Assembly: GCA_017465095.1 (NCBI GenBank)
Contig: JAFTWX010000055.1
Location: 1 to 64,000 of the forward strand
Source: Lachnospiraceae bacterium
GTDB taxonomy: Bacteria > Bacillota > Clostridia > Lachnospirales > Lachnospiraceae
Direction: 5' to 3'
Length of the DNA stretch: 64,000 bases
The notes below the pieces were generated by a model that did not search any database, was not told the DNA's origin, and saw only the letters and a list, made by a program, of their open reading frames with translations. A program made the position numbers and the translations under genes. Below are positions 1-64,000 of this stretch, piece by piece (position 1 is the stretch's first letter; the number at the start of each line of letters is the position of its first letter).

Positions 1-2
1 AA

Positions 3-119
3 GACAAACCAAAACTTGTCAGGTGGTTTATTGGTTTTGCTTTGCCGTATTTTCATTGTGTGTTTATAATAGCCGGATTTGCAATTGTTATTTTGTTCAT
101 GAAGCTTTTTGGTCTATAA
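3..119 (+). CDS. 3' end of a probable membrane protein (partial)
   Basis: The frame is open from the window edge to a TAA at 117-119 and encodes about 38 residues that end in one long hydrophobic segment of Ile, Val, Phe and Leu followed by MKLFGL. This looks like the last transmembrane helix of an integral membrane protein whose body lies outside the window. The other two forward frames give Cys-rich, less plausible peptides. No function can be assigned from the visible part. Confidence 0.45.
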   Translation, partial: DKPKLVRWFIGFALPYFHCVFIIAGFAIVILFMKLFGL

Positions 120-120
120 T
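93..120 (+). promoter_or_regulatory. Putative sigma-A promoter
   Basis: TTGTTC at 93-98 and a perfect TATAAT at 115-120 are separated by 16 bp. The element lies in the 3' end of the upstream reading frame and 45 bp before the start of the gene at 165, so that gene probably has its own promoter. Confidence 0.45.
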
Positions 121-164
121 TCACAAGTCATATTCTACATTATATACGAAAAGAGGTAATTGCC

Positions 165-827
165 ATGGAACAGGAAAAAGAGATAAAGCAGGAAATAAAG
201 CAGAAAAAATCAAATAAGTTATTTGAACTGTTTCTGATGTTACTTTTCATTGGATTAGCTGTGGGATATTTTTTCTATGTGAAGGGGATGGTGAAACCGA
301 TAGTCAGCATCAACGGAACAGAACTTACGGTTAATATGACGGTGCAGGAATTGCTGGATGCTGGTTTTACGGTGGGGGATTCCATTGTCGGAAGCGGTGA
401 TTTGGATTTGGATGCGCAGCCGCAGATTCCGGGGGAAAGTTACACTTCCGCATTTTATTATGTATATACAAAGGATCAGAACGGATACGATGAGTATGCA
501 AATATTGTATTCCATGTGTTTAATAAAGATGTCAACTCCGTCGATTTTAAAGACAGTCAGATTTATGCCTACCGCTATGATCCGAGTTTTGAATTGAGCA
601 AGGCTACGGTGCTTATAAATGGTATTGATTTTGCCGGTCTCAGCAAAGGGGAAGCCATTGTTGCGTTGGAAGAACTGGGAGTTAAATTTGAGGCGGAGGA
701 CAAAGAAGAATTTATGAATGGCGAAAGTCATATTATTTTCGGCAAGTCCGGAGATTATTCTTACATAATTGAAACAGATATTCATGAGGATGTCGTAACC
801 AATATTGAAGCAAAGAGAAACGTGTAA
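165..827 (+). CDS. Hypothetical membrane-anchored extracellular protein
   Basis: This is a 220-residue protein of unknown function. A charged, Lys/Glu/Gln-rich cytoplasmic tail of about 20 residues is followed by one transmembrane segment (about 22-40) and an acidic outer part. The outer part contains two similar stretches, each beginning with a beta-rich VSING- or VLING-like core and then VQELLDAGF or GEAIVALEEL. Two related small domains in tandem are therefore likely. The start is supported by a GAGGT Shine-Dalgarno at about 152-156. A terminator follows at 887, so it is probably transcribed alone. I recognise no family. Confidence 0.7.
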   Translation: MEQEKEIKQEIKQKKSNKLFELFLMLLFIGLAVGYFFYVKGMVKPIVSINGTELTVNMTVQELLDAGFTVGDSIVGSGDLDLDAQPQIPGESYTSAFYYVYTKDQNGYDEYANIVFHVFNKDVNSVDFKDSQIYAYRYDPSFELSKATVLINGIDFAGLSKGEAIVALEELGVKFEAEDKEEFMNGESHIIFGKSGDYSYIIETDIHEDVVTNIEAKRNV

Positions 828-886
828 GTAACATCCCGAAGTCATCTGTTAATGCGTCCGCTATGGATGGAAGATAATAGGTAAAG

Positions 887-916
887 CAAAGCCCTCTCGG
901 GAGGGATTTGTTTTTG
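887..916 (+). terminator. Rho-independent terminator
   Basis: CAAA-g-CCCTC pairs with GAGGG-a-TTTG around a TCGG tetraloop (887-910), followed by a T run. It closes the hypothetical gene at 165-827 and separates it from the two-component system. Confidence 0.8.
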
Positions 917-1043
917 ATGGGGGGCTATAAAATCCTATTTTCTGTAAATAAAGCATTGAAAGAACACACATTTCTCTCATATTTTGTTGTTAAAGTATAT
1001 AAAATTGGGGTTTTTGTACCTAAAACACAAAAGGAGAAATTGG

Positions 1044-1733
1044 ATGAGACAGGGGAAATACACTATTCTAGTGGTGGAAGATGATAAAAAACTGACGCAG
1101 GCTTTGCGGGATTATTTCTCGGCGGACGACTATATTGTTTGCTGTGCTGCGGATGGGGATGAAGCGATAGATATTTTTTTCTCTAACAATCATGAGATTG
1201 ATTTGATTTTGCTGGATATTATGTTGCCGAAAAGAAGCGGAATTGAAGTTTTGAGAGAAATCCGACAGTATTCGGATGTCCCGATTATCATGACGACTTC
1301 GAAGGAGTCGGAGGAAGATCAGTTGGAAGCTTTGAATGGTGGTGCCGATAATTATATTACAAAGCCCTTTCGGCTGTCGGTGTTAAAGGCGCATGTTGAG
1401 ATTTTGTTAAACCGTAAAGTGAATAAAGAGCGTTTCATGAAGACAGGTAAGTTGAAGGTGGATTTGCTGTCACAGAGAGTCTTTTTGAATGAAACGGAAG
1501 TGTCTGTCACACCAAAGGAGTTTGCGCTTTTGGTATATTTGATGAGGAATACGAAGGTGGTTCTGTCCAGGGAAGCAATTCTGGATGCTGTCTGGGGATT
1601 TGACTATGAAGGGGACATGCGGACGGTGGATACTCTTGTAAAGCAGCTTAGGAAAAAAATAGCACCGGACGGAAACTATATTCATTCGGTGTATGGTGTC
1701 GGATACTATTTTGAGGAGAAAATAGATGAATAA
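1044..1733 (+). CDS. OmpR-family response regulator
   Basis: The 229-residue protein has an N-terminal receiver domain (about 6-120) with the acidic pair Glu12/Asp13-Asp14, phospho-acceptor Asp58 in LILLDIMLP and the conserved Lys in ITKPF. A C-terminal winged-helix DNA-binding domain (about 130-225) ends with the family-typical RTVDTLVKQLRKKI and GVGYYFE. The start at 1044 is preferred over an in-frame codon at 984 because it has an AGGAGA Shine-Dalgarno at 1031-1037 and gives the normal family length. Its stop overlaps the histidine kinase gene by 8 bp, so the two are translationally coupled partners. Target genes cannot be read from the sequence. Confidence 0.93.
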   Translation: MRQGKYTILVVEDDKKLTQALRDYFSADDYIVCCAADGDEAIDIFFSNNHEIDLILLDIMLPKRSGIEVLREIRQYSDVPIIMTTSKESEEDQLEALNGGADNYITKPFRLSVLKAHVEILLNRKVNKERFMKTGKLKVDLLSQRVFLNETEVSVTPKEFALLVYLMRNTKVVLSREAILDAVWGFDYEGDMRTVDTLVKQLRKKIAPDGNYIHSVYGVGYYFEEKIDE

Positions 1734-3156
1734 AACAGGAAAACAGATTGTGCGCGTCTCTACAATTTTTTTAGCATTTCTTTTGGGATTGATTTTTCTA
1801 ATCTACTCATGGTGTGCTTATCCGTTCATTACGCGGGCAAGGGTGCAGGAAGTCGAGGAAGTCTATTGCATTTTCCAGGAAGAAGATTTGGAAGATTTGT
1901 TGCAGGAAATTGAGGATGAAGAATTCGAGTTTGAGCAGAAAAATGTGCACTTTATTTTATGTGATGATGAGTTCCGACTTGTGTTTTCATCAAATGCAAG
2001 AAAAGGCGATAAAGCGGTCAATGTAAAAATAAAAAGCAGAAAAGATAAATATGCGGAAAATGCAAAGGCAGAGGTGGTAAAAAATAAAGCCGGCGACATT
2101 GCAGTTGTTCGCGGAATGCTGAAAGACCAGGAAGAGTTGTATTATATATATGTGTACAGCAATTTAAAGAATGCAAAGACAAATGTGATATATTCTCAGT
2201 ATGTTATGGGGATTTCTTTTGTTTTAGGGTTGGTTCTTTTTTGGTTGTTTATGACAGTGGTTGTAAAGAAGATGATGGCGCCGGTTTCGAAACTGCAAAA
2301 GGTTACCGAAGAGCTGGGTGAAGGAAAATATGATGTTCGTATTTTGGCGAAAATGCCGGACAATGAAATCGGAGAAATTGCAGAAGAAATAAATGGTTTG
2401 GCAGAGGTTTTGCATTATAAAGATACGGTGATCAACAACTATAAATATTTGTTAAAAAATCAAAATATGGATTGGGCAGAAATTGATGTGATGCAAAAGA
2501 GAATGGTTAGCAATGTGACGCATCATTTGAAAACGCCGTTGGCGATTATTTCCAGTCAGATTGAATTGGAACTGGAAGAAAAGAACGAGGAAAAAAAGAA
2601 ATATTATTACAACTCCATTATGGAAGAAATAGAAAAGATGAGTTCGCAAATCAGCGAGTTGTTGCGTAAGTCGAAAGAGGAGCAACAGTCACCGGTTAAA
2701 GTGAAAATGCGTCGCATGAATGTATCTGAATGGTTGAATGAGCTGGTTTTCAAATATGAAAGCTGGTTTTCGGTGAAAGGAATCCGTTTGGTGGCGGAGA
2801 TTGAGCAGGATGTATATGCAAATATTGATCCGTTGCAGATGGAGCAGGCTGTGAACAATTATATGATGAATGCATGCAGCCATACGAAGAAAGGAAGAAT
2901 GGTTACTCTGCGTCTTTGTAAAGAAACAGATGAGTTATTACTGGAAGTTTACAATGAGGGTGGATGTGTTCCGGAGTCAGACATGGAGAAAATATGGCAC
3001 GATTATTATCGGCGCAGTACGGAAGAAGGCAGTGATGAAGCCAATATCGGACTTGGACTGTACATTGTGAAAGATATTATGAGACAGCATGGCGGAAAAT
3101 GTGGTGTGCGAAATGAGGATAAGGGAGTTGTATTTTGGATTCGTCTTATTTTATAA
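1726..3156 (+). CDS. Membrane sensor histidine kinase
   Basis: This 476-residue kinase is the partner of the response regulator just upstream. It has a first transmembrane helix (about 10-32), an extracytoplasmic sensor loop rich in Glu and Lys, a second helix (about 155-178) and a HAMP linker. A dimerisation/phospho-acceptor domain follows with His266 in VTHHLKTPLAII, then an ATPase domain with the N box (NNYMMNACSH) and a glycine-rich GLGLYIVKDIM motif. The residue after the phospho-His is His instead of the usual Glu, as in some Firmicute kinases. The sensor loop is not recognisable, so the signal is unknown. A terminator follows directly. Confidence 0.92.
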   Translation: MNKTGKQIVRVSTIFLAFLLGLIFLIYSWCAYPFITRARVQEVEEVYCIFQEEDLEDLLQEIEDEEFEFEQKNVHFILCDDEFRLVFSSNARKGDKAVNVKIKSRKDKYAENAKAEVVKNKAGDIAVVRGMLKDQEELYYIYVYSNLKNAKTNVIYSQYVMGISFVLGLVLFWLFMTVVVKKMMAPVSKLQKVTEELGEGKYDVRILAKMPDNEIGEIAEEINGLAEVLHYKDTVINNYKYLLKNQNMDWAEIDVMQKRMVSNVTHHLKTPLAIISSQIELELEEKNEEKKKYYYNSIMEEIEKMSSQISELLRKSKEEQQSPVKVKMRRMNVSEWLNELVFKYESWFSVKGIRLVAEIEQDVYANIDPLQMEQAVNNYMMNACSHTKKGRMVTLRLCKETDELLLEVYNEGGCVPESDMEKIWHDYYRRSTEEGSDEANIGLGLYIVKDIMRQHGGKCGVRNEDKGVVFWIRLIL

Positions 3157-3167
3157 GGTTATAAGTG

Positions 3168-3198
3168 AGAACCCCGTGAAGGGGTTCTTTTATTTTAC
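3168..3198 (+). terminator. Rho-independent terminator of the two-component operon
   Basis: AGAACCCC (3168-3175) pairs with GGGGTTCT (3181-3188) around GTGAA, followed by TTTTATTTT. It isolates the kinase gene from the ABC transporter operon that starts 67 bp further on. Confidence 0.88.
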
Positions 3199-3264
3199 AC
3201 ATTTCTATCAAATTTTTGTCGCATACTGTATGTGGCAAAATTGGGAGAAAGGAATTGTGATCTG

Positions 3265-4245
3265 GTGAATACATACAAAAAGAAAATAGGAGTGATTTTA
3301 TTGGGAATCGCTTTGGCAGGGATTTTTGCTTTGGGCGGATGTGCATCTGCGCAGGAAGGTGCGGAAGGAAAAGAGGATTTGACGGTGGCATATCAGTATG
3401 GCCTTGCGTATGCGCCATTGACAATTATGCAGGAACTTCATCTGATAGAAAAAAACTATGCAGGAGATTTGGAGATAGAGTGGCTAAATCTGAATTCCGG
3501 TTCAGCCATCAATGAAGGAATGATGACCGGTGATATCGATGTAGCCAATATGGGAGTGGGACCGTTTGTTACGGGAGTGACAGCGGGAATTCCGTATAAA
3601 ATGTATGCCACAATATCGGCGCAGCCACACAAATTGATGACGAACAATCCGGAGATACATTCTCTTGCAGATATTACGGGAGAGGAAAAAATAGCGTTGG
3701 TAAACATCGGAAGTATTCAGCATATTTTGTTGGCGATGCAGGCGAAAGAAGAGCTGGGGGATGCCCGTGCATTGGATGAAAATATTGTTGCAATGTCACA
3801 TCCGGACGGGATGGTGGCGCTTCTTTCGGGGAGTGTGGATTGCCAGCTCACAACGGCACCTTATATATATGAAGAAATGGAAACAGAAGGTGTTCATGAA
3901 GTGGCAGGACTTGAAACTGTCTGGCCGGAAGGATCAGCATTTATCGTCGGAATTGTTTCTGACAAACTCTGTGCGGAAAATCCACAGCTTTATGAAGCTG
4001 TAGTGGCAGCGACGCAGGAGGCAATTGCATATATCAATGAAAATCCGCAGCAGGCAGCAGAAATCGTTGCCGAAAAGCAAGACTACTCTGCGGAAGAAGT
4101 ACTGGAATGGATATCAGCGCCGGGATGTGAATATGATACGCATCTCGATGGTGTAATGGATATGGCAAAGTTTATGGCACAGGAAGGTTTTATCGAAAAT
4201 GCGCCGGAAAGCTTTGAGTCAATCAGTACGCCGGCGGCAAGATAA
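3265..4245 (+). CDS. ABC transporter substrate-binding lipoprotein (NitT/TauT type)
   Basis: The protein carries a lipoprotein signal: positive N-terminus, hydrophobic core and a lipobox LGGC before the acylated Cys. The mature part resembles the SsuA/ThiY/NMT1-like periplasmic-binding fold, with AYAPLTIMQE near the start and GDIDVANMGVGP in the first lobe. It should deliver a small organic anion or precursor to the permease encoded 25 bp downstream; the ligand is not readable. A GTG start at 3265 gives 326 residues and a normal signal peptide. An in-frame ATG at 3232 adds 11 non-hydrophobic residues, lacks a Shine-Dalgarno and sits in a probable promoter region. First gene of the seven-gene operon. 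Confidence 0.85.
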   Translation: MNTYKKKIGVILLGIALAGIFALGGCASAQEGAEGKEDLTVAYQYGLAYAPLTIMQELHLIEKNYAGDLEIEWLNLNSGSAINEGMMTGDIDVANMGVGPFVTGVTAGIPYKMYATISAQPHKLMTNNPEIHSLADITGEEKIALVNIGSIQHILLAMQAKEELGDARALDENIVAMSHPDGMVALLSGSVDCQLTTAPYIYEEMETEGVHEVAGLETVWPEGSAFIVGIVSDKLCAENPQLYEAVVAATQEAIAYINENPQQAAEIVAEKQDYSAEEVLEWISAPGCEYDTHLDGVMDMAKFMAQEGFIENAPESFESISTPAAR

Positions 4246-4270
4246 CAGGTTGACAGACAAGGGAAAAGAT

Positions 4271-5041
4271 ATGAAAAAGCGTTTTGTGCATCAAATTGTT
4301 TTTATTATAGCCGTTTTGGCAATGTGGCAGGTAATCTACGAACTTCAGCTGTTTCCGGCATTAATGTTTCCTTCCCTGGGCAGCATTTTTTCGGCTCTGA
4401 CAGAGGGATTTGCGGACGGAGGATTGGGAGAGATGGTGTTGTATTCCATGTCACTCCTTCTTCGAGGATTCGTAATCGGAATTGTGGCAGCGTTTGTATT
4501 GTCCGGGATTTCCATGATGAGCCGCACCTTTTGTGATATTTACAATATGATAGTTTCCATGTGTGATTTGATTCCGGGTGTGGCGATGATTCCGCTGGCT
4601 ATCTTGTGGATTGGGATAGGGGAAGAAACTATAATTTTGATTGTGGTACATTCGATTATTTGGCCGATGTCCCGCAGTATTATGGACGGATTTTCTTCTG
4701 TTCCGAAGATTTATAAAGAGGTGGGAGCAAATATCGGATTAAACCGTTATTCCATGTTGCTGGGAATCTATGTACCGGCAGCATTTGCGCATATTTTGTC
4801 CGGAATTAAGGTCGGCTGGGCGAGAGCATGGAGAGGACTCATCAGTGCGGAGATGATTTTCGGAACAACCGGTTCCGGGGCGGGAATCGGCTGGTTTATT
4901 TTCATGAAACGGACCAATGTGGATATTGCGGGAGTTTTTGCAGCGCTCCTTGTGATTGTAGCCATCGGTGCGGTGGTTGAGTATGTGGTATTCCGCTATA
5001 TTGAAAAAAATACGATTCGAAAATGGGGGATTGGTAAATGA
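4271..5041 (+). CDS. ABC transporter permease (NitT/TauT type)
   Basis: This 256-residue integral membrane protein of the BPD_transp_1 family has about six hydrophobic segments. The coupling-loop region has the EAA-type pattern YKEVGANIGLNRYSML, followed by GWARAWRGLISAEMIFG, which is typical of SsuC/TauC-like permeases. The start at 4271 has an AAGGGA site 8 bp upstream; an earlier in-frame ATG at 4199 would overlap the preceding gene by 47 bp without ribosome-binding support. Its stop overlaps the ATPase start (ATGA). It forms the membrane pore of the importer with the lipoprotein and the ATPase on either side. Confidence 0.9.
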   Translation: MKKRFVHQIVFIIAVLAMWQVIYELQLFPALMFPSLGSIFSALTEGFADGGLGEMVLYSMSLLLRGFVIGIVAAFVLSGISMMSRTFCDIYNMIVSMCDLIPGVAMIPLAILWIGIGEETIILIVVHSIIWPMSRSIMDGFSSVPKIYKEVGANIGLNRYSMLLGIYVPAAFAHILSGIKVGWARAWRGLISAEMIFGTTGSGAGIGWFIFMKRTNVDIAGVFAALLVIVAIGAVVEYVVFRYIEKNTIRKWGIGK

Positions 5042-5811
5042 CACCGATATTGAAGGTTGAAAATCTTGTGAAGCGTTTCCATGATGAGATGTCGTATGGG
5101 CAGGGTGAGATTTTAAAAGATTTGAATTTTGAAATGCAACGCGGTGAGTTTGTGTGTATTTTGGGACCTTCCGGTTGCGGAAAGTCTACATTTTTGCGCT
5201 GTATCGGCGGTTTTGAAGGTTATGAAGGGACGCTTGCTGTAAACGGAGAATGTGTTACCGGGCCGGGAACAGACCGGATTATGGTTTTTCAGGAGTTCAG
5301 TCAGCTTCTTCCGTGGAAGACGGTTGAGAAGAATGTGCAATATCCATTAAAACTGCAGGGGTGTAAAGATAAGAAAAAATTGCAGGAAATTTCAGATTTG
5401 TATCTGGAGAAGGTGGATCTCTTGGAGTATCGTAAATTTTATCCACATCAGTTGAGCGGAGGAATGAAACAGAGAACAGCAATTGCGAGGGCATTGGCAT
5501 TGAAGCCGGAAATTATATTGATGGATGAGCCATTTGCGAGTCTTGACGCTATGAGTCGGAATCATTTACAGGCGGAGCTTTATCAAATACATCAAAAGGA
5601 AAAGGTGTCTGTTATTTTTATTACGCACAATATTCAGGAAGCAATTTGTCTCGGAACCCGGATTTTGGTCATGTCCAAAAACGGGGAAATTAAAGTGGAT
5701 ATGATGAATCCGCTTCCAAAGCCGGTGACACCGTCATCGGAGAAATACGGAGAAATGTGGGACTTGCTTCACGATGCACTTTATGAGGCAGGCGGAGAAG
5801 AAAAAGAATGA
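5038..5811 (+). CDS. ABC transporter ATP-binding protein (NitT/TauT type)
   Basis: A 257-residue nucleotide-binding subunit with Walker A GPSGCGKST, Q-loop FQEFSQLLPW, signature LSGGMKQR, Walker B IILMDEP, D-loop SLDA and switch His in FITHN. The QLLPW context is typical of the SsuB/TauB/NitT group. It overlaps the permease gene by 4 bp and the following SGNH-type gene by 4 bp. The transporter and the surface-modification genes are therefore one translationally coupled unit, which is unusual for either gene set. Confidence 0.93.
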   Translation: MTPILKVENLVKRFHDEMSYGQGEILKDLNFEMQRGEFVCILGPSGCGKSTFLRCIGGFEGYEGTLAVNGECVTGPGTDRIMVFQEFSQLLPWKTVEKNVQYPLKLQGCKDKKKLQEISDLYLEKVDLLEYRKFYPHQLSGGMKQRTAIARALALKPEIILMDEPFASLDAMSRNHLQAELYQIHQKEKVSVIFITHNIQEAICLGTRILVMSKNGEIKVDMMNPLPKPVTPSSEKYGEMWDLLHDALYEAGGEEKE

Positions 5812-6836
5812 TAAAAAAAGAATGGAAAAATTTTGTGGGCAGTGTTGTCTTTTTGGGGATTGCTGCCTTTCTCTTTGTATCAATTTCATATGTGATGCGC
5901 CCGGTAGATTTGGGAAATCGTGATGCGATGGCCGGATTTTATGCGGAAGAAGACAATACGTTGGATGTGGTCGCGTTTGGAAGCAGCGCAATTTATCGTT
6001 TCCTGAACAATCCCATTTTATGGGAGGAGTACGGGATAACATCTTATAATCTGGGAACCGGTTCTCAGCAACCGGATGTGGCGGTTATGTTGGCGAATGA
6101 GACGTTAAAGACGCAGAAGCCGGATTTGATTCTTGTAGAGACCAGATCGTTTATCAAGGAAGAGAAGGAAGGAAAATCGGATATTAATTTCCGCCGGGTT
6201 TCGGATTATATGAATTATTCGTTTGATAGGATTAAATATATTACGGCATATACGGATGATTGGTCCTTGCGCATTTCCATGATTTTTGACATATGCTTTT
6301 ATCATGAGTTGTGGAAGGAATTTAAAATAACGGATTTGTACAGGGCGGACAACAAAAAAGATACAGAGCTGAAAGGCTGGGAATGTATCTATGAATGTGA
6401 GCCGCAGGAGGTACCGGAGGATTACAGCGGAGTAATGCCCGAGGCAATCGATCCGGAAGAGGAACAGGAACTTTATGAGTTGATGGATTTTTGTGAGGCG
6501 GAAGAAATTGCACTGCTTTTTGTAGCGACGCCATGGAAAATGACAGAAAACCGTGTGGCACAGAATAAGTATTTGGAGCAGATTATCACAAAGAGGGGAT
6601 ATCATTTTTTGAACTGTAATGATTATATTGATGAAATCGGAATTGACTACAGTAAAGATTTCTATGATTCCATGCATACCAATGTATGGGGGGCGGAGAA
6701 GGTTACGCATTTTATCGGGAAGTTTATGAAGAAACATTTTGATATGGATTTGTCCCACGATGAGGAGACGGTCAAAGAGTGGAACCGGGTAGCCGAGAGT
6801 TATCATGAGAAAAAACAAAACGGAGAAAAGGAATAG
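5808..6836 (+). CDS. DltD-like membrane-anchored SGNH-type protein
   Basis: The 342-residue protein has one N-terminal membrane helix (about 9-28) and an outer SGNH-hydrolase-like domain. The nucleophile block is VAFGSSAIYR (Ser59 or Ser60), followed by ITSYNLGTGSQ and PDLILVETR. A C-terminal Asp287-x-x-His290 (DSMH) completes a Ser-Asp-His triad. This is the layout of DltD and of AlgJ/AlgX-type proteins that act with MBOAT acyltransferases on the outer surface. Overall length and the middle part differ from classical DltD, so DltD-like describes context and fold, not proven D-alanyl transfer. It is coupled to the ABC ATPase by ATGA and to the MBOAT by a 24-bp gap. Confidence 0.72.
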   Translation: MIKKEWKNFVGSVVFLGIAAFLFVSISYVMRPVDLGNRDAMAGFYAEEDNTLDVVAFGSSAIYRFLNNPILWEEYGITSYNLGTGSQQPDVAVMLANETLKTQKPDLILVETRSFIKEEKEGKSDINFRRVSDYMNYSFDRIKYITAYTDDWSLRISMIFDICFYHELWKEFKITDLYRADNKKDTELKGWECIYECEPQEVPEDYSGVMPEAIDPEEEQELYELMDFCEAEEIALLFVATPWKMTENRVAQNKYLEQIITKRGYHFLNCNDYIDEIGIDYSKDFYDSMHTNVWGAEKVTHFIGKFMKKHFDMDLSHDEETVKEWNRVAESYHEKKQNGEKE

Positions 6837-6860
6837 AGAGTAGGAGAGGAACGTAGGATT

Positions 6861-8453
6861 ATGTCGTATACATCGTTTGTATATTTTGTGCTTGTTGCAC
6901 TGACTGCCTTTTTATATTATGCTGCGCCCATAAAATACCGATGGACAATTTTGCTACTTGCAAATACGGTGTTTTATCTTTCGGCGGGGCCGGTGGAATT
7001 TATCGTTTTGGCGGTTTCGGTAATTGCATCTTATTTTGCAGCAGATTTTATCGGTGGGTATAACCGGAAGATAAAAGAATTAAAAAGTATGGAGGAGATG
7101 GGAAAAGAGGAGAAAAAGCAGAGAAAGAGTGTGTATGCCAAAAAGAAACGGAATTTGTTGTGGCTCGGTCTCGGTGTGCCGATCGGAATTCTCCTTGTTG
7201 TGAAATACACAAATTTTGTATTGTCGAGCGTAAATACCGTGCTGGCATGGGAAGGGAGTGCGAAAAACTTTTCCATGGTATCCCTGGTGGTTCCTCTGGG
7301 AATTTCGTTTTTTACCTTTCAGATTATTGCTTATGTGATGGATGTTTACAAAGGGAAAATAGAGCCGGTACAGGGCATTGCCAAATATTATCTTTATGTG
7401 TCTTTTTTTCCAAGCGTTGTGCAGGGACCGATACCGCGATATGCGGAGTTGGGACATCAGCTTGAGAGAGGCAATGCTTTCCGGTTTGAGAATGTGCGTG
7501 ATGGCTGTATTTTAATTCTTTGGGGTCTGGCGAAAAAGCTGATTATGGCACAGCGTTTGGCGACCTATGTGGACTCTGTCTATGATCCGTACATGTATTA
7601 TGAGGGTGTGATTTTAATTGTGGCCACCATCGCTTTTTCGGTACAAATCTACGCTGACTTTTCCGGGTGTATGGATATTGCTGTGGGAACGGCAAAAATT
7701 TTCGGAATTGAGCTTTCGCCGAATTTCTTGAGACCTTATTTTTCAAAAACAATGCCGGAGTTTTGGCGCAGATGGCACGCGACACTCGGAAGCTGGTTTC
7801 GGGATTATGTTTTTTTCCCGTTCTCTATTTCGAAAACATCTTTAAAAATAAACAAGTGGTCCCGCACACATCTGGGAGACGGCGCGGGTAAAATAGTTTC
7901 GGTCTCGTTGCCGATCCTTGTTGTTTGGATTCTTACGGGTATTTGGCACGGCCCGGAATGGAAATATGTGGCTTGGGGATTGTTCCACGGTATCCTGATT
8001 GTATTAAGTACTATTTTTTCGCCCAAAATGCAGAAGCTGGGTGAACGGCTGCATATTAAAACGGATTGTTTTAGCTTCCGGCTTTTTCAAATGCTGCGGA
8101 CCTTTGCGCTCTGCTGTGTCGGAAGAGTGTTCTTCCGGGCACAGAGTATTGGAGCTGCTTTCGAAATATTTAAATTGACATTTCAGACGACGGGGTTTTA
8201 TTGGTTGAATGGCAATCATTTTTTTGAGTATGGAATTGACCGGCAAGACTGGATGGTTGTACTTGTCTTTTTCGTTATCTGGTTTACGGTGAGTGTGCTG
8301 GAAGAAAAATACGGAGATGTTCTGCAACTGTTACATAAACAAAATTTAGTATTCCGCTGGGCAATTCTTTATGTATTACTGTTCTCGGTAATCATTTTCG
8401 GACAATACGGTCCGGGATATGAAGTGGCAGATTTTATTTATGAACAATTTTAA
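6861..8453 (+). CDS. MBOAT family O-acyltransferase (DltB/AlgI-like)
   Basis: This 530-residue polytopic protein has about ten hydrophobic segments and the MBOAT hallmarks: SFFPSVVQGPIPRY, YADFSGCMDIAVG, FWRRWHATLGSWFRDYVFFP and the catalytic His in LTGIWHGPEWKYVAWGLFHG. In DltB and AlgI this His moves an acyl group from a carrier across the membrane to a surface acceptor. The ligase and acyl carrier genes that follow would supply the carrier-bound acyl group, and the SGNH protein before it would act outside. An inserted Lys/Glu-rich cytoplasmic loop at about 70-95 is conspicuous. The Shine-Dalgarno is the GGAGAGGAAC stretch upstream. Confidence 0.9.
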   Translation: MSYTSFVYFVLVALTAFLYYAAPIKYRWTILLLANTVFYLSAGPVEFIVLAVSVIASYFAADFIGGYNRKIKELKSMEEMGKEEKKQRKSVYAKKKRNLLWLGLGVPIGILLVVKYTNFVLSSVNTVLAWEGSAKNFSMVSLVVPLGISFFTFQIIAYVMDVYKGKIEPVQGIAKYYLYVSFFPSVVQGPIPRYAELGHQLERGNAFRFENVRDGCILILWGLAKKLIMAQRLATYVDSVYDPYMYYEGVILIVATIAFSVQIYADFSGCMDIAVGTAKIFGIELSPNFLRPYFSKTMPEFWRRWHATLGSWFRDYVFFPFSISKTSLKINKWSRTHLGDGAGKIVSVSLPILVVWILTGIWHGPEWKYVAWGLFHGILIVLSTIFSPKMQKLGERLHIKTDCFSFRLFQMLRTFALCCVGRVFFRAQSIGAAFEIFKLTFQTTGFYWLNGNHFFEYGIDRQDWMVVLVFFVIWFTVSVLEEKYGDVLQLLHKQNLVFRWAILYVLLFSVIIFGQYGPGYEVADFIYEQF

Positions 8454-8479
8454 TATAAAAATTTTGAGAGGTGTAGAGG

Positions 8480-9946
8480 ATGCATTCCATTGTGGAAGCG
8501 ATTGCGACATATGCGGCGAAGCAGCCGGAAAAATTATGTGTTGCGGACGGTAAAAATACATTTACATATTTGCAATACTGGGAGCATATCGCAGGATTTG
8601 CCCGTCAACTCGCGGAATGCGGGGTAAAACCGGGCGATTGTGTTGTTGTCAGGAACTCCCAAAATGCTGCTTTTTTGACGGCAGGACTGGCATTGCAACT
8701 TTTGGGAGCGGTATTTGTGCCGATAGAAAAGAATGTGGCAGACCGGCGAATCCGGGAAATTTGCGAGGAAGTAGAGGCTGTTTGGTATATTGCGACAAAG
8801 GAGCCGGATTTTGCGATTTCTTACTTGGATATGGGGAACGTGTTGACCCATGCGATGCCGGTTTCGATGGAGCATGTTGTTTTTCCGAAGGGGACAGATC
8901 TTGCAGAGATACTTTTTACAACCGGAACGACAGGAAAGTCGAAAGGGATTGAAATCCTTCATAAAAATGTCATTGCGGTAGCGGAGAATGTTATTGACGG
9001 CGTGGAGATGAAACCGGACAATGTAGAACTGATTCCGGTGCCTTTGAGCCATTCTCACGGACTTCGCAGGTATTATGCCAATATGCTCAATGGCAGCAGC
9101 GTTGTGTTGGCCGATGGAGTTATCTTTGTGAAGCAAATCTTTGAGCGTATGAGAACTTACGGGGTGACATCCATGGATCTTGTTCCGGCAGCGCTCGCGG
9201 CGCTTTTGAAATTGGGCGGTGATGAGCTTGGTCAGTTTGCCGGGCAAATAGACTATATTCAGCTTGGTTCTGCACCGATTCCTGAGGCGGATCGTGAAAG
9301 ATTGCGATTGCTTTTTCCTGACAGCAGACTTTATAACTTTTACGGTACAACGGAGTCCGGATGTTCCTGTATTTTTGATTTTAACAAATATGGAGACAAG
9401 AAAAATTGTATCGGAAGGCCGACCTGCCATGCAGTGTTTGCTTTTTTGGATGAGGATGGCAAGGAGGTCTCGGCAACAAAAAATCAGCCCGGTTTTTTGG
9501 CCTGCAAGGGTGAGATGAATATGGCGGGGTATTATCGCTCGCCGTCGCAGAATGAGGCAGTATTTTCCGGGGATTTTATCGTTACACAGGATATGGCGTA
9601 TATAGGTGATGATGGAATGATTTACCTTTTGGGACGCAAGGGCGATGTAATTCAAAGCGGAGGGAATAAAATATCACCGCAGGAAGTGGAAGAGGCTGCG
9701 CTGGAGATGGAAGGTATTGCCGATTGTGCCTGTATCCCGGTGGAAAGTCCGTTGCTTGGGCAGGAACCGAAATTGTTCTATGTTGCGGCGAAGGGGATAT
9801 CGTTGCAAGAGGAGGAACTTTATGAGTTTTTAAAAAGAAAACTGGAAACATATAAGGTTCCGAAAAAAATAGAAAGAATAGATCAAATTCCAAGGACCTA
9901 TAACGGGAAAATACAAAGAAATCTTTTGATGGAAAGAGAGAGGTGA
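8480..9946 (+). CDS. AMP-forming acyl ligase charging the operon's carrier protein (DltA-like role)
   Basis: A 488-residue class I adenylate-forming enzyme. Motifs in order: phosphate loop TTGTTGKSKGI (A3), LGSAPIPEADR, YNFYGTTESG (A5), TQDMAYIGDDGMIYLLGRKGDVI (A7/A8 hinge) and the catalytic Lys in TYNGKIQRN (A10). It should activate a carboxylic or amino acid as acyl-AMP and load the acyl carrier encoded 5 bp downstream. Overall sequence looks nearer to acyl-CoA/fatty-acid ligases than to textbook DltA, so the substrate may not be D-alanine. Start chosen at the ATG 6-8 bp after GAGAGG. Confidence 0.82.
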   Translation: MHSIVEAIATYAAKQPEKLCVADGKNTFTYLQYWEHIAGFARQLAECGVKPGDCVVVRNSQNAAFLTAGLALQLLGAVFVPIEKNVADRRIREICEEVEAVWYIATKEPDFAISYLDMGNVLTHAMPVSMEHVVFPKGTDLAEILFTTGTTGKSKGIEILHKNVIAVAENVIDGVEMKPDNVELIPVPLSHSHGLRRYYANMLNGSSVVLADGVIFVKQIFERMRTYGVTSMDLVPAALAALLKLGGDELGQFAGQIDYIQLGSAPIPEADRERLRLLFPDSRLYNFYGTTESGCSCIFDFNKYGDKKNCIGRPTCHAVFAFLDEDGKEVSATKNQPGFLACKGEMNMAGYYRSPSQNEAVFSGDFIVTQDMAYIGDDGMIYLLGRKGDVIQSGGNKISPQEVEEAALEMEGIADCACIPVESPLLGQEPKLFYVAAKGISLQEEELYEFLKRKLETYKVPKKIERIDQIPRTYNGKIQRNLLMERER

Positions 9947-9951
9947 AAGAA

Positions 9952-10179
9952 ATGGATGGATTGATGCAAGTATTGAAACTGGCAGCGCCGAAGGTAGACT
10001 GGAGCGTAGAGGGGAACCTGGTGGAAGAGGGGATTTTGGATTCTGTAGATATTATCAGTGTTGTTTCGGAATTGACGAGTGCGTATGACATTGAGATTCC
10101 GGCAGAAGAGATGGAAATTGAGAATTTTTGCAGCGCACAGGCGATTTATGATCTTGTACAGCGATTGTTGGATGAATGA
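9952..10179 (+). CDS. Acyl carrier protein (DltC-like)
   Basis: A 75-residue acidic helical protein with the phosphopantetheine attachment Ser in EEGILDSVDIISVV. The DSVDI form, without the DSL of fatty-acid ACPs, recalls DltC and other dedicated carriers. It lies 5 bp after the acyl ligase and is the last gene before a strong terminator, so it is the likely acyl donor carrier for the MBOAT. An in-frame GTG at 9943 overlaps the ligase stop. The ATG at 9952 is preferred because GAGAGAGG ends 8 bp before it. Confidence 0.85.
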   Translation: MDGLMQVLKLAAPKVDWSVEGNLVEEGILDSVDIISVVSELTSAYDIEIPAEEMEIENFCSAQAIYDLVQRLLDE

Positions 10180-10210
10180 TGGGGATAAGTATATTGGGAG
10201 TATAATTTGA

Positions 10211-10250
10211 AAAAAGCCACAATTCCGTTAGCGGAATTGCGGCTTTTTTG
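10211..10250. terminator. Bidirectional terminator between convergent genes
   Basis: GCCaCAATTCCG and CGGAATTGcGGC pair around TTAG, flanked by an A run on the left and a T run on the right. The hairpin can therefore end both the acyl-carrier operon (plus) and the large secreted-protein gene (minus). Confidence 0.9.
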
Positions 10251-10252
10251 TT

Positions 10253-12988
10253 TTATCTGTTTGGCATAGCTTTTAATTTGTTTTCGTCAAATCCGTTTAC
10301 GATCTTCTTCCATGAGGAAGCGCCGATGGTTGACAGATAAGGATTTGTATAGGTGGTGGATTTCGGGGTATCCATGTATTTATATACTTTTTCTGATTTT
10401 TTACCCATGAAATCAAATTGGTATCCCGGACCGCCGTGGTCACCGCTGGAGAAGATGACTGCATCAATCATGTCGTTAAACTGTGCTTTGTAGTACAGGT
10501 ACGCAACGGCTGCAGCCTGAACGCTCTCGCCGGTCTGTCTTCCTGCGTTGTAAGGAGAACCGGTACCGCCGGAGTAGGAGAATCCCTGCTCGGAAAGAAT
10601 AATGCGGACGTTCTTTCCAAAGTTTTTCTTCACGTATTTGGTGAGGATTTCAAGGTTCTTCGGCGATACAAATGCAGCATCGTTGTTATTTGGGGCCAGA
10701 TTTCCGTCGTTCCAGAAATCGGCGTTGGTCAAAACGGCGGAATATGCATGGTAAGCAAGATTCCATTTGATATTTTTGTTTTGTTTTCTGATTTCTTTGT
10801 GAAATGCTTTGGTAAAGTTTTTCACTCCCCAATCGTTTTCTCGGTTGCTCCATGTGTGGTCACAGCAGATGTAAACACGACCGTTTTTGTTGTTGGATTT
10901 TACGGCGTAATAGAGCATGCGGAAAGCGGAAGCATAATGCTTGATAAATTTATCCTTGGAGATGTTGCCTGCGTAATACCATTTTGCGTTCATGTTGGCG
11001 TAGGTGTTAACCTCGTTACCGAGAATCCAGTTGTCTACATGGTAATCCTGCTTGCTGGCGTATTCTGCCATAAAATGGAATGCGGCTTCAATGTTTTCTC
11101 GGGCAGTTTTGTTGTCTGTGTTAAATGCATAGTAGTGCGCGCCCTGTTTACGTCCGCTCTTTAAAATAAGATTTTTGCATTTTGCGTCGTACTGGAGCAT
11201 AACCTGAACGGTAACGGTTCCGCCGTCTTTGTTGACTTCACTCACGTGTCCGAAATTCGGGTTATTAAAATAGTACGTTTTGCCGTTGTATTTGTAAGCA
11301 ACCTGATGATTTCCTTTTGTTGCAATAATGGAATTCAGGTTAAAGTTGTAGAAATAGTTTTTATCACCCATGGAGGTATCATAGCATCCCTGGCGGCCTT
11401 TCTTGGAAGCCGGAGTCGGGAAGGCGGCCGTATAGTGGGCAGCAGCCTCCGGATTGCTGATGAAAGCAGCGGAAGAAATCAATTTATACTTTTTGCCCTT
11501 TTTAACGGCGATGGCAAATTTGCCCTGGATGTGGTTGTTGCCGTCGTTATCCGTAACAGGGAGTTTAAATTCTACTGTTTTGGTCTTTTCTGCTTTTGCA
11601 ATTTTTTTCAAAACTTTGCCGTTGTAAGGATCTACTTTTACCAGGTAGTAGAAGTTGTCGGAACTCTTTAAGCGTTTGGAAACTTTTGCTTTTACATACA
11701 GTGTGTCAGTTCCGGTGATGGAAACTTTTTTGAGTTTTCCCGAGTTTTTCTTCGCTTCGTATTCGCGCACCCCTTTTTTTACTTTGCAGGAAAGTACCTT
11801 AGAGTAACTTCCGTAGCATTTTTCTCCGGTGGAGTCGATGACATAAGCACGCACCTTGTAATAGTATTTCTTTCCTTTTGGAAGGTTGGTGAATGTGTAG
11901 GAGGTTTTGGCTCCTGCATCGATGGAGTTTTTGTTTTTGGTAAATTTCTTGTTGGTTGCGTATGTAATTTCGTAGCCCTGGGCATTGGTCGCTTTTGTGT
12001 ATTTAAGTTTGATTTTTCCTGTGCCTGTGTTTTTGGCAGAGGAAAGTGTGACCGCACCCGGGGTCACGGATGTCCATTTGGCGTAAACGGTATAGGAAGG
12101 AACGTTACCGTTTGCATCTGAGTTAAAGAAGGTTCCGGCCGGAATGGCAGTGACGGCTTTTGTAAAAGCCGGATCTGTGTACCAGCCGTTGAAAATGAAT
12201 CCCTTGCGCTGCGGAGCAGGAAGCTGGATGGCTCCGCTCTTGACGGTAAATGTATACGGAATTTCTGCGCCGTTTTTGGCAACCAGAGCTCCGCCGTTTA
12301 GCTGATAGTTGATGGAGTATTCGTACGGCTCGGTGTCGTAAACAGCGTAGAGGTTGGTGTCTTCGTAGAAGTAAACTTCGTCATATAAGGTGGATACGAG
12401 GTTACCTTTGTTGTTGGCGCGGGAGTGTTTCCAGCGTACAATCTGATATCCGTTACGAACCTGTGAGAGCAGGCGGGAACTGCTCATGTAATCGCACAGA
12501 CAGACACCGTAACTGTACCCGTCATACTGCATCGGAACAGTGAACAGCAGCGTGGTTCCGTCCGTATCATAAAAGTATGCAGTGAAGTCCGTCGCCTCTG
12601 CTTCCGACGAGACGCTATCGATATCCGGTGTTTTTGTGTCGTCGCCTTCTTCCGTTGAAGAAGAGTCATCTTCGCTGTCGGATGTATCCTGTGAGGTATC
12701 CTCTGAGCCGGCGGAAGAGTCGTCGCCGCTTTCGGTTCCGGAATCATCCGGCGTACCCGGTGTCACATCACCGGCCGGTGTATCGCCCGATTCTGTACCA
12801 TCACCGTCTGTATTGTCAGTTTCCGTGTTGTCGGAATCCGGCACAGAAGGTGTATCTGTCGTGTTGTCGGAAATCGCGGTCTGCTGCGCTTCTGTGGCAG
12901 AGAGGGTGATCGGATACTGTCCGACGGTACCTACAGTCAATAATAAACACAGAAAGAGAGAAAGAAACCGCATTCTGATTTTTTTCAT
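10253..12988 (-). CDS. Large secreted multidomain protein with DUF5722 glycosidase-like domain
   Basis: The 911-residue protein starts with a signal peptide (about 1-33) and a low-complexity linker of Asp, Ser, Thr, Gly and Glu (about 36-130). A Listeria/Bacteroides-type beta repeat ends in YTVYAKWTS, then comes a fibronectin type III domain with GYEITYATNKKF and KKYYYKVRAY. A C-terminal region of about 370 residues matches what I know of DUF5722. It has a TIM-barrel glycosidase look: WILGNEVN (Glu near 656) could be the acid/base and ILSEQGFSYSG (Glu near 799) the nucleophile. No LPXTG motif or C-terminal anchor is visible. The start at 12988 follows a GAGGG site; an in-frame ATG 54 bp upstream would hide the signal peptide. 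Polysaccharide binding or cleavage outside the cell is inferred. Confidence 0.82.
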   Translation of the reverse strand: MKKIRMRFLSLFLCLLLTVGTVGQYPITLSATEAQQTAISDNTTDTPSVPDSDNTETDNTDGDGTESGDTPAGDVTPGTPDDSGTESGDDSSAGSEDTSQDTSDSEDDSSSTEEGDDTKTPDIDSVSSEAEATDFTAYFYDTDGTTLLFTVPMQYDGYSYGVCLCDYMSSSRLLSQVRNGYQIVRWKHSRANNKGNLVSTLYDEVYFYEDTNLYAVYDTEPYEYSINYQLNGGALVAKNGAEIPYTFTVKSGAIQLPAPQRKGFIFNGWYTDPAFTKAVTAIPAGTFFNSDANGNVPSYTVYAKWTSVTPGAVTLSSAKNTGTGKIKLKYTKATNAQGYEITYATNKKFTKNKNSIDAGAKTSYTFTNLPKGKKYYYKVRAYVIDSTGEKCYGSYSKVLSCKVKKGVREYEAKKNSGKLKKVSITGTDTLYVKAKVSKRLKSSDNFYYLVKVDPYNGKVLKKIAKAEKTKTVEFKLPVTDNDGNNHIQGKFAIAVKKGKKYKLISSAAFISNPEAAAHYTAAFPTPASKKGRQGCYDTSMGDKNYFYNFNLNSIIATKGNHQVAYKYNGKTYYFNNPNFGHVSEVNKDGGTVTVQVMLQYDAKCKNLILKSGRKQGAHYYAFNTDNKTARENIEAAFHFMAEYASKQDYHVDNWILGNEVNTYANMNAKWYYAGNISKDKFIKHYASAFRMLYYAVKSNNKNGRVYICCDHTWSNRENDWGVKNFTKAFHKEIRKQNKNIKWNLAYHAYSAVLTNADFWNDGNLAPNNNDAAFVSPKNLEILTKYVKKNFGKNVRIILSEQGFSYSGGTGSPYNAGRQTGESVQAAAVAYLYYKAQFNDMIDAVIFSSGDHGGPGYQFDFMGKKSEKVYKYMDTPKSTTYTNPYLSTIGASSWKKIVNGFDENKLKAMPNR

Positions 12989-13033
12989 AATAACCCTCGC
13001 TTTCGTTTGTTCTGTTTTAGTACGATAAAGTGT

Positions 13034-13062
13034 CTTATTCATTATAGCGCAAATGTTATAAT
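13034..13062 (+). promoter_or_regulatory. Putative extended -10 promoter of glgP-malQ
   Basis: TGtTATAAT at 13054-13062 is an extended -10 element. The -35 (CTTATT at about 13034) is weak, as is common with extended -10 promoters. Transcription from about 13069 would give a leader of about 115 nt containing the hairpin at 13110. It overlaps, back to back, a TATAAT on the minus strand at 13046-13041 that may serve the secreted-protein gene. Confidence 0.4.
13041..13046 (-). promoter_or_regulatory. Putative -10 element of the secreted-protein gene
   Basis: On the minus strand a perfect TATAAT lies about 53 bp upstream of the secreted-protein start codon (12988). No good -35 is seen at the expected distance. 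Confidence 0.35.
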
Positions 13063-13109
13063 ATTTTAAGTCTTGACAAGAGAAATTTTAGAAGAAAATC
13101 AAGGGGAAA

Positions 13110-13134
13110 GGGACTTTACAAAGTCCCGTTTTTG
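13110..13134 (+). terminator. Terminator-like hairpin in the glgP leader (possible attenuator)
   Basis: GGGACTT (13110-13116) pairs with AAGTCCC (13121-13127) around TACA, followed by GTTTTTG. No plus-strand gene ends upstream, because the neighbour is divergent. The hairpin therefore lies inside the probable glgP leader and would reduce transcription of glgP-malQ unless read through. Confidence 0.55.
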
Positions 13135-13182
13135 TTGTAGATTTTTAAAGAACGATGTATGCATATAAATAGGAGGAAAAAA

Positions 13183-15492
13183 ATGACCTTACAAAGAGAA
13201 GTAATCGAATTGAAACTGGAAGAACAGCTTGACGGTATTCTTGAGTCGCTTTACGGAAAAAAGATAGCTGACTGCAACGATACCGAGCTTTATTACGGAA
13301 TTTTACAGCTGACCAAGGGAATGTTGGATGCAACAGAACCAATCAGCGGTCAGAAGAAAGTATATTACATATCCGCAGAGTTCCTGATCGGAAAGTTGCT
13401 CTCAAACAACTTAATCAATTTAGGAATTTACGGAAAACTGGATGAGATTCTCGGAAAGTACGGAAAGAAGCTTTCTGCGATTGAGGAGATAGAACCGGAA
13501 CCGTCTCTCGGTAACGGAGGTCTCGGACGTCTTGCTGCTTGTTTCCTTGATTCCATTGCATCTTTGGGCTATCCGGGAGACGGTATCGGACTCAATTATC
13601 ATTTCGGATTGTTTAAGCAGGTGTTCCGTGATCACAAACAGTGTGCGGAAAAGAATGAGTGGATTGAGCAGCAGTCATGGCTCAATAAAACGGATGTGAC
13701 ATTTGATGTAATGTTTGGTGACCGTAAGGTAACTTCCCGTCTTTATGACATTGATGTAATCGGTTATGAAAACGGTAAGAATAAACTCCACCTTTTTGAT
13801 GTCGAATCCGTGGATGAGAGTTTGGTAAAAGAAGGAAGCATCGATTTCGATAAGGAAGAGATCGAAAAAAATCTGACCTTGTTCCTCTATCCGGACGATT
13901 CCGATGAGGCCGGAAATCTGCTTCGTATTTATCAGCAGTATTTCATGGTAAGCAACGGTGCACAGCTTATTTTAAAAGAGCTCAAAGAAAAGAAATGTGA
14001 TCTCCGCAAGATGAATGAATATGTGGTGATTCAGATTAACGATACACATCCGACTATGGTGATTCCGGAGCTTATCCGTATTCTTGTGGATGAGAAAGCG
14101 TTCACGATGGATGAAGCGATTGAAGTGGTAAGCAAGACATGTGCTTACACGAACCATACAATCCTTGCAGAGGCACTTGAAAAATGGCCGCTGGAATATT
14201 TGGAGAAAGTAGTTCCGCAGCTTGTTCCGATTATCAAAGAGCTGGATAAGCGTGTGAGAGTAAAATACAAAGATGAAAAAGTACAGATCATCGACAAGGA
14301 TGACCGCGTGCATATGGCGCACATCGACATTCATTACGGATTCTCCGTAAACGGTGTGGCTGCAATTCATACCGAGATTTTGAAAGATACGGAATTAAAT
14401 CATTTTTATAAGATTTATCCGGAGAAATTCAACAATAAGACAAACGGTATCACATTCCGTCGTTGGTTGCTCTCATGCAACCAGCCGCTTGCTGATATGC
14501 TTACAGAAACCATCGGCGACGGCTACAAGAAAGATGCGGATGAGCTTAAGAAACTGTTAGAGTTTAAAGATGACGCAAAGGTACTGGATGCCATCGCTGC
14601 AATCAAGCAGACAAAGAAGGAAGAACTTGCTGCCCACCTGAAAGAAAAAGAAGGTGTGGAGGTAGATCCGACTTCCATCTTTGATATTCAGATTAAGCGT
14701 CTCCATGAGTACAAACGTCAGCAGATGAATGCGCTCTACATCATTCACAAATACCTTGAGATTAAGGGCGGCAAAAAGCCTGCGACTCCGATTACATTTA
14801 TCTTCGGTGCCAAGGCAGCACCTGCCTATGTGATTGCGCAGGATATCATTCACCTTCTGCTTTGCCTCCAGGAAATCGTAAACAACGATCCGGATGTAAA
14901 AGATTACATGAAGGTAATTATGGTAGAAAACTACAATGTCAGCTATGCGGAAAAACTTATTCCGGCTTGTGACATTTCGGAGCAGATTTCGCTTGCAAGT
15001 AAAGAGGCGTCAGGAACCGGTAACATGAAGTTCATGCTCAACGGTGCAGTGACACTCGGTACAAGCGACGGAGCTAACGTGGAGATTGATGAGCTTGTCG
15101 GCCGTGACAATATTTATATCTTCGGAAAAGATTCCGATACGGTAATTGCTCATTATGACAAGGCAGATTATGTGTCAAAAGATTTCTATAAGAACAGTCC
15201 TGTAATCAAAGAGGCTGTGGACTTCATCATCAGCGATGAGCTTTTGGCTGTGGGCGACAAGGAGAATCTGGAGCGCCTTTACAACGAACTGTTAAACAAA
15301 GACTGGTTCATGACATTGCTTGATCTTGAGGATTATATTAAGACAAAGGATCAGGCGTTTGCGGATTACGCAGACAAGGATACATGGAAGAAGAAAATGC
15401 TTGTAAACATTGCGATGGCAGGCTTCTTCTCATCCGACAGAACAATCAGACAGTACAACAGTGATATTTGGAAATTGACACCGGAAGCATAA
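13183..15492 (+). CDS. glgP: Glycogen/alpha-glucan phosphorylase
   Basis: Releases glucose-1-phosphate from the non-reducing ends of glycogen or maltodextrin in the cytoplasm, using pyridoxal phosphate. The 769-residue protein shows [37 protein letters not shown] and, near the C-terminus, the PLP-lysine motif [20 protein letters not shown]. Its length is near the lower end for the family. The ATG at 13183 follows an AGGAGG box with 7-bp spacing; an in-frame ATG at 13159 lacks one. It is followed after 10 bp by malQ, which supplies the chain rearrangement needed for complete glucan breakdown. A terminator-like leader hairpin suggests attenuation. Confidence 0.95.
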
Positions 15493-15502
15493 GAGGTTGT
15501 TT

Positions 15503-17008
15503 ATGAAAACAAGAAAAAGAACGGCGGGAGTTCTTCTGCCGATTACAAGTCTTCCTTCAAAATACGGAATCGGAACCGTCGGAACGGCGGCTTATGAATT
15601 TGTGGACTTTTTGAAAAAATCCGGACAGACCTACTGGCAGATTTTGCCGGCGGGTCCGACCGGTTACGGTGATTCGCCGTATCAGTCCTTTTCTACTTTT
15701 GCCGGAAATCCGTATTTTATCGATTTGGAAAAATTAGTTAGCGAAGGCTTACTTTTGAAAAAAGAATGCGATGAGGCTGATTTCGGCGATAACGAGCAGT
15801 ATGTGGATTATGAAAAACAATATTTTGTTCGTTTTCCTCTTTTGAAAAAGGCGTTCGGACGCTTTGTGACCAGCGGCGGGCTCGAGAGAGAAGACTATCA
15901 GGCTTTTTGTAAAGAAAACAGCTACTGGCTGGATGATTATGCGATTTATATGGCGGTAAAGAATTATTACGGCGGCAAGAGCTTCCGTGAGTGGGAGGAC
16001 GTGGATATCCGCATGAATGATGTGCTCGCCTGTGATCGTTACCGCGAAAAGTGCAGAGAGGATTATGATTTTTATTGTTTCCTCCAGTATGAGTTCCGCA
16101 AACAGTGGATGGCTTGGAAAGCCTATGCGAACAAAAACGGTATCCGTATCGTCGGTGATATTCCGATTTATGTGGCAGCAGACAGTGCAGATACATGGGC
16201 CAATCCGGAGCTTTTTCAGTTGGATGAAGATGCGGTGCCGACCCGTGTGGCAGGTTGTCCGCCGGATTATTTCTGTAAGACCGGACAGTTGTGGGGCAAT
16301 CCGCTTTATGACTGGGAATACCACAAGAAGACAGATTATGCGTGGTGGACAAAACGTATCGCTTATTGTTTTGAATTATATGATGTGGTAAGAATTGATC
16401 ACTTCCGCGGATTTGATGAGTATTATGCGATTCCGTACGGCGATCCGACGGCGGAGTTCGGCCGTTGGGAAAAAGGACCGGGAATTGATTTGTTTGATGC
16501 ACTCAAGAAAAAACTCGGAAAGATGGATGTGATTGCGGAGGATCTCGGATTCCTGACGCCGTCCGTTCTCCGTCTTGTGAAGAAGACCGGATATCCGGGA
16601 ATGAAAGTGCTTCAGTTCGGTTTTGATCCGGAAGGCGACAGTACATATCTTCCGCACAATTATCCGGAAAACTGTATCGTATATTCCGGAACCCACGACA
16701 ATGATACTTCCATCGGATGCTACAAGTCGTTCCGCCGTAAGGAAAGAGCGTTTGCAAAGAAATATTTGAACATTACAAATACAAAGCAAATCCATTGGGC
16801 GTTTATCCGAACAGCCCTTGCCAGCAAAGGAAATACGGCGATTATCACGATGCAGGATTATTTGGGGCTCGGCTCCGAAGCGCGCATCAACACGCCGTCT
16901 ACCCTCGGTGACAACTGGAAGTGGCGTATGCTTCCGGGACAGACTACAGATGCGCTTGCTGACGAAATTCGTGAGATGTGTTTTGTGTACGGACGCTGTG
17001 AGAAGTAG
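15503..17008 (+). CDS. malQ: 4-alpha-glucanotransferase (amylomaltase)
   Basis: A 501-residue GH77 enzyme that transfers alpha-1,4-glucan segments between maltodextrins. Seen motifs are GVLLPITSLPSKYGIGT at the N-terminus, the sugar-binding GPTGYGDSPYQSFS, the nucleophile region DVVRIDHFRGFDEYY, the acid/base Glu in IAEDLGFLTP and the transition-state Asp in YSGTHDNDT. It works with glgP, 10 bp upstream, in glycogen and maltodextrin use. The ATG at 15503 is chosen because AGAGG lies 6 bp before it; a TTG at 15497 is in frame but weaker. Confidence 0.95.
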   Translation: MKTRKRTAGVLLPITSLPSKYGIGTVGTAAYEFVDFLKKSGQTYWQILPAGPTGYGDSPYQSFSTFAGNPYFIDLEKLVSEGLLLKKECDEADFGDNEQYVDYEKQYFVRFPLLKKAFGRFVTSGGLEREDYQAFCKENSYWLDDYAIYMAVKNYYGGKSFREWEDVDIRMNDVLACDRYREKCREDYDFYCFLQYEFRKQWMAWKAYANKNGIRIVGDIPIYVAADSADTWANPELFQLDEDAVPTRVAGCPPDYFCKTGQLWGNPLYDWEYHKKTDYAWWTKRIAYCFELYDVVRIDHFRGFDEYYAIPYGDPTAEFGRWEKGPGIDLFDALKKKLGKMDVIAEDLGFLTPSVLRLVKKTGYPGMKVLQFGFDPEGDSTYLPHNYPENCIVYSGTHDNDTSIGCYKSFRRKERAFAKKYLNITNTKQIHWAFIRTALASKGNTAIITMQDYLGLGSEARINTPSTLGDNWKWRMLPGQTTDALADEIREMCFVYGRCEK

Positions 17009-17026
17009 ATGATAAATTATGCTGTG

Positions 17027-17084
17027 GCATGGCGCTTTGGCGCCGCGGACATGGCATTTTGGCGCTGTAGACATGGCGCCGTGG
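17027..17084. repeat. 22-bp tandem repeat after malQ (about 2.6 copies)
   Basis: Copies at 17027-17048 and 17049-17070 share ATGGC, then five variable bases, then GGCGC. A third copy begins at 17071 with ACATGGCGCC and breaks off. It lies between the malQ stop and the malQ terminator, so it would be in the 3' untranslated mRNA. Confidence 0.6.
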
Positions 17085-17107
17085 GTATATATCAAAAAAA
17101 TAGCTAG

Positions 17108-17152
17108 AAGTTCCCAAGATTATCGGAATCTTGGGAACTTTTTCTTGTTTTT
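17108..17152 (+). terminator. Rho-independent terminator of glgP-malQ
   Basis: A perfect 13-bp stem, AAGTTCCCAAGAT (17108-17120) with ATCTTGGGAACTT (17128-17140), is followed by TTTCTTGTTTTTTT. Confidence 0.92.
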
Positions 17153-17242
17153 TTCGTATATGCCTAAATGCGATGAAAAAGGAAACAAAATAAGAGAAAT
17201 GAGATGAAAAATTGGGTATTTTAATGTAATTTTTCGGTATGT

Positions 17243-17424
17243 GCCCACCGGGGCGCCCGGTCGTGCGCTGCCCGGCGACCATCACCAGCGCTGCCGGGGC
17301 GCTCATCTCGCGTGCAAAGCCCGCTCGATGATGTGGCGTTCGCCACATGTGCCTTCACACCAAAATGTCCGCTTGTGAGCAAGCTCCCGCGTTCATTTCG
17401 GCGTGAAGACGCGCCCGGCTCATT
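17243..17424 (-). ncRNA. GC-rich structured element, candidate RNA or repeat element
   Basis: About 180 bp are far richer in G and C than either flank and full of inverted repeats: ACCGGG/CCCGGT (17247-17261), GCGCTG/CAGCGC (17265-17291), a perfect 8-bp hairpin ATGTGGCG/CGCCACAT (17331-17348), and a 15-bp stem 17353-17367 with 17394-17408 that encloses GCTTG/CAAGC. In the 15-bp stem two positions are A.C in a plus-strand RNA but U.G wobbles in a minus-strand RNA, so a minus-strand transcript folds better. It begins inside the last codons of the CYTH gene, also minus. It could be a 3' UTR RNA, an independent small RNA or a dispersed palindromic element. I cannot name an RNA family. Confidence 0.45.
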
Positions 17425-17857
17425 GCTTACTCATGTTTGAATTGTGGTAAGCAGGATCGTTTGTTACGTCGCGGTCGAACCAGGCAGGGGGAGTGAAGGC
17501 ATTTGCAGTCTCTTCGTCCGGAAATTCGACTTCGGCCATAATAAGGTCGGTAGGACTTTGGAAAAGATCCAGTTCGATAACAAGATTGCCGAGCGGAATT
17601 TGATATCTGGTTTTGGAGATGATATGTCCCTCTGCTTTTGGCAGCAGCTTGTCGAAGGCTTCTTTGGTCAGCGGTAGATTGTATTCTTCCCGCACCATGA
17701 GGCCTTTTCCTTTGTAGGTGAATATATATTCCTCATCCTGCTTGCGGATGCGCATGACAGGCTCCGTGCATAGATATGCCTGTGTGATTTCAACATGCGG
17801 GTAGGAGTCGAGATTTTCCGGAAGTTCTCGGATTGTAAATTTGCGTTCGATTTCAAT
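17420..17857 (-). CDS. CYTH-domain protein with apparent ATT start codon
   Basis: The 145-residue protein begins IEIERKF, the family hallmark normally seen as MEIERKF. It contains MRIRKQDEEYIFTYKGKG, SKTRYQIP, VIELDLF and AEVEFPDEETA, the alternating charged strands of the CYTH tunnel that binds triphosphates with metal ions. The natural start position holds ATT, ideally placed 5 bp after AAGGAG. The only upstream ATG would lie in the opposite-strand DJ-1 gene and beyond the likely promoter (extended -10 at 17889-17897). The last residues (NMSKQ) are encoded at the edge of the GC-rich element, so the tail may have been replaced. Inorganic triphosphatase is a possible role, not shown. Confidence 0.85.
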   Translation of the reverse strand: MEIERKFTIRELPENLDSYPHVEITQAYLCTEPVMRIRKQDEEYIFTYKGKGLMVREEYNLPLTKEAFDKLLPKAEGHIISKTRYQIPLGNLVIELDLFQSPTDLIMAEVEFPDEETANAFTPPAWFDRDVTNDPAYHNSNMSKQ

Positions 17858-17888
17858 GGTTTCTCCTTTTCTTTGTGATGTTTTAAAT

Positions 17889-17897
17889 AGTATACCA
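17889..17897 (-). promoter_or_regulatory. Extended -10 promoter of the CYTH gene
   Basis: On the minus strand TGgTATACT forms an extended -10. The start of transcription would be near 17882, leaving a leader of about 25 nt that contains the AAGGAG site before the ATT codon. No good -35 is seen. Confidence 0.5.
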
Positions 17898-17904
17898 CAA
17901 GTGA

Positions 17905-17933
17905 TTGCGCTTTGTTCTGTTTTCTTATATAAT
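17905..17933 (+). promoter_or_regulatory. Sigma-A promoter of the DJ-1 family gene
   Basis: TTGCGC at 17905-17910 and TATAAT at 17928-17933 are 17 bp apart. This rules out translation from the TTG at 17905 or the ATG at 17932 and supports the TTG start at 17971. Confidence 0.55.
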
Positions 17934-17970
17934 GAAAAAAATATGTGATTTGCCAAAGGAGGCAGAAAAG

Positions 17971-18522
17971 TTGAGTAAAGTATGTGTTTTTCTTGCGGAT
18001 GGCATGGAAGAGATCGAGGCACTTACGGTAGTCGATATTTGCCGCAGAGCTGAGATTGATCTGACCACTGTTTCCGTTACGGAGAGTAAAATGGTGACCG
18101 GATCCCACAAGATTCCGGTGGAAGCAGATGCACTGCTTTCCGAGATTGATTTTGACAAGGTGGATATGATTGTTCTTCCGGGTGGTATGCCGGGAACGTT
18201 GAACCTGGAAGCTTGTGAGCCGTTGATGGCGCAGGTGGATGCGTTTGACCGTCAGGGCAAGTATTTGAGTGCGATTTGTGCAGCACCGAGTATTTTCGGA
18301 CACAGAGGTATGCTTGCGGGAAGAAAAGCCTGCAGTTATCCGGGATTTGAAAGTCAGTTGGAAGGTGCGACGGTGACGGAAAATCCGGTGGAAGTAGCAG
18401 ATCATTTTATAACAAGCCGCGGAATGGGAACGGCGATTGATTTTTCGCTTGCCATTGTGGCGCGGATGAAAGGGCAGGAGCGTGCGGATGCTCTTGCAAA
18501 GGCAATTGTGTATAAGCAGTGA
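17971..18522 (+). CDS. DJ-1/PfpI family protein
   Basis: The 183-residue cytoplasmic protein has the DJ-1/YajL signature: KVCVFLADGMEEIEALTVVD with the conserved Glu, MIVLPGGMPGT, and the nucleophile-elbow Cys in LSAICAAPSIFG, followed by a catalytic-type HRG. Members act as deglycases, chaperones or oxidative-stress proteins; which activity applies here is not readable. A TTG start at 17971 is chosen because AAAGGAGG lies 8 bp upstream and the promoter elements cover the earlier in-frame starts. It is divergent from the CYTH gene. Confidence 0.88.
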   Translation: MSKVCVFLADGMEEIEALTVVDICRRAEIDLTTVSVTESKMVTGSHKIPVEADALLSEIDFDKVDMIVLPGGMPGTLNLEACEPLMAQVDAFDRQGKYLSAICAAPSIFGHRGMLAGRKACSYPGFESQLEGATVTENPVEVADHFITSRGMGTAIDFSLAIVARMKGQERADALAKAIVYKQ

Positions 18523-18558
18523 TGCTTTACAATACAAAAGTAAAAAGGGAGAAAAAAT

Positions 18559-19509
18559 ATGTGGACAAGAGCTGAATTAAAAGAAAAAGCAAAAGAAGAC
18601 GTCAAACGGAGCTATTGGCCTCTGGTGCTTGTTTCGTTTATTGTTGCCTTCCTCACCGGAGGCGGTGGCGGCGGAGGAGGAAGCAGTGCCGGATCGAGTT
18701 CTTCGAACGATTTTGCAAACTCTTCTATGAGTACAGAAGAACTGATGGCTTTGGTAATCGGAATACTTGCAGTTGTTTTGGTGATTGTTTTAGTTGCAAT
18801 GATTATCGGTGTTCTTTGGGTAACATTCATTACCAATCCGATTATGGTCGGTGCGAGAAGATATTTCATCGAGGCGACGTACGGTGAGAAGACAGCCGGA
18901 GAGATTGGGAAACTTTTCATGTGTTTTGCAAAGGGTAAGTACATGAATCCGGTAAAAATTCTGTTTTTCCGTGACTTGTATGTCTGGTTGTGGAGTTTGT
19001 TGTTTATCATTCCGGGTATTGTGAAATCGTATGAGTATTACATGCTTCCGTATATTTTGGCGGAAAATCCGGATATCAGCAAGGAAGATGCGTTCCGTCT
19101 CAGTAAAGAGATGATGGACGGCGAAAAATGGAATACGTTCGTGCTTGGTCTTTCCTTTATCGGATGGAATATTCTTTCCGTATTTACCTGCGGATTACTT
19201 TCTATTTTCTACATCAATCCGTATATGAATATGACTTATGCACATTTGTATGAGACATTGAAACACCGCGCGTCTATGAACTACTACGACCATACGTTAG
19301 GTCAGGATGCAGCGTATGCATATGGCAATCCGGGAGCGTATGCGCAGCCAAATAATATGTCTGCAAATACATATGGCGGACAGAGTGTGTCACAGCCGGT
19401 GGCGCCGGTACAGGCCGGAGAGATGTTTAATCCGTCGGCTCCGATTGAGGATGATTTTGATTCCAAACCAAATGATGATCTGTATAAGTTGCCGGAAGAT
19501 AACGAATAG
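18559..19509 (+). CDS. DUF975 family membrane protein
   Basis: A 316-residue integral membrane protein. The N-terminus MWTRAELKEKAKEDVKRSYWPLV... and the central FRDLYVWLWSLLFIIPGIVKSYEY with YILAENPDISKEDAF are typical of DUF975. A run of eight glycines followed by a Ser-rich stretch (about 33-55) lies after the first helix. About five hydrophobic segments are followed by a Gln/Pro/Ala/Tyr-rich cytoplasmic tail of about 90 residues. The role of the family is unknown. It follows the DJ-1 gene by 36 bp and is closed by a terminator. Confidence 0.85.
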   Translation: MWTRAELKEKAKEDVKRSYWPLVLVSFIVAFLTGGGGGGGGSSAGSSSSNDFANSSMSTEELMALVIGILAVVLVIVLVAMIIGVLWVTFITNPIMVGARRYFIEATYGEKTAGEIGKLFMCFAKGKYMNPVKILFFRDLYVWLWSLLFIIPGIVKSYEYYMLPYILAENPDISKEDAFRLSKEMMDGEKWNTFVLGLSFIGWNILSVFTCGLLSIFYINPYMNMTYAHLYETLKHRASMNYYDHTLGQDAAYAYGNPGAYAQPNNMSANTYGGQSVSQPVAPVQAGEMFNPSAPIEDDFDSKPNDDLYKLPEDNE

Positions 19510-19524
19510 AATAAGTTATGATAA

Positions 19525-19566
19525 AAGAAAGCGCCGTTTCCATGGGAAACGACGCTTCTTTTTTTG
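19525..19566. terminator. Bidirectional terminator
   Basis: GCGcCGTTTCC pairs with GGAAACGaCGC around ATG, with AAAGAAA on one side and TTCTTTTTTT on the other. It ends both the DUF975 gene (plus) and the spore-protein gene (minus). Confidence 0.88.
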
Positions 19567-19575
19567 AGGGTATGA

Positions 19576-19776
19576 CTATTTAAGCTGTGATTCGTAGTTC
19601 TTTACCATACGACGAACCATCTCGCCACCGATAGAACCTGCTTCCTTAGAAGTTAAGTCACCGTTGTAACCTTCTTTTAAGTTTACACCAAGCTCAGATG
19701 CAACCTCTGTTTTGAAACGATCCATTGCTGCTCTTGCTTCAGGTACTTCCATTCTATTTGTTTTGTTACTTGCCAT
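19576..19776 (-). CDS. Alpha/beta-type small acid-soluble spore protein
   Basis: A 66-residue DNA-coating protein of the dormant spore core. It carries the SASP signature: KTEVASELGVNL around the GPR protease cleavage point and LTSKEAGSIGGEMVRRMV near the end. The start at 19776 follows a GGAGGTG site; an in-frame ATG 48 bp upstream lacks one. The minus-strand -10-like CATAATA (19886-19880) resembles sigma-G/sigma-F elements, as expected for a forespore gene. The gene shows that the organism has, or recently had, sporulation functions. Its leader contains repeated GATAAGTG arms able to form alternative hairpins. Confidence 0.95.
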   Translation of the reverse strand: MASNKTNRMEVPEARAAMDRFKTEVASELGVNLKEGYNGDLTSKEAGSIGGEMVRRMVKNYESQLK

Positions 19777-19809
19777 TTTTTTCACCTCCGTGTTTTGGTT
19801 TTTTGGTTT

Positions 19810-19876
19810 CCAAGATAAGTGCAAAACACTTATCCCGGAAAACCGAGTTTGTGTTTTGTTTGATCACTTATCTTGG
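19810..19876 (-). promoter_or_regulatory. Inverted-repeat leader/operator of the spore-protein gene
   Basis: On the minus strand two copies of GATAAGTG (in 19876-19865 and 19834-19827) are followed by CACTTATCTTGG (19821-19810). The last arm can pair with the near copy (8 bp, 5-nt loop) or with the far copy extended to 12 bp. It sits between the likely forespore promoter and the ribosome-binding site. Confidence 0.45.
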
Positions 19877-19879
19877 TTT

Positions 19880-19886
19880 TATTATG
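19880..19886 (-). promoter_or_regulatory. Putative forespore (sigma-G/F-type) -10 element
   Basis: CATAATA on the minus strand is one base from the sigma-G -10 consensus CATACTA, about 104 bp before the spore-protein start. A -35 of the GNATA type can be placed only loosely (CATAT further upstream). Confidence 0.35.
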
Positions 19887-19997
19887 TTCGAAATGAAAAA
19901 AGAATATGATGGTAACTTTTGTTAAAAAACAAATAAAAAAATGTCGGGAAAACACGATGAAACCCCGAAAAAAGTGCTAGTAATTCCATTGGACTTG

Positions 19998-20006
19998 TGC
20001 TATAAT
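19998..20006 (+). promoter_or_regulatory. Extended -10 promoter of tig
   Basis: TGcTATAAT lies about 110 bp upstream of the tig start codon. The -35 region is weak. It is the only promoter-like element before the tig-clpP-clpX cluster. Confidence 0.55.
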
Positions 20007-20114
20007 TTTTAACGACTGTGAATATGGGAGTTTATGTCCATTCCCGTTTTGCAAAGAAATAAGAGAAAAAGAAAGTGATACGAAAGAGGTCACATACAAG
20101 GAGGAAATACAAAA

Positions 20115-21419
20115 ATGAGTTTACAGTTAGAAAAATTAGAGCACAATATGGCTAAGATTACAATTGAGGTTCCGGCAGAGGAAATGTCCAAAGCTGTGCA
20201 GGCTGCATATCAGAAAAACAAAAACCAGATCAGCATTCCGGGCTTCCGTAAAGGAAAAGTTCCGTTTGCTATGGTAGAAAAAATGTACGGCAAAGGTGTT
20301 TTCTTAGAGGATGCTGCAAATGCAGTAATTCCGGGCGCATATGAAAAAGCAGTGAGCGAATGCGAAGAAGAAATCGTTTCTGCACCGGTTATTAATGTGA
20401 TTCAGTTAGAGGCAGATAAAGATTTTATCTTCACAGCAGAAGTTGCACTGAAACCGGAAGTAGAACTCGGAAAATACAAAGGCGTTAAGATTGACAAAAT
20501 CGACGTTGAAGTAACAGAGGAAGAAGTAAATGAGATGATCGAACGCGAAAGAAAGAACAATGCGCGTGAGATTACTGTAGAAGACCGTCCGGTAAAAGAC
20601 GGAGACAAGACCATCATCGATTTTGAAGGTTTTGTGGACGGCGTAGCTTTTGAAGGCGGAAAAGGTGAGGATTACGAGCTTGTTATCGGTTCTCATTCTT
20701 TCATCGATACATTTGAAGATCAGCTGATCGGCAAAGCCATTGGCGAGGAAGTGGAAGTTAACGTTACATTCCCGGAAGAGTATCATGCAGATGAACTGGC
20801 AGGAAAACCGGCTATGTTCAAGGTTGTAATCAAAGAGATCAAAGAGGATGAGCTTCCAGAGCTTGATGATGAGTTCGCATCAGAAGTATCAGAATATGAA
20901 ACATTTGCAGAATACAAAGAAAATGTAAAGAAAGGTCTCGAAGAGTCCAAAGCACAGAAAGCAGCAGATGAAAAAGAAAGAGCTGCAATCGAAGCTGTAA
21001 TTGAAGATGCAAAGATGGATATTCCGGAAGCTATGGTTTCCACAACACAGAGACAGATGATGGATGAGTTTGCTCAGAGAATCATGAGCCAGGGATTATC
21101 TTTTGATCAGTATTTACAGTTCACAGGCATGACAGAGGATAAGATGCTCGAGCAGATTAAGCCACAGGCTGAAATGCGTATCAAATCCAGACTTGTGCTT
21201 GAAGCAGTAGCTAAGGCAGAAGGCATTGAAGCTTCTGAGGAAGATTTCAATAAAGAAGTTGAAAAGATCGCCGGAATGTATCAGATGGATGTCGATAAAG
21301 CAAAAGAAATGATCGGCGAGATGGGCAAAGAAGAGATTATGAAAGATCTTGCAATCTCAAAAGCAGCTGAGTTTGTAAGAGACAATGCAAAAGAGAGCAA
21401 AGCAAAAAGCAGCAAATAA
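20115..21419 (+). CDS. tig: Trigger factor, ribosome-associated chaperone/prolyl isomerase
   Basis: The 434-residue protein binds the ribosome exit site and shields nascent chains. The N-terminal ribosome-binding domain contains the signature GFRKGKVPFAMVEKMYG (about 36-52). An FKBP-type peptidyl-prolyl isomerase domain follows (about 150-240, DGDKTIIDFEGFVDGVAF), then a long helical C-terminal chaperone domain ending in a Lys/Ser tail. The start follows AAGGAGG. It heads the cluster tig-clpP-clpX-lon-ysxC, the standard Firmicute order for linked folding and proteolysis. Confidence 0.97.
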   Translation: MSLQLEKLEHNMAKITIEVPAEEMSKAVQAAYQKNKNQISIPGFRKGKVPFAMVEKMYGKGVFLEDAANAVIPGAYEKAVSECEEEIVSAPVINVIQLEADKDFIFTAEVALKPEVELGKYKGVKIDKIDVEVTEEEVNEMIERERKNNAREITVEDRPVKDGDKTIIDFEGFVDGVAFEGGKGEDYELVIGSHSFIDTFEDQLIGKAIGEEVEVNVTFPEEYHADELAGKPAMFKVVIKEIKEDELPELDDEFASEVSEYETFAEYKENVKKGLEESKAQKAADEKERAAIEAVIEDAKMDIPEAMVSTTQRQMMDEFAQRIMSQGLSFDQYLQFTGMTEDKMLEQIKPQAEMRIKSRLVLEAVAKAEGIEASEEDFNKEVEKIAGMYQMDVDKAKEMIGEMGKEEIMKDLAISKAAEFVRDNAKESKAKSSK

Positions 21420-21443
21420 TATTTCGCTGAAGGAGGAATAACC

Positions 21444-22031
21444 ATGAGTTTAATACCTTATGTCGTTGAACAAACAAGCCGTGGAGAACGTTCCTATGAT
21501 ATTTATTCAAGACTTCTCAAGGAGAGAATCATTTTCCTGGGCGAGGAAGTGAATGATGTTTCTGCAAGCATTGTAGTTGCACAGCTTCTTTTCCTGGAAG
21601 CTGAGGATCCGGAAAAAGATATTCAGATTTATATTAACAGTCCGGGTGGTTCCGTTACAGCGGGAATGGCCATCTATGACACGATGCAGTACGTAAAGTG
21701 TGACGTTTCTACTATTTGTATCGGTATGGCAGCAAGTATGGGAGCATTTCTTCTTGCCGGCGGAACAAAAGGTAAGAGAATGGCACTTCCGAATGCTGAA
21801 ATCATGATTCACCAGCCACTTGGCGGTGCACAGGGTCAGGCTACGGAAATTGAAATTGCAGCAAAACACATTCTGAAAACAAAAGAAAAATTAAATCGTA
21901 TTCTTGCAGCGAATACAGGGCAGGATTATGAAGTGGTTGCTGCAGATACGGAACGCGACAACTGGAAGAGCGCAGAGGAAGCATTGGCTTACGGTCTGAT
22001 CGATAAGGTTGTTGAGAATCGTGCGAAATAA
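21444..22031 (+). CDS. clpP: ATP-dependent Clp protease proteolytic subunit
   Basis: The 195-residue serine protease subunit forms the tetradecameric chamber used with ClpX and other Clp ATPases. The catalytic Ser lies in [13 protein letters not shown], the His in [10 protein letters not shown] and the Asp in DTERDNW near the C-terminus. [19 protein letters not shown] is also typical. It starts 24 bp after tig with AAGGAGG and is followed after 19 bp by clpX. Confidence 0.98.
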
Positions 22032-22050
22032 TTTTTAGGGAGTCAAGAGA

Positions 22051-23328
22051 ATGGCAGGAAAAAATCCTGATATGAAAATTAGATGTTCTTTCTGTAATAA
22101 GACGCAGGAACAGGTGAGAAAACTCATCGCAGGGCCTACAGGTGTATATATTTGTGACGAATGTGTGGAACTGTGTGCGGATATTATCGAGGAAGAATAT
22201 GAAGATGACGTAGTGTCGGGCGGGATTGACATCAATCTTTTGAAACCGATGCAAATTAAGGCATTTTTGGACGATTATGTGATCGGCCAGGATGCAGCCA
22301 AAAAAGTACTTTCCGTTGCAGTCTATAATCATTATAAAAGAGTGCTTGCGGACAAAAAGGACTTGGATGGCGTAGAACTTCAGAAAAGTAATATCATTAT
22401 GATGGGGCCGACCGGTAGCGGTAAGACCTATTTGGCACAGACGCTTGCAAAGATGATTAACGTGCCGTTTGCCATCGCAGATGCGACGACTCTGACGGAA
22501 GCGGGATATGTCGGTGAGGATGTGGAAAACATTCTTTTGAAGCTGATACAGGCTGCGGATTATGACGTGGAGAAGGCAGAGTACGGTATCGTATATATTG
22601 ATGAGATTGACAAGATTACAAAGAAGAGTGAGAACGTATCCATCACCCGTGATGTTTCGGGAGAAGGTGTACAGCAGGCTCTTCTGAAGATTATTGAAGG
22701 AACGGTTGCTTCGGTACCTCCGCAGGGCGGAAGAAAACATCCGCATCAGGATCTCATTCAGATTGATACAAGCAATATCCTGTTTATTTGTGCAGGTGCG
22801 TTTGCAGGTCTGGAAAAGATTGTGGAGAACCGTTTAAATCGCAAGTCCATCGGATTCAATGCCGAGATCGGTGCACGTTCCGAGCGCAATGTCGGTGAGG
22901 TGTTCCAGGATGCCACACCGAAGGATTTGATCAAATACGGATTGATTCCGGAGTTCGTAGGACGAGTTCCGATTGTTGTTTCGCTGGATGGTCTGGATGA
23001 GGCGGCGCTGAACCGCATCCTTACAGAACCGAAAAATGCCATTGTAAAACAGTATAAGAAGATGTTTGAGATGGACGATGTGGAACTGGAATTTGAGCAG
23101 GAAGCAATCAACCAGATTGCAAAACAGGCGATGGAAAACAAAACAGGCGCCAGAGGATTGCGAACCATCATGGAAAACATTATGATGGACATCATGTATG
23201 AGATTCCTTCCGACGATACAATCACAAAATGTGTCGTGACGGAGGATGTTGTACTGGGAAAATGCGATCCGATTGTTGAGCGTGAGGAAAATCCAAAGGA
23301 ATCCCCATCAAGAAAGAAAAGAGCTTAA
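22051..23328 (+). CDS. clpX: ClpX, ATP-dependent unfoldase of ClpXP
   Basis: A 425-residue AAA+ protein that unfolds tagged substrates and feeds ClpP. The N-terminal C4 zinc domain is [12 protein letters not shown]...CDECVELC (about 10-40). Walker A is [12 protein letters not shown], Walker [11 protein letters not shown], and [10 protein letters not shown] plus [10 protein letters not shown] are the pore and sensor regions. It lies 19 bp after clpP and probably shares its transcript. The C-terminus ends with a short basic tail (SPSRKKRA). Confidence 0.98.
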
Positions 23329-23333
23329 TTTTT

Positions 23334-23370
23334 AAGACGCCGTCGTTTATCGAACGGCGTCTTGTTGTTT
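23334..23370 (+). terminator. Hairpin between clpX and lon (terminator or partial terminator)
   Basis: AAGACGCCGT (23334-23343) pairs perfectly with ACGGCGTCTT (23354-23363) around a CGTTTATCGA loop, followed by GTTGTTTG. The T tract is interrupted and lon starts only about 29 bp further on without an evident promoter, so it may set the ratio of clpX to lon transcription by partial termination. Confidence 0.65.
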
Positions 23371-23391
23371 GTAAATAAGAGAGAGAAAACT

Positions 23392-25713
23392 ATGAGTGAA
23401 GTACAGAAAATGACAATACCGGCCATTCCGCTGAAAAATATGTGTGTGGTGCCGGATTCTATCATACATTTTGATTTAAGCCGGAAGAAATCCGTTGCGT
23501 CGCTGGAGAAGGCCATGAGCATGGACCAGACACTGTTTTTGACGGCGCAGCGCAATCCGGAGGAGAACAATCCGGGAATTTCGGGTATTTTTGAAATCGG
23601 GACCTATGTGAAAGTAAAACAGATTGTAAAGATGCCCAATAAAATTGTCCGTGTCCTGGTGGAAGGCATCGGAAGAGCCAAGGTTGTGGAGTTTATGTCC
23701 GAACCTTATTTTGCGGCTAAAATCGTTTTGACGAAGCCGGAGGAGGTTTTGGAAGAGGAACTTGACGATGCCAGAAGAGAGGCGATGAAGCGCCAGATTT
23801 GCGAGATGTATCTGCAATATTCGCTTCTGTCCAGCAAGAAGGATCAGGGGCTTGTACAGCATCTGAGCGGAATCGGACAGCTTGGCAAGCTTTTGGATCA
23901 GATTACCATGCTTTTGCCGGTGGATTACAAAAAGAAACAGGTGATTCTTGAGGCAATCGATCTTCAAAAAAGATTTGAGTGTCTGACAGAGCTTTTGCAG
24001 ACGGAGTCAGGCATTTTGGAAGTTAAAAATGAACTGGCCAAGAAAGTGAAGGACCGTGTAGAAAAAAATCAGCGCGAGTATGTTCTGAAAGAGCAGATGC
24101 GCTTTATTCGAGAGGAATTGGGGGAGGACAGCTCTCTTTCTGACGCGGATGCATTCAGAGAAAAGCTTGAAAACATCGATGCTTCAGAAGAAGTTAAATC
24201 TAAAATTAACAAAGAAATTAAACGGTTTGAACACTTGTCAGGCAGTTCGTCGGAAAGTGCGGTTGAGAGAACCTATCTTGAGACGGTACTGGATCTTCCG
24301 TGGGATCATGCTTCCGAGGACAATACCGATTTGGATTTGGCACAGAAGATTTTAAAGGAAGATCACTACGGACTGGAAAAAGTAAAAGAACGAATTTTGG
24401 AATATCTGGCTGTGCGCCAGTTGCGCGGTGAGGCCGGAACACCGATTATCTGTCTGGTAGGACCGCCGGGAACCGGAAAGACATCCATTGCCCGGAGTAT
24501 GGCAAGAGCCATGAGTCGTAAATATGTGCGCATATGTCTGGGCGGTGTACGCGATGAAGCGGAGATTCGCGGACACAGAAAGACCTATGTCGGAGCGATG
24601 CCGGGACGTATTGTGACAGCAGTCCGACAGGCCGGGGTTAAAAATCCGTTAATTCTGCTGGATGAGATTGATAAGATGAGCCGTGATCATAAGGGAGATA
24701 CGGCTTCGGCCATGCTTGAGGTGCTCGACAGCGAGCAGAACGAGCATTTTCAGGATCACTATATCGAAATCCCGATGGATTTGTCGCAGGTTGTGTTTGT
24801 GGCGACTGCAAACGATTTGAATGCCATTGACGGACCGTTGCGTGACCGTATGGAAATTATCGAGGTGACAAGTTATACGTCCAATGAGAAGCTTCATATT
24901 GCGAAGGAGCATCTCGTAAAGAAACAGTTAAAAGAGCACGGAATTGCTAAAAAACAGCTTAATTTTTCAGACAAGGCTCTCGAGAAGATAATTCTCGGTT
25001 ATACAAAGGAAGCCGGAGTCAGAGAACTGGAGCGACAGATCGGAAAAGTGTGCCGAAAAACGGCAAGAGAGATATTGAAGGACGATAAAACAAAGATTAA
25101 GATTACCATTCACAATCTGGAAGATTATCTCGGAAAAGAAAAATACAGCAGGGAAAAAGCGGCCAAAAAGAATACGGTCGGTGTAGTCCGGGGGCTTGCA
25201 TGGACAAGTGTCGGCGGCGTAACGCTGGAGATAGAAGTCAACGATATGCCCGGAAAAGGCGAAATCAAGCTGACGGGACAACTTGGCGATGTCATGAAGG
25301 AATCGGCGATGGCCGGGCTGAGTTACGTCCGCTCCATTGCAGAAGAGTATCAGGTGAGTCAGGATTATTTTGAAACCCATGATCTGCATATTCATATTCC
25401 GGAGGGAGCAGTTCCGAAGGATGGACCGAGTGCGGGTATTACCATGGCGACAGCACTCCTTTCAGCGGTATCCCGCCGGAAGGTAAAAGCGGACCTTGCC
25501 ATGACCGGAGAAGTGACACTCAGGGGCCGTGTTCTTGCCATCGGCGGATTGAAAGAGAAGCTGCTGGCAGCTAAGATGGCGGGCATACATAACGTCCTGA
25601 TACCGGAAGAAAATGAGAAAGATCTCTGGGAGATTGATGAGGAAATTAAAACAGGATTAAATATTTCTTGCGTTTCTTCAATGCGGGAAGTGCTTGAACA
25701 TGCGCTTGTCTAG
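23392..25713 (+). CDS. lon: ATP-dependent protease Lon
   Basis: The 773-residue protein carries an N-terminal substrate-binding domain ([19 protein letters not shown] onward), a coiled-coil middle with [17 protein letters not shown], an AAA+ domain with Walker [12 protein letters not shown] and LDEIDKM, and a C-terminal protease domain. The catalytic Ser is in [13 protein letters not shown] and the partner Lys in [14 protein letters not shown]. It degrades damaged and regulatory proteins in the cytoplasm. The start at 23392 follows a weak GAGAGAGA stretch; a TTG at 23362 is in frame but lies in the hairpin. Confidence 0.97.
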
Positions 25714-25727
25714 GGAAAGGAGTACTT

Positions 25728-26327
25728 ATGATTATTAAAAATGTTGCGCGGGAAACCGTGTGCGGTATTACCAGCACGTTACCGGAAAATACATTGCCGG
25801 AAATCGCCTTTGCCGGAAAGAGTAATGTGGGGAAATCATCATTGATTAACGGATTGATGAATCGGAAATCCCTTGCAAGGACTTCGTCCCAACCGGGAAA
25901 GACACAGACTATCAATTATTACAATATCAATGATGAATTATATTTTGTAGACCTTCCGGGATATGGATTTGCCAATGTTTCGGTGGAAGTAAAGGCGAAA
26001 TGGGGAAAGATGATAGAGAACTATCTGCAAAGCTCCAAGGTGCTTAAGGCGGTTTTTCTCCTTATTGATATCCGGCACAAGCCGGGAGCTAACGATGTGC
26101 AGATGTATGAGTGGATTGTGGCAAGCGGATATAAGCCGATCATCATTGCGACAAAGCTCGATAAAATCAACCGTTCTCAGATTCAGAAGCAGATAAAGCT
26201 GATTAAAGAAACGCTACAGGTGGAGAAAGGAACTCTTGTATTTCCGTATTCGGCGCAGACAAAGCAGGGGCGGGAGGAAATCTATGATTTTATTGATCAG
26301 CATATTTTAGTGAAACCGGAAGAATAG
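25728..26327 (+). CDS. ysxC: Ribosome-assembly GTPase YsxC/EngB
   Basis: A 199-residue GTPase of the TrmE-Era-EngA-YihA-Septin family needed for 50S subunit assembly. Motifs are G1 GKSNVGKSSLINGL, the RKSLARTSSQPGKTQTINYY switch region, G3 DLPGYGFA, G4 TKLD and G5 PYSAQT. It lies 14 bp after lon with an AAAGGAG site, the usual position in this group. Confidence 0.95.
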   Translation: MIIKNVARETVCGITSTLPENTLPEIAFAGKSNVGKSSLINGLMNRKSLARTSSQPGKTQTINYYNINDELYFVDLPGYGFANVSVEVKAKWGKMIENYLQSSKVLKAVFLLIDIRHKPGANDVQMYEWIVASGYKPIIIATKLDKINRSQIQKQIKLIKETLQVEKGTLVFPYSAQTKQGREEIYDFIDQHILVKPEE

Positions 26328-26352
26328 CAGAGCAGAAAGAAGTGGTGTCATT

Positions 26353-27576
26353 ATGGAGGCTGTAAAACATTTCGGAAAGATTATTTTGAATTTAATAATT
26401 GCAGCGGTGATTGTGTTACTTCTCATATTTGTACTGCCAAAGGCAATTGTTTTCTTCATGCCTTTCGTGGTGGGAGGTGTGATTGCAGCGTGTGCAGGTC
26501 CGATTGTGCATTTTCTTGAATCCCGATTAAAGATAAAAAGAAAAACAGGTTCGGCGGTTACCATCATCGTTGCTATTGCGCTTGTGGCGTTTGCTTTATA
26601 TGCCGGCGGACGCTTTTTGGTGCGCCAGGCAGCTGATTTTGTAGAAAACCTGCCACAGATGTGGTCGGCGATAGAAATGGAACTTAATCAGGTCGGACGG
26701 CGGCTTGCAGTTCTTTTGGGGCATATGCCGGGACGGGTTACGGCGGATTGGACAGCACTTGCAAGTAGTGTGCAACAATATATAGGAAATATGATCGGTA
26801 ACCTGAGTTCTCCTACGGTGGAGTGGGTCGGCCGGTTTGCAAAAAACGTACCGGGTTTTCTTGTGAGTCTGGTTATGGCTCTTTTGTCCTCCTACTTTTT
26901 TGTGGCAAATAAGGATGAGGTACAGGAGTATTATCGCAGATTTGTTCCGAATTCCCTTAAGACAAAGTGGGAGCTTGTGCTCAGAAGCATGAAAAAGGCA
27001 TTTGGCGGATATGTGATTGCACAGCTCAAAATTGAGGTGTGGATGTATATTTTGCTTTTTATAGGGCTGAAGATCGCCGGTGTCGATTATGCGTCTGTCA
27101 TAGCGCTCGGAATTGCATTTCTCGATTTGCTTCCGGTGTTTGGTACAGGAACCGTATTGATTCCATGGGGAATTATTAAAATTGTGGGCGGTCATTACAC
27201 AACGGCCGTTATCTTACTGGCGCTGTGGGGAATCGGACAGTTGCTGAGACAGCTGATTCAGCCGAAAATCGTCGGTGAGTCACTTGGAATGCCGGCGCTG
27301 CCGACTCTTCTTCTGCTTTATATCGGCTGGGAAATCAGCGGTGTCTGGGGAATGATTTTGGCGGTTCCGATCGGCCTTGTTTTTGTAAATCTGTACAAGG
27401 AAGGCGCATTTCATGTGACGAGGGACAGCATCCTTATTCTTGTGAGAGATGTGAATGCATTCCGCACCTACAGCAAAAGAGATTATTTATTTTATAAGGA
27501 AATAGAGACTGAGAGAATAAAGACGGAAGAAAAAGACGGAAAGGAAGCGGATAAACATGCAGGTAACAGTTTATAG
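26353..27576 (+). CDS. AI-2E transporter family membrane protein
   Basis: A 407-residue polytopic protein of the PF01594 (YdiK/PerM/TqsA-like) family. The N-terminal hydrophobic pair is followed by an amphipathic stretch (VRQAADFVENLPQMW), and a conserved core reads DLLPVFGTGTVLIPWG with QLIQPKIVGESLGMPALPTLLLLYIG. Members export small molecules or act in sodium/proton exchange; the substrate is unknown here. The C-terminal tail is charged and overlaps the following dehydrogenase gene by 20 bp, so the two are coupled. Confidence 0.88.
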   Translation: MEAVKHFGKIILNLIIAAVIVLLLIFVLPKAIVFFMPFVVGGVIAACAGPIVHFLESRLKIKRKTGSAVTIIVAIALVAFALYAGGRFLVRQAADFVENLPQMWSAIEMELNQVGRRLAVLLGHMPGRVTADWTALASSVQQYIGNMIGNLSSPTVEWVGRFAKNVPGFLVSLVMALLSSYFFVANKDEVQEYYRRFVPNSLKTKWELVLRSMKKAFGGYVIAQLKIEVWMYILLFIGLKIAGVDYASVIALGIAFLDLLPVFGTGTVLIPWGIIKIVGGHYTTAVILLALWGIGQLLRQLIQPKIVGESLGMPALPTLLLLYIGWEISGVWGMILAVPIGLVFVNLYKEGAFHVTRDSILILVRDVNAFRTYSKRDYLFYKEIETERIKTEEKDGKEADKHAGNSL

Positions 27577-28540
27577 TTGCAGAGATTTTGATGAGAAGGT
27601 GTATTTTGAAAAATATGCGAAGGAGCTTGGAATCACGCTTGTGACATGTCCGGACAAGCCGGGCATGGAAAATATTAAGCTTGCGGAGGGAAGCGAATGT
27701 GTGGACATTCTTACCACGCCCCTTACAAGAGAGCTGGTTGAGGCGTTGGCGGCTCACGGTGTGCGCTATATTACAACAAGAACCATAGGCTACGATCATA
27801 TCGATTTGGAGGCGTGCAAAGAGTTCGGTATTGCAGTCGGAAATGCACCGTACGGGCCGAATGGGGTGGCAGATTATGCGGTCATGCTGCTTCTGATGAG
27901 CATCCGTAAGGCCGGTCAGATTATGCAGCGCAGTAACATCCAGGATTACACATTAAAAGGGCTTCTCGGACGGGAACTGAAGGATATGACAGTGGGAATC
28001 ATCGGAACCGGCCGTATCGGAAAAACCGTGATTCAAAACCTCAGCGGATTCGGATGTAAAATGATTGCCTATGACAAGTACGAAAATGAGGACGTAAAGA
28101 AGTATGCGACCTATGTTTCTCTCGAAGAAATCTGGGAGCAGGCGGACGTAATCACGCTTCATACACCGCAGACGGAGGAGACGTATCATCTGATTAACCG
28201 CGATACCATTGCAAAGATGAAGGATGGCGTGATTTTAATCAATACAGCCCGAGGTCCGCTTGTGGAGGCAGATGCGCTTCTCGAAGCTCTGGAAAGCGGC
28301 AAAATCGGTGCAGCCGGACTGGACGTAGTGGAAAATGAGTTTGAATTATATTATTACGATCGCAAAAATGATGTTTTAAACAACCGGGAGCTTGCGCTTC
28401 TTCGCTCTTATCCGAATGTGGTTGTGACACATCATATGGCGTTCTATACGGACAATTATGTGGAGACCGTGGTCGCGGATTCGCTTAAGAGTTGTGTTTG
28501 CTTTATGCAGGGGCAGGACAATCCGTGGCAGGTGTCATAA
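27557..28540 (+). CDS. D-isomer-specific 2-hydroxyacid dehydrogenase (D-lactate dehydrogenase-like)
   Basis: The 327-residue NAD-dependent enzyme has the catalytic-domain sequence TTRTIGYDHIDLEACKEFGI with APYGPNGVADYAVMLLL, the NAD-binding loop VGIIGTGRIGKTV, the active-site Arg in LINTARGPLVEADAL, a Glu in LDVVENEFELY and the catalytic His in VVTHHMAFYT. The N-terminus and the YYYDR insert resemble fermentative D-lactate dehydrogenases and VanH. It probably reduces pyruvate to D-lactate in mixed-acid fermentation. It is translationally coupled to the membrane protein upstream. Confidence 0.88.
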   Translation: MQVTVYSCRDFDEKVYFEKYAKELGITLVTCPDKPGMENIKLAEGSECVDILTTPLTRELVEALAAHGVRYITTRTIGYDHIDLEACKEFGIAVGNAPYGPNGVADYAVMLLLMSIRKAGQIMQRSNIQDYTLKGLLGRELKDMTVGIIGTGRIGKTVIQNLSGFGCKMIAYDKYENEDVKKYATYVSLEEIWEQADVITLHTPQTEETYHLINRDTIAKMKDGVILINTARGPLVEADALLEALESGKIGAAGLDVVENEFELYYYDRKNDVLNNRELALLRSYPNVVVTHHMAFYTDNYVETVVADSLKSCVCFMQGQDNPWQVS

Positions 28541-28591
28541 GAACGTATGTTATTTAATATACCGGGCGTACTGTAGGGAGGATGGAGTGCT

Positions 28592-28822
28592 ATGTTTGGA
28601 TTTGGAAAGAGCAAAACTGCAAAGCAACTGGATGAAATTTTGAAAAGCCTGCAGCTTGCTTTTGAAAATAACTATAAGGATAATGCCAGAGCAAATCTGA
28701 AGAAATTTGAGGAGGCATACCGGGAGGCTGTGGCGGTCGGTAAGCTGTGCGGGAAGGAAGAACAAAGCTACGGACAGATGCTCGCGGAGCTGCAGGAGCG
28801 GTTGAAAAATTTCAGGCATTAA
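28592..28822 (+). CDS. Small hypothetical coiled-coil protein
   Basis: A 76-residue, highly charged, nearly all-helical protein that begins MFGFGKSK. It has heptad-like Leu spacing (LDEILKSLQLAF, LAELQERLKNF) and no membrane segment or known motif. AGGGAGG 13-15 bp upstream supports the start. It sits 51 bp after the dehydrogenase and before a separate promoter. Function is unknown. Confidence 0.65.
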   Translation: MFGFGKSKTAKQLDEILKSLQLAFENNYKDNARANLKKFEEAYREAVAVGKLCGKEEQSYGQMLAELQERLKNFRH

Positions 28823-28860
28823 TAACGCGTGAAATTTAATATTTATTATATAAAATTGCA

Positions 28861-28889
28861 TTGAAAAAAAGTGGCATAAAGGGTATACT
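28861..28889 (+). promoter_or_regulatory. Strong sigma-A promoter
   Basis: TTGAAA at 28861-28866 and TATACT at 28884-28889 have an exact 17-bp spacer. The start would be near 28896, giving a leader of about 28 nt before the small gene at 28924. A TTG-initiated reading at 28861 is excluded because that TTG is the -35. Confidence 0.75.
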
Positions 28890-28923
28890 ATACAAAAGTA
28901 TAACTTTTGAAAGGAGTGACTGT

Positions 28924-29199
28924 ATGGGAATCGGTGCTATTTCAGGATTTCAGCCATATGTGTACAATACGAATACGGTAAGCGCCTCCAGCATGAATCG
29001 TATATCTGCGATTGATAATGATGTGACCAGCAGTCATATTCAGCCGGAGAAGGCACAGAGTAGTTATACAGGAGAGACGACCAATCCGTTGGATTACGGT
29101 GAGACAGCTGATTTCGCCGGGGTTCTTGCGATGCAGATGCAGATGGGTATGAATAATGCAGACCGCTTATTTGGCGTTGAATCCGTGTTTGCGATGTAA
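28924..29199 (+). CDS. Small hypothetical protein with its own promoter and terminator
   Basis: This 91-residue protein begins MGIGAISGFQPYVYNTNTVSAS, contains many Ser, Thr and Asn, and ends with a Met-rich helix (GVLAMQMQMGMNNADRLFGVESVFAM). It has no signal peptide or membrane segment. The start at 28924 follows AAAGGAG. It forms a complete single-gene unit: a near-consensus promoter 35 bp upstream and an 11-bp hairpin terminator just after the stop. The build suggests good expression, but I recognise no family. The N-terminus loosely recalls flagellar-rod-like small proteins, which is only an impression. Confidence 0.75.
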   Translation: MGIGAISGFQPYVYNTNTVSASSMNRISAIDNDVTSSHIQPEKAQSSYTGETTNPLDYGETADFAGVLAMQMQMGMNNADRLFGVESVFAM

Positions 29200-29212
29200 A
29201 TGGTGTAAAGAT

Positions 29213-29247
29213 GCATGGATGATTGACTATCATCCATGCTTTTTTTA
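29213..29247 (+). terminator. Rho-independent terminator
   Basis: GCATGGATGAT (29213-29223) pairs perfectly with ATCATCCATGC (29229-29239), followed by eight T. It ends the small gene at 28924-29199. Confidence 0.93.
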
Positions 29248-29316
29248 TTGGATGCTTATACGCATGTGTACAAGCCTGAGTTTGCGAATGATAGGAGAGG
29301 AGAAAGGCAGAGTGTT

Positions 29317-30258
29317 ATGTTAGCGTTAAAAAGTGTTGTATTGATTATTGTGGGATTTGTATTGTTGATTAAAGGAGCGGATTTTTTCGTCGGGGGAGCG
29401 TCGGGAATTGCAACGAAATTCCGGATACCGCAGATGATTATCGGACTTACCATCGTGGCGTTCGGTACCAGCGCGCCGGAGGCGGCCATCAGTATTTCGG
29501 CGGCTTTGCAGGGAACGACAGGAATTGCCATCGGAAATGTGCTTGGAAGTAATCTTTTAAACGTATTTCTGATTCTGGGTATCACTGCCTGTATCGTACC
29601 GCTTCATATTCAGAAATCCAGCATGACGTTTGATATGCCGTTTAATATTGTGATTTCGGTTGTTCTTTTGGCTATGGGCGCTTTTCTCGGCAAGCTTGAT
29701 CTTGTATGCGGTATCATTTTGTGGGCGTTCATGATTTTCTTTATGGTTAAGCTGATCAAAGATGCCTTGAAAGGAAGAAAGGAAGCGACAGAGGAAGAAG
29801 TTCCGCAGACAAAGAATGTATTTCTTCTTATTCTTATGACCATCGGCGGACTTGCCGCTGTTGTGTACGGAAGTGATTTGACTGTGGATAATGCCAAGAT
29901 TATTGCATCCATGCTTGGTATGGATGACCGTCTGATCGGTCTTACGATTGTAGCGTTCGGAACTTCTTTGCCGGAACTGATTACGTCTGTGACGGCTGCA
30001 AGAAAAGGAAATGCAGATATTGCGGTGGGAAATATTCTCGGAAGCAATATTTTCAATATTTTATTTGTGCTTGGTACAGTGGCACTGATTGCACCGGTAG
30101 AATTTGCGTCTGCGTTCCTGTTTGATGCGGTGCTCTGTATCGTTTCAATAGCACTTCTTATGGTTCTTTGCGGAAAGAAACAGTTATTGACCCGCAAAGG
30201 CGGAGCTCTTATGCTCGTTTGTTATACGCTATACTTTGTGTATCTGCTTGCGGCATAA
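29317..30258 (+). CDS. CaCA-family sodium/calcium exchanger (YrbG-like)
   Basis: The 313-residue membrane protein has two homologous halves of about five helices each. Each half carries the alpha-repeat motif: [19 protein letters not shown]...[10 protein letters not shown] in the first and [19 protein letters not shown]...[11 protein letters not shown] in the second. The acidic residues of these repeats bind the cation. It exchanges Ca2+ or a similar cation for Na+ or H+ across the membrane. The start at 29317 is preferred because the in-frame ATG at 29236 lies in the preceding terminator; AGAAAGG lies about 9 bp upstream. Confidence 0.9.
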
Positions 30259-30372
30259 AAATTGCCCAAAGCGGTCTGTGACAAAAAAATGATAAAAAAG
30301 ACAAAAATCTGATATATACCATATCGGATGAAAGATACAATAAAAATAAAAATAAAAAAAGGAGAAGGTGAC

Positions 30373-31407
30373 ATGAGAAAATTCGAGGGTTACTACAAAG
30401 GAATTAATTTAGGTGGCTGGATTTCACAGTGTTGTCATGAAATTGAGCATTATGACACATTTATTGTGGAAGATGACATCAAGGAAATTGCTACATGGGG
30501 CGTGGATCATATCCGAGTACCGATGGATTACAATTTGATTGAGACAGAAGAAGGCGAGCGAATTGAGGAAAACTACAAGTATTTGGACAATTGTCTTGCT
30601 TGGTGCGAGAAATACAATTTAAATATGATCCTCGACCTTCACAAGACGGCAGGTTATGTATTTGATGATTTGGAATACAGTGCAGGATTCTTCCAGAATG
30701 AAGCTCTTCAGGAGAGGTTCTTAAAGCTCTGGGATGATTTGGCAGCAAGATATGCGGCGAAATACGCAGACCGCCTTGCACTTGAGATTTTAAATGAGAT
30801 TGTAGACCCGAATGTGGCAAAAGAATGGAATGCCCTTGCTAAGAAAGCAATGCTCGTAATTCGTAAGTATTCTAAGGATATCAAGATTTTGGTCGGAGGA
30901 ATCAATTATAACAACGTTCTTTCCGTACAGCTTTTGGATCCTCCGCTGGATGAGAATATCGTGTATAATTTCCATTGCTACGATCCGCAGATTTTCACAC
31001 ATCAGAATGCATACTGGCAGGATTTTATGCCGAAGGGATTCCATTGTGACTATCCGCTGACCATTGATGAGTATATCAAGCTTGCGAAAGATAATAACTT
31101 CCCGGATCATTCGATAGAACATTTCCGTTATCCGGGTGTTACAAAGATGGACAGCACGTTCTTTGATGCGATTTTTGCAACAGCCATTGCACATGCAGAA
31201 AAATATAACGCTCCGCTTTATTGCGGCGAATACGGTGTTATCGACCAGGCACCGGTGGAAGGAACCGTAAACTGGTACAAGGACATCCACGAAGCATTTG
31301 AAAGACACGGAATCGGAAGAGCTGCATGGACATACAAAAAGATGGATTTCGGCTTTACACAGGATCATGTGGCATCAATCAAAGAAGAATTAATCAAATT
31401 ATTGTAA
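30373..31407 (+). CDS. Glycoside hydrolase family 5 enzyme (cytoplasmic)
   Basis: A 344-residue (beta/alpha)8 glycosidase that starts YYKGINLGGWIS. The acid/base Glu is in LALEILNEIVDP, the nucleophile Glu in PLYCGEYGVID, and VDHIRVPMDY and NMILDLHKTAGY are typical family surroundings. No signal peptide is present, so it should act inside the cell on imported oligosaccharides such as cello- or gluco-oligomers. The exact specificity is not readable. The start at 30373 follows AAAGGAGAAGGTGAC; an in-frame ATG at 30328 lacks a site. A strong terminator follows. Confidence 0.9.
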   Translation: MRKFEGYYKGINLGGWISQCCHEIEHYDTFIVEDDIKEIATWGVDHIRVPMDYNLIETEEGERIEENYKYLDNCLAWCEKYNLNMILDLHKTAGYVFDDLEYSAGFFQNEALQERFLKLWDDLAARYAAKYADRLALEILNEIVDPNVAKEWNALAKKAMLVIRKYSKDIKILVGGINYNNVLSVQLLDPPLDENIVYNFHCYDPQIFTHQNAYWQDFMPKGFHCDYPLTIDEYIKLAKDNNFPDHSIEHFRYPGVTKMDSTFFDAIFATAIAHAEKYNAPLYCGEYGVIDQAPVEGTVNWYKDIHEAFERHGIGRAAWTYKKMDFGFTQDHVASIKEELIKLL

Positions 31408-31436
31408 TCAGCTCTGTTTATTTGAGAACAAATATG

Positions 31437-31483
31437 AGTCCGGAGATACGTATGTTACAGTACGTGTTTCCGGACTTTTTTTG
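31437..31483 (+). terminator. Rho-independent terminator after the GH5 gene
   Basis: A 16-bp stem runs from AGTCCGGA (31437-31444) plus GATACGTA to TACGTGTT plus TCCGGACT (31461-31476) with two G.T pairs, followed by TTTTTTTG. It is directly continued by a long pyrimidine tract. Confidence 0.92.
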
Positions 31484-31587
31484 TTTCCTTTTTCTTTTTC
31501 CTATGTTTTATTGCTTCTTTTTTATTTTATTCTTTATTGCTTCTTTTTTTCTACTCTCCCTTTTGTTTTTTTTCTTTTTTATCTCTA
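31475..31587 (+). repeat. Long T/C tract with internal direct repeat
   Basis: About 110 bases are nearly purine-free on this strand. They include a 16-nt direct repeat (TTATTGCTTCTTTTTT at 31508-31523 and 31534-31549, period 26). No coding potential is seen. It follows the GH5 terminator. Confidence 0.6.
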
Positions 31588-32173
31588 TGTGTTGTGTCGC
31601 AAATATAGGGAAACTATAATAACGCCAGTCATCTTATTACATACCGGGTCGCAAGGTTACATAACAATAGTTTACATAACATTAAATAGCGTTCAATATA
31701 TTTTAAGCAAAAAGCCATAAAAACACAATATATAGTTCTGATTAGTCAATAAATACACAATATTATGTGTTTGGCAAAACACAAATAACAACAATATATA
31801 TTTAATGTGTATATAAATTGAATACGATTGATATGAAAAGAGTATTTCGGGTCAAATTAAAATATCGTGAGTTATAAAAGTGATTTTTCCTGAATTTATC
31901 GAAAAAAAGCGAAAGTGTCATAAAATGTGTTGTCCAAAACAGTCAATAATTTGAAAGAACAAAAAAATCCGGGAAATCACAAGTTATTTTAGGCGTGGTT
32001 TACATAAGGTTGCAAAAGTCGCTAAAAAACGGTAACCAAATTCAAATATGCCGAAAAAATAGGTTAAATAACACCACCACAAGATATTGTAGTTAATTAT
32101 TACGTCAACCACAAGATGAAATACAACAAAAAATAAATAACAATCAAAATAAAAAGTAAGTTGGTGCAATAGG
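31588..32173. other. AT-rich non-coding stretch upstream of purL
   Basis: About 590 bp have no plausible reading frame. Short motifs recur: TTACATAA three times (31657, 31672 and 31999 regions), GTCGCAAG/GTTGCAA blocks at both ends, and ACACAATAT variants near 31720-31800. No riboswitch fold or terminator was recognised. It may be decayed sequence or a long regulatory region; nothing decides between these. Confidence 0.5.
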
Positions 32174-32201
32174 TTGAAAAAAGGCGAAGTTTTTGTATAA
32201 T
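32174..32201 (+). promoter_or_regulatory. Sigma-A promoter of purL
   Basis: TTGAAA (32174-32179) and TATAAT (32196-32201) are 16 bp apart. The leader would be about 60 nt with AGGAG before the start codon. No purine riboswitch or PurR-type box was seen. Confidence 0.7.
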
Positions 32202-32267
32202 AAAAATGGTATGTTTAGAAGTACGACATAAATAATAGGAAAACATTTCAGATGGAGGAGTCATCAA

Positions 32268-35200
32268 ATGGCTGGAGTAAGACGTATCTACGTAGAGAAA
32301 AAAGAGGATTTTGCAGTAAAAGCAAAAGAACTGCACGAAGATCTGAAAAATTATCTCGGTATCAAAATTGACAAGGTCAGAGTTTTGATCCGTTATGATG
32401 TGGAAAATATTTCCGATGAGATTTTCGAGAAAGCTTGTCAGACGGTGTTCAGTGAGCCGCCGGTAGACATTTTGTACAAAGAGAATATCGATGTGGCGGA
32501 CGGTGCACGTGTGTTCTCGGTGGAATATCTTCCGGGACAGTTTGACCAGAGAGCAGATTCCGCCGTGCAGTGTGTGCAGTTCCTGAAAGAAGATGAGCAG
32601 CCGATCATCCAGACTGCAGTTACATATGTGCTGGAGGGACAGGTATCCGATGAGGAATTTGAGAAGATCAAAGCTTACTGTATCAACCCGGTAGATTCCA
32701 GAGAAACCGGAATGGTGAAGCCGGAAACACTTGTTTCTGATTTCAGTGAACCGGATGATGTGATTATATTTGACGGATTTAAAGATATGGCAGAGGCAGA
32801 TTTGAAAGAGCTTTACGATTCTTTGGGACTTGCCATGACATTCAAAGATTTCCTTCATATCCAGAATTATTTCAAAAATGAAGAAAACAGAGACCCGTCC
32901 ATGACAGAAATCCGAGTTCTTGACACTTACTGGTCAGACCATTGCCGTCATACGACATTCTCTACAGAACTCAAGGATATTGCCTTTGATGACGGATATT
33001 ATAAAGCGCCTATCGTTGAAACTTATGAGAATTATCTTGCGACAAGAGAAGAAATTTTCAAGGGCAGAGATGATAAATTTGTTTGTCTGATGGATCTTGC
33101 GCTCATGGCAATGCGCAAACTCAAAAAAGAAGGCAAGCTTGATGATATGGAAGAGTCAGAAGAAATCAATGCATGTTCTATCGTTGTTCCGGTTGAAATG
33201 GACGGAAAGACAGAAGAATGGCTGATTTTCTTCAAAAATGAAACACACAACCATCCGACGGAGATTGAGCCGTTCGGTGGAGCTGCTACGTGTCTCGGCG
33301 GTGCGATTCGAGATCCGCTTTCAGGTCGTGGCTATGTATATCAGGCAATGCGTATTACGGGTGCAGCCGTTCCGACCGTACCTGTGACAGATACAATGAA
33401 AGGTAAACTTTCCCAGAAGAAGCTCGTTCGCGGAGCTGCAAGCGGTTATTCTTCTTACGGTAACCAGATCGGACTTGCTACAGGCTATGTCAAAGAACTG
33501 TATCATCCGAACTATGTGGCAAAGAGAATGGAAATCGGTGCGGTTATGGGTGCTGCTCCGAGAAAGAACGTTATCCGTGAGACATCCGATCCGGGCGATA
33601 TCATCGTATTACTCGGCGGACGTACCGGTCGTGACGGATGCGGCGGTGCGACAGGTTCTTCCAAAGTACATACTACAAGCTCTATTGAGACATGCGGAGC
33701 GGAGGTGCAGAAGGGTAATGCGCCGACTGAGCGTAAAATCCAGAGACTGTTCCGTCGTGAGGAAGTCAGCCGTCTGATTAAGAAATGTAACGACTTCGGT
33801 GCCGGCGGTGTATCCGTTGCCATCGGAGAGCTTGCACCGGGACTTATCGTAGATCTTGATAAAGTGCCGAAGAAGTATGCAGGTCTTGACGGTACAGAAC
33901 TTGCGATTTCTGAATCACAGGAGCGTATGGCAGTTGTAGTAGATCCGGCCAATGTAGATGAATTCATGAAATATGCGGATGAGGAAAACCTGGAAGCAGT
34001 TCAGGTTGCTACGGTGACAGCTGAGCCGAGACTTGTTCTTTCCTGGAGAGGAAAAGAAATCGTAAATCTTTCCAGAGCATTCCTGGATACGAACGGTGCG
34101 CATCAGGAGACAACAGTTTCTGTTGATATGCCAAGTCCGGAGGACAATTACTTTAAGAAAGTATCCATCGACAAGGTGGCAGAGGATGTGAAAGCCGGAG
34201 ATGTGAAGGGCGCAATCCTCGATACATTAAATGATTTGAATGTCTGCAGCCAGAAAGGTCTTGTGGAAATGTTCGACGCATCCATCGGTGCGGGCAGCGT
34301 TTACATGCCTTACGGCGGTCAGTACCAGCTGACAGAAACACAGACTATGGTTGCAAAACTTCCGGTATTAAAAGGAAAGACAGATACAGTTACGATGATG
34401 AGCTACGGTTTTGATCCGTATTTGTCAAGCTGGAGCCCATATCACGGAGCGGTTTATGCGGTACTTGAGTCACTGTCAAAGATTGTTGCTTCCGGCGGTG
34501 ATTATAAAAAGGTTCGTTTCACATTCCAGGAGTACTTCCGTCGTATGACAGAGGATCCAAAGCGTTGGAGTCAGCCGTTCGCTGCACTTCTCGGTGCTTA
34601 TGATGCACAGCTTGGCTTCGGACTTCCGAGTATCGGTGGAAAAGACAGTATGTCCGGTACGTTCAACGACATTGATGTACCACCGACACTTGTGTCATTT
34701 GCTGTAGATGTGGCTAAACATCAGGAAATCCTTACTCCGGAACTGAAAGAAGCAGGAAATGTGCTTGTTGCGTTTGAAATTCCGAAAGATGAATATGACC
34801 TTCCGAAATACGATGAGGTGATGGCACTTTACGAAGCACTTCATACTATGATTGTAAACGGAACTCTGAAGTCTGCTTACAGCGTGGATGCAAAAGGTAT
34901 TGTAGCTGCTACGGCTAAGATGGCGTTCGGTAACAAGCTCGGTGTAGCTTATGATGAAAACTTGAGCGTTGATGAGTTGTTTGCAAACGGAATCGGTAAT
35001 ATTGTGGCTGAAGTTTCGGCAGATAAGCTTGCTGACATCAGTGTCATATATAAAAAAGTCGGCACGGTAACCGAGAGCGGTTTCACATACAAAGATGTCA
35101 CAATCAGCGAAGAAGATGCTCTTGCAAGCTGGACATCCAAGCTTGAAAAAGTATTCCCGACGAAAGCGGTAAAAGAGACAACACCTGTAAATACAGGTCT

Positions 35201-36041
35201 TTACGATACAAAAGACATTTATGTATGCAAGAATAAAGTGGCTCGCCCGACCGTATTTATTCCGGTATTCCCGGGTACAAACTGCGAGTACGATTCTGCA
35301 AAAGCGTTCGAGAGAGCCGGCGCAGATGTGATCACAAAAGTATTTAAGAACATGACAGCAGAGGATATCCGTGAGAGTGTGGATGTGTTTGAGAAAGCCA
35401 TCGCACAGGCACAGATTATTATGTTCCCGGGCGGATTTTCCGCAGGTGATGAGCCGGATGGTTCTGCGAAGTTCTTTGCAACTGCATTCCAGAACGAAAA
35501 AATGAAGGAAGCGGTTATGAAACTGTTAAATGAAAGAGACGGTCTTGCACTCGGTATCTGTAACGGATTCCAGGCGCTGATCAAATTGGGACTTGTACCG
35601 TACGGTGAGGTTTGCGGACAGAAAGAAGATTCGCCGACACTTACATTTAACACGATTAACCGTCATATTTCAAAGATGGTGTATACAAAAGTTGTTTCCA
35701 ACAAATCTCCTTGGCTGTCACTTGCAGAAGTAGGAAAGACCTATGTCAGCCCGGCATCACACGGTGAGGGTCGTTTCGTAGCTCCGAAGGAATGGATTGA
35801 CAAGCTTTTTGCAAACGGTCAGGTGGCAACACAGTATGCGGACTTCAATGGAAACATTTCCATGGATGAAGAGTGGAATGTCAACGGTTCCTACGCATCC
35901 ATCGAAGGTATCACATCTCCGGACGGAAGATGCTTCGGTAAGATGGCTCATGCAGAGCGTCGCGATGAGGCGGTAGCAATCAACATTTACGGTGAACAGG
36001 ATCTCAAGATCTTCGAATCCGGAGTGGCTTATTTTAAATAA
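32268..36041 (+). CDS. purL: Phosphoribosylformylglycinamidine synthase, single-chain form
   Basis: This 1257-residue enzyme of step 4 of purine synthesis converts FGAR, glutamine and ATP to FGAM. The N-terminal PurS-like and linker part (1-190) is followed by the tandem ATP-binding synthase halves, with LDTYWSDHCRHTTF, KNETHNHPTEIEPFGGAATCLGG, GCGGATGSS and GLPSIGGKDSMSGTF. A C-terminal glutaminase (about 1000-1257) has the nucleophile Cys in LGICNGFQ and the His/Glu pair near the end (SHGEGRF). It is the fused large form, not the separate PurS/PurL/PurQ of Bacillus. It stands alone, with its own promoter and terminator. Confidence 0.97.
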   Translation: MAGVRRIYVEKKEDFAVKAKELHEDLKNYLGIKIDKVRVLIRYDVENISDEIFEKACQTVFSEPPVDILYKENIDVADGARVFSVEYLPGQFDQRADSAVQCVQFLKEDEQPIIQTAVTYVLEGQVSDEEFEKIKAYCINPVDSRETGMVKPETLVSDFSEPDDVIIFDGFKDMAEADLKELYDSLGLAMTFKDFLHIQNYFKNEENRDPSMTEIRVLDTYWSDHCRHTTFSTELKDIAFDDGYYKAPIVETYENYLATREEIFKGRDDKFVCLMDLALMAMRKLKKEGKLDDMEESEEINACSIVVPVEMDGKTEEWLIFFKNETHNHPTEIEPFGGAATCLGGAIRDPLSGRGYVYQAMRITGAAVPTVPVTDTMKGKLSQKKLVRGAASGYSSYGNQIGLATGYVKELYHPNYVAKRMEIGAVMGAAPRKNVIRETSDPGDIIVLLGGRTGRDGCGGATGSSKVHTTSSIETCGAEVQKGNAPTERKIQRLFRREEVSRLIKKCNDFGAGGVSVAIGELAPGLIVDLDKVPKKYAGLDGTELAISESQERMAVVVDPANVDEFMKYADEENLEAVQVATVTAEPRLVLSWRGKEIVNLSRAFLDTNGAHQETTVSVDMPSPEDNYFKKVSIDKVAEDVKAGDVKGAILDTLNDLNVCSQKGLVEMFDASIGAGSVYMPYGGQYQLTETQTMVAKLPVLKGKTDTVTMMSYGFDPYLSSWSPYHGAVYAVLESLSKIVASGGDYKKVRFTFQEYFRRMTEDPKRWSQPFAALLGAYDAQLGFGLPSIGGKDSMSGTFNDIDVPPTLVSFAVDVAKHQEILTPELKEAGNVLVAFEIPKDEYDLPKYDEVMALYEALHTMIVNGTLKSAYSVDAKGIVAATAKMAFGNKLGVAYDENLSVDELFANGIGNIVAEVSADKLADISVIYKKVGTVTESGFTYKDVTISEEDALASWTSKLEKVFPTKAVKETTPVNTGLYDTKDIYVCKNKVARPTVFIPVFPGTNCEYDSAKAFERAGADVITKVFKNMTAEDIRESVDVFEKAIAQAQIIMFPGGFSAGDEPDGSAKFFATAFQNEKMKEAVMKLLNERDGLALGICNGFQALIKLGLVPYGEVCGQKEDSPTLTFNTINRHISKMVYTKVVSNKSPWLSLAEVGKTYVSPASHGEGRFVAPKEWIDKLFANGQVATQYADFNGNISMDEEWNVNGSYASIEGITSPDGRCFGKMAHAERRDEAVAINIYGEQDLKIFESGVAYFK

Positions 36042-36095
36042 TTAGAATATGTTTCAAAAATGGTTTTGAATTTGATTTTGAAGCTGTTTCATGAA

Positions 36096-36144
36096 AGAAG
36101 CATTGTGGTATGGCTGAATGGCTAAGCTGCAATGCTTCTTTTTG
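36096..36144 (+). terminator. Rho-independent terminator after purL
   Basis: AGAAGCATTG (36096-36105) pairs with CAATGCTTCT (36130-36139), followed by TTTTTG. The 24-nt loop is larger than usual. Confidence 0.8.
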
Positions 36145-36221
36145 TTAGTGTTTGCGTAGCAGGAAATGATTTTTCAGTGGAATTTTGCGAATACTCCCAC
36201 TCTTTGAAGATTTTGTTGATT

Positions 36222-36443
36222 TAGTCGGGACAAAAAATCTTCATGTGTCCAACTAAGATATCAAACATGCGGTTTGGTAGGGACAAAAAATTATTTGTGC
36301 TCCTACTAGAATGCAAAAATTAAAAATAAGTTGGGCATATTTTGAGAATTTTGCCCGACTAAAATAGTGAAATGCCCATTTAGTTGGAATAGGCATAAAA
36401 AAAGTCCCCTACTAATTTATGAAAATTGATGAATAGTAGGGAC
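36222..36443. repeat. Cluster of four related imperfect hairpins
   Basis: Inverted repeats at 36222-36255, 36275-36308, 36329-36360 and 36404-36443 share an arm close to TAGTAGGGACA and its complement. The first three have the G-rich arm first and the fourth is inverted. Loops are AT-rich and 12-20 nt long. A further ATGCC/GGCAT pair lies at 36372-36396. No reading frame occurs here. The rest of the 576-bp gap between purL and the GntR gene holds only the purL terminator and the GntR promoter. Confidence 0.55.
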
Positions 36444-36520
36444 AGATCCATTTTGCGAGCATTTAATTGCTGAAATAATAGAGCTAATTTATACGACAAA
36501 AATAGGAAAAGTATATAGCA

Positions 36521-36558
36521 TTGACAAAATGTATTGCTTGTATTACTATAAATAATAC
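36521..36558 (+). promoter_or_regulatory. Promoter with overlapping inverted repeat (GntR autoregulation site)
   Basis: TTGACA at 36521-36526 and TACTAT at 36545-36550 (18-bp spacer) form the promoter. The inverted repeat GTATTA-N7-TAATAC (36540-36558) covers the -10, a likely operator for the YtrA-type GntR regulator encoded 60 bp downstream. Confidence 0.6.
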
Positions 36559-36617
36559 AAAAATAAAATGGATATGCGAGAAAATAATTACATAAACCAT
36601 AAGAAAGAGGAAGAGAA

Positions 36618-36998
36618 ATGATTATAACATTGCAGGACGGATCGGAGGTTCCGGTTTTTAAGCAAATAAGAAATCAGATAGTGATGGGGATTTCGGACGG
36701 GCGGCTTGCACCGGGGGAGAAGCTTCCGACGGTGCGTGCATTGGCAGAGGAGATCGGTATCAATTCCATGACGGTGAATAAGGCTTATCAGCTTTTGAAG
36801 CAGGAAGGATATATCATTACCGATCGGCGAAACGGTGTGCGGGTAAAAGAGAATTTTGAGCAGACAAAAGGTCTTACGACAGAATCAGAGCAGGAACTTG
36901 CCAGACTCATATCAGAAGCGAAGGTCAAGGGGATGACAAGAGATGACTTTATCGGGATTGTAGATAAATATTTTGGAAAGGGGAGAGGAAAAGTATGA
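36618..36998 (+). CDS. GntR-family regulator, YtrA subfamily
   Basis: The 126-residue protein has an N-terminal winged helix (PVFKQIRNQIVMGISDGRLAPGEKLPTVRALAEEIGINSMTVNKAYQLLKQEGYI) and only a short C-terminal dimerisation tail, the YtrA layout. Such regulators usually repress their own operon, often with membrane proteins or ABC transporters. The palindrome over the promoter fits autorepression. Its stop overlaps the next gene by 4 bp (ATGA). Confidence 0.92.
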   Translation: MIITLQDGSEVPVFKQIRNQIVMGISDGRLAPGEKLPTVRALAEEIGINSMTVNKAYQLLKQEGYIITDRRNGVRVKENFEQTKGLTTESEQELARLISEAKVKGMTRDDFIGIVDKYFGKGRGKV

Positions 36999-38398
36999 GT
37001 ATCAGTATTACAGGTTTGATTTTGTGTATTTGTATGTATCCGTTCGTACTTATCATGTATGTTTTGGTAAAAAATGAGGCGGAGTCGAAAAAAGGAATTT
37101 ACTATGGCGTGACGGTTCCAAAAGAGCATAGGAGTGCGCCTGAAATTAAGGAGATTACAGCAGTTTACCAAAAGCAGATGAAAAGGAGTCTTTGGGTAAT
37201 GCTTATATTTCCGATTCCGGCACTTTTTCTGCCTTGGGAATCCATAGTTGTTGCTGTGTGGATGCTTTGGATGACAATTTCCATTTTTATCTTTTTTGTG
37301 CCGTTTGCGATTGCCAACGGAAAGTTGAAGGAAATAAAAAGAGAAAAAGAGTGGCAGACGGAGACCGCAGCAGATGTGGAAGTGGAGATAAAATCCGCCG
37401 GAGCGATACGGCGTGTAAAGTGGTATCACTTTATTTTACAATGTGTCACGAGTGTCATATTACCGGTTTTGGTCATTTTCGGAGATTTCGGATCGCGCCG
37501 TCAGCCGCTTTTTGTTATGATGCTTACGTTTGCAGGAATTTCCTTTATGTTCTGGGGAATTGCAGTGTGGCAGGATCGGCAGAAAACGCAGATTATCAGT
37601 TCTGACAGTGATGTCAATGTAAATTACAACCGTGCCAAAAAGAATTTATACAAGAATTTTTGGGTGTTATGCTCATGGGTCAATGACGGTTACATGGTTT
37701 GGCTGCTGTTTTGTGTGGATGAGTGGGGCAGATTTACGCAGATGTTTTGGTGGGCCACCGGCGGTTATTTGCTTGGGACGATGATACCATTGATATGGAT
37801 GGTAAAGAAGAAATCGGCACTGGATAAGACCTACGAGACAAAAAGAAACAAGGTGACAAGCGAGGACAATGATGATAACTGGATTTGGGGAATGCTGTAT
37901 TACAATCCGAAGGACCGTCATTCTATGGTGGAAAAACGTGTTGGAATCGGGACGACCATGAATATGGCAACCGGGGGCGGCAAGGCAATGATGGCTTTTG
38001 CAGGGGTGACATTGCTTTCTCTTCCGGTGATATCCATATGGGTTATTATGCTTGAGTTTACGCCGATTCAGCTTGTGGCGGATGAGAATAGGATTGTAGC
38101 AAATCATTTGCGGGAAGAATATGTGATTTCCATGCCCGCCATAGAGGAGGCGGAGCTTCTTGATGAGCTTCCGAAGATGTCAAGAAACAGCGGAACTGCG
38201 ATGGAAAATCTCAAAAAGGGAAGCTGGAGCATTGCGGAGGAAGGAAACTGCACGGTTTTCCTCGATCCGAGAAATGATGTATTCCTTCGCATCGAAACAC
38301 CGAGCAGACGATATTATCTGAGCGGACAGAATGATGAAGAGACAAAAGCCGTGTATGATGCCATAACAGCGTGGCAGGCGAATGTGGACATGAAGTGA
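36995..38398 (+). CDS. DUF5808-containing membrane protein paired with GntR regulator
   Basis: A 467-residue integral membrane protein with about eight hydrophobic segments. The central NWIWGMLYYNPKDRHSMVEKRVGIGTTMNMA is the DUF5808 pattern. The N-terminal part resembles DUF1648-type membrane proteins (YYGVTVPKEHRS). The soluble C-terminal part after about 360 looks like a bacterial PH-type domain. The function of this family is unknown; members travel with YtrA-type regulators and may sense or respond to envelope stress. It is translationally coupled to the regulator gene. Confidence 0.82.
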   Translation: MSISITGLILCICMYPFVLIMYVLVKNEAESKKGIYYGVTVPKEHRSAPEIKEITAVYQKQMKRSLWVMLIFPIPALFLPWESIVVAVWMLWMTISIFIFFVPFAIANGKLKEIKREKEWQTETAADVEVEIKSAGAIRRVKWYHFILQCVTSVILPVLVIFGDFGSRRQPLFVMMLTFAGISFMFWGIAVWQDRQKTQIISSDSDVNVNYNRAKKNLYKNFWVLCSWVNDGYMVWLLFCVDEWGRFTQMFWWATGGYLLGTMIPLIWMVKKKSALDKTYETKRNKVTSEDNDDNWIWGMLYYNPKDRHSMVEKRVGIGTTMNMATGGGKAMMAFAGVTLLSLPVISIWVIMLEFTPIQLVADENRIVANHLREEYVISMPAIEEAELLDELPKMSRNSGTAMENLKKGSWSIAEEGNCTVFLDPRNDVFLRIETPSRRYYLSGQNDEETKAVYDAITAWQANVDMK

Positions 38399-38449
38399 CG
38401 GAAGTACGGCACTGAAAACAGAGGGAAGAAGAATCGTTCTGATAAGAAA

Positions 38450-38487
38450 ACCCCGGGCAATCATCGGATTGTCCGGGGTAATTATTT
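38450..38487. terminator. Bidirectional terminator
   Basis: A 13-bp stem (ACCCCGGGCAATC with GATTGTCCGGGGT, one G.T pair) around ATCG has AAAA before it and AATTATTTT after it. It ends the DUF5808 gene (plus) and the small anchored-protein gene (minus). Confidence 0.85.
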
Positions 38488-38492
38488 TGATA

Positions 38493-38804
38493 TTATTCTG
38501 TTTCAGAAGTGCCTTCTGTCTCTTCCAATGGCTCTGTTGTGATGGTGTAATCGCCGTCGGTACCGAGGCTGTTCTGAAGAATGTTTGCAACATCCTCTGC
38601 AGTTGCTTCCGAATCTGTGGTTGATGCCGACTGACCTGCCTGCTGCTGGGTGTAATATACCAGGTAAGAGCAACCTGCAATCAGGGCTGCTGCGATAAGG
38701 ATACCGCCAAGCCATGCAAGAATTATATTTCGTTTCTGTTTCTTTTCTATCTGTTTTTTGTTTTTCTTCGCATTTTTGTATGCGTCCATTTTTTTCTGAC
38801 TCAT
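38493..38804 (-). CDS. Small membrane-anchored hypothetical protein
   Basis: The 103-residue protein has a strongly basic N-terminus (MSQKKMDAYKNAKKNKKQ...), one transmembrane helix (about 28-50, with GCSYLVYY at its end) and an acidic Ser/Thr/Glu-rich outer tail of about 50 residues ending SETE. GAGGAG upstream supports the start. Topology is cytoplasm-in by the positive-inside rule. No family is recognised. Confidence 0.72.
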   Translation of the reverse strand: MSQKKMDAYKNAKKNKKQIEKKQKRNIILAWLGGILIAAALIAGCSYLVYYTQQQAGQSASTTDSEATAEDVANILQNSLGTDGDYTITTEPLEETEGTSETE

Positions 38805-38896
38805 GATGGACTCCTCTCTTTGTGTAATCTACCTATATTTTAGTGAACTTTAAATTGATTGTAAAGGATAATTGTGAAAAAACTATGATTCTTGTA

Positions 38897-38948
38897 TTGA
38901 CAATAAGAAAACACGTGCATATAATAACATATGAACAAATATTCATAT
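38897..38948 (+). promoter_or_regulatory. Consensus promoter with ArsR/CzrA-type metal operator
   Basis: TTGACA (38897-38902) and TATAAT (38920-38925) have an exact 17-bp spacer. Immediately downstream, ATATGAACAAATATTCATAT (38929-38948) is a near-perfect palindrome of the form bound by ArsR/SmtB metal sensors such as CzrA. Binding would block the promoter of the regulator-HMA-ATPase operon until metal is bound. Confidence 0.85.
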
Positions 38949-38986
38949 GAAAATGTTATATGGTGAAAACCGAGAAAGGAGAAACC

Positions 38987-39352
38987 ATGGAAAAGAGACG
39001 CGAAGAAGCAGAGCGGTGCGAGTGCATGCATGTGCATGAGGATATGATTAAGGAAGTCCATGCGCATATGCCGGATGAGGAGCAGCTGGCAGATCTGGCA
39101 GATTTCTTCCGGGTATTCGGTGATACGACGAGAATACGGATTTTATATGTGTTAATGTGCTCGGAGGTGTGCGTGTGCGATATTGCCAATCTGCTTGGCA
39201 TGACCCAGTCGGCGATTTCCCATCAGCTCAGAGTATTGAAGCAAATGGATCTCGTAAAAAATCGCCGGGAAGGCAAGACGATTTTCTATTCCTTGGCCGA
39301 CGGACATATTAAGTCGATTCTCAGTCAGGGGCTGGAGCATATCAATGAATAA
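38987..39352 (+). CDS. ArsR/SmtB-family metal-sensing repressor
   Basis: A 121-residue winged-helix repressor: ADFFRVFGDTTRIRILYVLMCSEVCVCDIANLLGMTQSAISHQLRVLKQMDLVKNRREGKTIFYSL. The metal-binding parts are the N-terminal ECMHVHEDM with Cys and His, and CVCD in the alpha-3N/alpha-3 region as in CadC. A C-terminal GHIKSILSQGLEHI could hold the alpha-5 site. It should release the operator just upstream when Cd, Zn or Pb rises. The start at 38987 follows AAAGGAG; the in-frame GTG/ATG at 38960 lies too close to the operator. Confidence 0.92.
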   Translation: MEKRREEAERCECMHVHEDMIKEVHAHMPDEEQLADLADFFRVFGDTTRIRILYVLMCSEVCVCDIANLLGMTQSAISHQLRVLKQMDLVKNRREGKTIFYSLADGHIKSILSQGLEHINE

Positions 39353-39391
39353 ATAACGCATGAAATATTATATAAACGGGAGGAAATGAAA

Positions 39392-39613
39392 ATGAAAAAG
39401 GTAATTATTCTTGAAGAACTGGAATGTGCGCACTGCGCAGCAAAAATGGAAGCAGCAGTGAAGGAACTTAGTGGCGTAGAGAGCTGCAGTGTGAATTTCT
39501 TGACACAAAAGATGGAGATTACAGCGGAAGAGGATGCTATGCCGGGTATTTTGAAAGAGGCGGAAAAGATCGTAAAGAAGATTGAACCGGATGTGGAATT
39601 TGTGGTAAAATAA
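39392..39613 (+). CDS. Heavy-metal-associated (HMA) domain protein
   Basis: A 73-residue ferredoxin-like protein with the metal motif ELECAHCAAKME (Cys-x-x-Cys) and the usual VKELSGVESCSVNF pattern. It probably acts as a metallochaperone or as a detached N-terminal metal-binding domain for the P-type ATPase encoded 13 bp downstream, which lacks such a domain. The ATG at 39392 has GGGAGG 8 bp upstream; the ATG at 39386 is too close to the site. Confidence 0.9.
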   Translation: MKKVIILEELECAHCAAKMEAAVKELSGVESCSVNFLTQKMEITAEEDAMPGILKEAEKIVKKIEPDVEFVVK

Positions 39614-39626
39614 CGGGTGATATAAA

Positions 39627-41549
39627 ATGACAAAGAAATTAAAGAAGAGACTTCGCCGAATTATTGCCGGAACGGTTTGTTTCGGACTGTGTATTGCGGC
39701 GGAGAAACTTATTCCGAATCTGAATGCCAACATATTGTTGATTGCATATCTTCTCACCTATTTTATTGTCGGAAACGATGTTGTGAAAGGAGCTGCAGCC
39801 AAAATCTGTTGCGGGCAGATGTTTGATGAAGAATTTCTTATGGTTATTGCAACTGTCGGTGCATTCTTAATCAGCGAGTACCCGGAAGCCGTTGCGGTAA
39901 TGCTCTTTTATCAGGTAGGAGAATGGTTCCAGTCTTACGCGGTCAATAAGTCAAGAAAATCGATCAAAGAATTGATGGATATCCGTCCGGATTATGCCAA
40001 TGTGTGCAGAGACGGCGCTGTTGTGACCGTAGATCCGCAGGAAGTTGCAAGGGGTGAAATGATACAGATTAAGCCGGGAGAGCGAATTCCTTTGGATGGT
40101 GTGATTATAACAGGAAACACGTCGGTTGACACGATGGCGCTGACCGGTGAAAGTCTTCCGCGTGATTTGGGCATCGGAGATGAGGTAATCAGCGGATGTA
40201 TCAATCTTTCCGGGCTGATTGAAGTACGGGTATCAAAGGAGTTCGGGGAATCTACCGTATCTAAGATTTTGGATTTGGTGGAGAATTCCGCTTCCAAAAA
40301 GGCAGAGACAGAGAATTTCATTACAAAGTTTGCCAGATATTATACGCCGATCGTCGTAGTGCTGGCGACCATATTGGCGGTAATTCCTTCCATTGTGACC
40401 GGAGATTGGGCTGTCTGGGTATACCGGGCGCTTTCGTTCCTTGTGATTTCCTGTCCGTGTGCGCTGGTTATTTCTGTTCCGCTCAGCTTTTTCGGAGGAA
40501 TCGGTGCAGCGAGCAAAGCGGGAATTCTCGTGAAGGGAAGCAACTACCTGGAGGCTTTGGCAGAGGCGCGGGTTGCGATTATGGACAAAACGGGAACACT
40601 CACAAAAGGAGAGTTCGCTGTATCGGAAATCAAGACCGTTGACGCCGATGAAAAACAAGCGCTATTTTATGCGGCGTATGCAGAACGGTTTTCGAATCAT
40701 CCGATTGCAAAGTGTCTGGTACGAGCGTACGAGGAACGATATGGAACGCTGACAAATGTGTCAGAAAATCCTGCAAACGAGAAAGAATCAGCGGTTGAGG
40801 AAATGGCAGGATATGGCGTGCTTGTCATGTATGAAGGAAAGACGGTTGCGGTCGGCAATGAGAAGCTGATGGAGCGACAGTTAAAAAATAACAGATGGAA
40901 TGAAATAAAAAACAATGTTTTGCATATGGAACAGGAGGAGCCGGCAGGTACGATTTGTCATGTTTCCTACGGAGATTCCTATGTGGGTTATATTCTGATT
41001 GAGGATCAGTTAAAGCCGGATGCGGTGCAATGCATTGCCGGACTGAAAAAGGAAGGTGTCCGAAGAATTGTGATGCTGACCGGTGACCGGGAAAAGGCGG
41101 CGGAAAAGATTGCGGGAGTGCTGGGAATCCGTGAGTATCACGCATCGCTGCTTCCGGGCGACAAGGTGGACCGGGTGGAAGAGATCTTCGCAGAGAAAAA
41201 GGAGGACGGCAAGCTGATCTTTGTCGGTGACGGAATGAATGATGCGCCGGTGCTTGCAAGGGCGGATATCGGAATTGCCATGGGAGGTCTGGGCAGTGAT
41301 GCAGCCATTGAGGCGGCGGACATCGTGATTATGACGGACGAACCGGGCAAAATTCCGCAGGCGATGCGTATCTCGAAAAAGACGCTGCAGATTGTGAAGC
41401 AGAATATTATCTTTGCCATAGGGGTGAAGGTTCTCGTACTTTTGTTGGCGGCGTTTGGTATTGCGACAATGTGGGCGGCTGTTTTTGCCGATGTGGGAGT
41501 GGCGTTTATCGCTATTCTCAATGCCATGAGGGCTTTGAAACTGAAATAG
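39627..41549 (+). CDS. Cadmium/zinc-type heavy-metal P1B ATPase
   Basis: This 640-residue efflux ATPase has the actuator motif LTGESLPRD, the transmembrane metal-binding CPC in LVISCPCALVISVP, the phosphorylated Asp in IMDKTGTLTKGE, the HP motif (FSNHPIAKCL) and the hinge LTGDREKAAEKIAG with VGDGMNDAPVLARADIGIAMG. It lacks an N-terminal HMA domain, supplied by the separate gene before it. With the ArsR regulator and operator it forms a metal-resistance operon for divalent ions such as Cd, Zn or Pb. A terminator follows. Confidence 0.95.
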   Translation: MTKKLKKRLRRIIAGTVCFGLCIAAEKLIPNLNANILLIAYLLTYFIVGNDVVKGAAAKICCGQMFDEEFLMVIATVGAFLISEYPEAVAVMLFYQVGEWFQSYAVNKSRKSIKELMDIRPDYANVCRDGAVVTVDPQEVARGEMIQIKPGERIPLDGVIITGNTSVDTMALTGESLPRDLGIGDEVISGCINLSGLIEVRVSKEFGESTVSKILDLVENSASKKAETENFITKFARYYTPIVVVLATILAVIPSIVTGDWAVWVYRALSFLVISCPCALVISVPLSFFGGIGAASKAGILVKGSNYLEALAEARVAIMDKTGTLTKGEFAVSEIKTVDADEKQALFYAAYAERFSNHPIAKCLVRAYEERYGTLTNVSENPANEKESAVEEMAGYGVLVMYEGKTVAVGNEKLMERQLKNNRWNEIKNNVLHMEQEEPAGTICHVSYGDSYVGYILIEDQLKPDAVQCIAGLKKEGVRRIVMLTGDREKAAEKIAGVLGIREYHASLLPGDKVDRVEEIFAEKKEDGKLIFVGDGMNDAPVLARADIGIAMGGLGSDAAIEAADIVIMTDEPGKIPQAMRISKKTLQIVKQNIIFAIGVKVLVLLLAAFGIATMWAAVFADVGVAFIAILNAMRALKLK

Positions 41550-41560
41550 AAACGAAAATG

Positions 41561-41596
41561 ACATGACAGGAGTCAGCGGATTCTTGTCATGTTTTG
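41561..41596 (+). terminator. Rho-independent terminator of the metal operon
   Basis: A 14-bp stem (ACATGACAGGAGTC with GATTCTTGTCATGT, two G.T pairs) around AGCG is followed by TTTTGCG. The T tract is short. Confidence 0.75.
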
Positions 41597-41614
41597 CGTT
41601 ATATGATAGAATTA

Positions 41615-41776
41615 GGTTGCTTTCGGGGAAACAGGTGCGAGACCTGTGCGAGCCCGTCGCCGTAAGGTATGAAAAGTAGTCGGACTGACTTGCTTGCCGC
41701 AGAGCAGGGACAAGTCATTGGAGTTTTCTGAGAAGGCTGTCTGACGAAGTGCCGAGCCGGAATATCCGAAAGCAAA
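41615..41776 (+). ncRNA. Cobalamin riboswitch
   Basis: A 10-bp closing stem TTGCTTTCGG (41617-41626) with CCGAAAGCAA (41766-41775) encloses the conserved core GGGAAACAGGTGCGA, whose hairpin ACAGGT/ACCTGT is followed by the GCCCGTCGCCGTAA block seen in B12 riboswitches. Further helices are TCGGAC/GTCTGA (41680-41685, 41739-41744) and GACTTG/CAAGTC (41687-41692, 41711-41716). The 3' part GAAGTGCCGAGCCGG stands where the B12 box lies but is not a perfect match. The genes downstream (DUF4430 lipoprotein, ECF S component) fit B12 control. A stem TTCACGC/GCGTGAA (41778-41828) just before the ribosome-binding site may be the expression platform. Confidence 0.85.
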
Positions 41777-41854
41777 GTTCACGCGGTCCGAAGCTGCGGG
41801 CGCCGGCGTAAGGAAAACAAAGCGTGAAAAAATGTAAAAAAAGGAGAAAACAGA

Positions 41855-42349
41855 ATGAAAAAGACAGGAATTATCAAAAGACTGTCGTTATTCCTTTGTA
41901 TGATGCTGATCGCGGCTATGGCACTCGTTACAACAGGATGCAGCGACAACACGCAGAAGCAGGAAGAGACAGTGACGAATCAGGCAGTAACTGAAGAGGA
42001 ACCGGTAGAAGAGGCATCAGCCGGAGCGGTTGCCGAGGCCAAGGTCGTCGGTGAGGGAAACACGGTGTTTGCGTTCACGGTAGTAGATGCAGACGGAGTG
42101 GTAACAGCTTTTGAAGTGCATACAGACAAAGCAACAGTCGGCGAAGCACTGCTTGACTGCGGATTGATTGAAGGAGACCAGGGCGATTACGGTCTTTATG
42201 TGAAAAAAGTCAACGGTGTGACGGCTGATTATGATACAGACGGCGCTTATTGGTCCTTCTATGTGGATGATGAGTATGCGCAGGCAGGCGTGGATGCCAC
42301 GAATATTGAGGAAGGTAAGACCTATACCTTCAAGTATGAAAAGTCATGA
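41855..42349 (+). CDS. DUF4430 lipoprotein, putative corrinoid-binding surface protein
   Basis: A 164-residue lipoprotein: hydrophobic signal ending TTGC, an acidic Glu/Thr-rich linker (about 30-60) and a C-terminal DUF4430 domain (about 65-164). The domain has the pattern VGEALLDCGLIEGDQGDYGLYVKKVNGV...YWSFYVDDEYAQAGVD...GKTYTFKYE. DUF4430 resembles the C-terminal cobalamin-covering domain of transcobalamin and intrinsic factor. Placement behind a cobalamin riboswitch and in 4-bp overlap with an ECF S component supports a role in capturing B12 or a precursor at the cell surface. The start follows AAGGAG. Confidence 0.85.
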   Translation: MKKTGIIKRLSLFLCMMLIAAMALVTTGCSDNTQKQEETVTNQAVTEEEPVEEASAGAVAEAKVVGEGNTVFAFTVVDADGVVTAFEVHTDKATVGEALLDCGLIEGDQGDYGLYVKKVNGVTADYDTDGAYWSFYVDDEYAQAGVDATNIEEGKTYTFKYEKS

Positions 42350-42849
42350 AACTGACGATAAAGGAGATGACCTTGTTCGGAATGCTTGGGGCAGTGATGT
42401 ACTGCTCCAAGATTTTCATGGAATTTCTTCCGAATGTTCATCTTTTGGGAGTTTTTACGATTGCGTTTACGCTTGTATATCGAAAAAAGGCATTGTATCC
42501 GATTTATGTGTATGTGCTGCTGAACGGACTTTTGGCCGGATTTAATATGTGGTGGATCCCTTACTTATATATTTGGACTGTTCTGTGGGGAGTGACGATG
42601 CTCCTGCCGAAAAATGCGCCAAAGATTGTATATGTGCTGATGTGCAGCGCACACGGCTTTTTGTTCGGAACGCTTTATGCACCGGTGCAGGCGATTATGT
42701 TCGGTCTGGATTTTAAAGGGACGATTGCATGGATTATAGCGGGTTTTCCGTATGATTGCATTCACGGCGTGGCAAATTTGTGCGTCGGAATTTTGATTGT
42801 ACCGATTGTTAAGCTTTTAAAGAAACTCGACAGAATTGTGTATGAGTAG
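42346..42849 (+). CDS. ECF transporter S component, probable cobalamin-specific
   Basis: The 167-residue membrane protein has about six hydrophobic helices. The N-terminal helix contains the Ala/Gly face used to contact the shared ECF T subunit (TLFGMLGAVMYCSKI). As an S component it would bind substrate and dock with an energising module (EcfA, EcfA', EcfT) encoded elsewhere. Overlap with the DUF4430 gene (ATGA) and the upstream cobalamin riboswitch suggest that B12 or a precursor is the substrate, as for CbrT-type proteins. Confidence 0.82.
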   Translation: MKLTIKEMTLFGMLGAVMYCSKIFMEFLPNVHLLGVFTIAFTLVYRKKALYPIYVYVLLNGLLAGFNMWWIPYLYIWTVLWGVTMLLPKNAPKIVYVLMCSAHGFLFGTLYAPVQAIMFGLDFKGTIAWIIAGFPYDCIHGVANLCVGILIVPIVKLLKKLDRIVYE

Positions 42850-42899
42850 GGTTGTCAAATCATAAAAATACAAAAGAAAAAGAAAAGGATGAGTGGGAA

Positions 42900-43586
42900 A
42901 TGGCACTGAAAGCATTAAAATGTCCAAATTGCGAAGCGAATATTCAGGTGGATGATGACAGGGATTTTGGTTTTTGTTCCTACTGCGGTGCGCAGGTTCA
43001 AGTGCGTGAAGTCGTAGAAGTGCGCTATTCCGGGGAGATTCAGCTGAAGGAAAGTGATGATTTTGAGAAACAGCTGGAAGACGGAGATGCGTATCTGAAG
43101 ATGGAAGACTATCACAAGGCAGAACAGATTCTTTACCGCGTAATTAACAAATACCCGGGCAGAGCAGAGGGATATGAGATGTTGCTTCGCGCCATCACCC
43201 GTGACGGACGTGTTTTTATTAAAGAAAATTACGACCGTGTAATGAAACTGGCAGATAAAATGATGGCTGTGGCATCGCCGGAGCAAAAAGATGCTTGCGA
43301 AAGAATGTACCAGAGTATTTGCGAGGGCTTTGAGGTAGGAATTGAGGAGCAGAAGCGGGAAAATGCACTCCGCAAAGTAGGCAGATTAAATAAGATGCAA
43401 AAAGAAAATCTGATTATTTGTGTAGTTGCCGTTTTAGCCTTTGTTGCGTGCGTATTTTTTATGAAAGGCAGTCTGTGGTATTTTCCGCTTATGGTTGTTT
43501 TGGGAACAGTTGCAGTATTGAGTGCCTTTACTGTTTTGGTATGTAAGGTGCGCAAGGTAATATTGCTTAAGAAAGGGAATAAATAA
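42900..43586 (+). CDS. Zinc-ribbon / TPR-like / membrane protein, paralogue 1
   Basis: A 228-residue protein in three parts. The N-terminal zinc ribbon (CPNCEANIQVDDDRDFGFCSYCG, Cys pairs about 8-29) is followed by an acidic helical, TPR-like region (about 50-150, with DAYLKMEDYHKAEQILYRVINKYPGRAEGYEMLLRAI) and two C-terminal transmembrane helices (about 180-222). The ATG at 42900 is chosen because the next paralogue starts with the same MALKALKCPNCEAN; an earlier in-frame start at 42852 adds 16 unmatched residues. It overlaps the next paralogue by 1 bp. Function is unknown; a membrane-tethered adaptor is an inference. Confidence 0.8.
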   Translation: MALKALKCPNCEANIQVDDDRDFGFCSYCGAQVQVREVVEVRYSGEIQLKESDDFEKQLEDGDAYLKMEDYHKAEQILYRVINKYPGRAEGYEMLLRAITRDGRVFIKENYDRVMKLADKMMAVASPEQKDACERMYQSICEGFEVGIEEQKRENALRKVGRLNKMQKENLIICVVAVLAFVACVFFMKGSLWYFPLMVVLGTVAVLSAFTVLVCKVRKVILLKKGNK

Positions 43587-44266
43587 TGGCGCTGAAAGCA
43601 TTAAAATGTCCGAATTGCGAAGCAAATATTCAGGTGGATGATGGCCGGGATTTGGGATTTTGTTCCTATTGTGGTGCTCAGATTCAAATAAAAGAAGTCA
43701 TCGAGATTCATTACGGAAAAGAAGCGGATGCTGCGCAGTTTGAGAAATTAATGGAAGCTGCGCAGGCTTATCTGCTGATGGGAGATTATTTCCGTGCAGA
43801 AGAAGGATTTATGGAAATTATACGCAAATATCCGGGGAAAGCAGTGGGATATGAGCGGTTGATTTGTGCCATTACCCATGAATATATGTTGTTTCCGCTT
43901 GAGAATGCAGAGAGACTGCAAAAACTGACCGGGAAAATGATGGCAGTGGCGACGGAAGAAGAAAAGGTACAATACGAAGAAGTTTGCCAAAAAGTAAAAC
44001 GTGGCTTCAGTATGCAGTCGGTTGACAGACTTCCGAGTGAAAGGATTGTGGAGATTGCAAAGTTGAAAGATTTGCTTCGAAACTCCATTATTCTTACGGT
44101 TGTTATGATTGGTATCGGCATATTGATACAGGATGCAGCAGAGACAAGTCTGATGTTTTCGTTACTCGGCGTCGTAATCTGTCTAATAGCAGCTTTTGCA
44201 GGATATCAGGCAATTGTAAGTAAAATAAAGCTTGATAAATTGTTGGAAGAAGATGAATCAGAGTAA
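43586..44266 (+). CDS. Zinc-ribbon / TPR-like / membrane protein, paralogue 2
   Basis: This 226-residue protein is a close relative of the gene before it. It has the same MALKALKCPNCEANIQVDDG start and Cys pairs, the matching TPR-like pattern (AYLLMGDYFRAEEGFMEIIRKYPGKAVGYERLICAI) and two C-terminal hydrophobic helices (about 170-213). The ribbon is much more alike than the tail, so the N-terminal domain is the constrained part after a tandem duplication. It starts at the last base of paralogue 1's stop, so the genes are translationally coupled. Confidence 0.8.
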   Translation: MALKALKCPNCEANIQVDDGRDLGFCSYCGAQIQIKEVIEIHYGKEADAAQFEKLMEAAQAYLLMGDYFRAEEGFMEIIRKYPGKAVGYERLICAITHEYMLFPLENAERLQKLTGKMMAVATEEEKVQYEEVCQKVKRGFSMQSVDRLPSERIVEIAKLKDLLRNSIILTVVMIGIGILIQDAAETSLMFSLLGVVICLIAAFAGYQAIVSKIKLDKLLEEDESE

Positions 44267-44284
44267 TGCATATGAGGAAAAAGT

Positions 44285-44926
44285 ATGACAAAGAAATCTA
44301 TTGTCTGTCCGAATTGTAATGCCGAGATTGAAGCATCGCCAAAGCAGGTATTTGTATATTGCAGGTATTGTGGTGTGAAAATTCAGACGGAGGATATTGT
44401 TGAAATACGCCATATAAAGGATACGGACAGCTTGGAAAAGATGATTTCGGACGGTGAAATCTACTGTAAACTAGAAGATTATTACCGGGCGGAACTGAAA
44501 TTTCGCGAAGTAATCAAGAAGTATCCGCAGGAGCGAAAGGGATATGAGGGATTGATACAGGCACTGACGCGTAATCAGACTTTGTATCCGCCTGCCCATG
44601 AGGAAGAAGTCTACAGGTTGTTGGAACAGTTAGAGTCACTGATTCAGGAGAAAGAGAAGACTGATTTTGCAGACAGATGTCATCAAATAAAAGAGTCGTT
44701 TGCAGAGGAGAAAGTTCGGGTAGAGAGTGAGATACCGGACAGACCTTGGAAGAAAGAGACAGAAAGGAAAACTAACATATTAATAATCAAAGGGTGCGCA
44801 TGTTTTATGGTATTTATGACAGCCCTTATGTTTGTCACGCTTGACTTTGATATCGGTTGGCCTGTTGCATTGCCTGGATTTTGCGTCAGCGCAGTTCTTC
44901 TTTATTCAATTTGGAAAGACAAATAG
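44285..44926 (+). CDS. Zinc-ribbon / TPR-like / membrane protein, paralogue 3
   Basis: The third, most diverged copy has 213 residues. It has the ribbon CPNCNAEIEASPKQVFVYCRYCG, a TPR-like centre (GEIYCKLEDYYRAELKFREVIKKYPQERKGYEGLIQALTR), a charged stretch and two C-terminal hydrophobic helices (about 165-210, with KGCACFMVF). The same order of parts shows common descent with the two genes upstream. It lies 18 bp after paralogue 2 and is closed by a terminator. Confidence 0.8.
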   Translation: MTKKSIVCPNCNAEIEASPKQVFVYCRYCGVKIQTEDIVEIRHIKDTDSLEKMISDGEIYCKLEDYYRAELKFREVIKKYPQERKGYEGLIQALTRNQTLYPPAHEEEVYRLLEQLESLIQEKEKTDFADRCHQIKESFAEEKVRVESEIPDRPWKKETERKTNILIIKGCACFMVFMTALMFVTLDFDIGWPVALPGFCVSAVLLYSIWKDK

Positions 44927-44949
44927 CAGTTTATAAATTTTTAAGAATC

Positions 44950-44987
44950 CGCAACCCCGCATAAACACTGGGGTTGCGATATTTTTA
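44950..44987 (+). terminator. Rho-independent terminator of the paralogue cluster
   Basis: CGCAACCCC (44950-44958) pairs perfectly with GGGGTTGCG (44970-44978), followed by ATATTTTT. Confidence 0.9.
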
Positions 44988-44995
44988 CAAACAAA

Positions 44996-45036
44996 TTAGC
45001 ACTCGCCTATTGACAGTGCTAACAATTTCGTATAAA
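44996..45036 (+). promoter_or_regulatory. CIRCE operator and promoter of clpB
   Basis: TTAGCACTC (44996-45004), a 9-bp spacer and cAGTGCTAA (45014-45022) match the HrcA-binding CIRCE element in 17 of 18 arm positions. The -35 TTGACA (45010-45015) lies across the spacer and right arm, with TATAAA at 45031-45036 (15-bp spacer). HrcA bound here would cover the promoter and repress clpB until heat shock. Confidence 0.92.
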
Positions 45037-45088
45037 ACGGAAATAGAAACGGAACAATAAGAACAGCAGAGCAAGAGGAGGCGTGATT

Positions 45089-47689
45089 ATGAACATTTCA
45101 AAATTTACACAAAAGTCACTGGAAGCAGTCAACGGTTGTGAGAAGCTTGCTTACGAATATGGAAATCAGGAAATCGATCAGGAGCATTTACTGATGAGTC
45201 TTCTCCTGGTGGAAGACAGTTTGATCTTGAAGTTAATCGAAAAGATGGAAATAAATAAGGAGCATTTTACCGACCGGTGTCGTCAGGCGCTCAGTAAGCG
45301 TGTGAAGGTCAGTGGCGGACAGCTTTACATGAGCCAGTCTTTAAATCAGGTGCTGGTGACTGCGGAGGATGAGGCGAAGGCTATGGGGGATGAATATGTC
45401 TCTGTGGAGCACCTGATGCTTTCCATGCTGAAACAACCGAATGCGGAAATAAAAAAATTGTTCGGGGAGTACGGTCTGACAAGAGAGCGGTTTTTGCAGG
45501 CGCTTTCCACGGTGCGGGGCAATCAGCGGGTGACCAGCGACAATCCGGAAGCGACCTACGATACGCTGGAGAAATACGGTCAGGATCTGGTGGAGCGGGC
45601 ACGCAGCCAGAAACTGGACCCGGTCATCGGGCGTGATAATGAGATCCGCAATGTAATCCGTATTTTGTCCAGAAAGACGAAGAACAATCCGGTGCTGATC
45701 GGAGAACCGGGTGTCGGAAAGACGGCGGTTGTGGAAGGATTGGCTCAGCGAATTGTGCGCGGCGATGTTCCGCAGACCTTGAAGGATAAGAAGATTTTTG
45801 CACTGGATATGGGAGCTCTTGTGGCGGGCGCAAAATACCGCGGTGAGTTTGAAGAGCGTTTGAAAGCAGTGCTTGAGGACGTGCGAAGGAGCGAAGGGCA
45901 GATTATTTTGTTCATTGATGAGCTGCACACGATTGTCGGCGCCGGAAAGACCGACGGGGCGCTGGACGCAGGAAATATGTTAAAGCCGATGTTGGCGCGC
46001 GGCGAGCTTCACTGTATCGGAGCGACGACGCTGGATGAGTACAGACAGTATATCGAGAAGGATGCAGCGCTGGAGCGTCGTTTCCAGACGGTGATGGTGG
46101 AGGAGCCGACTGTAGAAGACACGATTTCTATTTTACGTGGCTTGAAGGAACGCTATGAGGTGTTCCACGGTGTGAAGATTATGGACAATGCACTGGTCAG
46201 TGCAGCGGTGCTTTCCCATCGCTATATTACCGACCGTTTTTTGCCGGACAAGGCCATCGATCTGGTAGATGAAGCCTGTGCGCTCATCAAGACGGAGCTT
46301 GACTCCATGCCGACGGAGTTGGATGAGCTTTCCCGCCGCGTGATGCAGATGGAAATTGAGGAAGCAGCACTGAAAAAAGAGGATGACAACCTTTCCAAGG
46401 AACGGCTTGCGACGTTGCAGAAAGAACTGGCAGAGCTGAAGGAGGAATTGAGCAGCCAGAAGGCTACCTGGGAAAATGAGAAGAATTCCGTGGAAAAGCT
46501 GCAGAAGCTCAGAGAGGAGATTGAGCAGGTCGGAAGCGAAATACAAATCGCACAGCGGGAAGGGAATCTGGAGCGTGCGGCGGAATTGTCTTACGGAACC
46601 CTGCCGAATCTGAAGAAACAGCTGGAGATTGAAGAAGCAAATATACAGGCGCAGGAGCATACGTTGGTGCATGAAAACGTCAATGATGAAGAGATTGCAA
46701 AAATTGTGTCCAGATGGACCGGAATTCCGGTGACGAAACTGACGGAAGGCGAGCGAAACAAGACGCTGCACTTAGATCAGCAGCTGCACCGCCGTGTCAT
46801 CGGACAGGACGAGGGCGTCACAAAGGTGACGGAGGCGATTATCCGCTCCAAAGCCGGAATCAAAGATCCTTCCAAACCAATCGGTTCGTTTCTGTTTTTG
46901 GGACCGACCGGTGTAGGTAAGACGGAGCTTGCAAAGGCACTGGCGGAAAATCTGTTTGACGACGAGAACAATATGGTGCGCATCGACATGAGCGAATATA
47001 TGGAGAAATACTCCGTTTCCCGCCTGATCGGAGCGCCTCCGGGATATGTGGGATACGAGGAAGGCGGACAGTTGACTGAGGCGGTCAGAAGACGCCCGTA
47101 CAGTGTGGTTCTGTTTGATGAGATTGAGAAAGCGCATCCGGATGTGTTCAATGTCCTGCTGCAGGTTCTCGATGACGGACGCATTACCGATTCCCAGGGA
47201 AGAACGGTAGATTTTAAAAATACAATTTTAATTATGACATCCAACATCGGAGCCTCTTATCTTTTGGACGGAATTTCGGAGGACGGGCAGGTGACGGAAG
47301 AGGCGGAGCGCGCAGTAATGAACGAGCTTCGGGCTCATTTTCGGCCGGAGTTTTTGAACCGTCTGGACGAGACAATTTTGTTTAAGCCGCTTTCCAAAGA
47401 GAACATCGGCGGTATTATCAAGCTTCTTGTAAAGGATGTAAACCGGCGACTGGCAGATAAGGAGATTCGTATCGAGCTGTCTGCGGAGGCCGAGCAGTAT
47501 GTGATTGACAACGGTTACGATCCGGTGTACGGGGCAAGACCGCTGAAGCGGTTTATGCAAAAACATGTGGAAACGCTGGCGGCTAAAATGATTCTGGAAG
47601 ACCGGGTGAGAGCAGGTGACACGATTGTCATTTCGGTGGCGGCCGGAGAATTGACGGCAGCGTGCGCCGAGAAGAAGGAAAAAGCATAA
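45089..47689 (+). CDS. clpB: Chaperone disaggregase ClpB
   Basis: An 866-residue Hsp100 that resolves protein aggregates together with DnaK. The N-domain contains two Clp-N repeats (about 1-145). The first AAA+ module has Walker [14 protein letters not shown] and [14 protein letters not shown] long coiled-coil M-domain (about 405-525) follows, which sets ClpB apart from ClpC. The second AAA+ module has [13 protein letters not shown] and [14 protein letters not shown] and ends with [13 protein letters not shown]. The ATG at 45089 has GAGGAGG 7 bp upstream. CIRCE control fits its heat-shock role. Confidence 0.97.
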
Positions 47690-47764
47690 AAATTTGAAAG
47701 TCTCCACTTTAAAAACCCTTTTATTCATGGTAAGCTAAGAAAAAAGAAGAATCGAGGGAAATGT

Positions 47765-47938
47765 ATGATACCAAAAGATCCGGTGATGCTGCTCAGCTTT
47801 GTCAACCTGAAATTGCGTGATTTTTATCCAAGCTTAGATGCCATGTGCGATGATCTGGACGTGGATAAGGAGGAACTGATCGGCAAGCTTTCCGGTATCA
47901 ATTATTCCTATGATGCTTCAAGAAATCAGTTTGTATAG
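47765..47938 (+). CDS. DUF4250 family small protein
   Basis: A 57-residue protein that begins MIPKDPVMLLSFVNLKLRDF and continues with YPSLDAMCDDLDVDKEELIGKL and a final YDASRNQFV. This is the DUF4250 pattern, a short conserved protein of Lachnospiraceae and relatives with no known function. A GAGGG site lies just upstream and the next gene starts 9 bp after the stop, so it is probably co-transcribed with the ferredoxin-ASKHA gene. An ATG 4 bp earlier is out of frame and soon stops. Confidence 0.85.
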   Translation: MIPKDPVMLLSFVNLKLRDFYPSLDAMCDDLDVDKEELIGKLSGINYSYDASRNQFV

Positions 47939-47947
47939 GGCGCAGTC

Positions 47948-49432
47948 ATGGAGAGTGAAGAGATTAAATTACAAATTATAAACGAAGGAACGTTTTCCCT
48001 TGCAAAAGGTGAAAACGTTCTTTCTGTGCTTATCCGGCACAATTTGTTTGATGTCTCGCATTGCGGAGGTCACGGAACCTGCGGAAAATGTGCGGTCCGG
48101 ATTAAAAGCGGAGCCCCCCTTCCGAAGCCCGGAGATCGGCGGCGGTTTACGCCAAAGCAGCTGCGGGAAGGATGGCGACTCGCCTGTCTGGCAAAGCCGC
48201 AGCAGGACTGCGTAGTAGAGGCCACTTCTTTGAAAAAGAGTGATTTTATCATGGATTATTCACTGCTTACCGGTGAGATGTCTTTCGAAACGTGCGTCTC
48301 ACCTGCGGAAGGCGAAGAGACAGAGAATGTCAAAGAAACCATAGTTGTCGGCGATTTGGGAACGACGACAATCGTGCTTTTGCTTGTTGAGCCGGAGAGC
48401 GGAAAGGTTATAGATACGTTTCGTGCCATGAATCCGCAGAGAAAATACGGAGCGGATGTCATAAGCCGTATGGAAGCTGCTTTGGAGGGAAAAGACGGGG
48501 AATTATCCGAAATGGTCAAGGGTTGTGCAGAGGAACCGGTCAAACGGTGGATTGCGCAGGGATATGCACCGGAAAGAATCGTTTTGGCAGGAAATACGGT
48601 CATGACACATTTGTTTGCAGGATACGATGTCAGCGGACTTGCAAAAGCACCGTTTACACCGGTGACGACAGAGCCTGTAATGACACAGCTATGTGATATA
48701 CCGTGCGTTCTTTTGCCGGGAATTTCGGCCTTTGTCGGAGGAGACATTACGGCCGGAATACTGGCATGCCGGGAGCAGATGAACATTGAACATGCAGAGA
48801 CAGCCCTTCTGATTGACCTTGGAACGAACGGGGAACTGGCACTTATGGGAAAGGACGGCGTTCTTTGTACGGCCACGGCGGCGGGACCGGCTTTTGAGGG
48901 CGGATTTGCGGCGCAAATTCCGGGATCGGATGTGATTGCCATGGCTGCGGAGCTTTTGGAAAAGGGCCGTATGGATGAAACGGGACTTTTGGCAGGACCT
49001 TACTTTGAGAGCGGAGTGCCATACGGAGAACTCACCATCCGGCAGGAGGATATTCGCAATCTACAGATGGCGAAGGCAGCAGTGTTTGCGGGAATCCGCA
49101 TATTGCTTGAGGAGAGCGGACGCAGGGCAGATGAAGTGCAGCGGGTTTATCTTGCCGGCGGATTCGGATATAAGCTGGATGTGGAGGCAGCCTGCAAAAT
49201 CGGGCTGATTCCGGACAGTTGGAGAGAGCGGACGATTGCAGTGGGAAATGCAGCGCTCGCCGGTGCGTATTTGTACGGCAAAGAGCTTAGCCGGCAGGCA
49301 GGTAACGGAGTGGTTGAGACAGAAGCGGTAAAGAAGATAAAAAGAAATACAAAGAGTATAAATCTTGCGGAGAGGGAAGCTTTTGATGCTTATTATCTGC
49401 AGGCGATGGAACTGAAGAAGAAAGGGATTTGA
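47948..49432 (+). CDS. Ferredoxin-ASKHA protein (DUF4445; corrinoid-activation type)
   Basis: A 494-residue protein. The N-terminal 2Fe-2S ferredoxin domain (about 5-95) has the ligands CGGHGTCGKC and a fourth Cys in RLACLAKP. The rest is a DUF4445 ASKHA-fold domain with VVGDLGTTTIVLLLVE, LIDLGTNGELALMG and YLAGGFGYKLDVEAA, the phosphate-binding loops of an actin-like ATPase. Proteins of this kind (RACo/RamA-like) reactivate oxidised corrinoid cofactors of methyltransferases. No methyltransferase or corrinoid protein gene is nearby, so the partner is unknown. It lies 1 bp before glgB and just after the DUF4250 gene. Confidence 0.88.
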   Translation: MESEEIKLQIINEGTFSLAKGENVLSVLIRHNLFDVSHCGGHGTCGKCAVRIKSGAPLPKPGDRRRFTPKQLREGWRLACLAKPQQDCVVEATSLKKSDFIMDYSLLTGEMSFETCVSPAEGEETENVKETIVVGDLGTTTIVLLLVEPESGKVIDTFRAMNPQRKYGADVISRMEAALEGKDGELSEMVKGCAEEPVKRWIAQGYAPERIVLAGNTVMTHLFAGYDVSGLAKAPFTPVTTEPVMTQLCDIPCVLLPGISAFVGGDITAGILACREQMNIEHAETALLIDLGTNGELALMGKDGVLCTATAAGPAFEGGFAAQIPGSDVIAMAAELLEKGRMDETGLLAGPYFESGVPYGELTIRQEDIRNLQMAKAAVFAGIRILLEESGRRADEVQRVYLAGGFGYKLDVEAACKIGLIPDSWRERTIAVGNAALAGAYLYGKELSRQAGNGVVETEAVKKIKRNTKSINLAEREAFDAYYLQAMELKKKGI

Positions 49433-49433
49433 C

Positions 49434-51305
49434 ATGAATTTCAGGGATTTTTACAGTGGAAATGCGTTTGATGCATATGAGTTTTTCGGAGCGCACCCGG
49501 AGGGAGACGGCGTGTGGTTCCGCGTTTATGCGCCGAAGGCTCGCGGGGTATATGTGACGGGCGAGTTTTCCGGTTGGAAAGAGCTTTTGATGGAGCATGG
49601 TTTTGATCCGGGCGTGTACACGCTTTATGTGCCGGATGCAAAGTCCGGAATGATGTACAAGTACGTGATTGAGGATCAAAACGGTCAAAAGACGGAGCAC
49701 TGTGATCCATACGGATTTGCCATGGAGAAAAGGCCGGCGTTTGCATCGGTGATTACGGATTTGTCCGCATACCGTTTTCAGGACGAAGCCTGGGTGCAGG
49801 AGAGAAAGAGACGCGGTAAAAATTACAATGATCCTATGAATATTTATGAGATGCATTTTGCATCCTGGAAAAATGAGAACGCGGTCAAAGAGCGGGAGGA
49901 AGGCGAGGAGATGCATTTTCCGACCTACGGTGAGCTTGCTAAGGAGCTGATTCCGTATTTGAAGGAAAATCATTTCAACTATATTGAATGTATGCCACTT
50001 TCCGAACATCCGGCTGACTGTTCCTGGGGATATCAGAACACCGGATTCTTCGCACCGACATCACGGTACGGTTCACCGGATGAGTTGAAGGCACTGATTG
50101 ACCTTTGCCATCAAAATGACATAGGTGTCATACTTGATTTCGTGCCGGTTCACTTTGCGGTGGACGGATACGGTCTGGCAAAGTTTGACGGAACGGCTCT
50201 GTACGAATATGACACCGAGGATGTGGGCAAGAGCGAGTGGGGCACGTGTAATTTCAACAATGCCAAAGGCGAAGTGGCAAGCTTTTTGCAGTCCAGCGCC
50301 AACTATTGGCTGAAGGAGTTTCATTTTGACGGTATCCGTATGGACGCCATCAGCCGTGCCATCTATTGGATGGGAAATCCGGATCGCGGAGTCAATGACA
50401 GAAGTGTCATGTTTATCAAAAACATGAATTACGGGCTGCATCAGAGACATCCGGAGGCTATTTTGATTGCGGAGGATTCCACGGATTATCCGAAGGTGAC
50501 TGCTCCGGTCGAATACGGCGGTCTCGGATTTGATTATAAATGGGACATGGGATTTATGAACGATACGCTGGACTATTTTAAGGTGCACCCGTCACACCGT
50601 CCGGGACATTATCACAAGCTGACCTTTTCCATGCACTATTTTTACAGTGAACTGTTTTTGCTCGCATTTTCCCATGATGAGGTTGTGCACGGCAAGGCTA
50701 CCATTGTCCAGAAAATGTGGGGAGACTATGAGCAGAAGTTCCCGCAGGCAAGGGCGCTGTATGCTTATTTTTACACACACCCGGGCAAAAAGCTCAATTT
50801 CATGGGAAATGAGATCGGACAGCTGCGGGAGTGGGATGAAAACAGGCAGCAGGATTGGGACATGCTCAAATATCCGATGCATGACTCGTTCCACAAATAT
50901 TACAGAGATCTGTGTGAAATTTATACCGGTTATCCGGCTTTATATAACGGTGAGTACAATCCGGAGTGCTTCCGCTGGCTGGAGGTTAATGCAGCGGAGT
51001 TTTCCACCTATGTCTATGAGAGAAAGGCACAGGGGCAGTCCGTGATTGTGATGCTCAACTTCTCGGATCAATATTGGAGTAATTTTTCCTTTGGCTATGA
51101 TAAAGAATGCGGCTTAAAGGAACTCATCAACAGTGATTGGTATTGTTACAGCGGTCACACGGCGCCGGATGACATGAAGGTTTACATAACTAAAGAAGAC
51201 ATGTATGGGAAACCATATAGGATAGTGACGGACATTGCTCCGTTTTCGGCGAGGGTGTTCCTTGTGGAAGAGGTGAAGGATGAAGAAAAAACAGAGAATG
51301 CATAA
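49434..51305 (+). CDS. glgB: 1,4-alpha-glucan branching enzyme
   Basis: This 623-residue GH13 enzyme introduces alpha-1,6 branches into glycogen. An N-terminal CBM48 domain (about 15-110, YEFFGAHPEGDGVWFRVYAP) is followed by the catalytic barrel. Family regions are DFVPVHF, FHFDGIRMDAISR with the nucleophile Asp, ILIAEDSTDYPKVT with the acid/base Glu, and LAFSHDEVVHGKATIVQKM with the third carboxylate. It complements glgP and malQ elsewhere in the window, but no ADP-glucose synthase or glycogen synthase gene is present here. AAAGGGA lies 6 bp before the ATG. Confidence 0.96.
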   Translation: MNFRDFYSGNAFDAYEFFGAHPEGDGVWFRVYAPKARGVYVTGEFSGWKELLMEHGFDPGVYTLYVPDAKSGMMYKYVIEDQNGQKTEHCDPYGFAMEKRPAFASVITDLSAYRFQDEAWVQERKRRGKNYNDPMNIYEMHFASWKNENAVKEREEGEEMHFPTYGELAKELIPYLKENHFNYIECMPLSEHPADCSWGYQNTGFFAPTSRYGSPDELKALIDLCHQNDIGVILDFVPVHFAVDGYGLAKFDGTALYEYDTEDVGKSEWGTCNFNNAKGEVASFLQSSANYWLKEFHFDGIRMDAISRAIYWMGNPDRGVNDRSVMFIKNMNYGLHQRHPEAILIAEDSTDYPKVTAPVEYGGLGFDYKWDMGFMNDTLDYFKVHPSHRPGHYHKLTFSMHYFYSELFLLAFSHDEVVHGKATIVQKMWGDYEQKFPQARALYAYFYTHPGKKLNFMGNEIGQLREWDENRQQDWDMLKYPMHDSFHKYYRDLCEIYTGYPALYNGEYNPECFRWLEVNAAEFSTYVYERKAQGQSVIVMLNFSDQYWSNFSFGYDKECGLKELINSDWYCYSGHTAPDDMKVYITKEDMYGKPYRIVTDIAPFSARVFLVEEVKDEEKTENA

Positions 51306-52044
51306 GTGTTTTATGCTATTTTTGCTTGTTGCGGCGATTTTCTGTCTGGCATATTTTGTGATGCTGCTAAACCGTGTAGGGGCGCACACATTTTTCTTTG
51401 TGTTTCCGATGATTGCTTTTGGCTGTTTCGGGCTTATGTTTGCTATCGACCGGCAGTTTAAGGGGAAGTGGAAGATTCCGGGGAAATGGATTTTGGCTTT
51501 CCGCATTTTGGTGGGAACCGGATGTTTGGTGTTTGCGGTTCTTCTCGGCGTTATTTTGCATGGACAGAGTGTGGGACCGGAGACGGAAGCAGATTATATT
51601 GTGGTACTCGGGGCGGGACTTCGGGGCGATAGGCCTTCTCTTGTTTTGCAATACCGGATCAATGCGGCGGCTGAGTATCTGCAGGAAAATCCGGACACGA
51701 CAGCCATCGTCAGCGGCGGACAGGGACCGGATGAATGGATCTCCGAAGCGGAGGCTATGCGCCTGGGACTTGAGGCGAAAGGGATATCCGGCGATCGAAT
51801 TATTTTGGAGGACGCTTCGACCTCCACGGAAGAAAATCTGACGTATTCAAAGAAATTGATGGAAGACGATGTGTCGGTGGTGATTGTAACAAATAAATTC
51901 CATGTTTATCGGGCACTTCATATAGCGGGAGAGTGCGGGTACACGGATGTGTCGGGGCTTGGCGCGGACAATGTGAGCTGGCTCAATCCGACGAATTATC
52001 TGCGGGAATGTCTTGCGGTGGTGAAAGATGTGGTATTGCCGTAG
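51280..52044 (+). CDS. DUF218 / YdcF-like membrane protein
   Basis: The 254-residue protein has about four N-terminal hydrophobic helices (about 8-100) and a soluble DUF218 domain. Motifs are ADYIVVLGAGLRGDRPS, AIVSGGQGPDEWISEAEAM, DRIILEDASTSTEENLTYSK and VVIVTNKFHVYRAL. DUF218 proteins (YdcF, SanA, ElyC) act in the envelope, some in peptidoglycan or lipid-carrier metabolism; the reaction is not known. Its start overlaps glgB by 26 bp and follows a GAGGTG site. Confidence 0.85.
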   Translation: MKKKQRMHKCFMLFLLVAAIFCLAYFVMLLNRVGAHTFFFVFPMIAFGCFGLMFAIDRQFKGKWKIPGKWILAFRILVGTGCLVFAVLLGVILHGQSVGPETEADYIVVLGAGLRGDRPSLVLQYRINAAAEYLQENPDTTAIVSGGQGPDEWISEAEAMRLGLEAKGISGDRIILEDASTSTEENLTYSKKLMEDDVSVVIVTNKFHVYRALHIAGECGYTDVSGLGADNVSWLNPTNYLRECLAVVKDVVLP

Positions 52045-52075
52045 GGAAAAAGAATTATAGATGTAGAAATTGAAA

Positions 52076-52108
52076 ATCCGTCCACGTTTTGTGGACGGAT
52101 CATTTTTT
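52076..52108. terminator. Bidirectional terminator
   Basis: ATCCGTCCAC (52076-52085) pairs perfectly with GTGGACGGAT (52091-52100) around GTTTT, then CATTTTTTT. On the minus strand ATTTTCA follows the stem, so it may also serve the PH-domain gene. Confidence 0.88.
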
Positions 52109-52476
52109 TAAAGCGTATGTTCTGCAATCATTTTACCGATCTTGACGATGTCATTCGGACCGGAAAAGTCGAATTTTACTTTGCCGATGCTGGTGACATA
52201 CAATTCCAAAGAACAATCATCTTCCACATTGCTGTCATTTTCAATGGAAAACAACTGAATCTTGGAATACGGAAGAGATGTAAAATCTTTTTTGGAACCG
52301 GCAACGCCGTGGGTATTTAATGTGATAATACGTTTGTCGGTGAAGACAACGTAATCGCGGATGCCCTTGTAATTTCCGACGATTTCCTCTGTGTCAAGAA
52401 TCAGCGGAAGAACGGTTTCCGGTGTTTTTTCCATCTTTTTTAATTTTAAAAATGATACGCTGGTGAAGTCTATCAT
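52108..52476 (-). CDS. Bacterial PH-domain protein
   Basis: A 122-residue cytoplasmic protein of the bPH_1 (PF08000-like) type. The core is a beta barrel with VGNYKGIRDYVVFTDKRIITLNTHGVAGSKKDFTSLPYSKIQLFSIE, then SLELYVTSIGKVKFDF and a final helix DIVKIGKMIAEHTL. The DYVVFTDKRII strand pair is the best signature. The ligand and role are unknown. The start follows GGGGGG(C). It is convergent with the DUF218 gene. Confidence 0.88.
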   Translation of the reverse strand: MIDFTSVSFLKLKKMEKTPETVLPLILDTEEIVGNYKGIRDYVVFTDKRIITLNTHGVAGSKKDFTSLPYSKIQLFSIENDSNVEDDCSLELYVTSIGKVKFDFSGPNDIVKIGKMIAEHTL

Positions 52477-52619
52477 AAGAAAAGCCCCCCTTTTACTTCA
52501 GACCCTTTTACATAGTTATAATAAATATATACCGCAAATCCGACAATATTTCAATAATCTGATTGGCAAATCAAGAAAAAATTCAGTAAAAAAAAATTGA
52601 AAAAAGCAAACATATGTTC

Positions 52620-52668
52620 TTGAAACACAAAGATGAATGTGTTACAATACAAACAGAACAGATGTTCG
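52620..52668 (+). promoter_or_regulatory. Promoter with LexA (DinR) box
   Basis: TTGAAA (52620-52625) and TACAAT (52643-52648) have an exact 17-bp spacer. AGAACAGATGTTCG at 52655-52668 matches the Gram-positive LexA consensus CGAACRNRYGTTYG in 13 of 14 positions and lies on the expected transcription start. This suggests SOS control of the two-gene radical-SAM/DUF4130 module. Confidence 0.85.
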
Positions 52669-52691
52669 ACGAGTTTAAAGGGGAGAAAAGA

Positions 52692-54071
52692 ATGTTAGTG
52701 GTTGAGGATTTAACGATAGACCGGAAGCTTGAAATATTATCGGATGCAGCCAAGTATGATGTGGCCTGTACATCCAGCGGTGTGGACCGGAAAGGGCAGG
52801 CCGGAATGATCGGAAATGCGGCCAAATGCGGGATTTGTCACAGCTTTGCCGCAGACGGAAGATGTATTTCACTGCTCAAGATTTTGATGACAAATGAGTG
52901 TATACATGATTGTAAATATTGCATTAACCGAAGGTCCAATGATACGTTGCGCACATCGTTCACTCCGGAGGAAGTATGTGAGTTGACTATTCAGTTTTAT
53001 CGGCGCAATTATATCGAGGGATTGTTTTTGAGTTCCGGTGTCCGCAAAAGCCCTGACGAGACGATGGAGCAGATTTATATTACGTTGAAGCTTTTGCGAC
53101 AGCAGTACCATTTTAACGGATATATTCATGTGAAGGGCATTCCGGGGGCGTCCCCGGAGCTCATTGAAGCGGTAGGTTTTCTTGCTGACAGGATGAGTCT
53201 GAATTTGGAGCTTCCCACAGCTGACGGGCTGAAGCAGCTGGCGCCCGGAAAGAGCAGGGAGAAGATATTGCTTCCGATGCGCCAGATTCAAAAAGGGATT
53301 CACGGACAAAGGATGCTTTTGACTGACGGAAGAGCGGAGCGACCGGCTCTGCCCATGCAGGAGGAGATGAGCCTTCCGGCGGTAAGCGGCCGCTTGGTAC
53401 CGGCGGCGCCGAGACCGAAGTCTGCTTTTGTTCCGGCGGGGCAGAGCACGCAGATGATTGTGGGAGCGACACAGGAGAATGATTTTCAGCTTCTGACGGT
53501 CGCTGAGTCCCTGTACCGCAGCTATGATTTGAAAAGAGTGTTCTACTCGGCTTACGTGGCGCTCAACGAGGACAGTCTTCTTCCGGAAGTCGGAACCAAA
53601 CCGCCTCTTCTTCGTGAACACCGCCTCTATCAGGCGGACTGGCTGTTACGGTTTTACGGGTTTGAGGCGAAGGAGCTTTTGTCTGAGCAGAGACCGAATT
53701 TTAATGTGTATTTGGATCCGAAATGCGACTGGGCAATCCGGCATTTGGAGCATTTTCCGATTGAAATCAATACGGCGCCTTATGATATGCTTCTGCGTAT
53801 ACCGGGGATTGGGGTGAAGTCTGCCCGCAGGATTGTCAAGGCCCGCAGAAGCAGTCGGCTGGACTTTGATCAGCTGAAACGCATTGGGGTTGTTCTAAAG
53901 AGGGCTCACTATTTTATTACATGCAACGGCAAAATGATGTACCGGACAAAGATAGATGAAGATTACATTACACGCAGGATTCTTGATTTGGATCACAAAA
54001 AGAACTGGGAACTGGATTACAATGTGACTTTCCGCCAACTCTCCCTGTTTGATGATAAAAATTTTGCGTAA
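52692..54071 (+). CDS. Radical SAM protein, putative DNA modification/repair (TIGR03916 type)
   Basis: The 459-residue protein has Cys-x3-Cys-x2-Cys in NECIHDCKYCINR for the radical-SAM 4Fe-4S cluster, preceded by further conserved Cys in KCGICHSF. The middle is radical-SAM-barrel-like (GLFLSSGVRKSPDETMEQI, YIHVKGIPGASPELIE). A C-terminal helix-hairpin-helix, MLLRIPGIGVKSARRIVKARR, is a DNA-binding element. A Pro/Ala/Arg-rich insert lies at about 215-255. The start at 52692 follows AAAGGGGAGA; an ATG at 52614 is upstream of the promoter. The LexA box just upstream fits a repair function; the chemistry is unknown. Confidence 0.88.
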   Translation: MLVVEDLTIDRKLEILSDAAKYDVACTSSGVDRKGQAGMIGNAAKCGICHSFAADGRCISLLKILMTNECIHDCKYCINRRSNDTLRTSFTPEEVCELTIQFYRRNYIEGLFLSSGVRKSPDETMEQIYITLKLLRQQYHFNGYIHVKGIPGASPELIEAVGFLADRMSLNLELPTADGLKQLAPGKSREKILLPMRQIQKGIHGQRMLLTDGRAERPALPMQEEMSLPAVSGRLVPAAPRPKSAFVPAGQSTQMIVGATQENDFQLLTVAESLYRSYDLKRVFYSAYVALNEDSLLPEVGTKPPLLREHRLYQADWLLRFYGFEAKELLSEQRPNFNVYLDPKCDWAIRHLEHFPIEINTAPYDMLLRIPGIGVKSARRIVKARRSSRLDFDQLKRIGVVLKRAHYFITCNGKMMYRTKIDEDYITRRILDLDHKKNWELDYNVTFRQLSLFDDKNFA

Positions 54072-54081
54072 GGGGTATGAA

Positions 54082-54849
54082 ATGGAGCAAGGAAAGATAA
54101 TTTACATATGTGAAAATACGCCGGATGGGATTTTTACGGCAATCTATGATGCGTGGGCGTCCCGTATCCCCGATGAACGGCTGGACATCATAGTGGACGG
54201 GGACTATACCTTTGAGCTTTTTGCAGAGTACCGGTATGTGGAGACGGATATGGAGAAGGCTGTGAAGGTGGCGAGGTCTGTCAGTCGGAAAATATCTCCG
54301 GAAGCTTATCGACAGATGTATGTCGCCGCACTTTCCCATGAGGAAGATAAGATTATGGCTGTGTACCGATTTTTGAAGCTGGGTTTCCGGGCAGGGGCGT
54401 CTGTGACGGACATGCACGGAATGCAGGAGGTGTGCAGGGTGTTTGAGCTTTGCAGGAATGTGAGCAATGAGGCCTGCAGTTTCCGGGAGTTTCTTCGCTT
54501 TGCAGAACTGGAAAACGGAATACTTTTGGCCCGAATCCGACCGAAAAATTTTGTGCTTCCGCTGATTGCAGGACATTTTGCAGACCGGTTTCCGGAGGAG
54601 CATTTTGCCATTATAGATGACACTGCGCAGATGGGCGCCTTTCATGAAAAAGGAAAGAAATGGTTTTTGTCGCCGATTGATGCTGAGGCGATTGAGCGGT
54701 TGTGGAACAGCGAACGTTCCCGGGAATATGAAACACTTTGGAAACTGTTTTTCAAGACGATTGCGATCGAGCAGCGGAGGAACTACCGGTGTCAGCGGAC
54801 AATGTGCGCCCTGCGTTATCGGGATTATATGTTGGAATTTGATGCCTGA
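54082..54849 (+). CDS. DUF4130 protein, partner of the radical SAM repair enzyme (TIGR03915 type)
   Basis: A 255-residue protein starting IIYICENTPDGIFTAIYDAWASR. It has a central RFLKLGFRAGASVTDMHGMQEVCRVFELCRNVSNEACSFREFLRF and a C-terminal HFADRFPEEHFAIIDDTAQMGAFHEKGKKWFL, the DUF4130 pattern. Members are nearly always encoded next to the TIGR03916 radical-SAM protein. Some bacteria fuse this domain to a uracil-DNA-glycosylase-like domain, which also points to DNA repair. It starts 10 bp after its partner and should share the SOS-type promoter. The earlier in-frame ATG at 54049 lacks a ribosome-binding site. Confidence 0.87.
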   Translation: MEQGKIIYICENTPDGIFTAIYDAWASRIPDERLDIIVDGDYTFELFAEYRYVETDMEKAVKVARSVSRKISPEAYRQMYVAALSHEEDKIMAVYRFLKLGFRAGASVTDMHGMQEVCRVFELCRNVSNEACSFREFLRFAELENGILLARIRPKNFVLPLIAGHFADRFPEEHFAIIDDTAQMGAFHEKGKKWFLSPIDAEAIERLWNSERSREYETLWKLFFKTIAIEQRRNYRCQRTMCALRYRDYMLEFDA

Positions 54850-54890
54850 TCCTGCATATATTTTATGGAAGGATTTTAAGGCGGGGCAGA

Positions 54891-55628
54891 ATGAGAGAAC
54901 CGGTGCGCAGACGAAGATGGATTTTTCTTTTGGGAGTGGCGGATTTGGTGTTACTGTGTCTGTTTTTCGGACGCTGCGACAGCGATGGAAGTGTCACGGC
55001 GTGCGTGGAAGCATGCGGGCCAAAGGCTGACGTGGTAGCGGAGACGACGATGCAGATGGATGAGGCACCGGAATGCAAAAGAATTGCCCTTACGTTTGAT
55101 GACGGTCCGAATCACATTTACACGGAACCTCTTTTGGACGGATTGAAGGAGAGAGGAGTCAAGGCCACGTTCTTTTTGATCGGAAATGAGGTGGAAAAGC
55201 ATCCGGAGATTGCCCGGCGGATTGCCGAGGAGGGGCATGTGATCGGAAATCACTCCTTTTATCACGTGGATTTGTCATCGCTGAGCGCGGAGGAGGCGAT
55301 TTTTCAGGTGTCCAGAACCAACGAAGTGATCTATGAGGTGACCGGGCAGTATCCGCAATATCTCAGACCGCCTTTCGGAAGGAGTCATCCGGCCATCACC
55401 TGCGAGCAGCCTATGATCGAGGTGCTGTGGACCATTGATTCCAGAGACTGGGCGCTTGACGATGTCGGGACGGTTGTGATGAACGTGATACCGGAAGCAG
55501 AGGACAACGCGATCATATTGATGCACGATGCTTCTTCGACCAGTGTGGCAGCAGCGTTCAGTATTGTGGACAATCTCAAACAAAAGGGATATGATTTCGT
55601 GACACTGGATGAGATTTTATCTCCGTAG
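54891..55628 (+). CDS. Polysaccharide deacetylase (NodB domain, extracytoplasmic)
   Basis: The 245-residue protein has an Arg-rich start, one membrane helix (about 9-27) and an outer NodB domain (about 60-240). Catalytic motifs are RIALTFDDGPN (base and metal Asp), GNHSFYHVDLSSL (metal His pair), LRPPFGRSHPA and ILMHDASST. It should deacetylate peptidoglycan or a related amino-sugar polymer at the cell surface. The Cys in FGRCDSD just after the helix is not a typical lipobox. Confidence 0.9.
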   Translation: MREPVRRRRWIFLLGVADLVLLCLFFGRCDSDGSVTACVEACGPKADVVAETTMQMDEAPECKRIALTFDDGPNHIYTEPLLDGLKERGVKATFFLIGNEVEKHPEIARRIAEEGHVIGNHSFYHVDLSSLSAEEAIFQVSRTNEVIYEVTGQYPQYLRPPFGRSHPAITCEQPMIEVLWTIDSRDWALDDVGTVVMNVIPEAEDNAIILMHDASSTSVAAAFSIVDNLKQKGYDFVTLDEILSP

Positions 55629-55731
55629 GATTGAATTTCGTGTAGCGGTCGGATATACTTTAAGAAGGTCGGCAAGCTGCAGAGGTTTCGCATGTGCAGC
55701 CGACGGATCAAAAGAAAGTGACAGAGGAAAC

Positions 55732-57066
55732 ATGGATTTATTTGAATATATGCGTGAAAATACAATGGAGAAGGAGTCGCCGCTGGCGGCCAGAATGCGT
55801 CCGTCCACTCTCGGGGAGATTGTGGGACAGAAGCATATTTTGGGAGAGGATAAGCTCCTTTACCGCGCCATCAAGGCGGACAAGCTCAGCTCCCTCATTT
55901 TTTACGGACCGCCTGGGACCGGGAAGACGACGATAGCCAAAGTGATTGCCAATACGACAAGTGCAGAGTTTACACAGATCAATGCCACGGTTGCAGGCAA
56001 GAAAGATATGGAAGAGGTTGTGGCCAAGGCGAAGGATACCCTTGGTATGTACCAGAAAAAGACGATACTTTTCATCGATGAGATTCATCGTTTCAACAAG
56101 GGACAGCAGGATTATCTTCTGCCGTTTGTGGAGGACGGAACGATTATTTTGATCGGTGCGACCACGGAGAATCCTTATTTTGAAGTGAACGGAGCTCTTT
56201 TGTCCCGCTCCATCATTTTTGAGTTAAAGCCGCTGGAGAAGGAGGATGTCAAATCGCTTCTCCGCAGAGCGGTGGAGGATTCCGACAAGGGTATGGGAGC
56301 ATACGATGCCTGTATCGAGGAAGATGCGCTGGAGTTTTTGGCGGACGTGGCAGGAGGCGATGCCCGTCATGCGCTCAATGCGATTGAAATCGGCGTTTTA
56401 ACCACCGGCCGCAGTGAGGACGGAAAGATTCACATTACGCTTGATGTGGCGTCGGAATGTATCCAAAAGCGTGTGGTAAAATATGATAAGTCCGGAGATA
56501 ATCATTATGATACAATCTCGGCGTTTATTAAGAGTATGAGAGGTTCTGACCCAGATGCAGCGGTGTATTATCTGGCCAAGATGCTGTACGCAGGGGAGAG
56601 CGTGACATTTATTGCCCGGCGCATGATGATTTGTGCAGCGGAAGATGTAGGTATGGCCGATCCGCATGCACTTCAGGTTGCGGTCAGTGCATCCCTTGCA
56701 GTGGAACGCGTCGGAATGCCGGAGGCGCAGATTATTTTGTCGGAGGCGGCGATTTACATTGCGACGGCGCCGAAGAGTAACACAGCGTGCAATGCCATAT
56801 TTGCAGCATCGGATTGCGTAAAAGCCACAGGAAATCTGAAGGTTCCGACCCATTTACAGGATGCCCATTACAAAGGGGCGGCGAAGCTGGGACATGGAAT
56901 CGGGTACCAATACGCCCACGATTATCCGAAGCATTATGCGCATCAGCAGTATCTGCCGGATGAGCTGGTGGGAACTGCATTTTATGAGCCGACGGAAATG
57001 GGTTATGAGAGGCAAGTACAGGAGCATATGAAATGGCTAAAGGAAGACGAGACGGACAACGGATGA
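55732..57066 (+). CDS. rarA: Replication-associated recombination protein RarA (MgsA)
   Basis: A 444-residue AAA+ ATPase related to clamp loaders that acts at stalled replication forks. Motifs are SPLAARMRPSTLGEIVGQKHILG, Walker [12 protein letters not shown], Walker B ILFIDEIHRFNKGQQD, sensor 1 IGATTENPYFEVNGALLSR, and the C-terminal family sequence YDKSGDNHYDTISAFIKSMRGSDPDAAVYYLAKML. The start at 55732 follows an AGAGGA site; a GTG/ATG-type extension from 55609 overlaps the previous gene and gives an unrelated Arg/Cys-rich tail. It overlaps the next gene by 34 bp. Confidence 0.95.
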   Translation: MDLFEYMRENTMEKESPLAARMRPSTLGEIVGQKHILGEDKLLYRAIKADKLSSLIFYGPPGTGKTTIAKVIANTTSAEFTQINATVAGKKDMEEVVAKAKDTLGMYQKKTILFIDEIHRFNKGQQDYLLPFVEDGTIILIGATTENPYFEVNGALLSRSIIFELKPLEKEDVKSLLRRAVEDSDKGMGAYDACIEEDALEFLADVAGGDARHALNAIEIGVLTTGRSEDGKIHITLDVASECIQKRVVKYDKSGDNHYDTISAFIKSMRGSDPDAAVYYLAKMLYAGESVTFIARRMMICAAEDVGMADPHALQVAVSASLAVERVGMPEAQIILSEAAIYIATAPKSNTACNAIFAASDCVKATGNLKVPTHLQDAHYKGAAKLGHGIGYQYAHDYPKHYAHQQYLPDELVGTAFYEPTEMGYERQVQEHMKWLKEDETDNG

Positions 57067-58337
57067 TCATCATTTCCCTGGATGCAGTCGGGGAGAGAGA
57101 TCTTGCATTTTTGAGCGGGTTACCGAATTCTAAAAAATTAAGAGAGAAGGCAGCGTATTGCGATCATGTGAAAAGCGTTTATCCGTCTGTGACGTACCCT
57201 GCCCACACGACGATTGTGACGGGGCTTAGACCTGCGCAGCACAAAGTGGTCAATAATCTCCGTATCCAGCCGGAGCGTAGCGGCTGCGAAGACTGGCTGT
57301 GGCATCGCAAATATGTTAAGGCGGATACGATTTATGATGCGGCAAGACGAAACGGGTACGTGACCGCTTCGCTTTTGTGGCCGGTGACGGCAAGGAGCCG
57401 GATCCGTTACTGTGTTCCGGAGATTTTTCCGAACCGGAGCTGGCAGAATCAGGTTATGATTTCGGCTGTGAACGGACCGATTCCTTATCAGATAGAACTC
57501 CTTAAGAAGTTCGGAGATCAGCTGCAGGGGACGAAACAGCCATTCTTGGACAATTTTGTGACAGACGCGGCGGAATATACCATTCTTAAATATAATCCGG
57601 ATTTGTTTCTCATACATTTGACGGATGTGGATACACACCGCCATCTTTACGGGTTGGATGCACCGAAGGTGCAGGAGGCCCTGCAACGCCACGATGAAAG
57701 ACTGGGACGCATTTGGGAAGCGCTGGAGGAGACCGGCGACATGGAGAAGACGACGGTGGTTGTTTTGGGCGACCACTGCCAGGTGGATGTGCATACGGTC
57801 GTTTATCCGAACTATTATTTGAAGAAAGCCGGATTTATTACATGTAAAGGTGACAAGATAGATTCGTATGACTTTTATGCGCAGCACTGTGACGGAAGCT
57901 GTTATATTTATGCAGGTGATGAGCTTCTGCGGGATATGAAAGACATGTCAAAGGATGAGAGAAAAAGTCTGATGGCGACACTGCGCGCATGTCTTGGGCA
58001 GATTCCGGAGGAGATGATTGCGAAAATTGTTTCCCGCAGGGAAGTGAAGCAGATGGGTGCGGATGAAAACTGTGTCTGTATGCTGGAAGCAAAACCGGGG
58101 TATTATTTCCAAAATGCTTTTGAAAAACCATATGAGAAGGTGGAAGAAATGACCGGACACCGCATGCGGGCGACACACGGATATACGCCGGATCTGCCGG
58201 GATATGAGACATTTTTTATGATGAGCGGATACGGGGCAGAACCGGGGAAATTGCGGGAGGAGATGCATTTGTACGATGAAGCGCCGATACTTGCGGATAT
58301 TCTCGGGGTGACGTTGAAAGAAAAGAGCAGCTGTTAA
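57033..58337 (+). CDS. Alkaline-phosphatase-superfamily nucleotide pyrophosphatase/phosphodiesterase-like protein
   Basis: A 434-residue protein of the type I phosphodiesterase/NPP family. It starts MIIISLDAVGERDLAFL, has the nucleophile Thr in YPSVTYPAHTTIVTGL, metal ligands in LIHLTDVDTHRHLYG and VVLGDHCQVDVHT, and a late His in RATHGYTPDLPGYETFF. No signal peptide is visible, so it acts in the cytoplasm or is moved by other means. The start at 57033 has AGGAG 8 bp upstream and overlaps rarA by 34 bp; an ATG at 57063 (ATGA overlap) is the alternative. Its last codons lie in a hairpin shared with the convergent gene. Confidence 0.85.
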   Translation: MAKGRRDGQRMIIISLDAVGERDLAFLSGLPNSKKLREKAAYCDHVKSVYPSVTYPAHTTIVTGLRPAQHKVVNNLRIQPERSGCEDWLWHRKYVKADTIYDAARRNGYVTASLLWPVTARSRIRYCVPEIFPNRSWQNQVMISAVNGPIPYQIELLKKFGDQLQGTKQPFLDNFVTDAAEYTILKYNPDLFLIHLTDVDTHRHLYGLDAPKVQEALQRHDERLGRIWEALEETGDMEKTTVVVLGDHCQVDVHTVVYPNYYLKKAGFITCKGDKIDSYDFYAQHCDGSCYIYAGDELLRDMKDMSKDERKSLMATLRACLGQIPEEMIAKIVSRREVKQMGADENCVCMLEAKPGYYFQNAFEKPYEKVEEMTGHRMRATHGYTPDLPGYETFFMMSGYGAEPGKLREEMHLYDEAPILADILGVTLKEKSSC

Positions 58338-58348
58338 AACAGCTGCTC
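58318..58348 (-). terminator. Terminator hairpin formed by both converging gene ends
   Basis: GAGCAGCTGTT (58325-58335) and AACAGCTGCTC (58338-58348) form a perfect 11-bp stem. On the minus strand it is followed by TTTTCTTTC, a proper U-rich tail for the DUF4364 operon. Both stop codons (TAA 58335-58337 plus, and the minus stop ending at 58334) lie in the hairpin, so coding and termination are overlaid. Confidence 0.7.
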
Positions 58349-58849
58349 AATTAAATACTGATAGATTTCCTGATTTTTACGTTCCCACTTTTCGCAGATG
58401 GATGATGCGATTTCTTCGGAAGGGACAGATAATGTTATGTCAACCAATGTCTGATTTTTCTCCCGTGCGGTCAAATGGGATTTGTAATCGCCGTCAGTTC
58501 CTTTATAAAACTCACCGATGACAGACACTTCATTTTTGAGAGACATGGATTTTTCCTTTAAATAGGCATCTATGTCTTTTTTGATTTCCGGAGAAATCCG
58601 GTTTTCAAAAAACTGTAAGGTGTCTTCCCCTTCCTCGGTGATGTACAGCTGAGTCCGGTTGCGCACGGTTTTTTCCAAAACCATGTTGCTGTCACAAAGC
58701 TGTGCAAAAACTGTCTGCATCGTCATGTAATTGGTGTATTCTCTGTCCAGAATGTAGTCGGTAATCTGCATCCGTGTCAAAGGGAAGGTTACACGGCCGA
58801 GCATATATAGGACAATGAGTTTATATATGGTATGTGGATCCTGTGTCAT
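58334..58849 (-). CDS. DUF4364 family protein
   Basis: The 171-residue cytoplasmic protein begins with a winged-helix-like domain (YKLIVLYMLGRVTFPLTRMQITDYILDREYTNYMTMQTVFAQL), then DSNMVLEKTVRNRTQLYITEEGEDTLQFFENRI and a beta-rich C-terminal half. This is the DUF4364 pattern, common in Clostridia and thought to be DNA-binding by fold; no target is known. AAAGGAAA precedes the start, and the gene lies 1 bp after the radical SAM gene. Its stop overlaps the convergent phosphodiesterase gene by 4 bp. Confidence 0.9.
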   Translation of the reverse strand: MTQDPHTIYKLIVLYMLGRVTFPLTRMQITDYILDREYTNYMTMQTVFAQLCDSNMVLEKTVRNRTQLYITEEGEDTLQFFENRISPEIKKDIDAYLKEKSMSLKNEVSVIGEFYKGTDGDYKSHLTAREKNQTLVDITLSVPSEEIASSICEKWERKNQEIYQYLIEQLF

Positions 58850-58850
58850 G

Positions 58851-59846
58851 TTATTTCCTTTCTCGTCCCTGATAGTGACCGCCTTCGCGCATCCGGCGGT
58901 GCAGGGTGTTCAATGTATCCCATTTATAAAGACTCCACTTTGGTGCAACAAGCAGATCCGCCGGACCGTCACCGGTTACCCGGTGCAGGACGATGTCCGG
59001 ATCTAACCGGTCAATGCACTTGATCAAAAGTGAAATATAATGTTCTTTGGTTAGGCAGGCAAATTTGCCTGCTTCAAATTCTTCTGCCAGGTCTGTGCCT
59101 TTCAGAATATGAAGGAGCTGAAGCTTGATGCCGAAAATTCCGCAGGCATTCAAGTAATCAATGGTTGCGAGCACATCCCCGTCGTTTTCGCCCGGGAGAC
59201 CGAGTATGACATGGACAACCACCGGTATCTGCAGGCGGTGGAGATTTTTAATCGCCTCCTCGAAGCAGGAGAGGGGATATCCTCTGCGGATATATGCAGC
59301 GGTTCGCTCGTGCATGGATTGCAGGCCGAGTTCTATCCAGACAAATTTATCCGGAAATTCTGTCCGGCAGCGGGAAAGAACGTCCAGCACGTCCTCGCCG
59401 AGACAATCCGGTCTTGTGGCAATGGAGATTCCGCAGACCGACGGATGGGAAAGTGCTGCGCTGTACAGTGCGTAAAGTCTTTCCGGTGCATCGTAGGTTC
59501 CGGTATAGGCCTGGAAATAGGCAATGTATTTCCGACCGACATTTTTGGAACCAAAGCGGGCAAGGGCCGCTTCTATCTGCTGAGGGATATTGTTTTCTGT
59601 CACGGAGGTGGCAAATTCGCCGCTTCCTCCGGCGGAGCAGAAAATGCATCCCCGGGTACCTTTGCTTCCGTCCCGGTTCGGGCATGTGAAACCGCCGTCC
59701 AAGGCGATTTTGAACACTTTTTCTCCGTATTCTTTTTTTAAGTAAGCGCTGAGACTGTTGTATGGTTTGTCCGCCCACTCGTCGCGAATCTGCTGCTCGA
59801 TGGAAACATGACAGCCTGCAGCGTCTTTTGTCTCTTTATTATTCAT
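58851..59846 (-). CDS. Radical SAM protein, YtqA / TIGR01212 type
   Basis: The 331-residue protein has the unusual cluster motif Cys-x12-Cys-x2-Cys in FTCPNRDGSKGTRGCIFCSAGG. GLQSMHERTAAYIRRGYPLSCF, HVILGLPGENDGDVLATI and QLLHILKGTDLAEEF, typical of the YtqA/YhcC family, follow. The reaction is uncertain; relatives act on tRNA or coproporphyrinogen-like substrates. The N-terminus (about 1-28) is longer than most members before DKPYNSLSAYLKKEYG, and no clear Shine-Dalgarno precedes the ATG. It follows the malic enzyme gene by 10 bp and is probably co-transcribed. Confidence 0.88.
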   Translation of the reverse strand: MNNKETKDAAGCHVSIEQQIRDEWADKPYNSLSAYLKKEYGEKVFKIALDGGFTCPNRDGSKGTRGCIFCSAGGSGEFATSVTENNIPQQIEAALARFGSKNVGRKYIAYFQAYTGTYDAPERLYALYSAALSHPSVCGISIATRPDCLGEDVLDVLSRCRTEFPDKFVWIELGLQSMHERTAAYIRRGYPLSCFEEAIKNLHRLQIPVVVHVILGLPGENDGDVLATIDYLNACGIFGIKLQLLHILKGTDLAEEFEAGKFACLTKEHYISLLIKCIDRLDPDIVLHRVTGDGPADLLVAPKWSLYKWDTLNTLHRRMREGGHYQGRERK

Positions 59847-59856
59847 AAATGCTGTA

Positions 59857-61008
59857 CTATTTAATCAGTGATTTTACGGCACCGGCGACAACTTCGGCCA
59901 CCTGCGGGTCAAAAGCTTCCGGCATAATATTGTCTTCGTTTAAATCTTCCGGTTTCACAAGGGAGGCGATGGCAACGGCTGCGGCCAGTTTCATTTCCTC
60001 TGTAATCTGCGGAGCGCGTCCTTCCAAAGCACCTTTGAAGATGCCCGGGAAAGCCACCACGTTGTTGACCTGATTCGGGAAGTCGGAACGGCCGGTTCCG
60101 ACGATTCTGGCGCCTGCTGCTTTGGCCTCATCCGGCATAATTTCCGGAACCGGATTGGAAAGTGCAAAAATAACGGCGTCGCTGTTCATGGAGCGCACCA
60201 TGTCACCGGTCAATGTGTTCGGAGCGGAGACGCCGATAAAAATATCTGCGCCTTTTACCGCGTCGGCCAAGGTTCCCGTGATGTTGTCCGGGTTGGTCAC
60301 CTCCGTCATTTTTTTCTGCATCCAGTTGAGGCGATCGGAATCTTTGGAGACGATTCCCTTGCTGTTGCACATAATGATATAAGGAAAGCCGTAGGTCAGA
60401 AGAAGCTTGGCAATGGCAACGCCGGCGCTTCCTGCACCGTTGATTACGACTTTGCAGTTTTCTTTTTCTTTGCCGATAACTTTCAGGCTGTTGATAATGC
60501 CCGCAAGCACAACGATAGCAGTTCCGTGCTGGTCGTCATGGAACACCGGGATGTCCAGTGTGGCTTTGAGACGCTCCTCGATTTCAAAACAGCGAGGTGC
60601 GCTGATGTCCTCTAAATTGATGCCGCCGTAGTTCGGAGCCAGGTAGGTGATAGTTTTGATGAGTTCTTCCGTATCCTGGGTATCCAGACAAATCGGAACG
60701 GCGTTGACATCACCGAATTCCTTAAAGAGTACGCATTTGCCCTCCATAACCGGCATCGCAGCGTGCGGACCGATGTTTCCCAAACCGAGAACTGCGCTTC
60801 CGTCGGAGATAACTGCGACGGTATTGCTTTTCATCGTGTATTTGTAAGCAGCTTCCTTATCGTCGGCAATCACTTTGCAAGGCTCGGCCACACCCGGCGT
60901 GTAAGCCAGTGACAGAGCTTCCCTTGTGTCAACCTTTACTTTGGAAACTGTGTTCAGTTTTCCTTTCCATTCTTCGTGGAGCAATAATGCTTTTTCGCTT
61001 GTTGTCAT
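59857..61008 (-). CDS. NAD(P)-dependent malic enzyme
   Basis: This 383-residue enzyme decarboxylates malate to pyruvate and CO2, linking C4 acids with fermentation. Seen motifs are EKALLLHEEWKGK at the start, LAYTPGVAEPC with the catalytic Tyr, SDGSAVLGLGNIGPHAAMPVMEGK with the catalytic Lys, PVFHDDQHGTAIVVLAG (metal ligands), VINGAGSAGVAIAKLL (NAD loop) and FALSNPVPEIMPDEA. No ribosome-binding site lies before the ATG; a short upstream reading frame ends in an ATGA overlap with it, suggesting translational coupling. Confidence 0.94.
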   Translation of the reverse strand: MTTSEKALLLHEEWKGKLNTVSKVKVDTREALSLAYTPGVAEPCKVIADDKEAAYKYTMKSNTVAVISDGSAVLGLGNIGPHAAMPVMEGKCVLFKEFGDVNAVPICLDTQDTEELIKTITYLAPNYGGINLEDISAPRCFEIEERLKATLDIPVFHDDQHGTAIVVLAGIINSLKVIGKEKENCKVVINGAGSAGVAIAKLLLTYGFPYIIMCNSKGIVSKDSDRLNWMQKKMTEVTNPDNITGTLADAVKGADIFIGVSAPNTLTGDMVRSMNSDAVIFALSNPVPEIMPDEAKAAGARIVGTGRSDFPNQVNNVVAFPGIFKGALEGRAPQITEEMKLAAAVAIASLVKPEDLNEDNIMPEAFDPQVAEVVAGAVKSLIK

Positions 61009-61040
61009 AGTTTTTTGTCGTGGCGCATCTGCAGAAACAC
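61005..61040 (-). CDS. Possible 11-codon leader peptide coupled to malic enzyme
   Basis: On the minus strand GTG at 61040-61038 stands 5 bp after AAAGGAG and opens the frame VFLQMRHDKKL, whose TGA (61007-61005) overlaps the malic enzyme ATG (61008-61006). This is the only good ribosome-binding site near the malic enzyme start. It may be a real leader peptide feeding ribosomes to the ATG, or chance. Confidence 0.35.
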   Translation of the reverse strand: MFLQMRHDKKL

Positions 61041-61094
61041 CACAGCTCCTTTCTCTCCTATATTTCCGAATATTATGTTTTCAGTATCTACATA

Positions 61095-61100
61095 ATTATA
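61095..61100 (-). promoter_or_regulatory. Putative -10 element for the malic enzyme operon
   Basis: A perfect TATAAT on the minus strand lies about 90 bp upstream of the malic enzyme start. The -35 is poor at 17 bp (TGATTG). Confidence 0.35.
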
Positions 61101-61175
61101 TGACTTTTATTCCAGTACAATCATATAACAACATCAAAATCGGTGCAATAATTGTTTTGCAAAATAAAAAAAGAC

Positions 61176-61204
61176 TTTACTATTTAAAAAGAAGTGTTTA
61201 TACT
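61176..61204 (+). promoter_or_regulatory. Sigma-A promoter of rho
   Basis: TTTACT (61176-61181) and TATACT (61199-61204) have a 17-bp spacer. The leader before rho is about 90 nt; no terminator-like fold was recognised in it. Confidence 0.6.
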
Positions 61205-61299
61205 AAAAATCAGCAAATCAGTAACAGTTCGAGAAAATTCCCATTAACTTAGCTGAATAAGAACAGATTTTCATAGATGAACAGATAGGAGATTTATGT

Positions 61300-62604
61300 A
61301 TGGATGCAAGTATGAGAGAAAAGTATGAATCTTTGGCGCTTTCCGATTTAAAAGAGATTGCCAAGACAAGAGGCATCAAGGGAGTTTCTACCATGAAAAA
61401 ATCGGATGTGGTAGAGGCGATGCTCGCAGAGGATGAAAAAAGCAAAATCGATCCTGAGAAGCTCAGTTCCGACCTTGACAGCGGAATGGAAGCGGCCGGT
61501 ATTTTGGAGGTTATGCCGGACGGATACGGATTTATCCGAAGTAACAATTATCTTCCGGGTGAAAACGATGTTTATGTGGCACCGAGCCAGATCCGTAAGT
61601 TTGGGTTAAAAACCGGTGATATTATCGTCGGAAATACGAGAGTAAAGACACAGGGCGAGAAATTCAGCGCTTTGCTGTATCTGAAAAAAATCAACGGACT
61701 CCATCCGTCAGAAATGGCAAAACGTACACATTTTGAAGACATGACACCGATTTTTCCGGATGAGAGACTTCGACTTGAAACGGGGGGAGCATCCATTGCC
61801 ATGCGTATTATGGACCTGCTCAGTCCGGTCGGAAAAGGACAGCGTGGTATGATCGTTTCACCGCCTAAGGCAGGTAAGACGACCTTATTAAAAGAAGTCG
61901 CCCGTTCGATTAAGGCGAACAACCCGGATATGCACCTGATTATTCTTCTGATTGACGAACGTCCGGAGGAAGTAACCGACATCAGGGAAGCAATCGAGGG
62001 ACCGAATGTGGAAGTGGTTTATTCTACATTTGATGAACTTCCGGATCATCATAAGAGAGTTTCGGAAATGGTAATCGAGAGAGCGAAACGTTTCGTTGAG
62101 CTCAAAAAGGATGTGACCATCCTGCTCGACAGTATCACCCGTCTGACCCGCGCATACAATATCACGGTTCCGCCAAGCGGACGTACCCTTTCCGGTGGTC
62201 TTGACCCGGCGGCGCTCCATATGCCGAAGCGTTTCTTCGGTGCGGCGAGAAACATGCGTGAGGGAGGAAGCCTTACGATTCTTGCAACTGCGCTGGTAGA
62301 TACAGGGTCCAAAATGGACGACGTGGTATACGAGGAGTTCAAGGGAACCGGTAACATGGAAATGATCCTTGACCGCAAACTTTCTGAAAAGAGAGTATTC
62401 CCGGCTATTGATATTCCGAAATCCGGTACGCGAAGAGAAGATCTGCTTCTTACAGAGGATGAACTGCAGGCGGTGAGCATTATGCGCCGTGCGCTGAACA
62501 GCATGAAGCCGGACGAAGCGGTGGAAAAGATTCTCGATATGTTTGTTCGTACCAAGAACAATGCGGAATTTGTCAAGATGGTACAGAAGATTAAATTTAT
62601 TTAG
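61300..62604 (+). CDS. rho: Transcription termination factor Rho
   Basis: The 434-residue hexameric RNA helicase has an N-terminal Rho-N helical domain ([31 protein letters not shown], about 12-45), a cold-shock-like RNA-binding domain ([37 protein letters not shown]), Walker [14 protein letters not shown], the Walker B region [16 protein letters not shown] and the Q/R loops ([28 protein letters not shown]). It lacks the long charged N-terminal insertion seen in some relatives. AGGAG precedes the start. Confidence 0.97.
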
Positions 62605-62626
62605 AAAAATTTCTTGTAAAAAAGTC

Positions 62627-62655
62627 TTGCCATACCCAAAACGCTGTGATACAAT
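62627..62655 (+). promoter_or_regulatory. Sigma-A promoter of rpmE
   Basis: TTGCCA (62627-62632) and TACAAT (62650-62655) have an exact 17-bp spacer. The leader before rpmE would be about 56 nt. Confidence 0.75.
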
Positions 62656-62717
62656 GTAAAAGCTGTTTATGTAAAGACGTAAAACGTAAAGATAATTCAT
62701 ATAGAGAGGTGAAAAAA

Positions 62718-62924
62718 ATGAAAGAAGGAATCCATCCAAATTATAATCAGGCAACAGTAACATGCAACTGTGGAAACACATTCGTGACAGGTTCTACAAA
62801 AGAATCAATCCACGTTGAAATCTGTTCAAAATGCCATTCATTCTACACAGGCCAGCAGAAATCAGCAAGAGCAGATGGACGTATTGATAAGTTCAATAAG
62901 AAATACGGCGTTGTTAGCAAATAA
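62718..62924 (+). CDS. rpmE: Ribosomal protein L31 (zinc-binding form)
   Basis: A 68-residue 50S subunit protein: [22 protein letters not shown], then [15 protein letters not shown]. The Cys in TCNCG and CSKC show the zinc-binding type A form; no zinc-free copy is in the window. The start at 62718 follows GAGGTG; an in-frame ATG at 62646 lies within the promoter. It has its own promoter and terminator between rho and the DUF1385 gene, the usual order in Lachnospiraceae. Confidence 0.96.
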
Positions 62925-62934
62925 TGTGACGAAA

Positions 62935-62970
62935 AAGGTTGAGATTTCTTATCTCAACCTTATTTTTTTA
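62935..62970 (+). terminator. Rho-independent terminator of rpmE
   Basis: AAGGTTGAGAT (62935-62945) pairs perfectly with ATCTCAACCTT (62951-62961) around TTCTT, followed by ATTTTTTT. Confidence 0.93.
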
Positions 62971-63020
62971 CAAATGTTTCAGTGAAGAAACTTTTATGAC
63001 AAACAGGAGCTGAGGTAAAA

Positions 63021-64000
63021 ATGGCAAAAAAGGCAAGTGACCATTACTGCGGAATCGGAGGTCAGGCGGTACTTGAGGGCATCATGATGAAAAACAAAGA
63101 TGTCTACGCTGTGGCTGTCCGGAAACCGGACGGAAAAATAGAAGTGAAAAAAGAAGAGTATAAGGGAAAAGCGGACAGTAAGTGGAAACAACTTCCGTTT
63201 ATTCGCGGTGTGTTCAATTTTGTGGACTCTCTTGTGCTCGGAATGAAGTGTCTGACGTATTCGGCGTCCTTCTACGAGGAGGAAGATGTGCAGGAAGACA
63301 GTGCGCTTGACAAGGCTGCGGGCAAACTGTTCGGCGAGAAAGCAGAAGATGTCTTCATGGGACTGACCGTAGCATTTTCTATTGTTATGGCGGTAGCGCT
63401 TTTTATGGTTCTTCCTTATTTTTTGGCGGAGCTTCTTTCCAAGGTAGTGGCAAACGATACGTTGCTTGCGCTTTTTGAAGGAATTATCCGAATCCTTATT
63501 TTCCTTTCCTATGTGGTGTTGATTTCGCTTATGAAAGATATTCATCGTGTGTATCAGTATCACGGGGCAGAGCATAAGTGTATCAACTGTCTGGAAAAGG
63601 GAAGAATTTTAAATGTTGAAAATGTGCGGAAAAGTTCACGCCAGCACAAACGTTGCGGAACCAGTTTCCTGTTGTTTGTTGTATTTATCAGTGTGATTCT
63701 TTTCTTCTTTATAAGAGTGGATCAGCCGGTACTCAGATTGGTGGTGCGTCTGGCATTGATTCCTGTCATTGCGGGAATTTCTTATGAGATTATCCGTCTT
63801 GCGGGAAAGACCAACAATATTTTTGTGCGTATTATTTCCGCACCGGGAATGTGGCTTCAGAAATTGACGACCAAAGAGCCGGACGATGACATGATCGAGG
63901 TGGCTATCGCAGCTATCGAGGCTGTGTTTGACTGGAAAGAATATTTCAAGACCGAATTCGGTTATGATGTAGATGATGCCCGGAAGGTTTCCGCAAAATC
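63021..64000 (+). CDS. DUF1385 (YqhQ-like) membrane protein, partial at window end
   Basis: The frame from the ATG at 63021 (GAGGT upstream) is open to the window end, about 326 residues without a stop. It begins HYCGIGGQAVLEGIMMKNK, continues with the DUF1385 features FIRGVFNFVDSLVLGMKCL and VYQYHGAEHKCINCLEKG, and has about five hydrophobic helices. YHGAEHK with SSRQHKRCGTSF is the conserved metal-site-like core. The gene usually sits between rpmE and the prmC/prfA genes in Clostridia. The molecular role is unknown. Confidence 0.93.
   Translation, partial: MAKKASDHYCGIGGQAVLEGIMMKNKDVYAVAVRKPDGKIEVKKEEYKGKADSKWKQLPFIRGVFNFVDSLVLGMKCLTYSASFYEEEDVQEDSALDKAAGKLFGEKAEDVFMGLTVAFSIVMAVALFMVLPYFLAELLSKVVANDTLLALFEGIIRILIFLSYVVLISLMKDIHRVYQYHGAEHKCINCLEKGRILNVENVRKSSRQHKRCGTSFLLFVVFISVILFFFIRVDQPVLRLVVRLALIPVIAGISYEIIRLAGKTNNIFVRIISAPGMWLQKLTTKEPDDDMIEVAIAAIEAVFDWKEYFKTEFGYDVDDARKVSAK

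Follow-up and report, generated by a model that had tools for sequence, protein, structure and literature searches.

A Lachnospiraceae operon joining a NitT/TauT-type importer to Dlt-like acylation genes, with a putative role in surface acylation by an imported acid

The classical Dlt system uses the cell's own D-alanine, and the acyl groups of both Dlt and PatAB originate in the cell's own metabolism. How sensitive a cell is to antimicrobial peptides, phage and immune recognition is governed by the charge and acyl type of its envelope. The binding proteins of NitT/TauT importers also count nitrate, bicarbonate and thiamine precursors among their ligands. An acyl-Tyr mechanism has been described for the C-terminal hexapeptide of MBOAT proteins, and MBOAT/SGNH pathways apart from Dlt are reported to work without a carrier (PMC12148441). 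No published description of an importer-linked MBOAT/Dlt operon was found in the open-access literature. The operon analysed here lies in a 64,000-nucleotide stretch of Lachnospiraceae DNA (the window), with the following features.

984 to 3156, + strand: two-component system (response regulator, histidine kinase), adjoining the operon and syntenic in locus L047
3167 to 3189, + strand: terminator-like hairpin 5' of the operon (9-bp stem, T-rich tail), separating the upstream two-component genes
3265 to 4245, + strand: SBP, NitT/TauT-type solute-binding lipoprotein with lipobox LGGC (PF13379, 53 bits)
4271 to 5041, + strand: PERM, permease of the ABC importer (PF00528, 57 bits)
5038 to 5811, + strand: ATP, ATPase of the ABC importer (PF00005, 101 bits)
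5808 to 6836, + strand: SGNH-type acyltransferase/esterase with an N-terminal membrane helix (model match to SGNH hydrolases)
6861 to 8453, + strand: MBOAT acyltransferase, DltB-like (PF03062, 48 bits)
8480 to 9946, + strand: LIG, acyl-adenylate ligase (PF00501, 190 bits; PF13193, 56 bits)
9943 to 10179, + strand: ACP, acyl carrier protein (PF00550, 23.6 bits, cut-off 20.8; ATG 9952 is an equally possible start)
10220 to 10239, + strand: terminator-like hairpin 3' of the operon (8-bp stem, then CGGCTTTTTT)

An earlier note on this DNA had proposed the seven-gene layout, and its ORFs, its gaps and the terminator at its 3' end are borne out: ORF calls on the window place all seven genes on the + strand where that note had put them, with intergenic gaps of 25 (SBP/PERM), -4 (PERM/ATP), -4 (ATP/SGNH), 24 (SGNH/MBOAT) and 26 bp (MBOAT/LIG). 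The LIG/ACP gap is 5 bp with ATG 9952 as the ACP start and -4 with GTG 9943; the SBP start is backed by an ATG in the L047 homologue. The terminator scan also returned weaker hairpin-like sites within coding regions, of a kind that turns up in shuffles. Pfam cut-offs are passed by the NMT1_2/NMT1 lipoprotein, BPD_transp_1, ABC_tran, MBOAT, AMP-binding and PP-binding domains, and the NitT/TauT importer set is complete (NMT1-type SBP, BPD permease and ATPase, all above Pfam cut-offs). The two-component system is a possible regulator of the operon, outside the acylation machinery itself. Regulator/kinase-like pairs were also seen by eye in the ligase neighbourhoods of L068, L106 and L109.

A second genome of the genus (L047/L063) has all seven genes in identical order. 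Hominisplanchenecus faecis (L048/L066) and two rabbit-gut MAGs (L064, L065) also have the seven, with MBOAT and SGNH trading places. Because the gene set is conserved in other genomes, a chance arrangement is excluded. The ligase clade comprises 23 loci, 22 of them complete, and an importer adjoins the ligase in 18 of these 22: the same ABC importer in 13 and an unrelated anion symporter (DASS/SLC13), standing in for it, in five. No importer is nearby in the remaining four (L068, L110, L111, L151). Across 397 family genomes, 17 hold the SBP subfamily and it is present in 12 of the 17 that bear the ligase (hypergeometric 1.3e-15, uncorrected for phylogeny). The earlier note would have been refuted had the importer been linked to the acylation genes only in this genome; the neighbourhood search finds the link recurring across many genera, so that objection fails. 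Three loci (L101, L106, L107) have the ligase and the ABC importer without a directly adjacent MBOAT; the importer–ligase module is therefore not bound to MBOAT. A separate DltA-like/MBOAT cassette lies ~6 kb off in L106.

ABC-linked and DASS-linked loci are interspersed on the ligase tree: the DASS locus L100 falls inside the window's ABC clade (support 96, 81), and another DASS locus, L105, groups as sister to ABC loci (support 100, 89). This implies several importer swaps with the ligase retained, a pattern characteristic of a transporter feeding the ligase its substrate. The suggestion of an importer that takes up the acyl precursor is accordingly supported by both recurrent linkage and the swap for another transporter family, and we consider it likely that the importer supplies the ligase. 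The exchange beside one ligase also offers a direct route to the substrate, as the acyl group should be the cargo common to both transporters. A more distant ligase (L152) adjoins a DctM-type carrier and a LysR-like gene. Synteny and transporter exchange rule out the importer as a chance neighbour.

The importer might instead take up a nutrient, such as a source of sulfur or the precursor of a cofactor, and merely share its regulation with an acylation cassette that is independent of it. Consistent with this, the ABC subfamily stands alone with a LysR regulator in L132 and L134–L136 and occurs in five genomes (G055, G317, G379, G365, G438) without the ligase at the threshold used. The genes around SBP copies that stand alone gave no clue to a substrate. 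However, nutrient co-regulation does not readily explain why DASS should take over the importer's position, the importer stays with the ligase where no MBOAT is adjacent, and just three of the 17 ligase genomes show neither transporter (G072, G032 and G347, the last two belonging to a separate ligase branch). We regard this explanation as improbable.

The best NCBIfam family for SBP is TIGR01728 (SsuA_fam; 109 bits, below the cut-off of 163.5), a family matched by 17 of 17 SBPs, and TIGR01729 scores 36 bits against a cut-off of 304; the window SBP thus does not meet the curated SsuA/TauA scores. An SBP profile searched against the PDB has taurine-binding TauA as top match (6ssy, 3.4e-11), whereas the single sequence gives weak matches only. 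The best NCBIfam family for the ATPase is SaoA, followed by NtrCD/TauB-type ATPases. Taurine/sulfonate binders are nevertheless the closest relatives of the binding protein.

The MBOAT protein scores 167 bits against TIGR04091, short of the equivalog cut-off of 375, and qualifies as DltB-type with its catalytic His in GIWHG. It ends in the acyl-Tyr hexapeptide FIYEQF (8433-8450), and nearly all MBOAT homologues share an F[IVFM]Yxx[FY] terminus. No ORF for a separate DltX microprotein was found in the gaps among the seven genes, the hexapeptide being fused to MBOAT. The SGNH protein has no significant match in Pfam; its AlphaFold model (pLDDT 79.7) resembles SGNH/GDSL hydrolases, including PatB (7tlv) and DltD (3bma). 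Ser60 (5985-5987) and His290 are invariant across 10 homologues, and the Asp at -3 of the His, replaced by Asn in several homologues, is present in the window, which therefore has an SGNH partner with catalytic Ser/His/Asp. ACP carries its phosphopantetheine Ser within DSVD (codon 10042-10044) and qualifies as a DltC-type carrier with this residue; DltC models match only below their cut-offs (32 bits for DltC-like NF003464). The MBOAT, SGNH and ACP motifs match what the acyl-Tyr mechanism of PMC12148441 would predict.

LIG departs from DltA. By alignment, Ser192 occupies the position of the amino-group-binding Asp of amino-acid-activating enzymes, and TIGR01734 is absent among the best 25 NCBIfam families of LIG. 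These two features uphold the proposal that the modified group is not D-alanine and that LIG is no ordinary DltA; an acyl group other than D-alanine is very likely. An ordinary D-alanylation operon that merely happens to follow an unrelated importer would account for the DltB-like MBOAT, the DltC-like carrier and the SGNH partner, but not for a ligase whose profile is not DltA-like and which lacks the amino-binding Asp, nor for a hexapeptide fused to MBOAT in the absence of a DltX gene; we give this explanation very little weight. We found no support for a canonical dltA at another site of the genome: three other AMP-ligase matches are not DltA-like (five matches, the second on C27 unscored; genome 89% complete). 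A second MBOAT/SGNH/ACP/ligase cassette, with a different ligase and without an importer, lies on contig C94 (L043) of the same genome.

Arg196 (codon 9065-9067), in the presumed acyl pocket, is invariant in 21 ligase homologues. At this position the alignment has Lys in three DltA-like proteins that retain the Asp and Arg in L059, a DltA-like protein without it. Since a basic residue is found there in other DltA-like proteins too, Arg196 alone is no proof of a second charge. A fold search with the LIG model gave oxalate, o-succinylbenzoate and malonate ligases as the first three enzyme types. The substrates of all three are doubly charged acids. Whether the acid bears a second negative charge seems to us evenly balanced.

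These resemblances also suit an ordinary dicarboxylate (succinate, malonate, tartrate or similar) imported by the same machine, which would leave the surface succinylated or malonylated: dicarboxylates are classic cargo of the DASS and DctM families, and Arg196 could hold the second carboxylate. Against this, succinate and malonate are produced intracellularly and need no dedicated importer, the relatives of SBP are sulfonate binders, and the ligase-linked DASS lack the first SNT motif and group with DASS of sulfonate operons. We think a dicarboxylate unlikely.

The ligase-linked DASS form one clade (support 94), sister to DASS from dihydroxypropanesulfonate (DHPS) and sulfoquinovose operons (joint support 96), which were recognized by HpfG (NF048009, 1684.6 bits) and by SftI and transaldolase, respectively. 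Both groups have PN for the first SNT motif, which is kept by several other Lachnospiraceae DASS and L071. DHPS or sulfoquinovose genes were not near any other DASS loci sampled outside these two clades. In sulfonate operons, DASS may serve to export products, DHPS among them. DHPS has no carboxylate, and the clade may therefore recognize hydroxylated anions generally. That the imported acid is a sulfonate remains tentative, sulfonate binding by SBP being itself an inference.

If DASS recognizes the dihydroxypropyl anion of DHPS, the acyl group delivered by the same machine might also be a hydroxy acid (glycerate, lactate or similar). FkbH-like genes, which would give glyceryl-ACP, occur in other MBOAT/SGNH cassettes (L060, L072), and downstream of the stand-alone ABC importer L132 lies a larEBC-like set (by eye) of lactate-racemase-type cofactor genes. 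Yet the lar association is a single case, and glycerate and lactate are plentiful in the cell, making an importer unneeded. A hydroxy acid is thus doubtful.

Read directly from the sequences are the genes, their order and conservation, the transporter exchange, the catalytic motifs and the pocket substitutions. The reading that we favour, and hold to be moderately probable, is a surface-acylation machine that supplies itself with an imported anionic acid. SBP-PERM-ATP would import an exogenous anionic carboxylic acid; LIG would adenylate this acid, which probably has a second polar or negative group held with the help of Arg196, and load it onto the phosphopantetheine arm of ACP. MBOAT would take acyl-ACP at the inner face and, on the outer face, pass the acyl group to the Tyr within its own FIYEQF; the SGNH protein would receive it on its Ser and then esterify it to an envelope polymer. 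For the acid, our best single guess would be a C2-C3 sulfo-carboxylate (sulfoacetate, 3-sulfolactate or 3-sulfopropionate), which would come from plant sulfoquinovose and be released by other gut bacteria. What the importer carries and in which direction, what LIG activates, how the acyl group flows and what accepts it are all inferred, without biochemical data.

Here the cell seems to scavenge its acyl donor, so that a commensal surface would depend on what diet and neighbouring bacteria provide. It is conceivable, though rather unlikely, that gut Firmicutes scavenge sulfonated acids from sulfoquinovose degraders and esterify a surface polymer with them, which would coat the cell in anionic sulfoacyl groups. 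Should the acid prove to be a C2-C3 sulfonate, compounds that have been regarded chiefly as catabolites and precursors of H2S would take on a structural role; the coat would put diet-derived sulfonates to anabolic use in building the envelope and would be, in charge, the inverse of D-alanylation. No description of MBOAT with a dicarboxylate, of sulfoacyl polysaccharide esters or of DASS with sulfoquinovose was found in the open-access literature.

Among known systems, the operon resembles Dlt (DltA-DltB-DltC-DltD-DltX, teichoic acid D-alanylation) in combining an AMP-forming ligase, a small carrier, an MBOAT and an SGNH partner in one operon, with an acyl-carrier donor. It differs in its dedicated importer, in a ligase pocket unsuited to an amino acid, in having the Tyr hexapeptide as part of MBOAT rather than a DltX microprotein, and in a predicted group that may add negative, not positive, charge. 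With PatA/PatB peptidoglycan O-acetylation it shares an MBOAT with C-terminal FIYxxF and a separate SGNH protein (PMC12148441), and a predicted acyl-Tyr shuttle, but PatA draws on acetyl-CoA, and carrier, ligase and importer are absent there. Because non-Dlt MBOAT/SGNH pathways are reported to lack a carrier (PMC12148441), a carrier together with a fused hexapeptide makes the operon a hybrid. The importer is built like TauABC, SsuABC and SaoAPX (SBP, single permease, ATPase), with an SBP closest to taurine/sulfonate binders; unlike them, it belongs to a distinct subfamily under the curated cut-offs and is tied to a ligase, not a catabolic enzyme. Finally, the ligase-linked DASS are a sister clade of the sulfonate-operon DASS of gut Firmicutes (DHPS hpfGDXYZ-like, sulfoquinovose sulfo-TAL), with PN as motif 1 in common; those belong to catabolic operons, whereas the ligase-linked DASS adjoin acylation genes and retain SNT as motif 2.

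The operon at 3265–10179 (+) encodes, in this order, the lipoprotein (SBP), permease and ATPase of an ABC importer, an SGNH protein, an MBOAT, an acyl-adenylate ligase and an acyl carrier protein (ACP). All seven ORFs claimed in the earlier note are present at the same coordinates, with the same gaps. The NitT/TauT-type SBP, permease, ATPase, MBOAT, AMP-ligase and phosphopantetheine carrier score above their Pfam cut-offs. The SGNH protein has no significant match in Pfam; its AlphaFold model (pLDDT 79.7) resembles SGNH hydrolases, including PatB and DltD, and ten homologues all retain its Ser60 and His290. One hairpin terminator separates the operon from upstream two-component genes and a second lies at its end. 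A large secreted repeat-containing protein is encoded convergently (10253–13042, −), and its homologue adjoins the operon in L047, from a second genome of the genus, too. The window's genome, a 2.5-Mb draft in 107 contigs, contains five AMP-ligase matches and seven MBOATs.

The seven-gene order, which the earlier note proposed to seek elsewhere, does recur: it is identical in the same-genus genome (L047/L063). Hominisplanchenecus faecis (L048/L066) and two rabbit-gut MAGs (L064 and L065) have the MBOAT gene before the SGNH gene in an otherwise identical order, and four loci of more distant genera (L069, L073, L104 and L108) contain all seven genes in differing orders. Of 397 genomes sampled from the family, 17 have the ligase (E ≤ 1e-100), 17 have the SBP subfamily (E ≤ 1e-35) and 12 have both, against 0.7 expected (hypergeometric 1.3e-15, uncorrected for relatedness). 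Given the conserved loci and this co-occurrence, the importer–ligase pair is a functional module.

At five loci (L100, L102, L103, L105 and L109), the ABC genes are absent and a DASS/SLC13 anion symporter takes their place (PF03600 and PF00939 far over cut-off in the four tested). In a maximum-likelihood ligase tree, DASS- and ABC-linked ligases are interspersed: L100 falls among the ABC-linked ligases of the window's clade (supports 96 and 81), L105 beside ABC loci (100 and 89), and L102/L103 and L109 at other places. The 22 complete loci comprise 13 with ABC, 5 with DASS and 4 without a neighbouring importer, one of which (G451) has the ABC importer elsewhere in its genome. All four DASS copies of at least 59% identity in 200 genomes adjoin the ligase. 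On one remote ligase branch, a ligase and hexapeptide acyltransferase accompany a DctM-type carrier and LysR-like gene (L152) or a different DASS (L071). That unrelated importers have independently been swapped beside one ligase makes most sense if the importer brings in the substrate of that ligase.

Which acid this is can be approached from three sides. The DASS found beside the ligase make up one clade (support 94), whose sister group consists of carriers from sulfonate operons (joint support 96): dihydroxypropanesulfonate operons in L168 and L170, with homologues of the aldehyde dehydrogenase and CoA ligase of hpfXYZ (PMC11489063) and, in L168, a glycyl-radical dehydratase that scores 1684.6 bits against HpfG; and sulfoquinovose operons in L172 and L174, with transaldolase, DUF4867 and GH31 and, in L174, a match to the sulfoquinovose isomerase model. 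Both clades have PN in the first DASS motif, and several other DASS have SNT. No such sulfonate genes lie in the examined DNA flanking any other sampled DASS locus. The aliphatic-sulfonate model TIGR01728 matches 17 of 17 SBPs and is the best match of the window's, at a score under cut-off; the best solved relative by profile is the taurine-binding TauA. In profile and multiple alignments of the ligase, Ser192 falls where the Asp that binds the amino group is found in amino-acid-activating enzymes. Arg196, four residues further along, occupies a different pocket position, which we take to be that of GrsA Trp239 and At4CL2 Asn256. Arg196 is invariant in 21 sequences; in the three acyl-CoA-type ligases compared, the corresponding residue is Ser, Met or Thr-like. 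As a sign of acid type, this sequence feature is only suggestive, because DltA-like proteins can have Lys (three) or Arg (one). The fold search ranks oxalate, o-succinylbenzoate and malonate ligases first. Together these hints favour, without proving, an acid bearing an additional polar or negative group; a sulfonate would be the most economical reading common to all three. No single hint is decisive: sulfonate-operon DASS may export non-acids, and the SBP family is broad.

Related genes also occur in other settings. The window's genome has a second MBOAT/SGNH/ACP/AMP-ligase cassette (contig C94, L043, 7772–12149). Its ligase differs from that of the operon, it lacks an importer, and its neighbours are an ABC-export-like gene and one for an IspD-like cytidylyltransferase. 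MBOAT/SGNH cassettes accompany FkbH-like genes (glyceryl-ACP formation predicted) in L060 (9266–14572) and L072 (490–10644), the latter also with a thiolase and short-chain reductase; we regard these genes as further modules that supply acyl groups to such transferases. A single operon in L059 (4744–10459) holds a DltA-like ligase lacking the Asp, a carrier, an unassigned 391-aa gene whose N terminus by eye resembles a PLP fold-III decarboxylase/racemase, an MBOAT and an SGNH gene, possibly a variant with another donor. In L112 and L113, ligase relatives, two short-chain dehydrogenases and a carrier lie in clusters that resemble glycan-biosynthesis loci and contain neither an importer nor an MBOAT. 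By eye, a stand-alone ABC importer copy with a LysR gene in L132 (9755–19760) is followed by larE/larB/larC-like and nickel-transport-like genes, and remoter importer relatives in three genomes (L138–L140) lie near LysR-like, YeeE/YedE-like and TusA-type sulfur genes and glycosyltransferases.

In the mechanism we propose, imported acid would be loaded by the ligase onto ACP and passed to the MBOAT, then to the Tyr of its C-terminal hexapeptide FIYEQF, the SGNH Ser and an unidentified polymer. The last transfers are modelled on the PatAB and Dlt mechanism, which uses a Tyr hexapeptide (PMC12148441); such a hexapeptide ends the window's MBOAT, as it does almost every homologue. Some ligase loci lie in glycan regions, with an IspD-like cytidylyltransferase (L151) or NeuB, UDP-GlcNAc-epimerase-like and cytidylyltransferase genes (L107). 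The partner of the remote ligases in L071 (4374–7501), L152 (6740–8758) and L153 (9100–11125) is not MBOAT/SGNH but a hexapeptide-repeat acyltransferase, which suggests transfer within the cytoplasm. Because of these glycan-region loci and remote pairings, the charging module may supply more than one transferase.

Judged by the ligase and DltX criteria that were tested, the operon is not a Dlt system, though its proposed mechanism resembles that of Dlt. We found no published description of an importer-linked system of this kind in the open-access literature and regard it as a variant of the MBOAT–SGNH/Dlt kind. According to PMC12148441, Dlt carries its hexapeptide on DltX, and MBOAT–SGNH pathways outside Dlt have no carrier. 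The window's system unites a carrier with a hexapeptide fused to the MBOAT.
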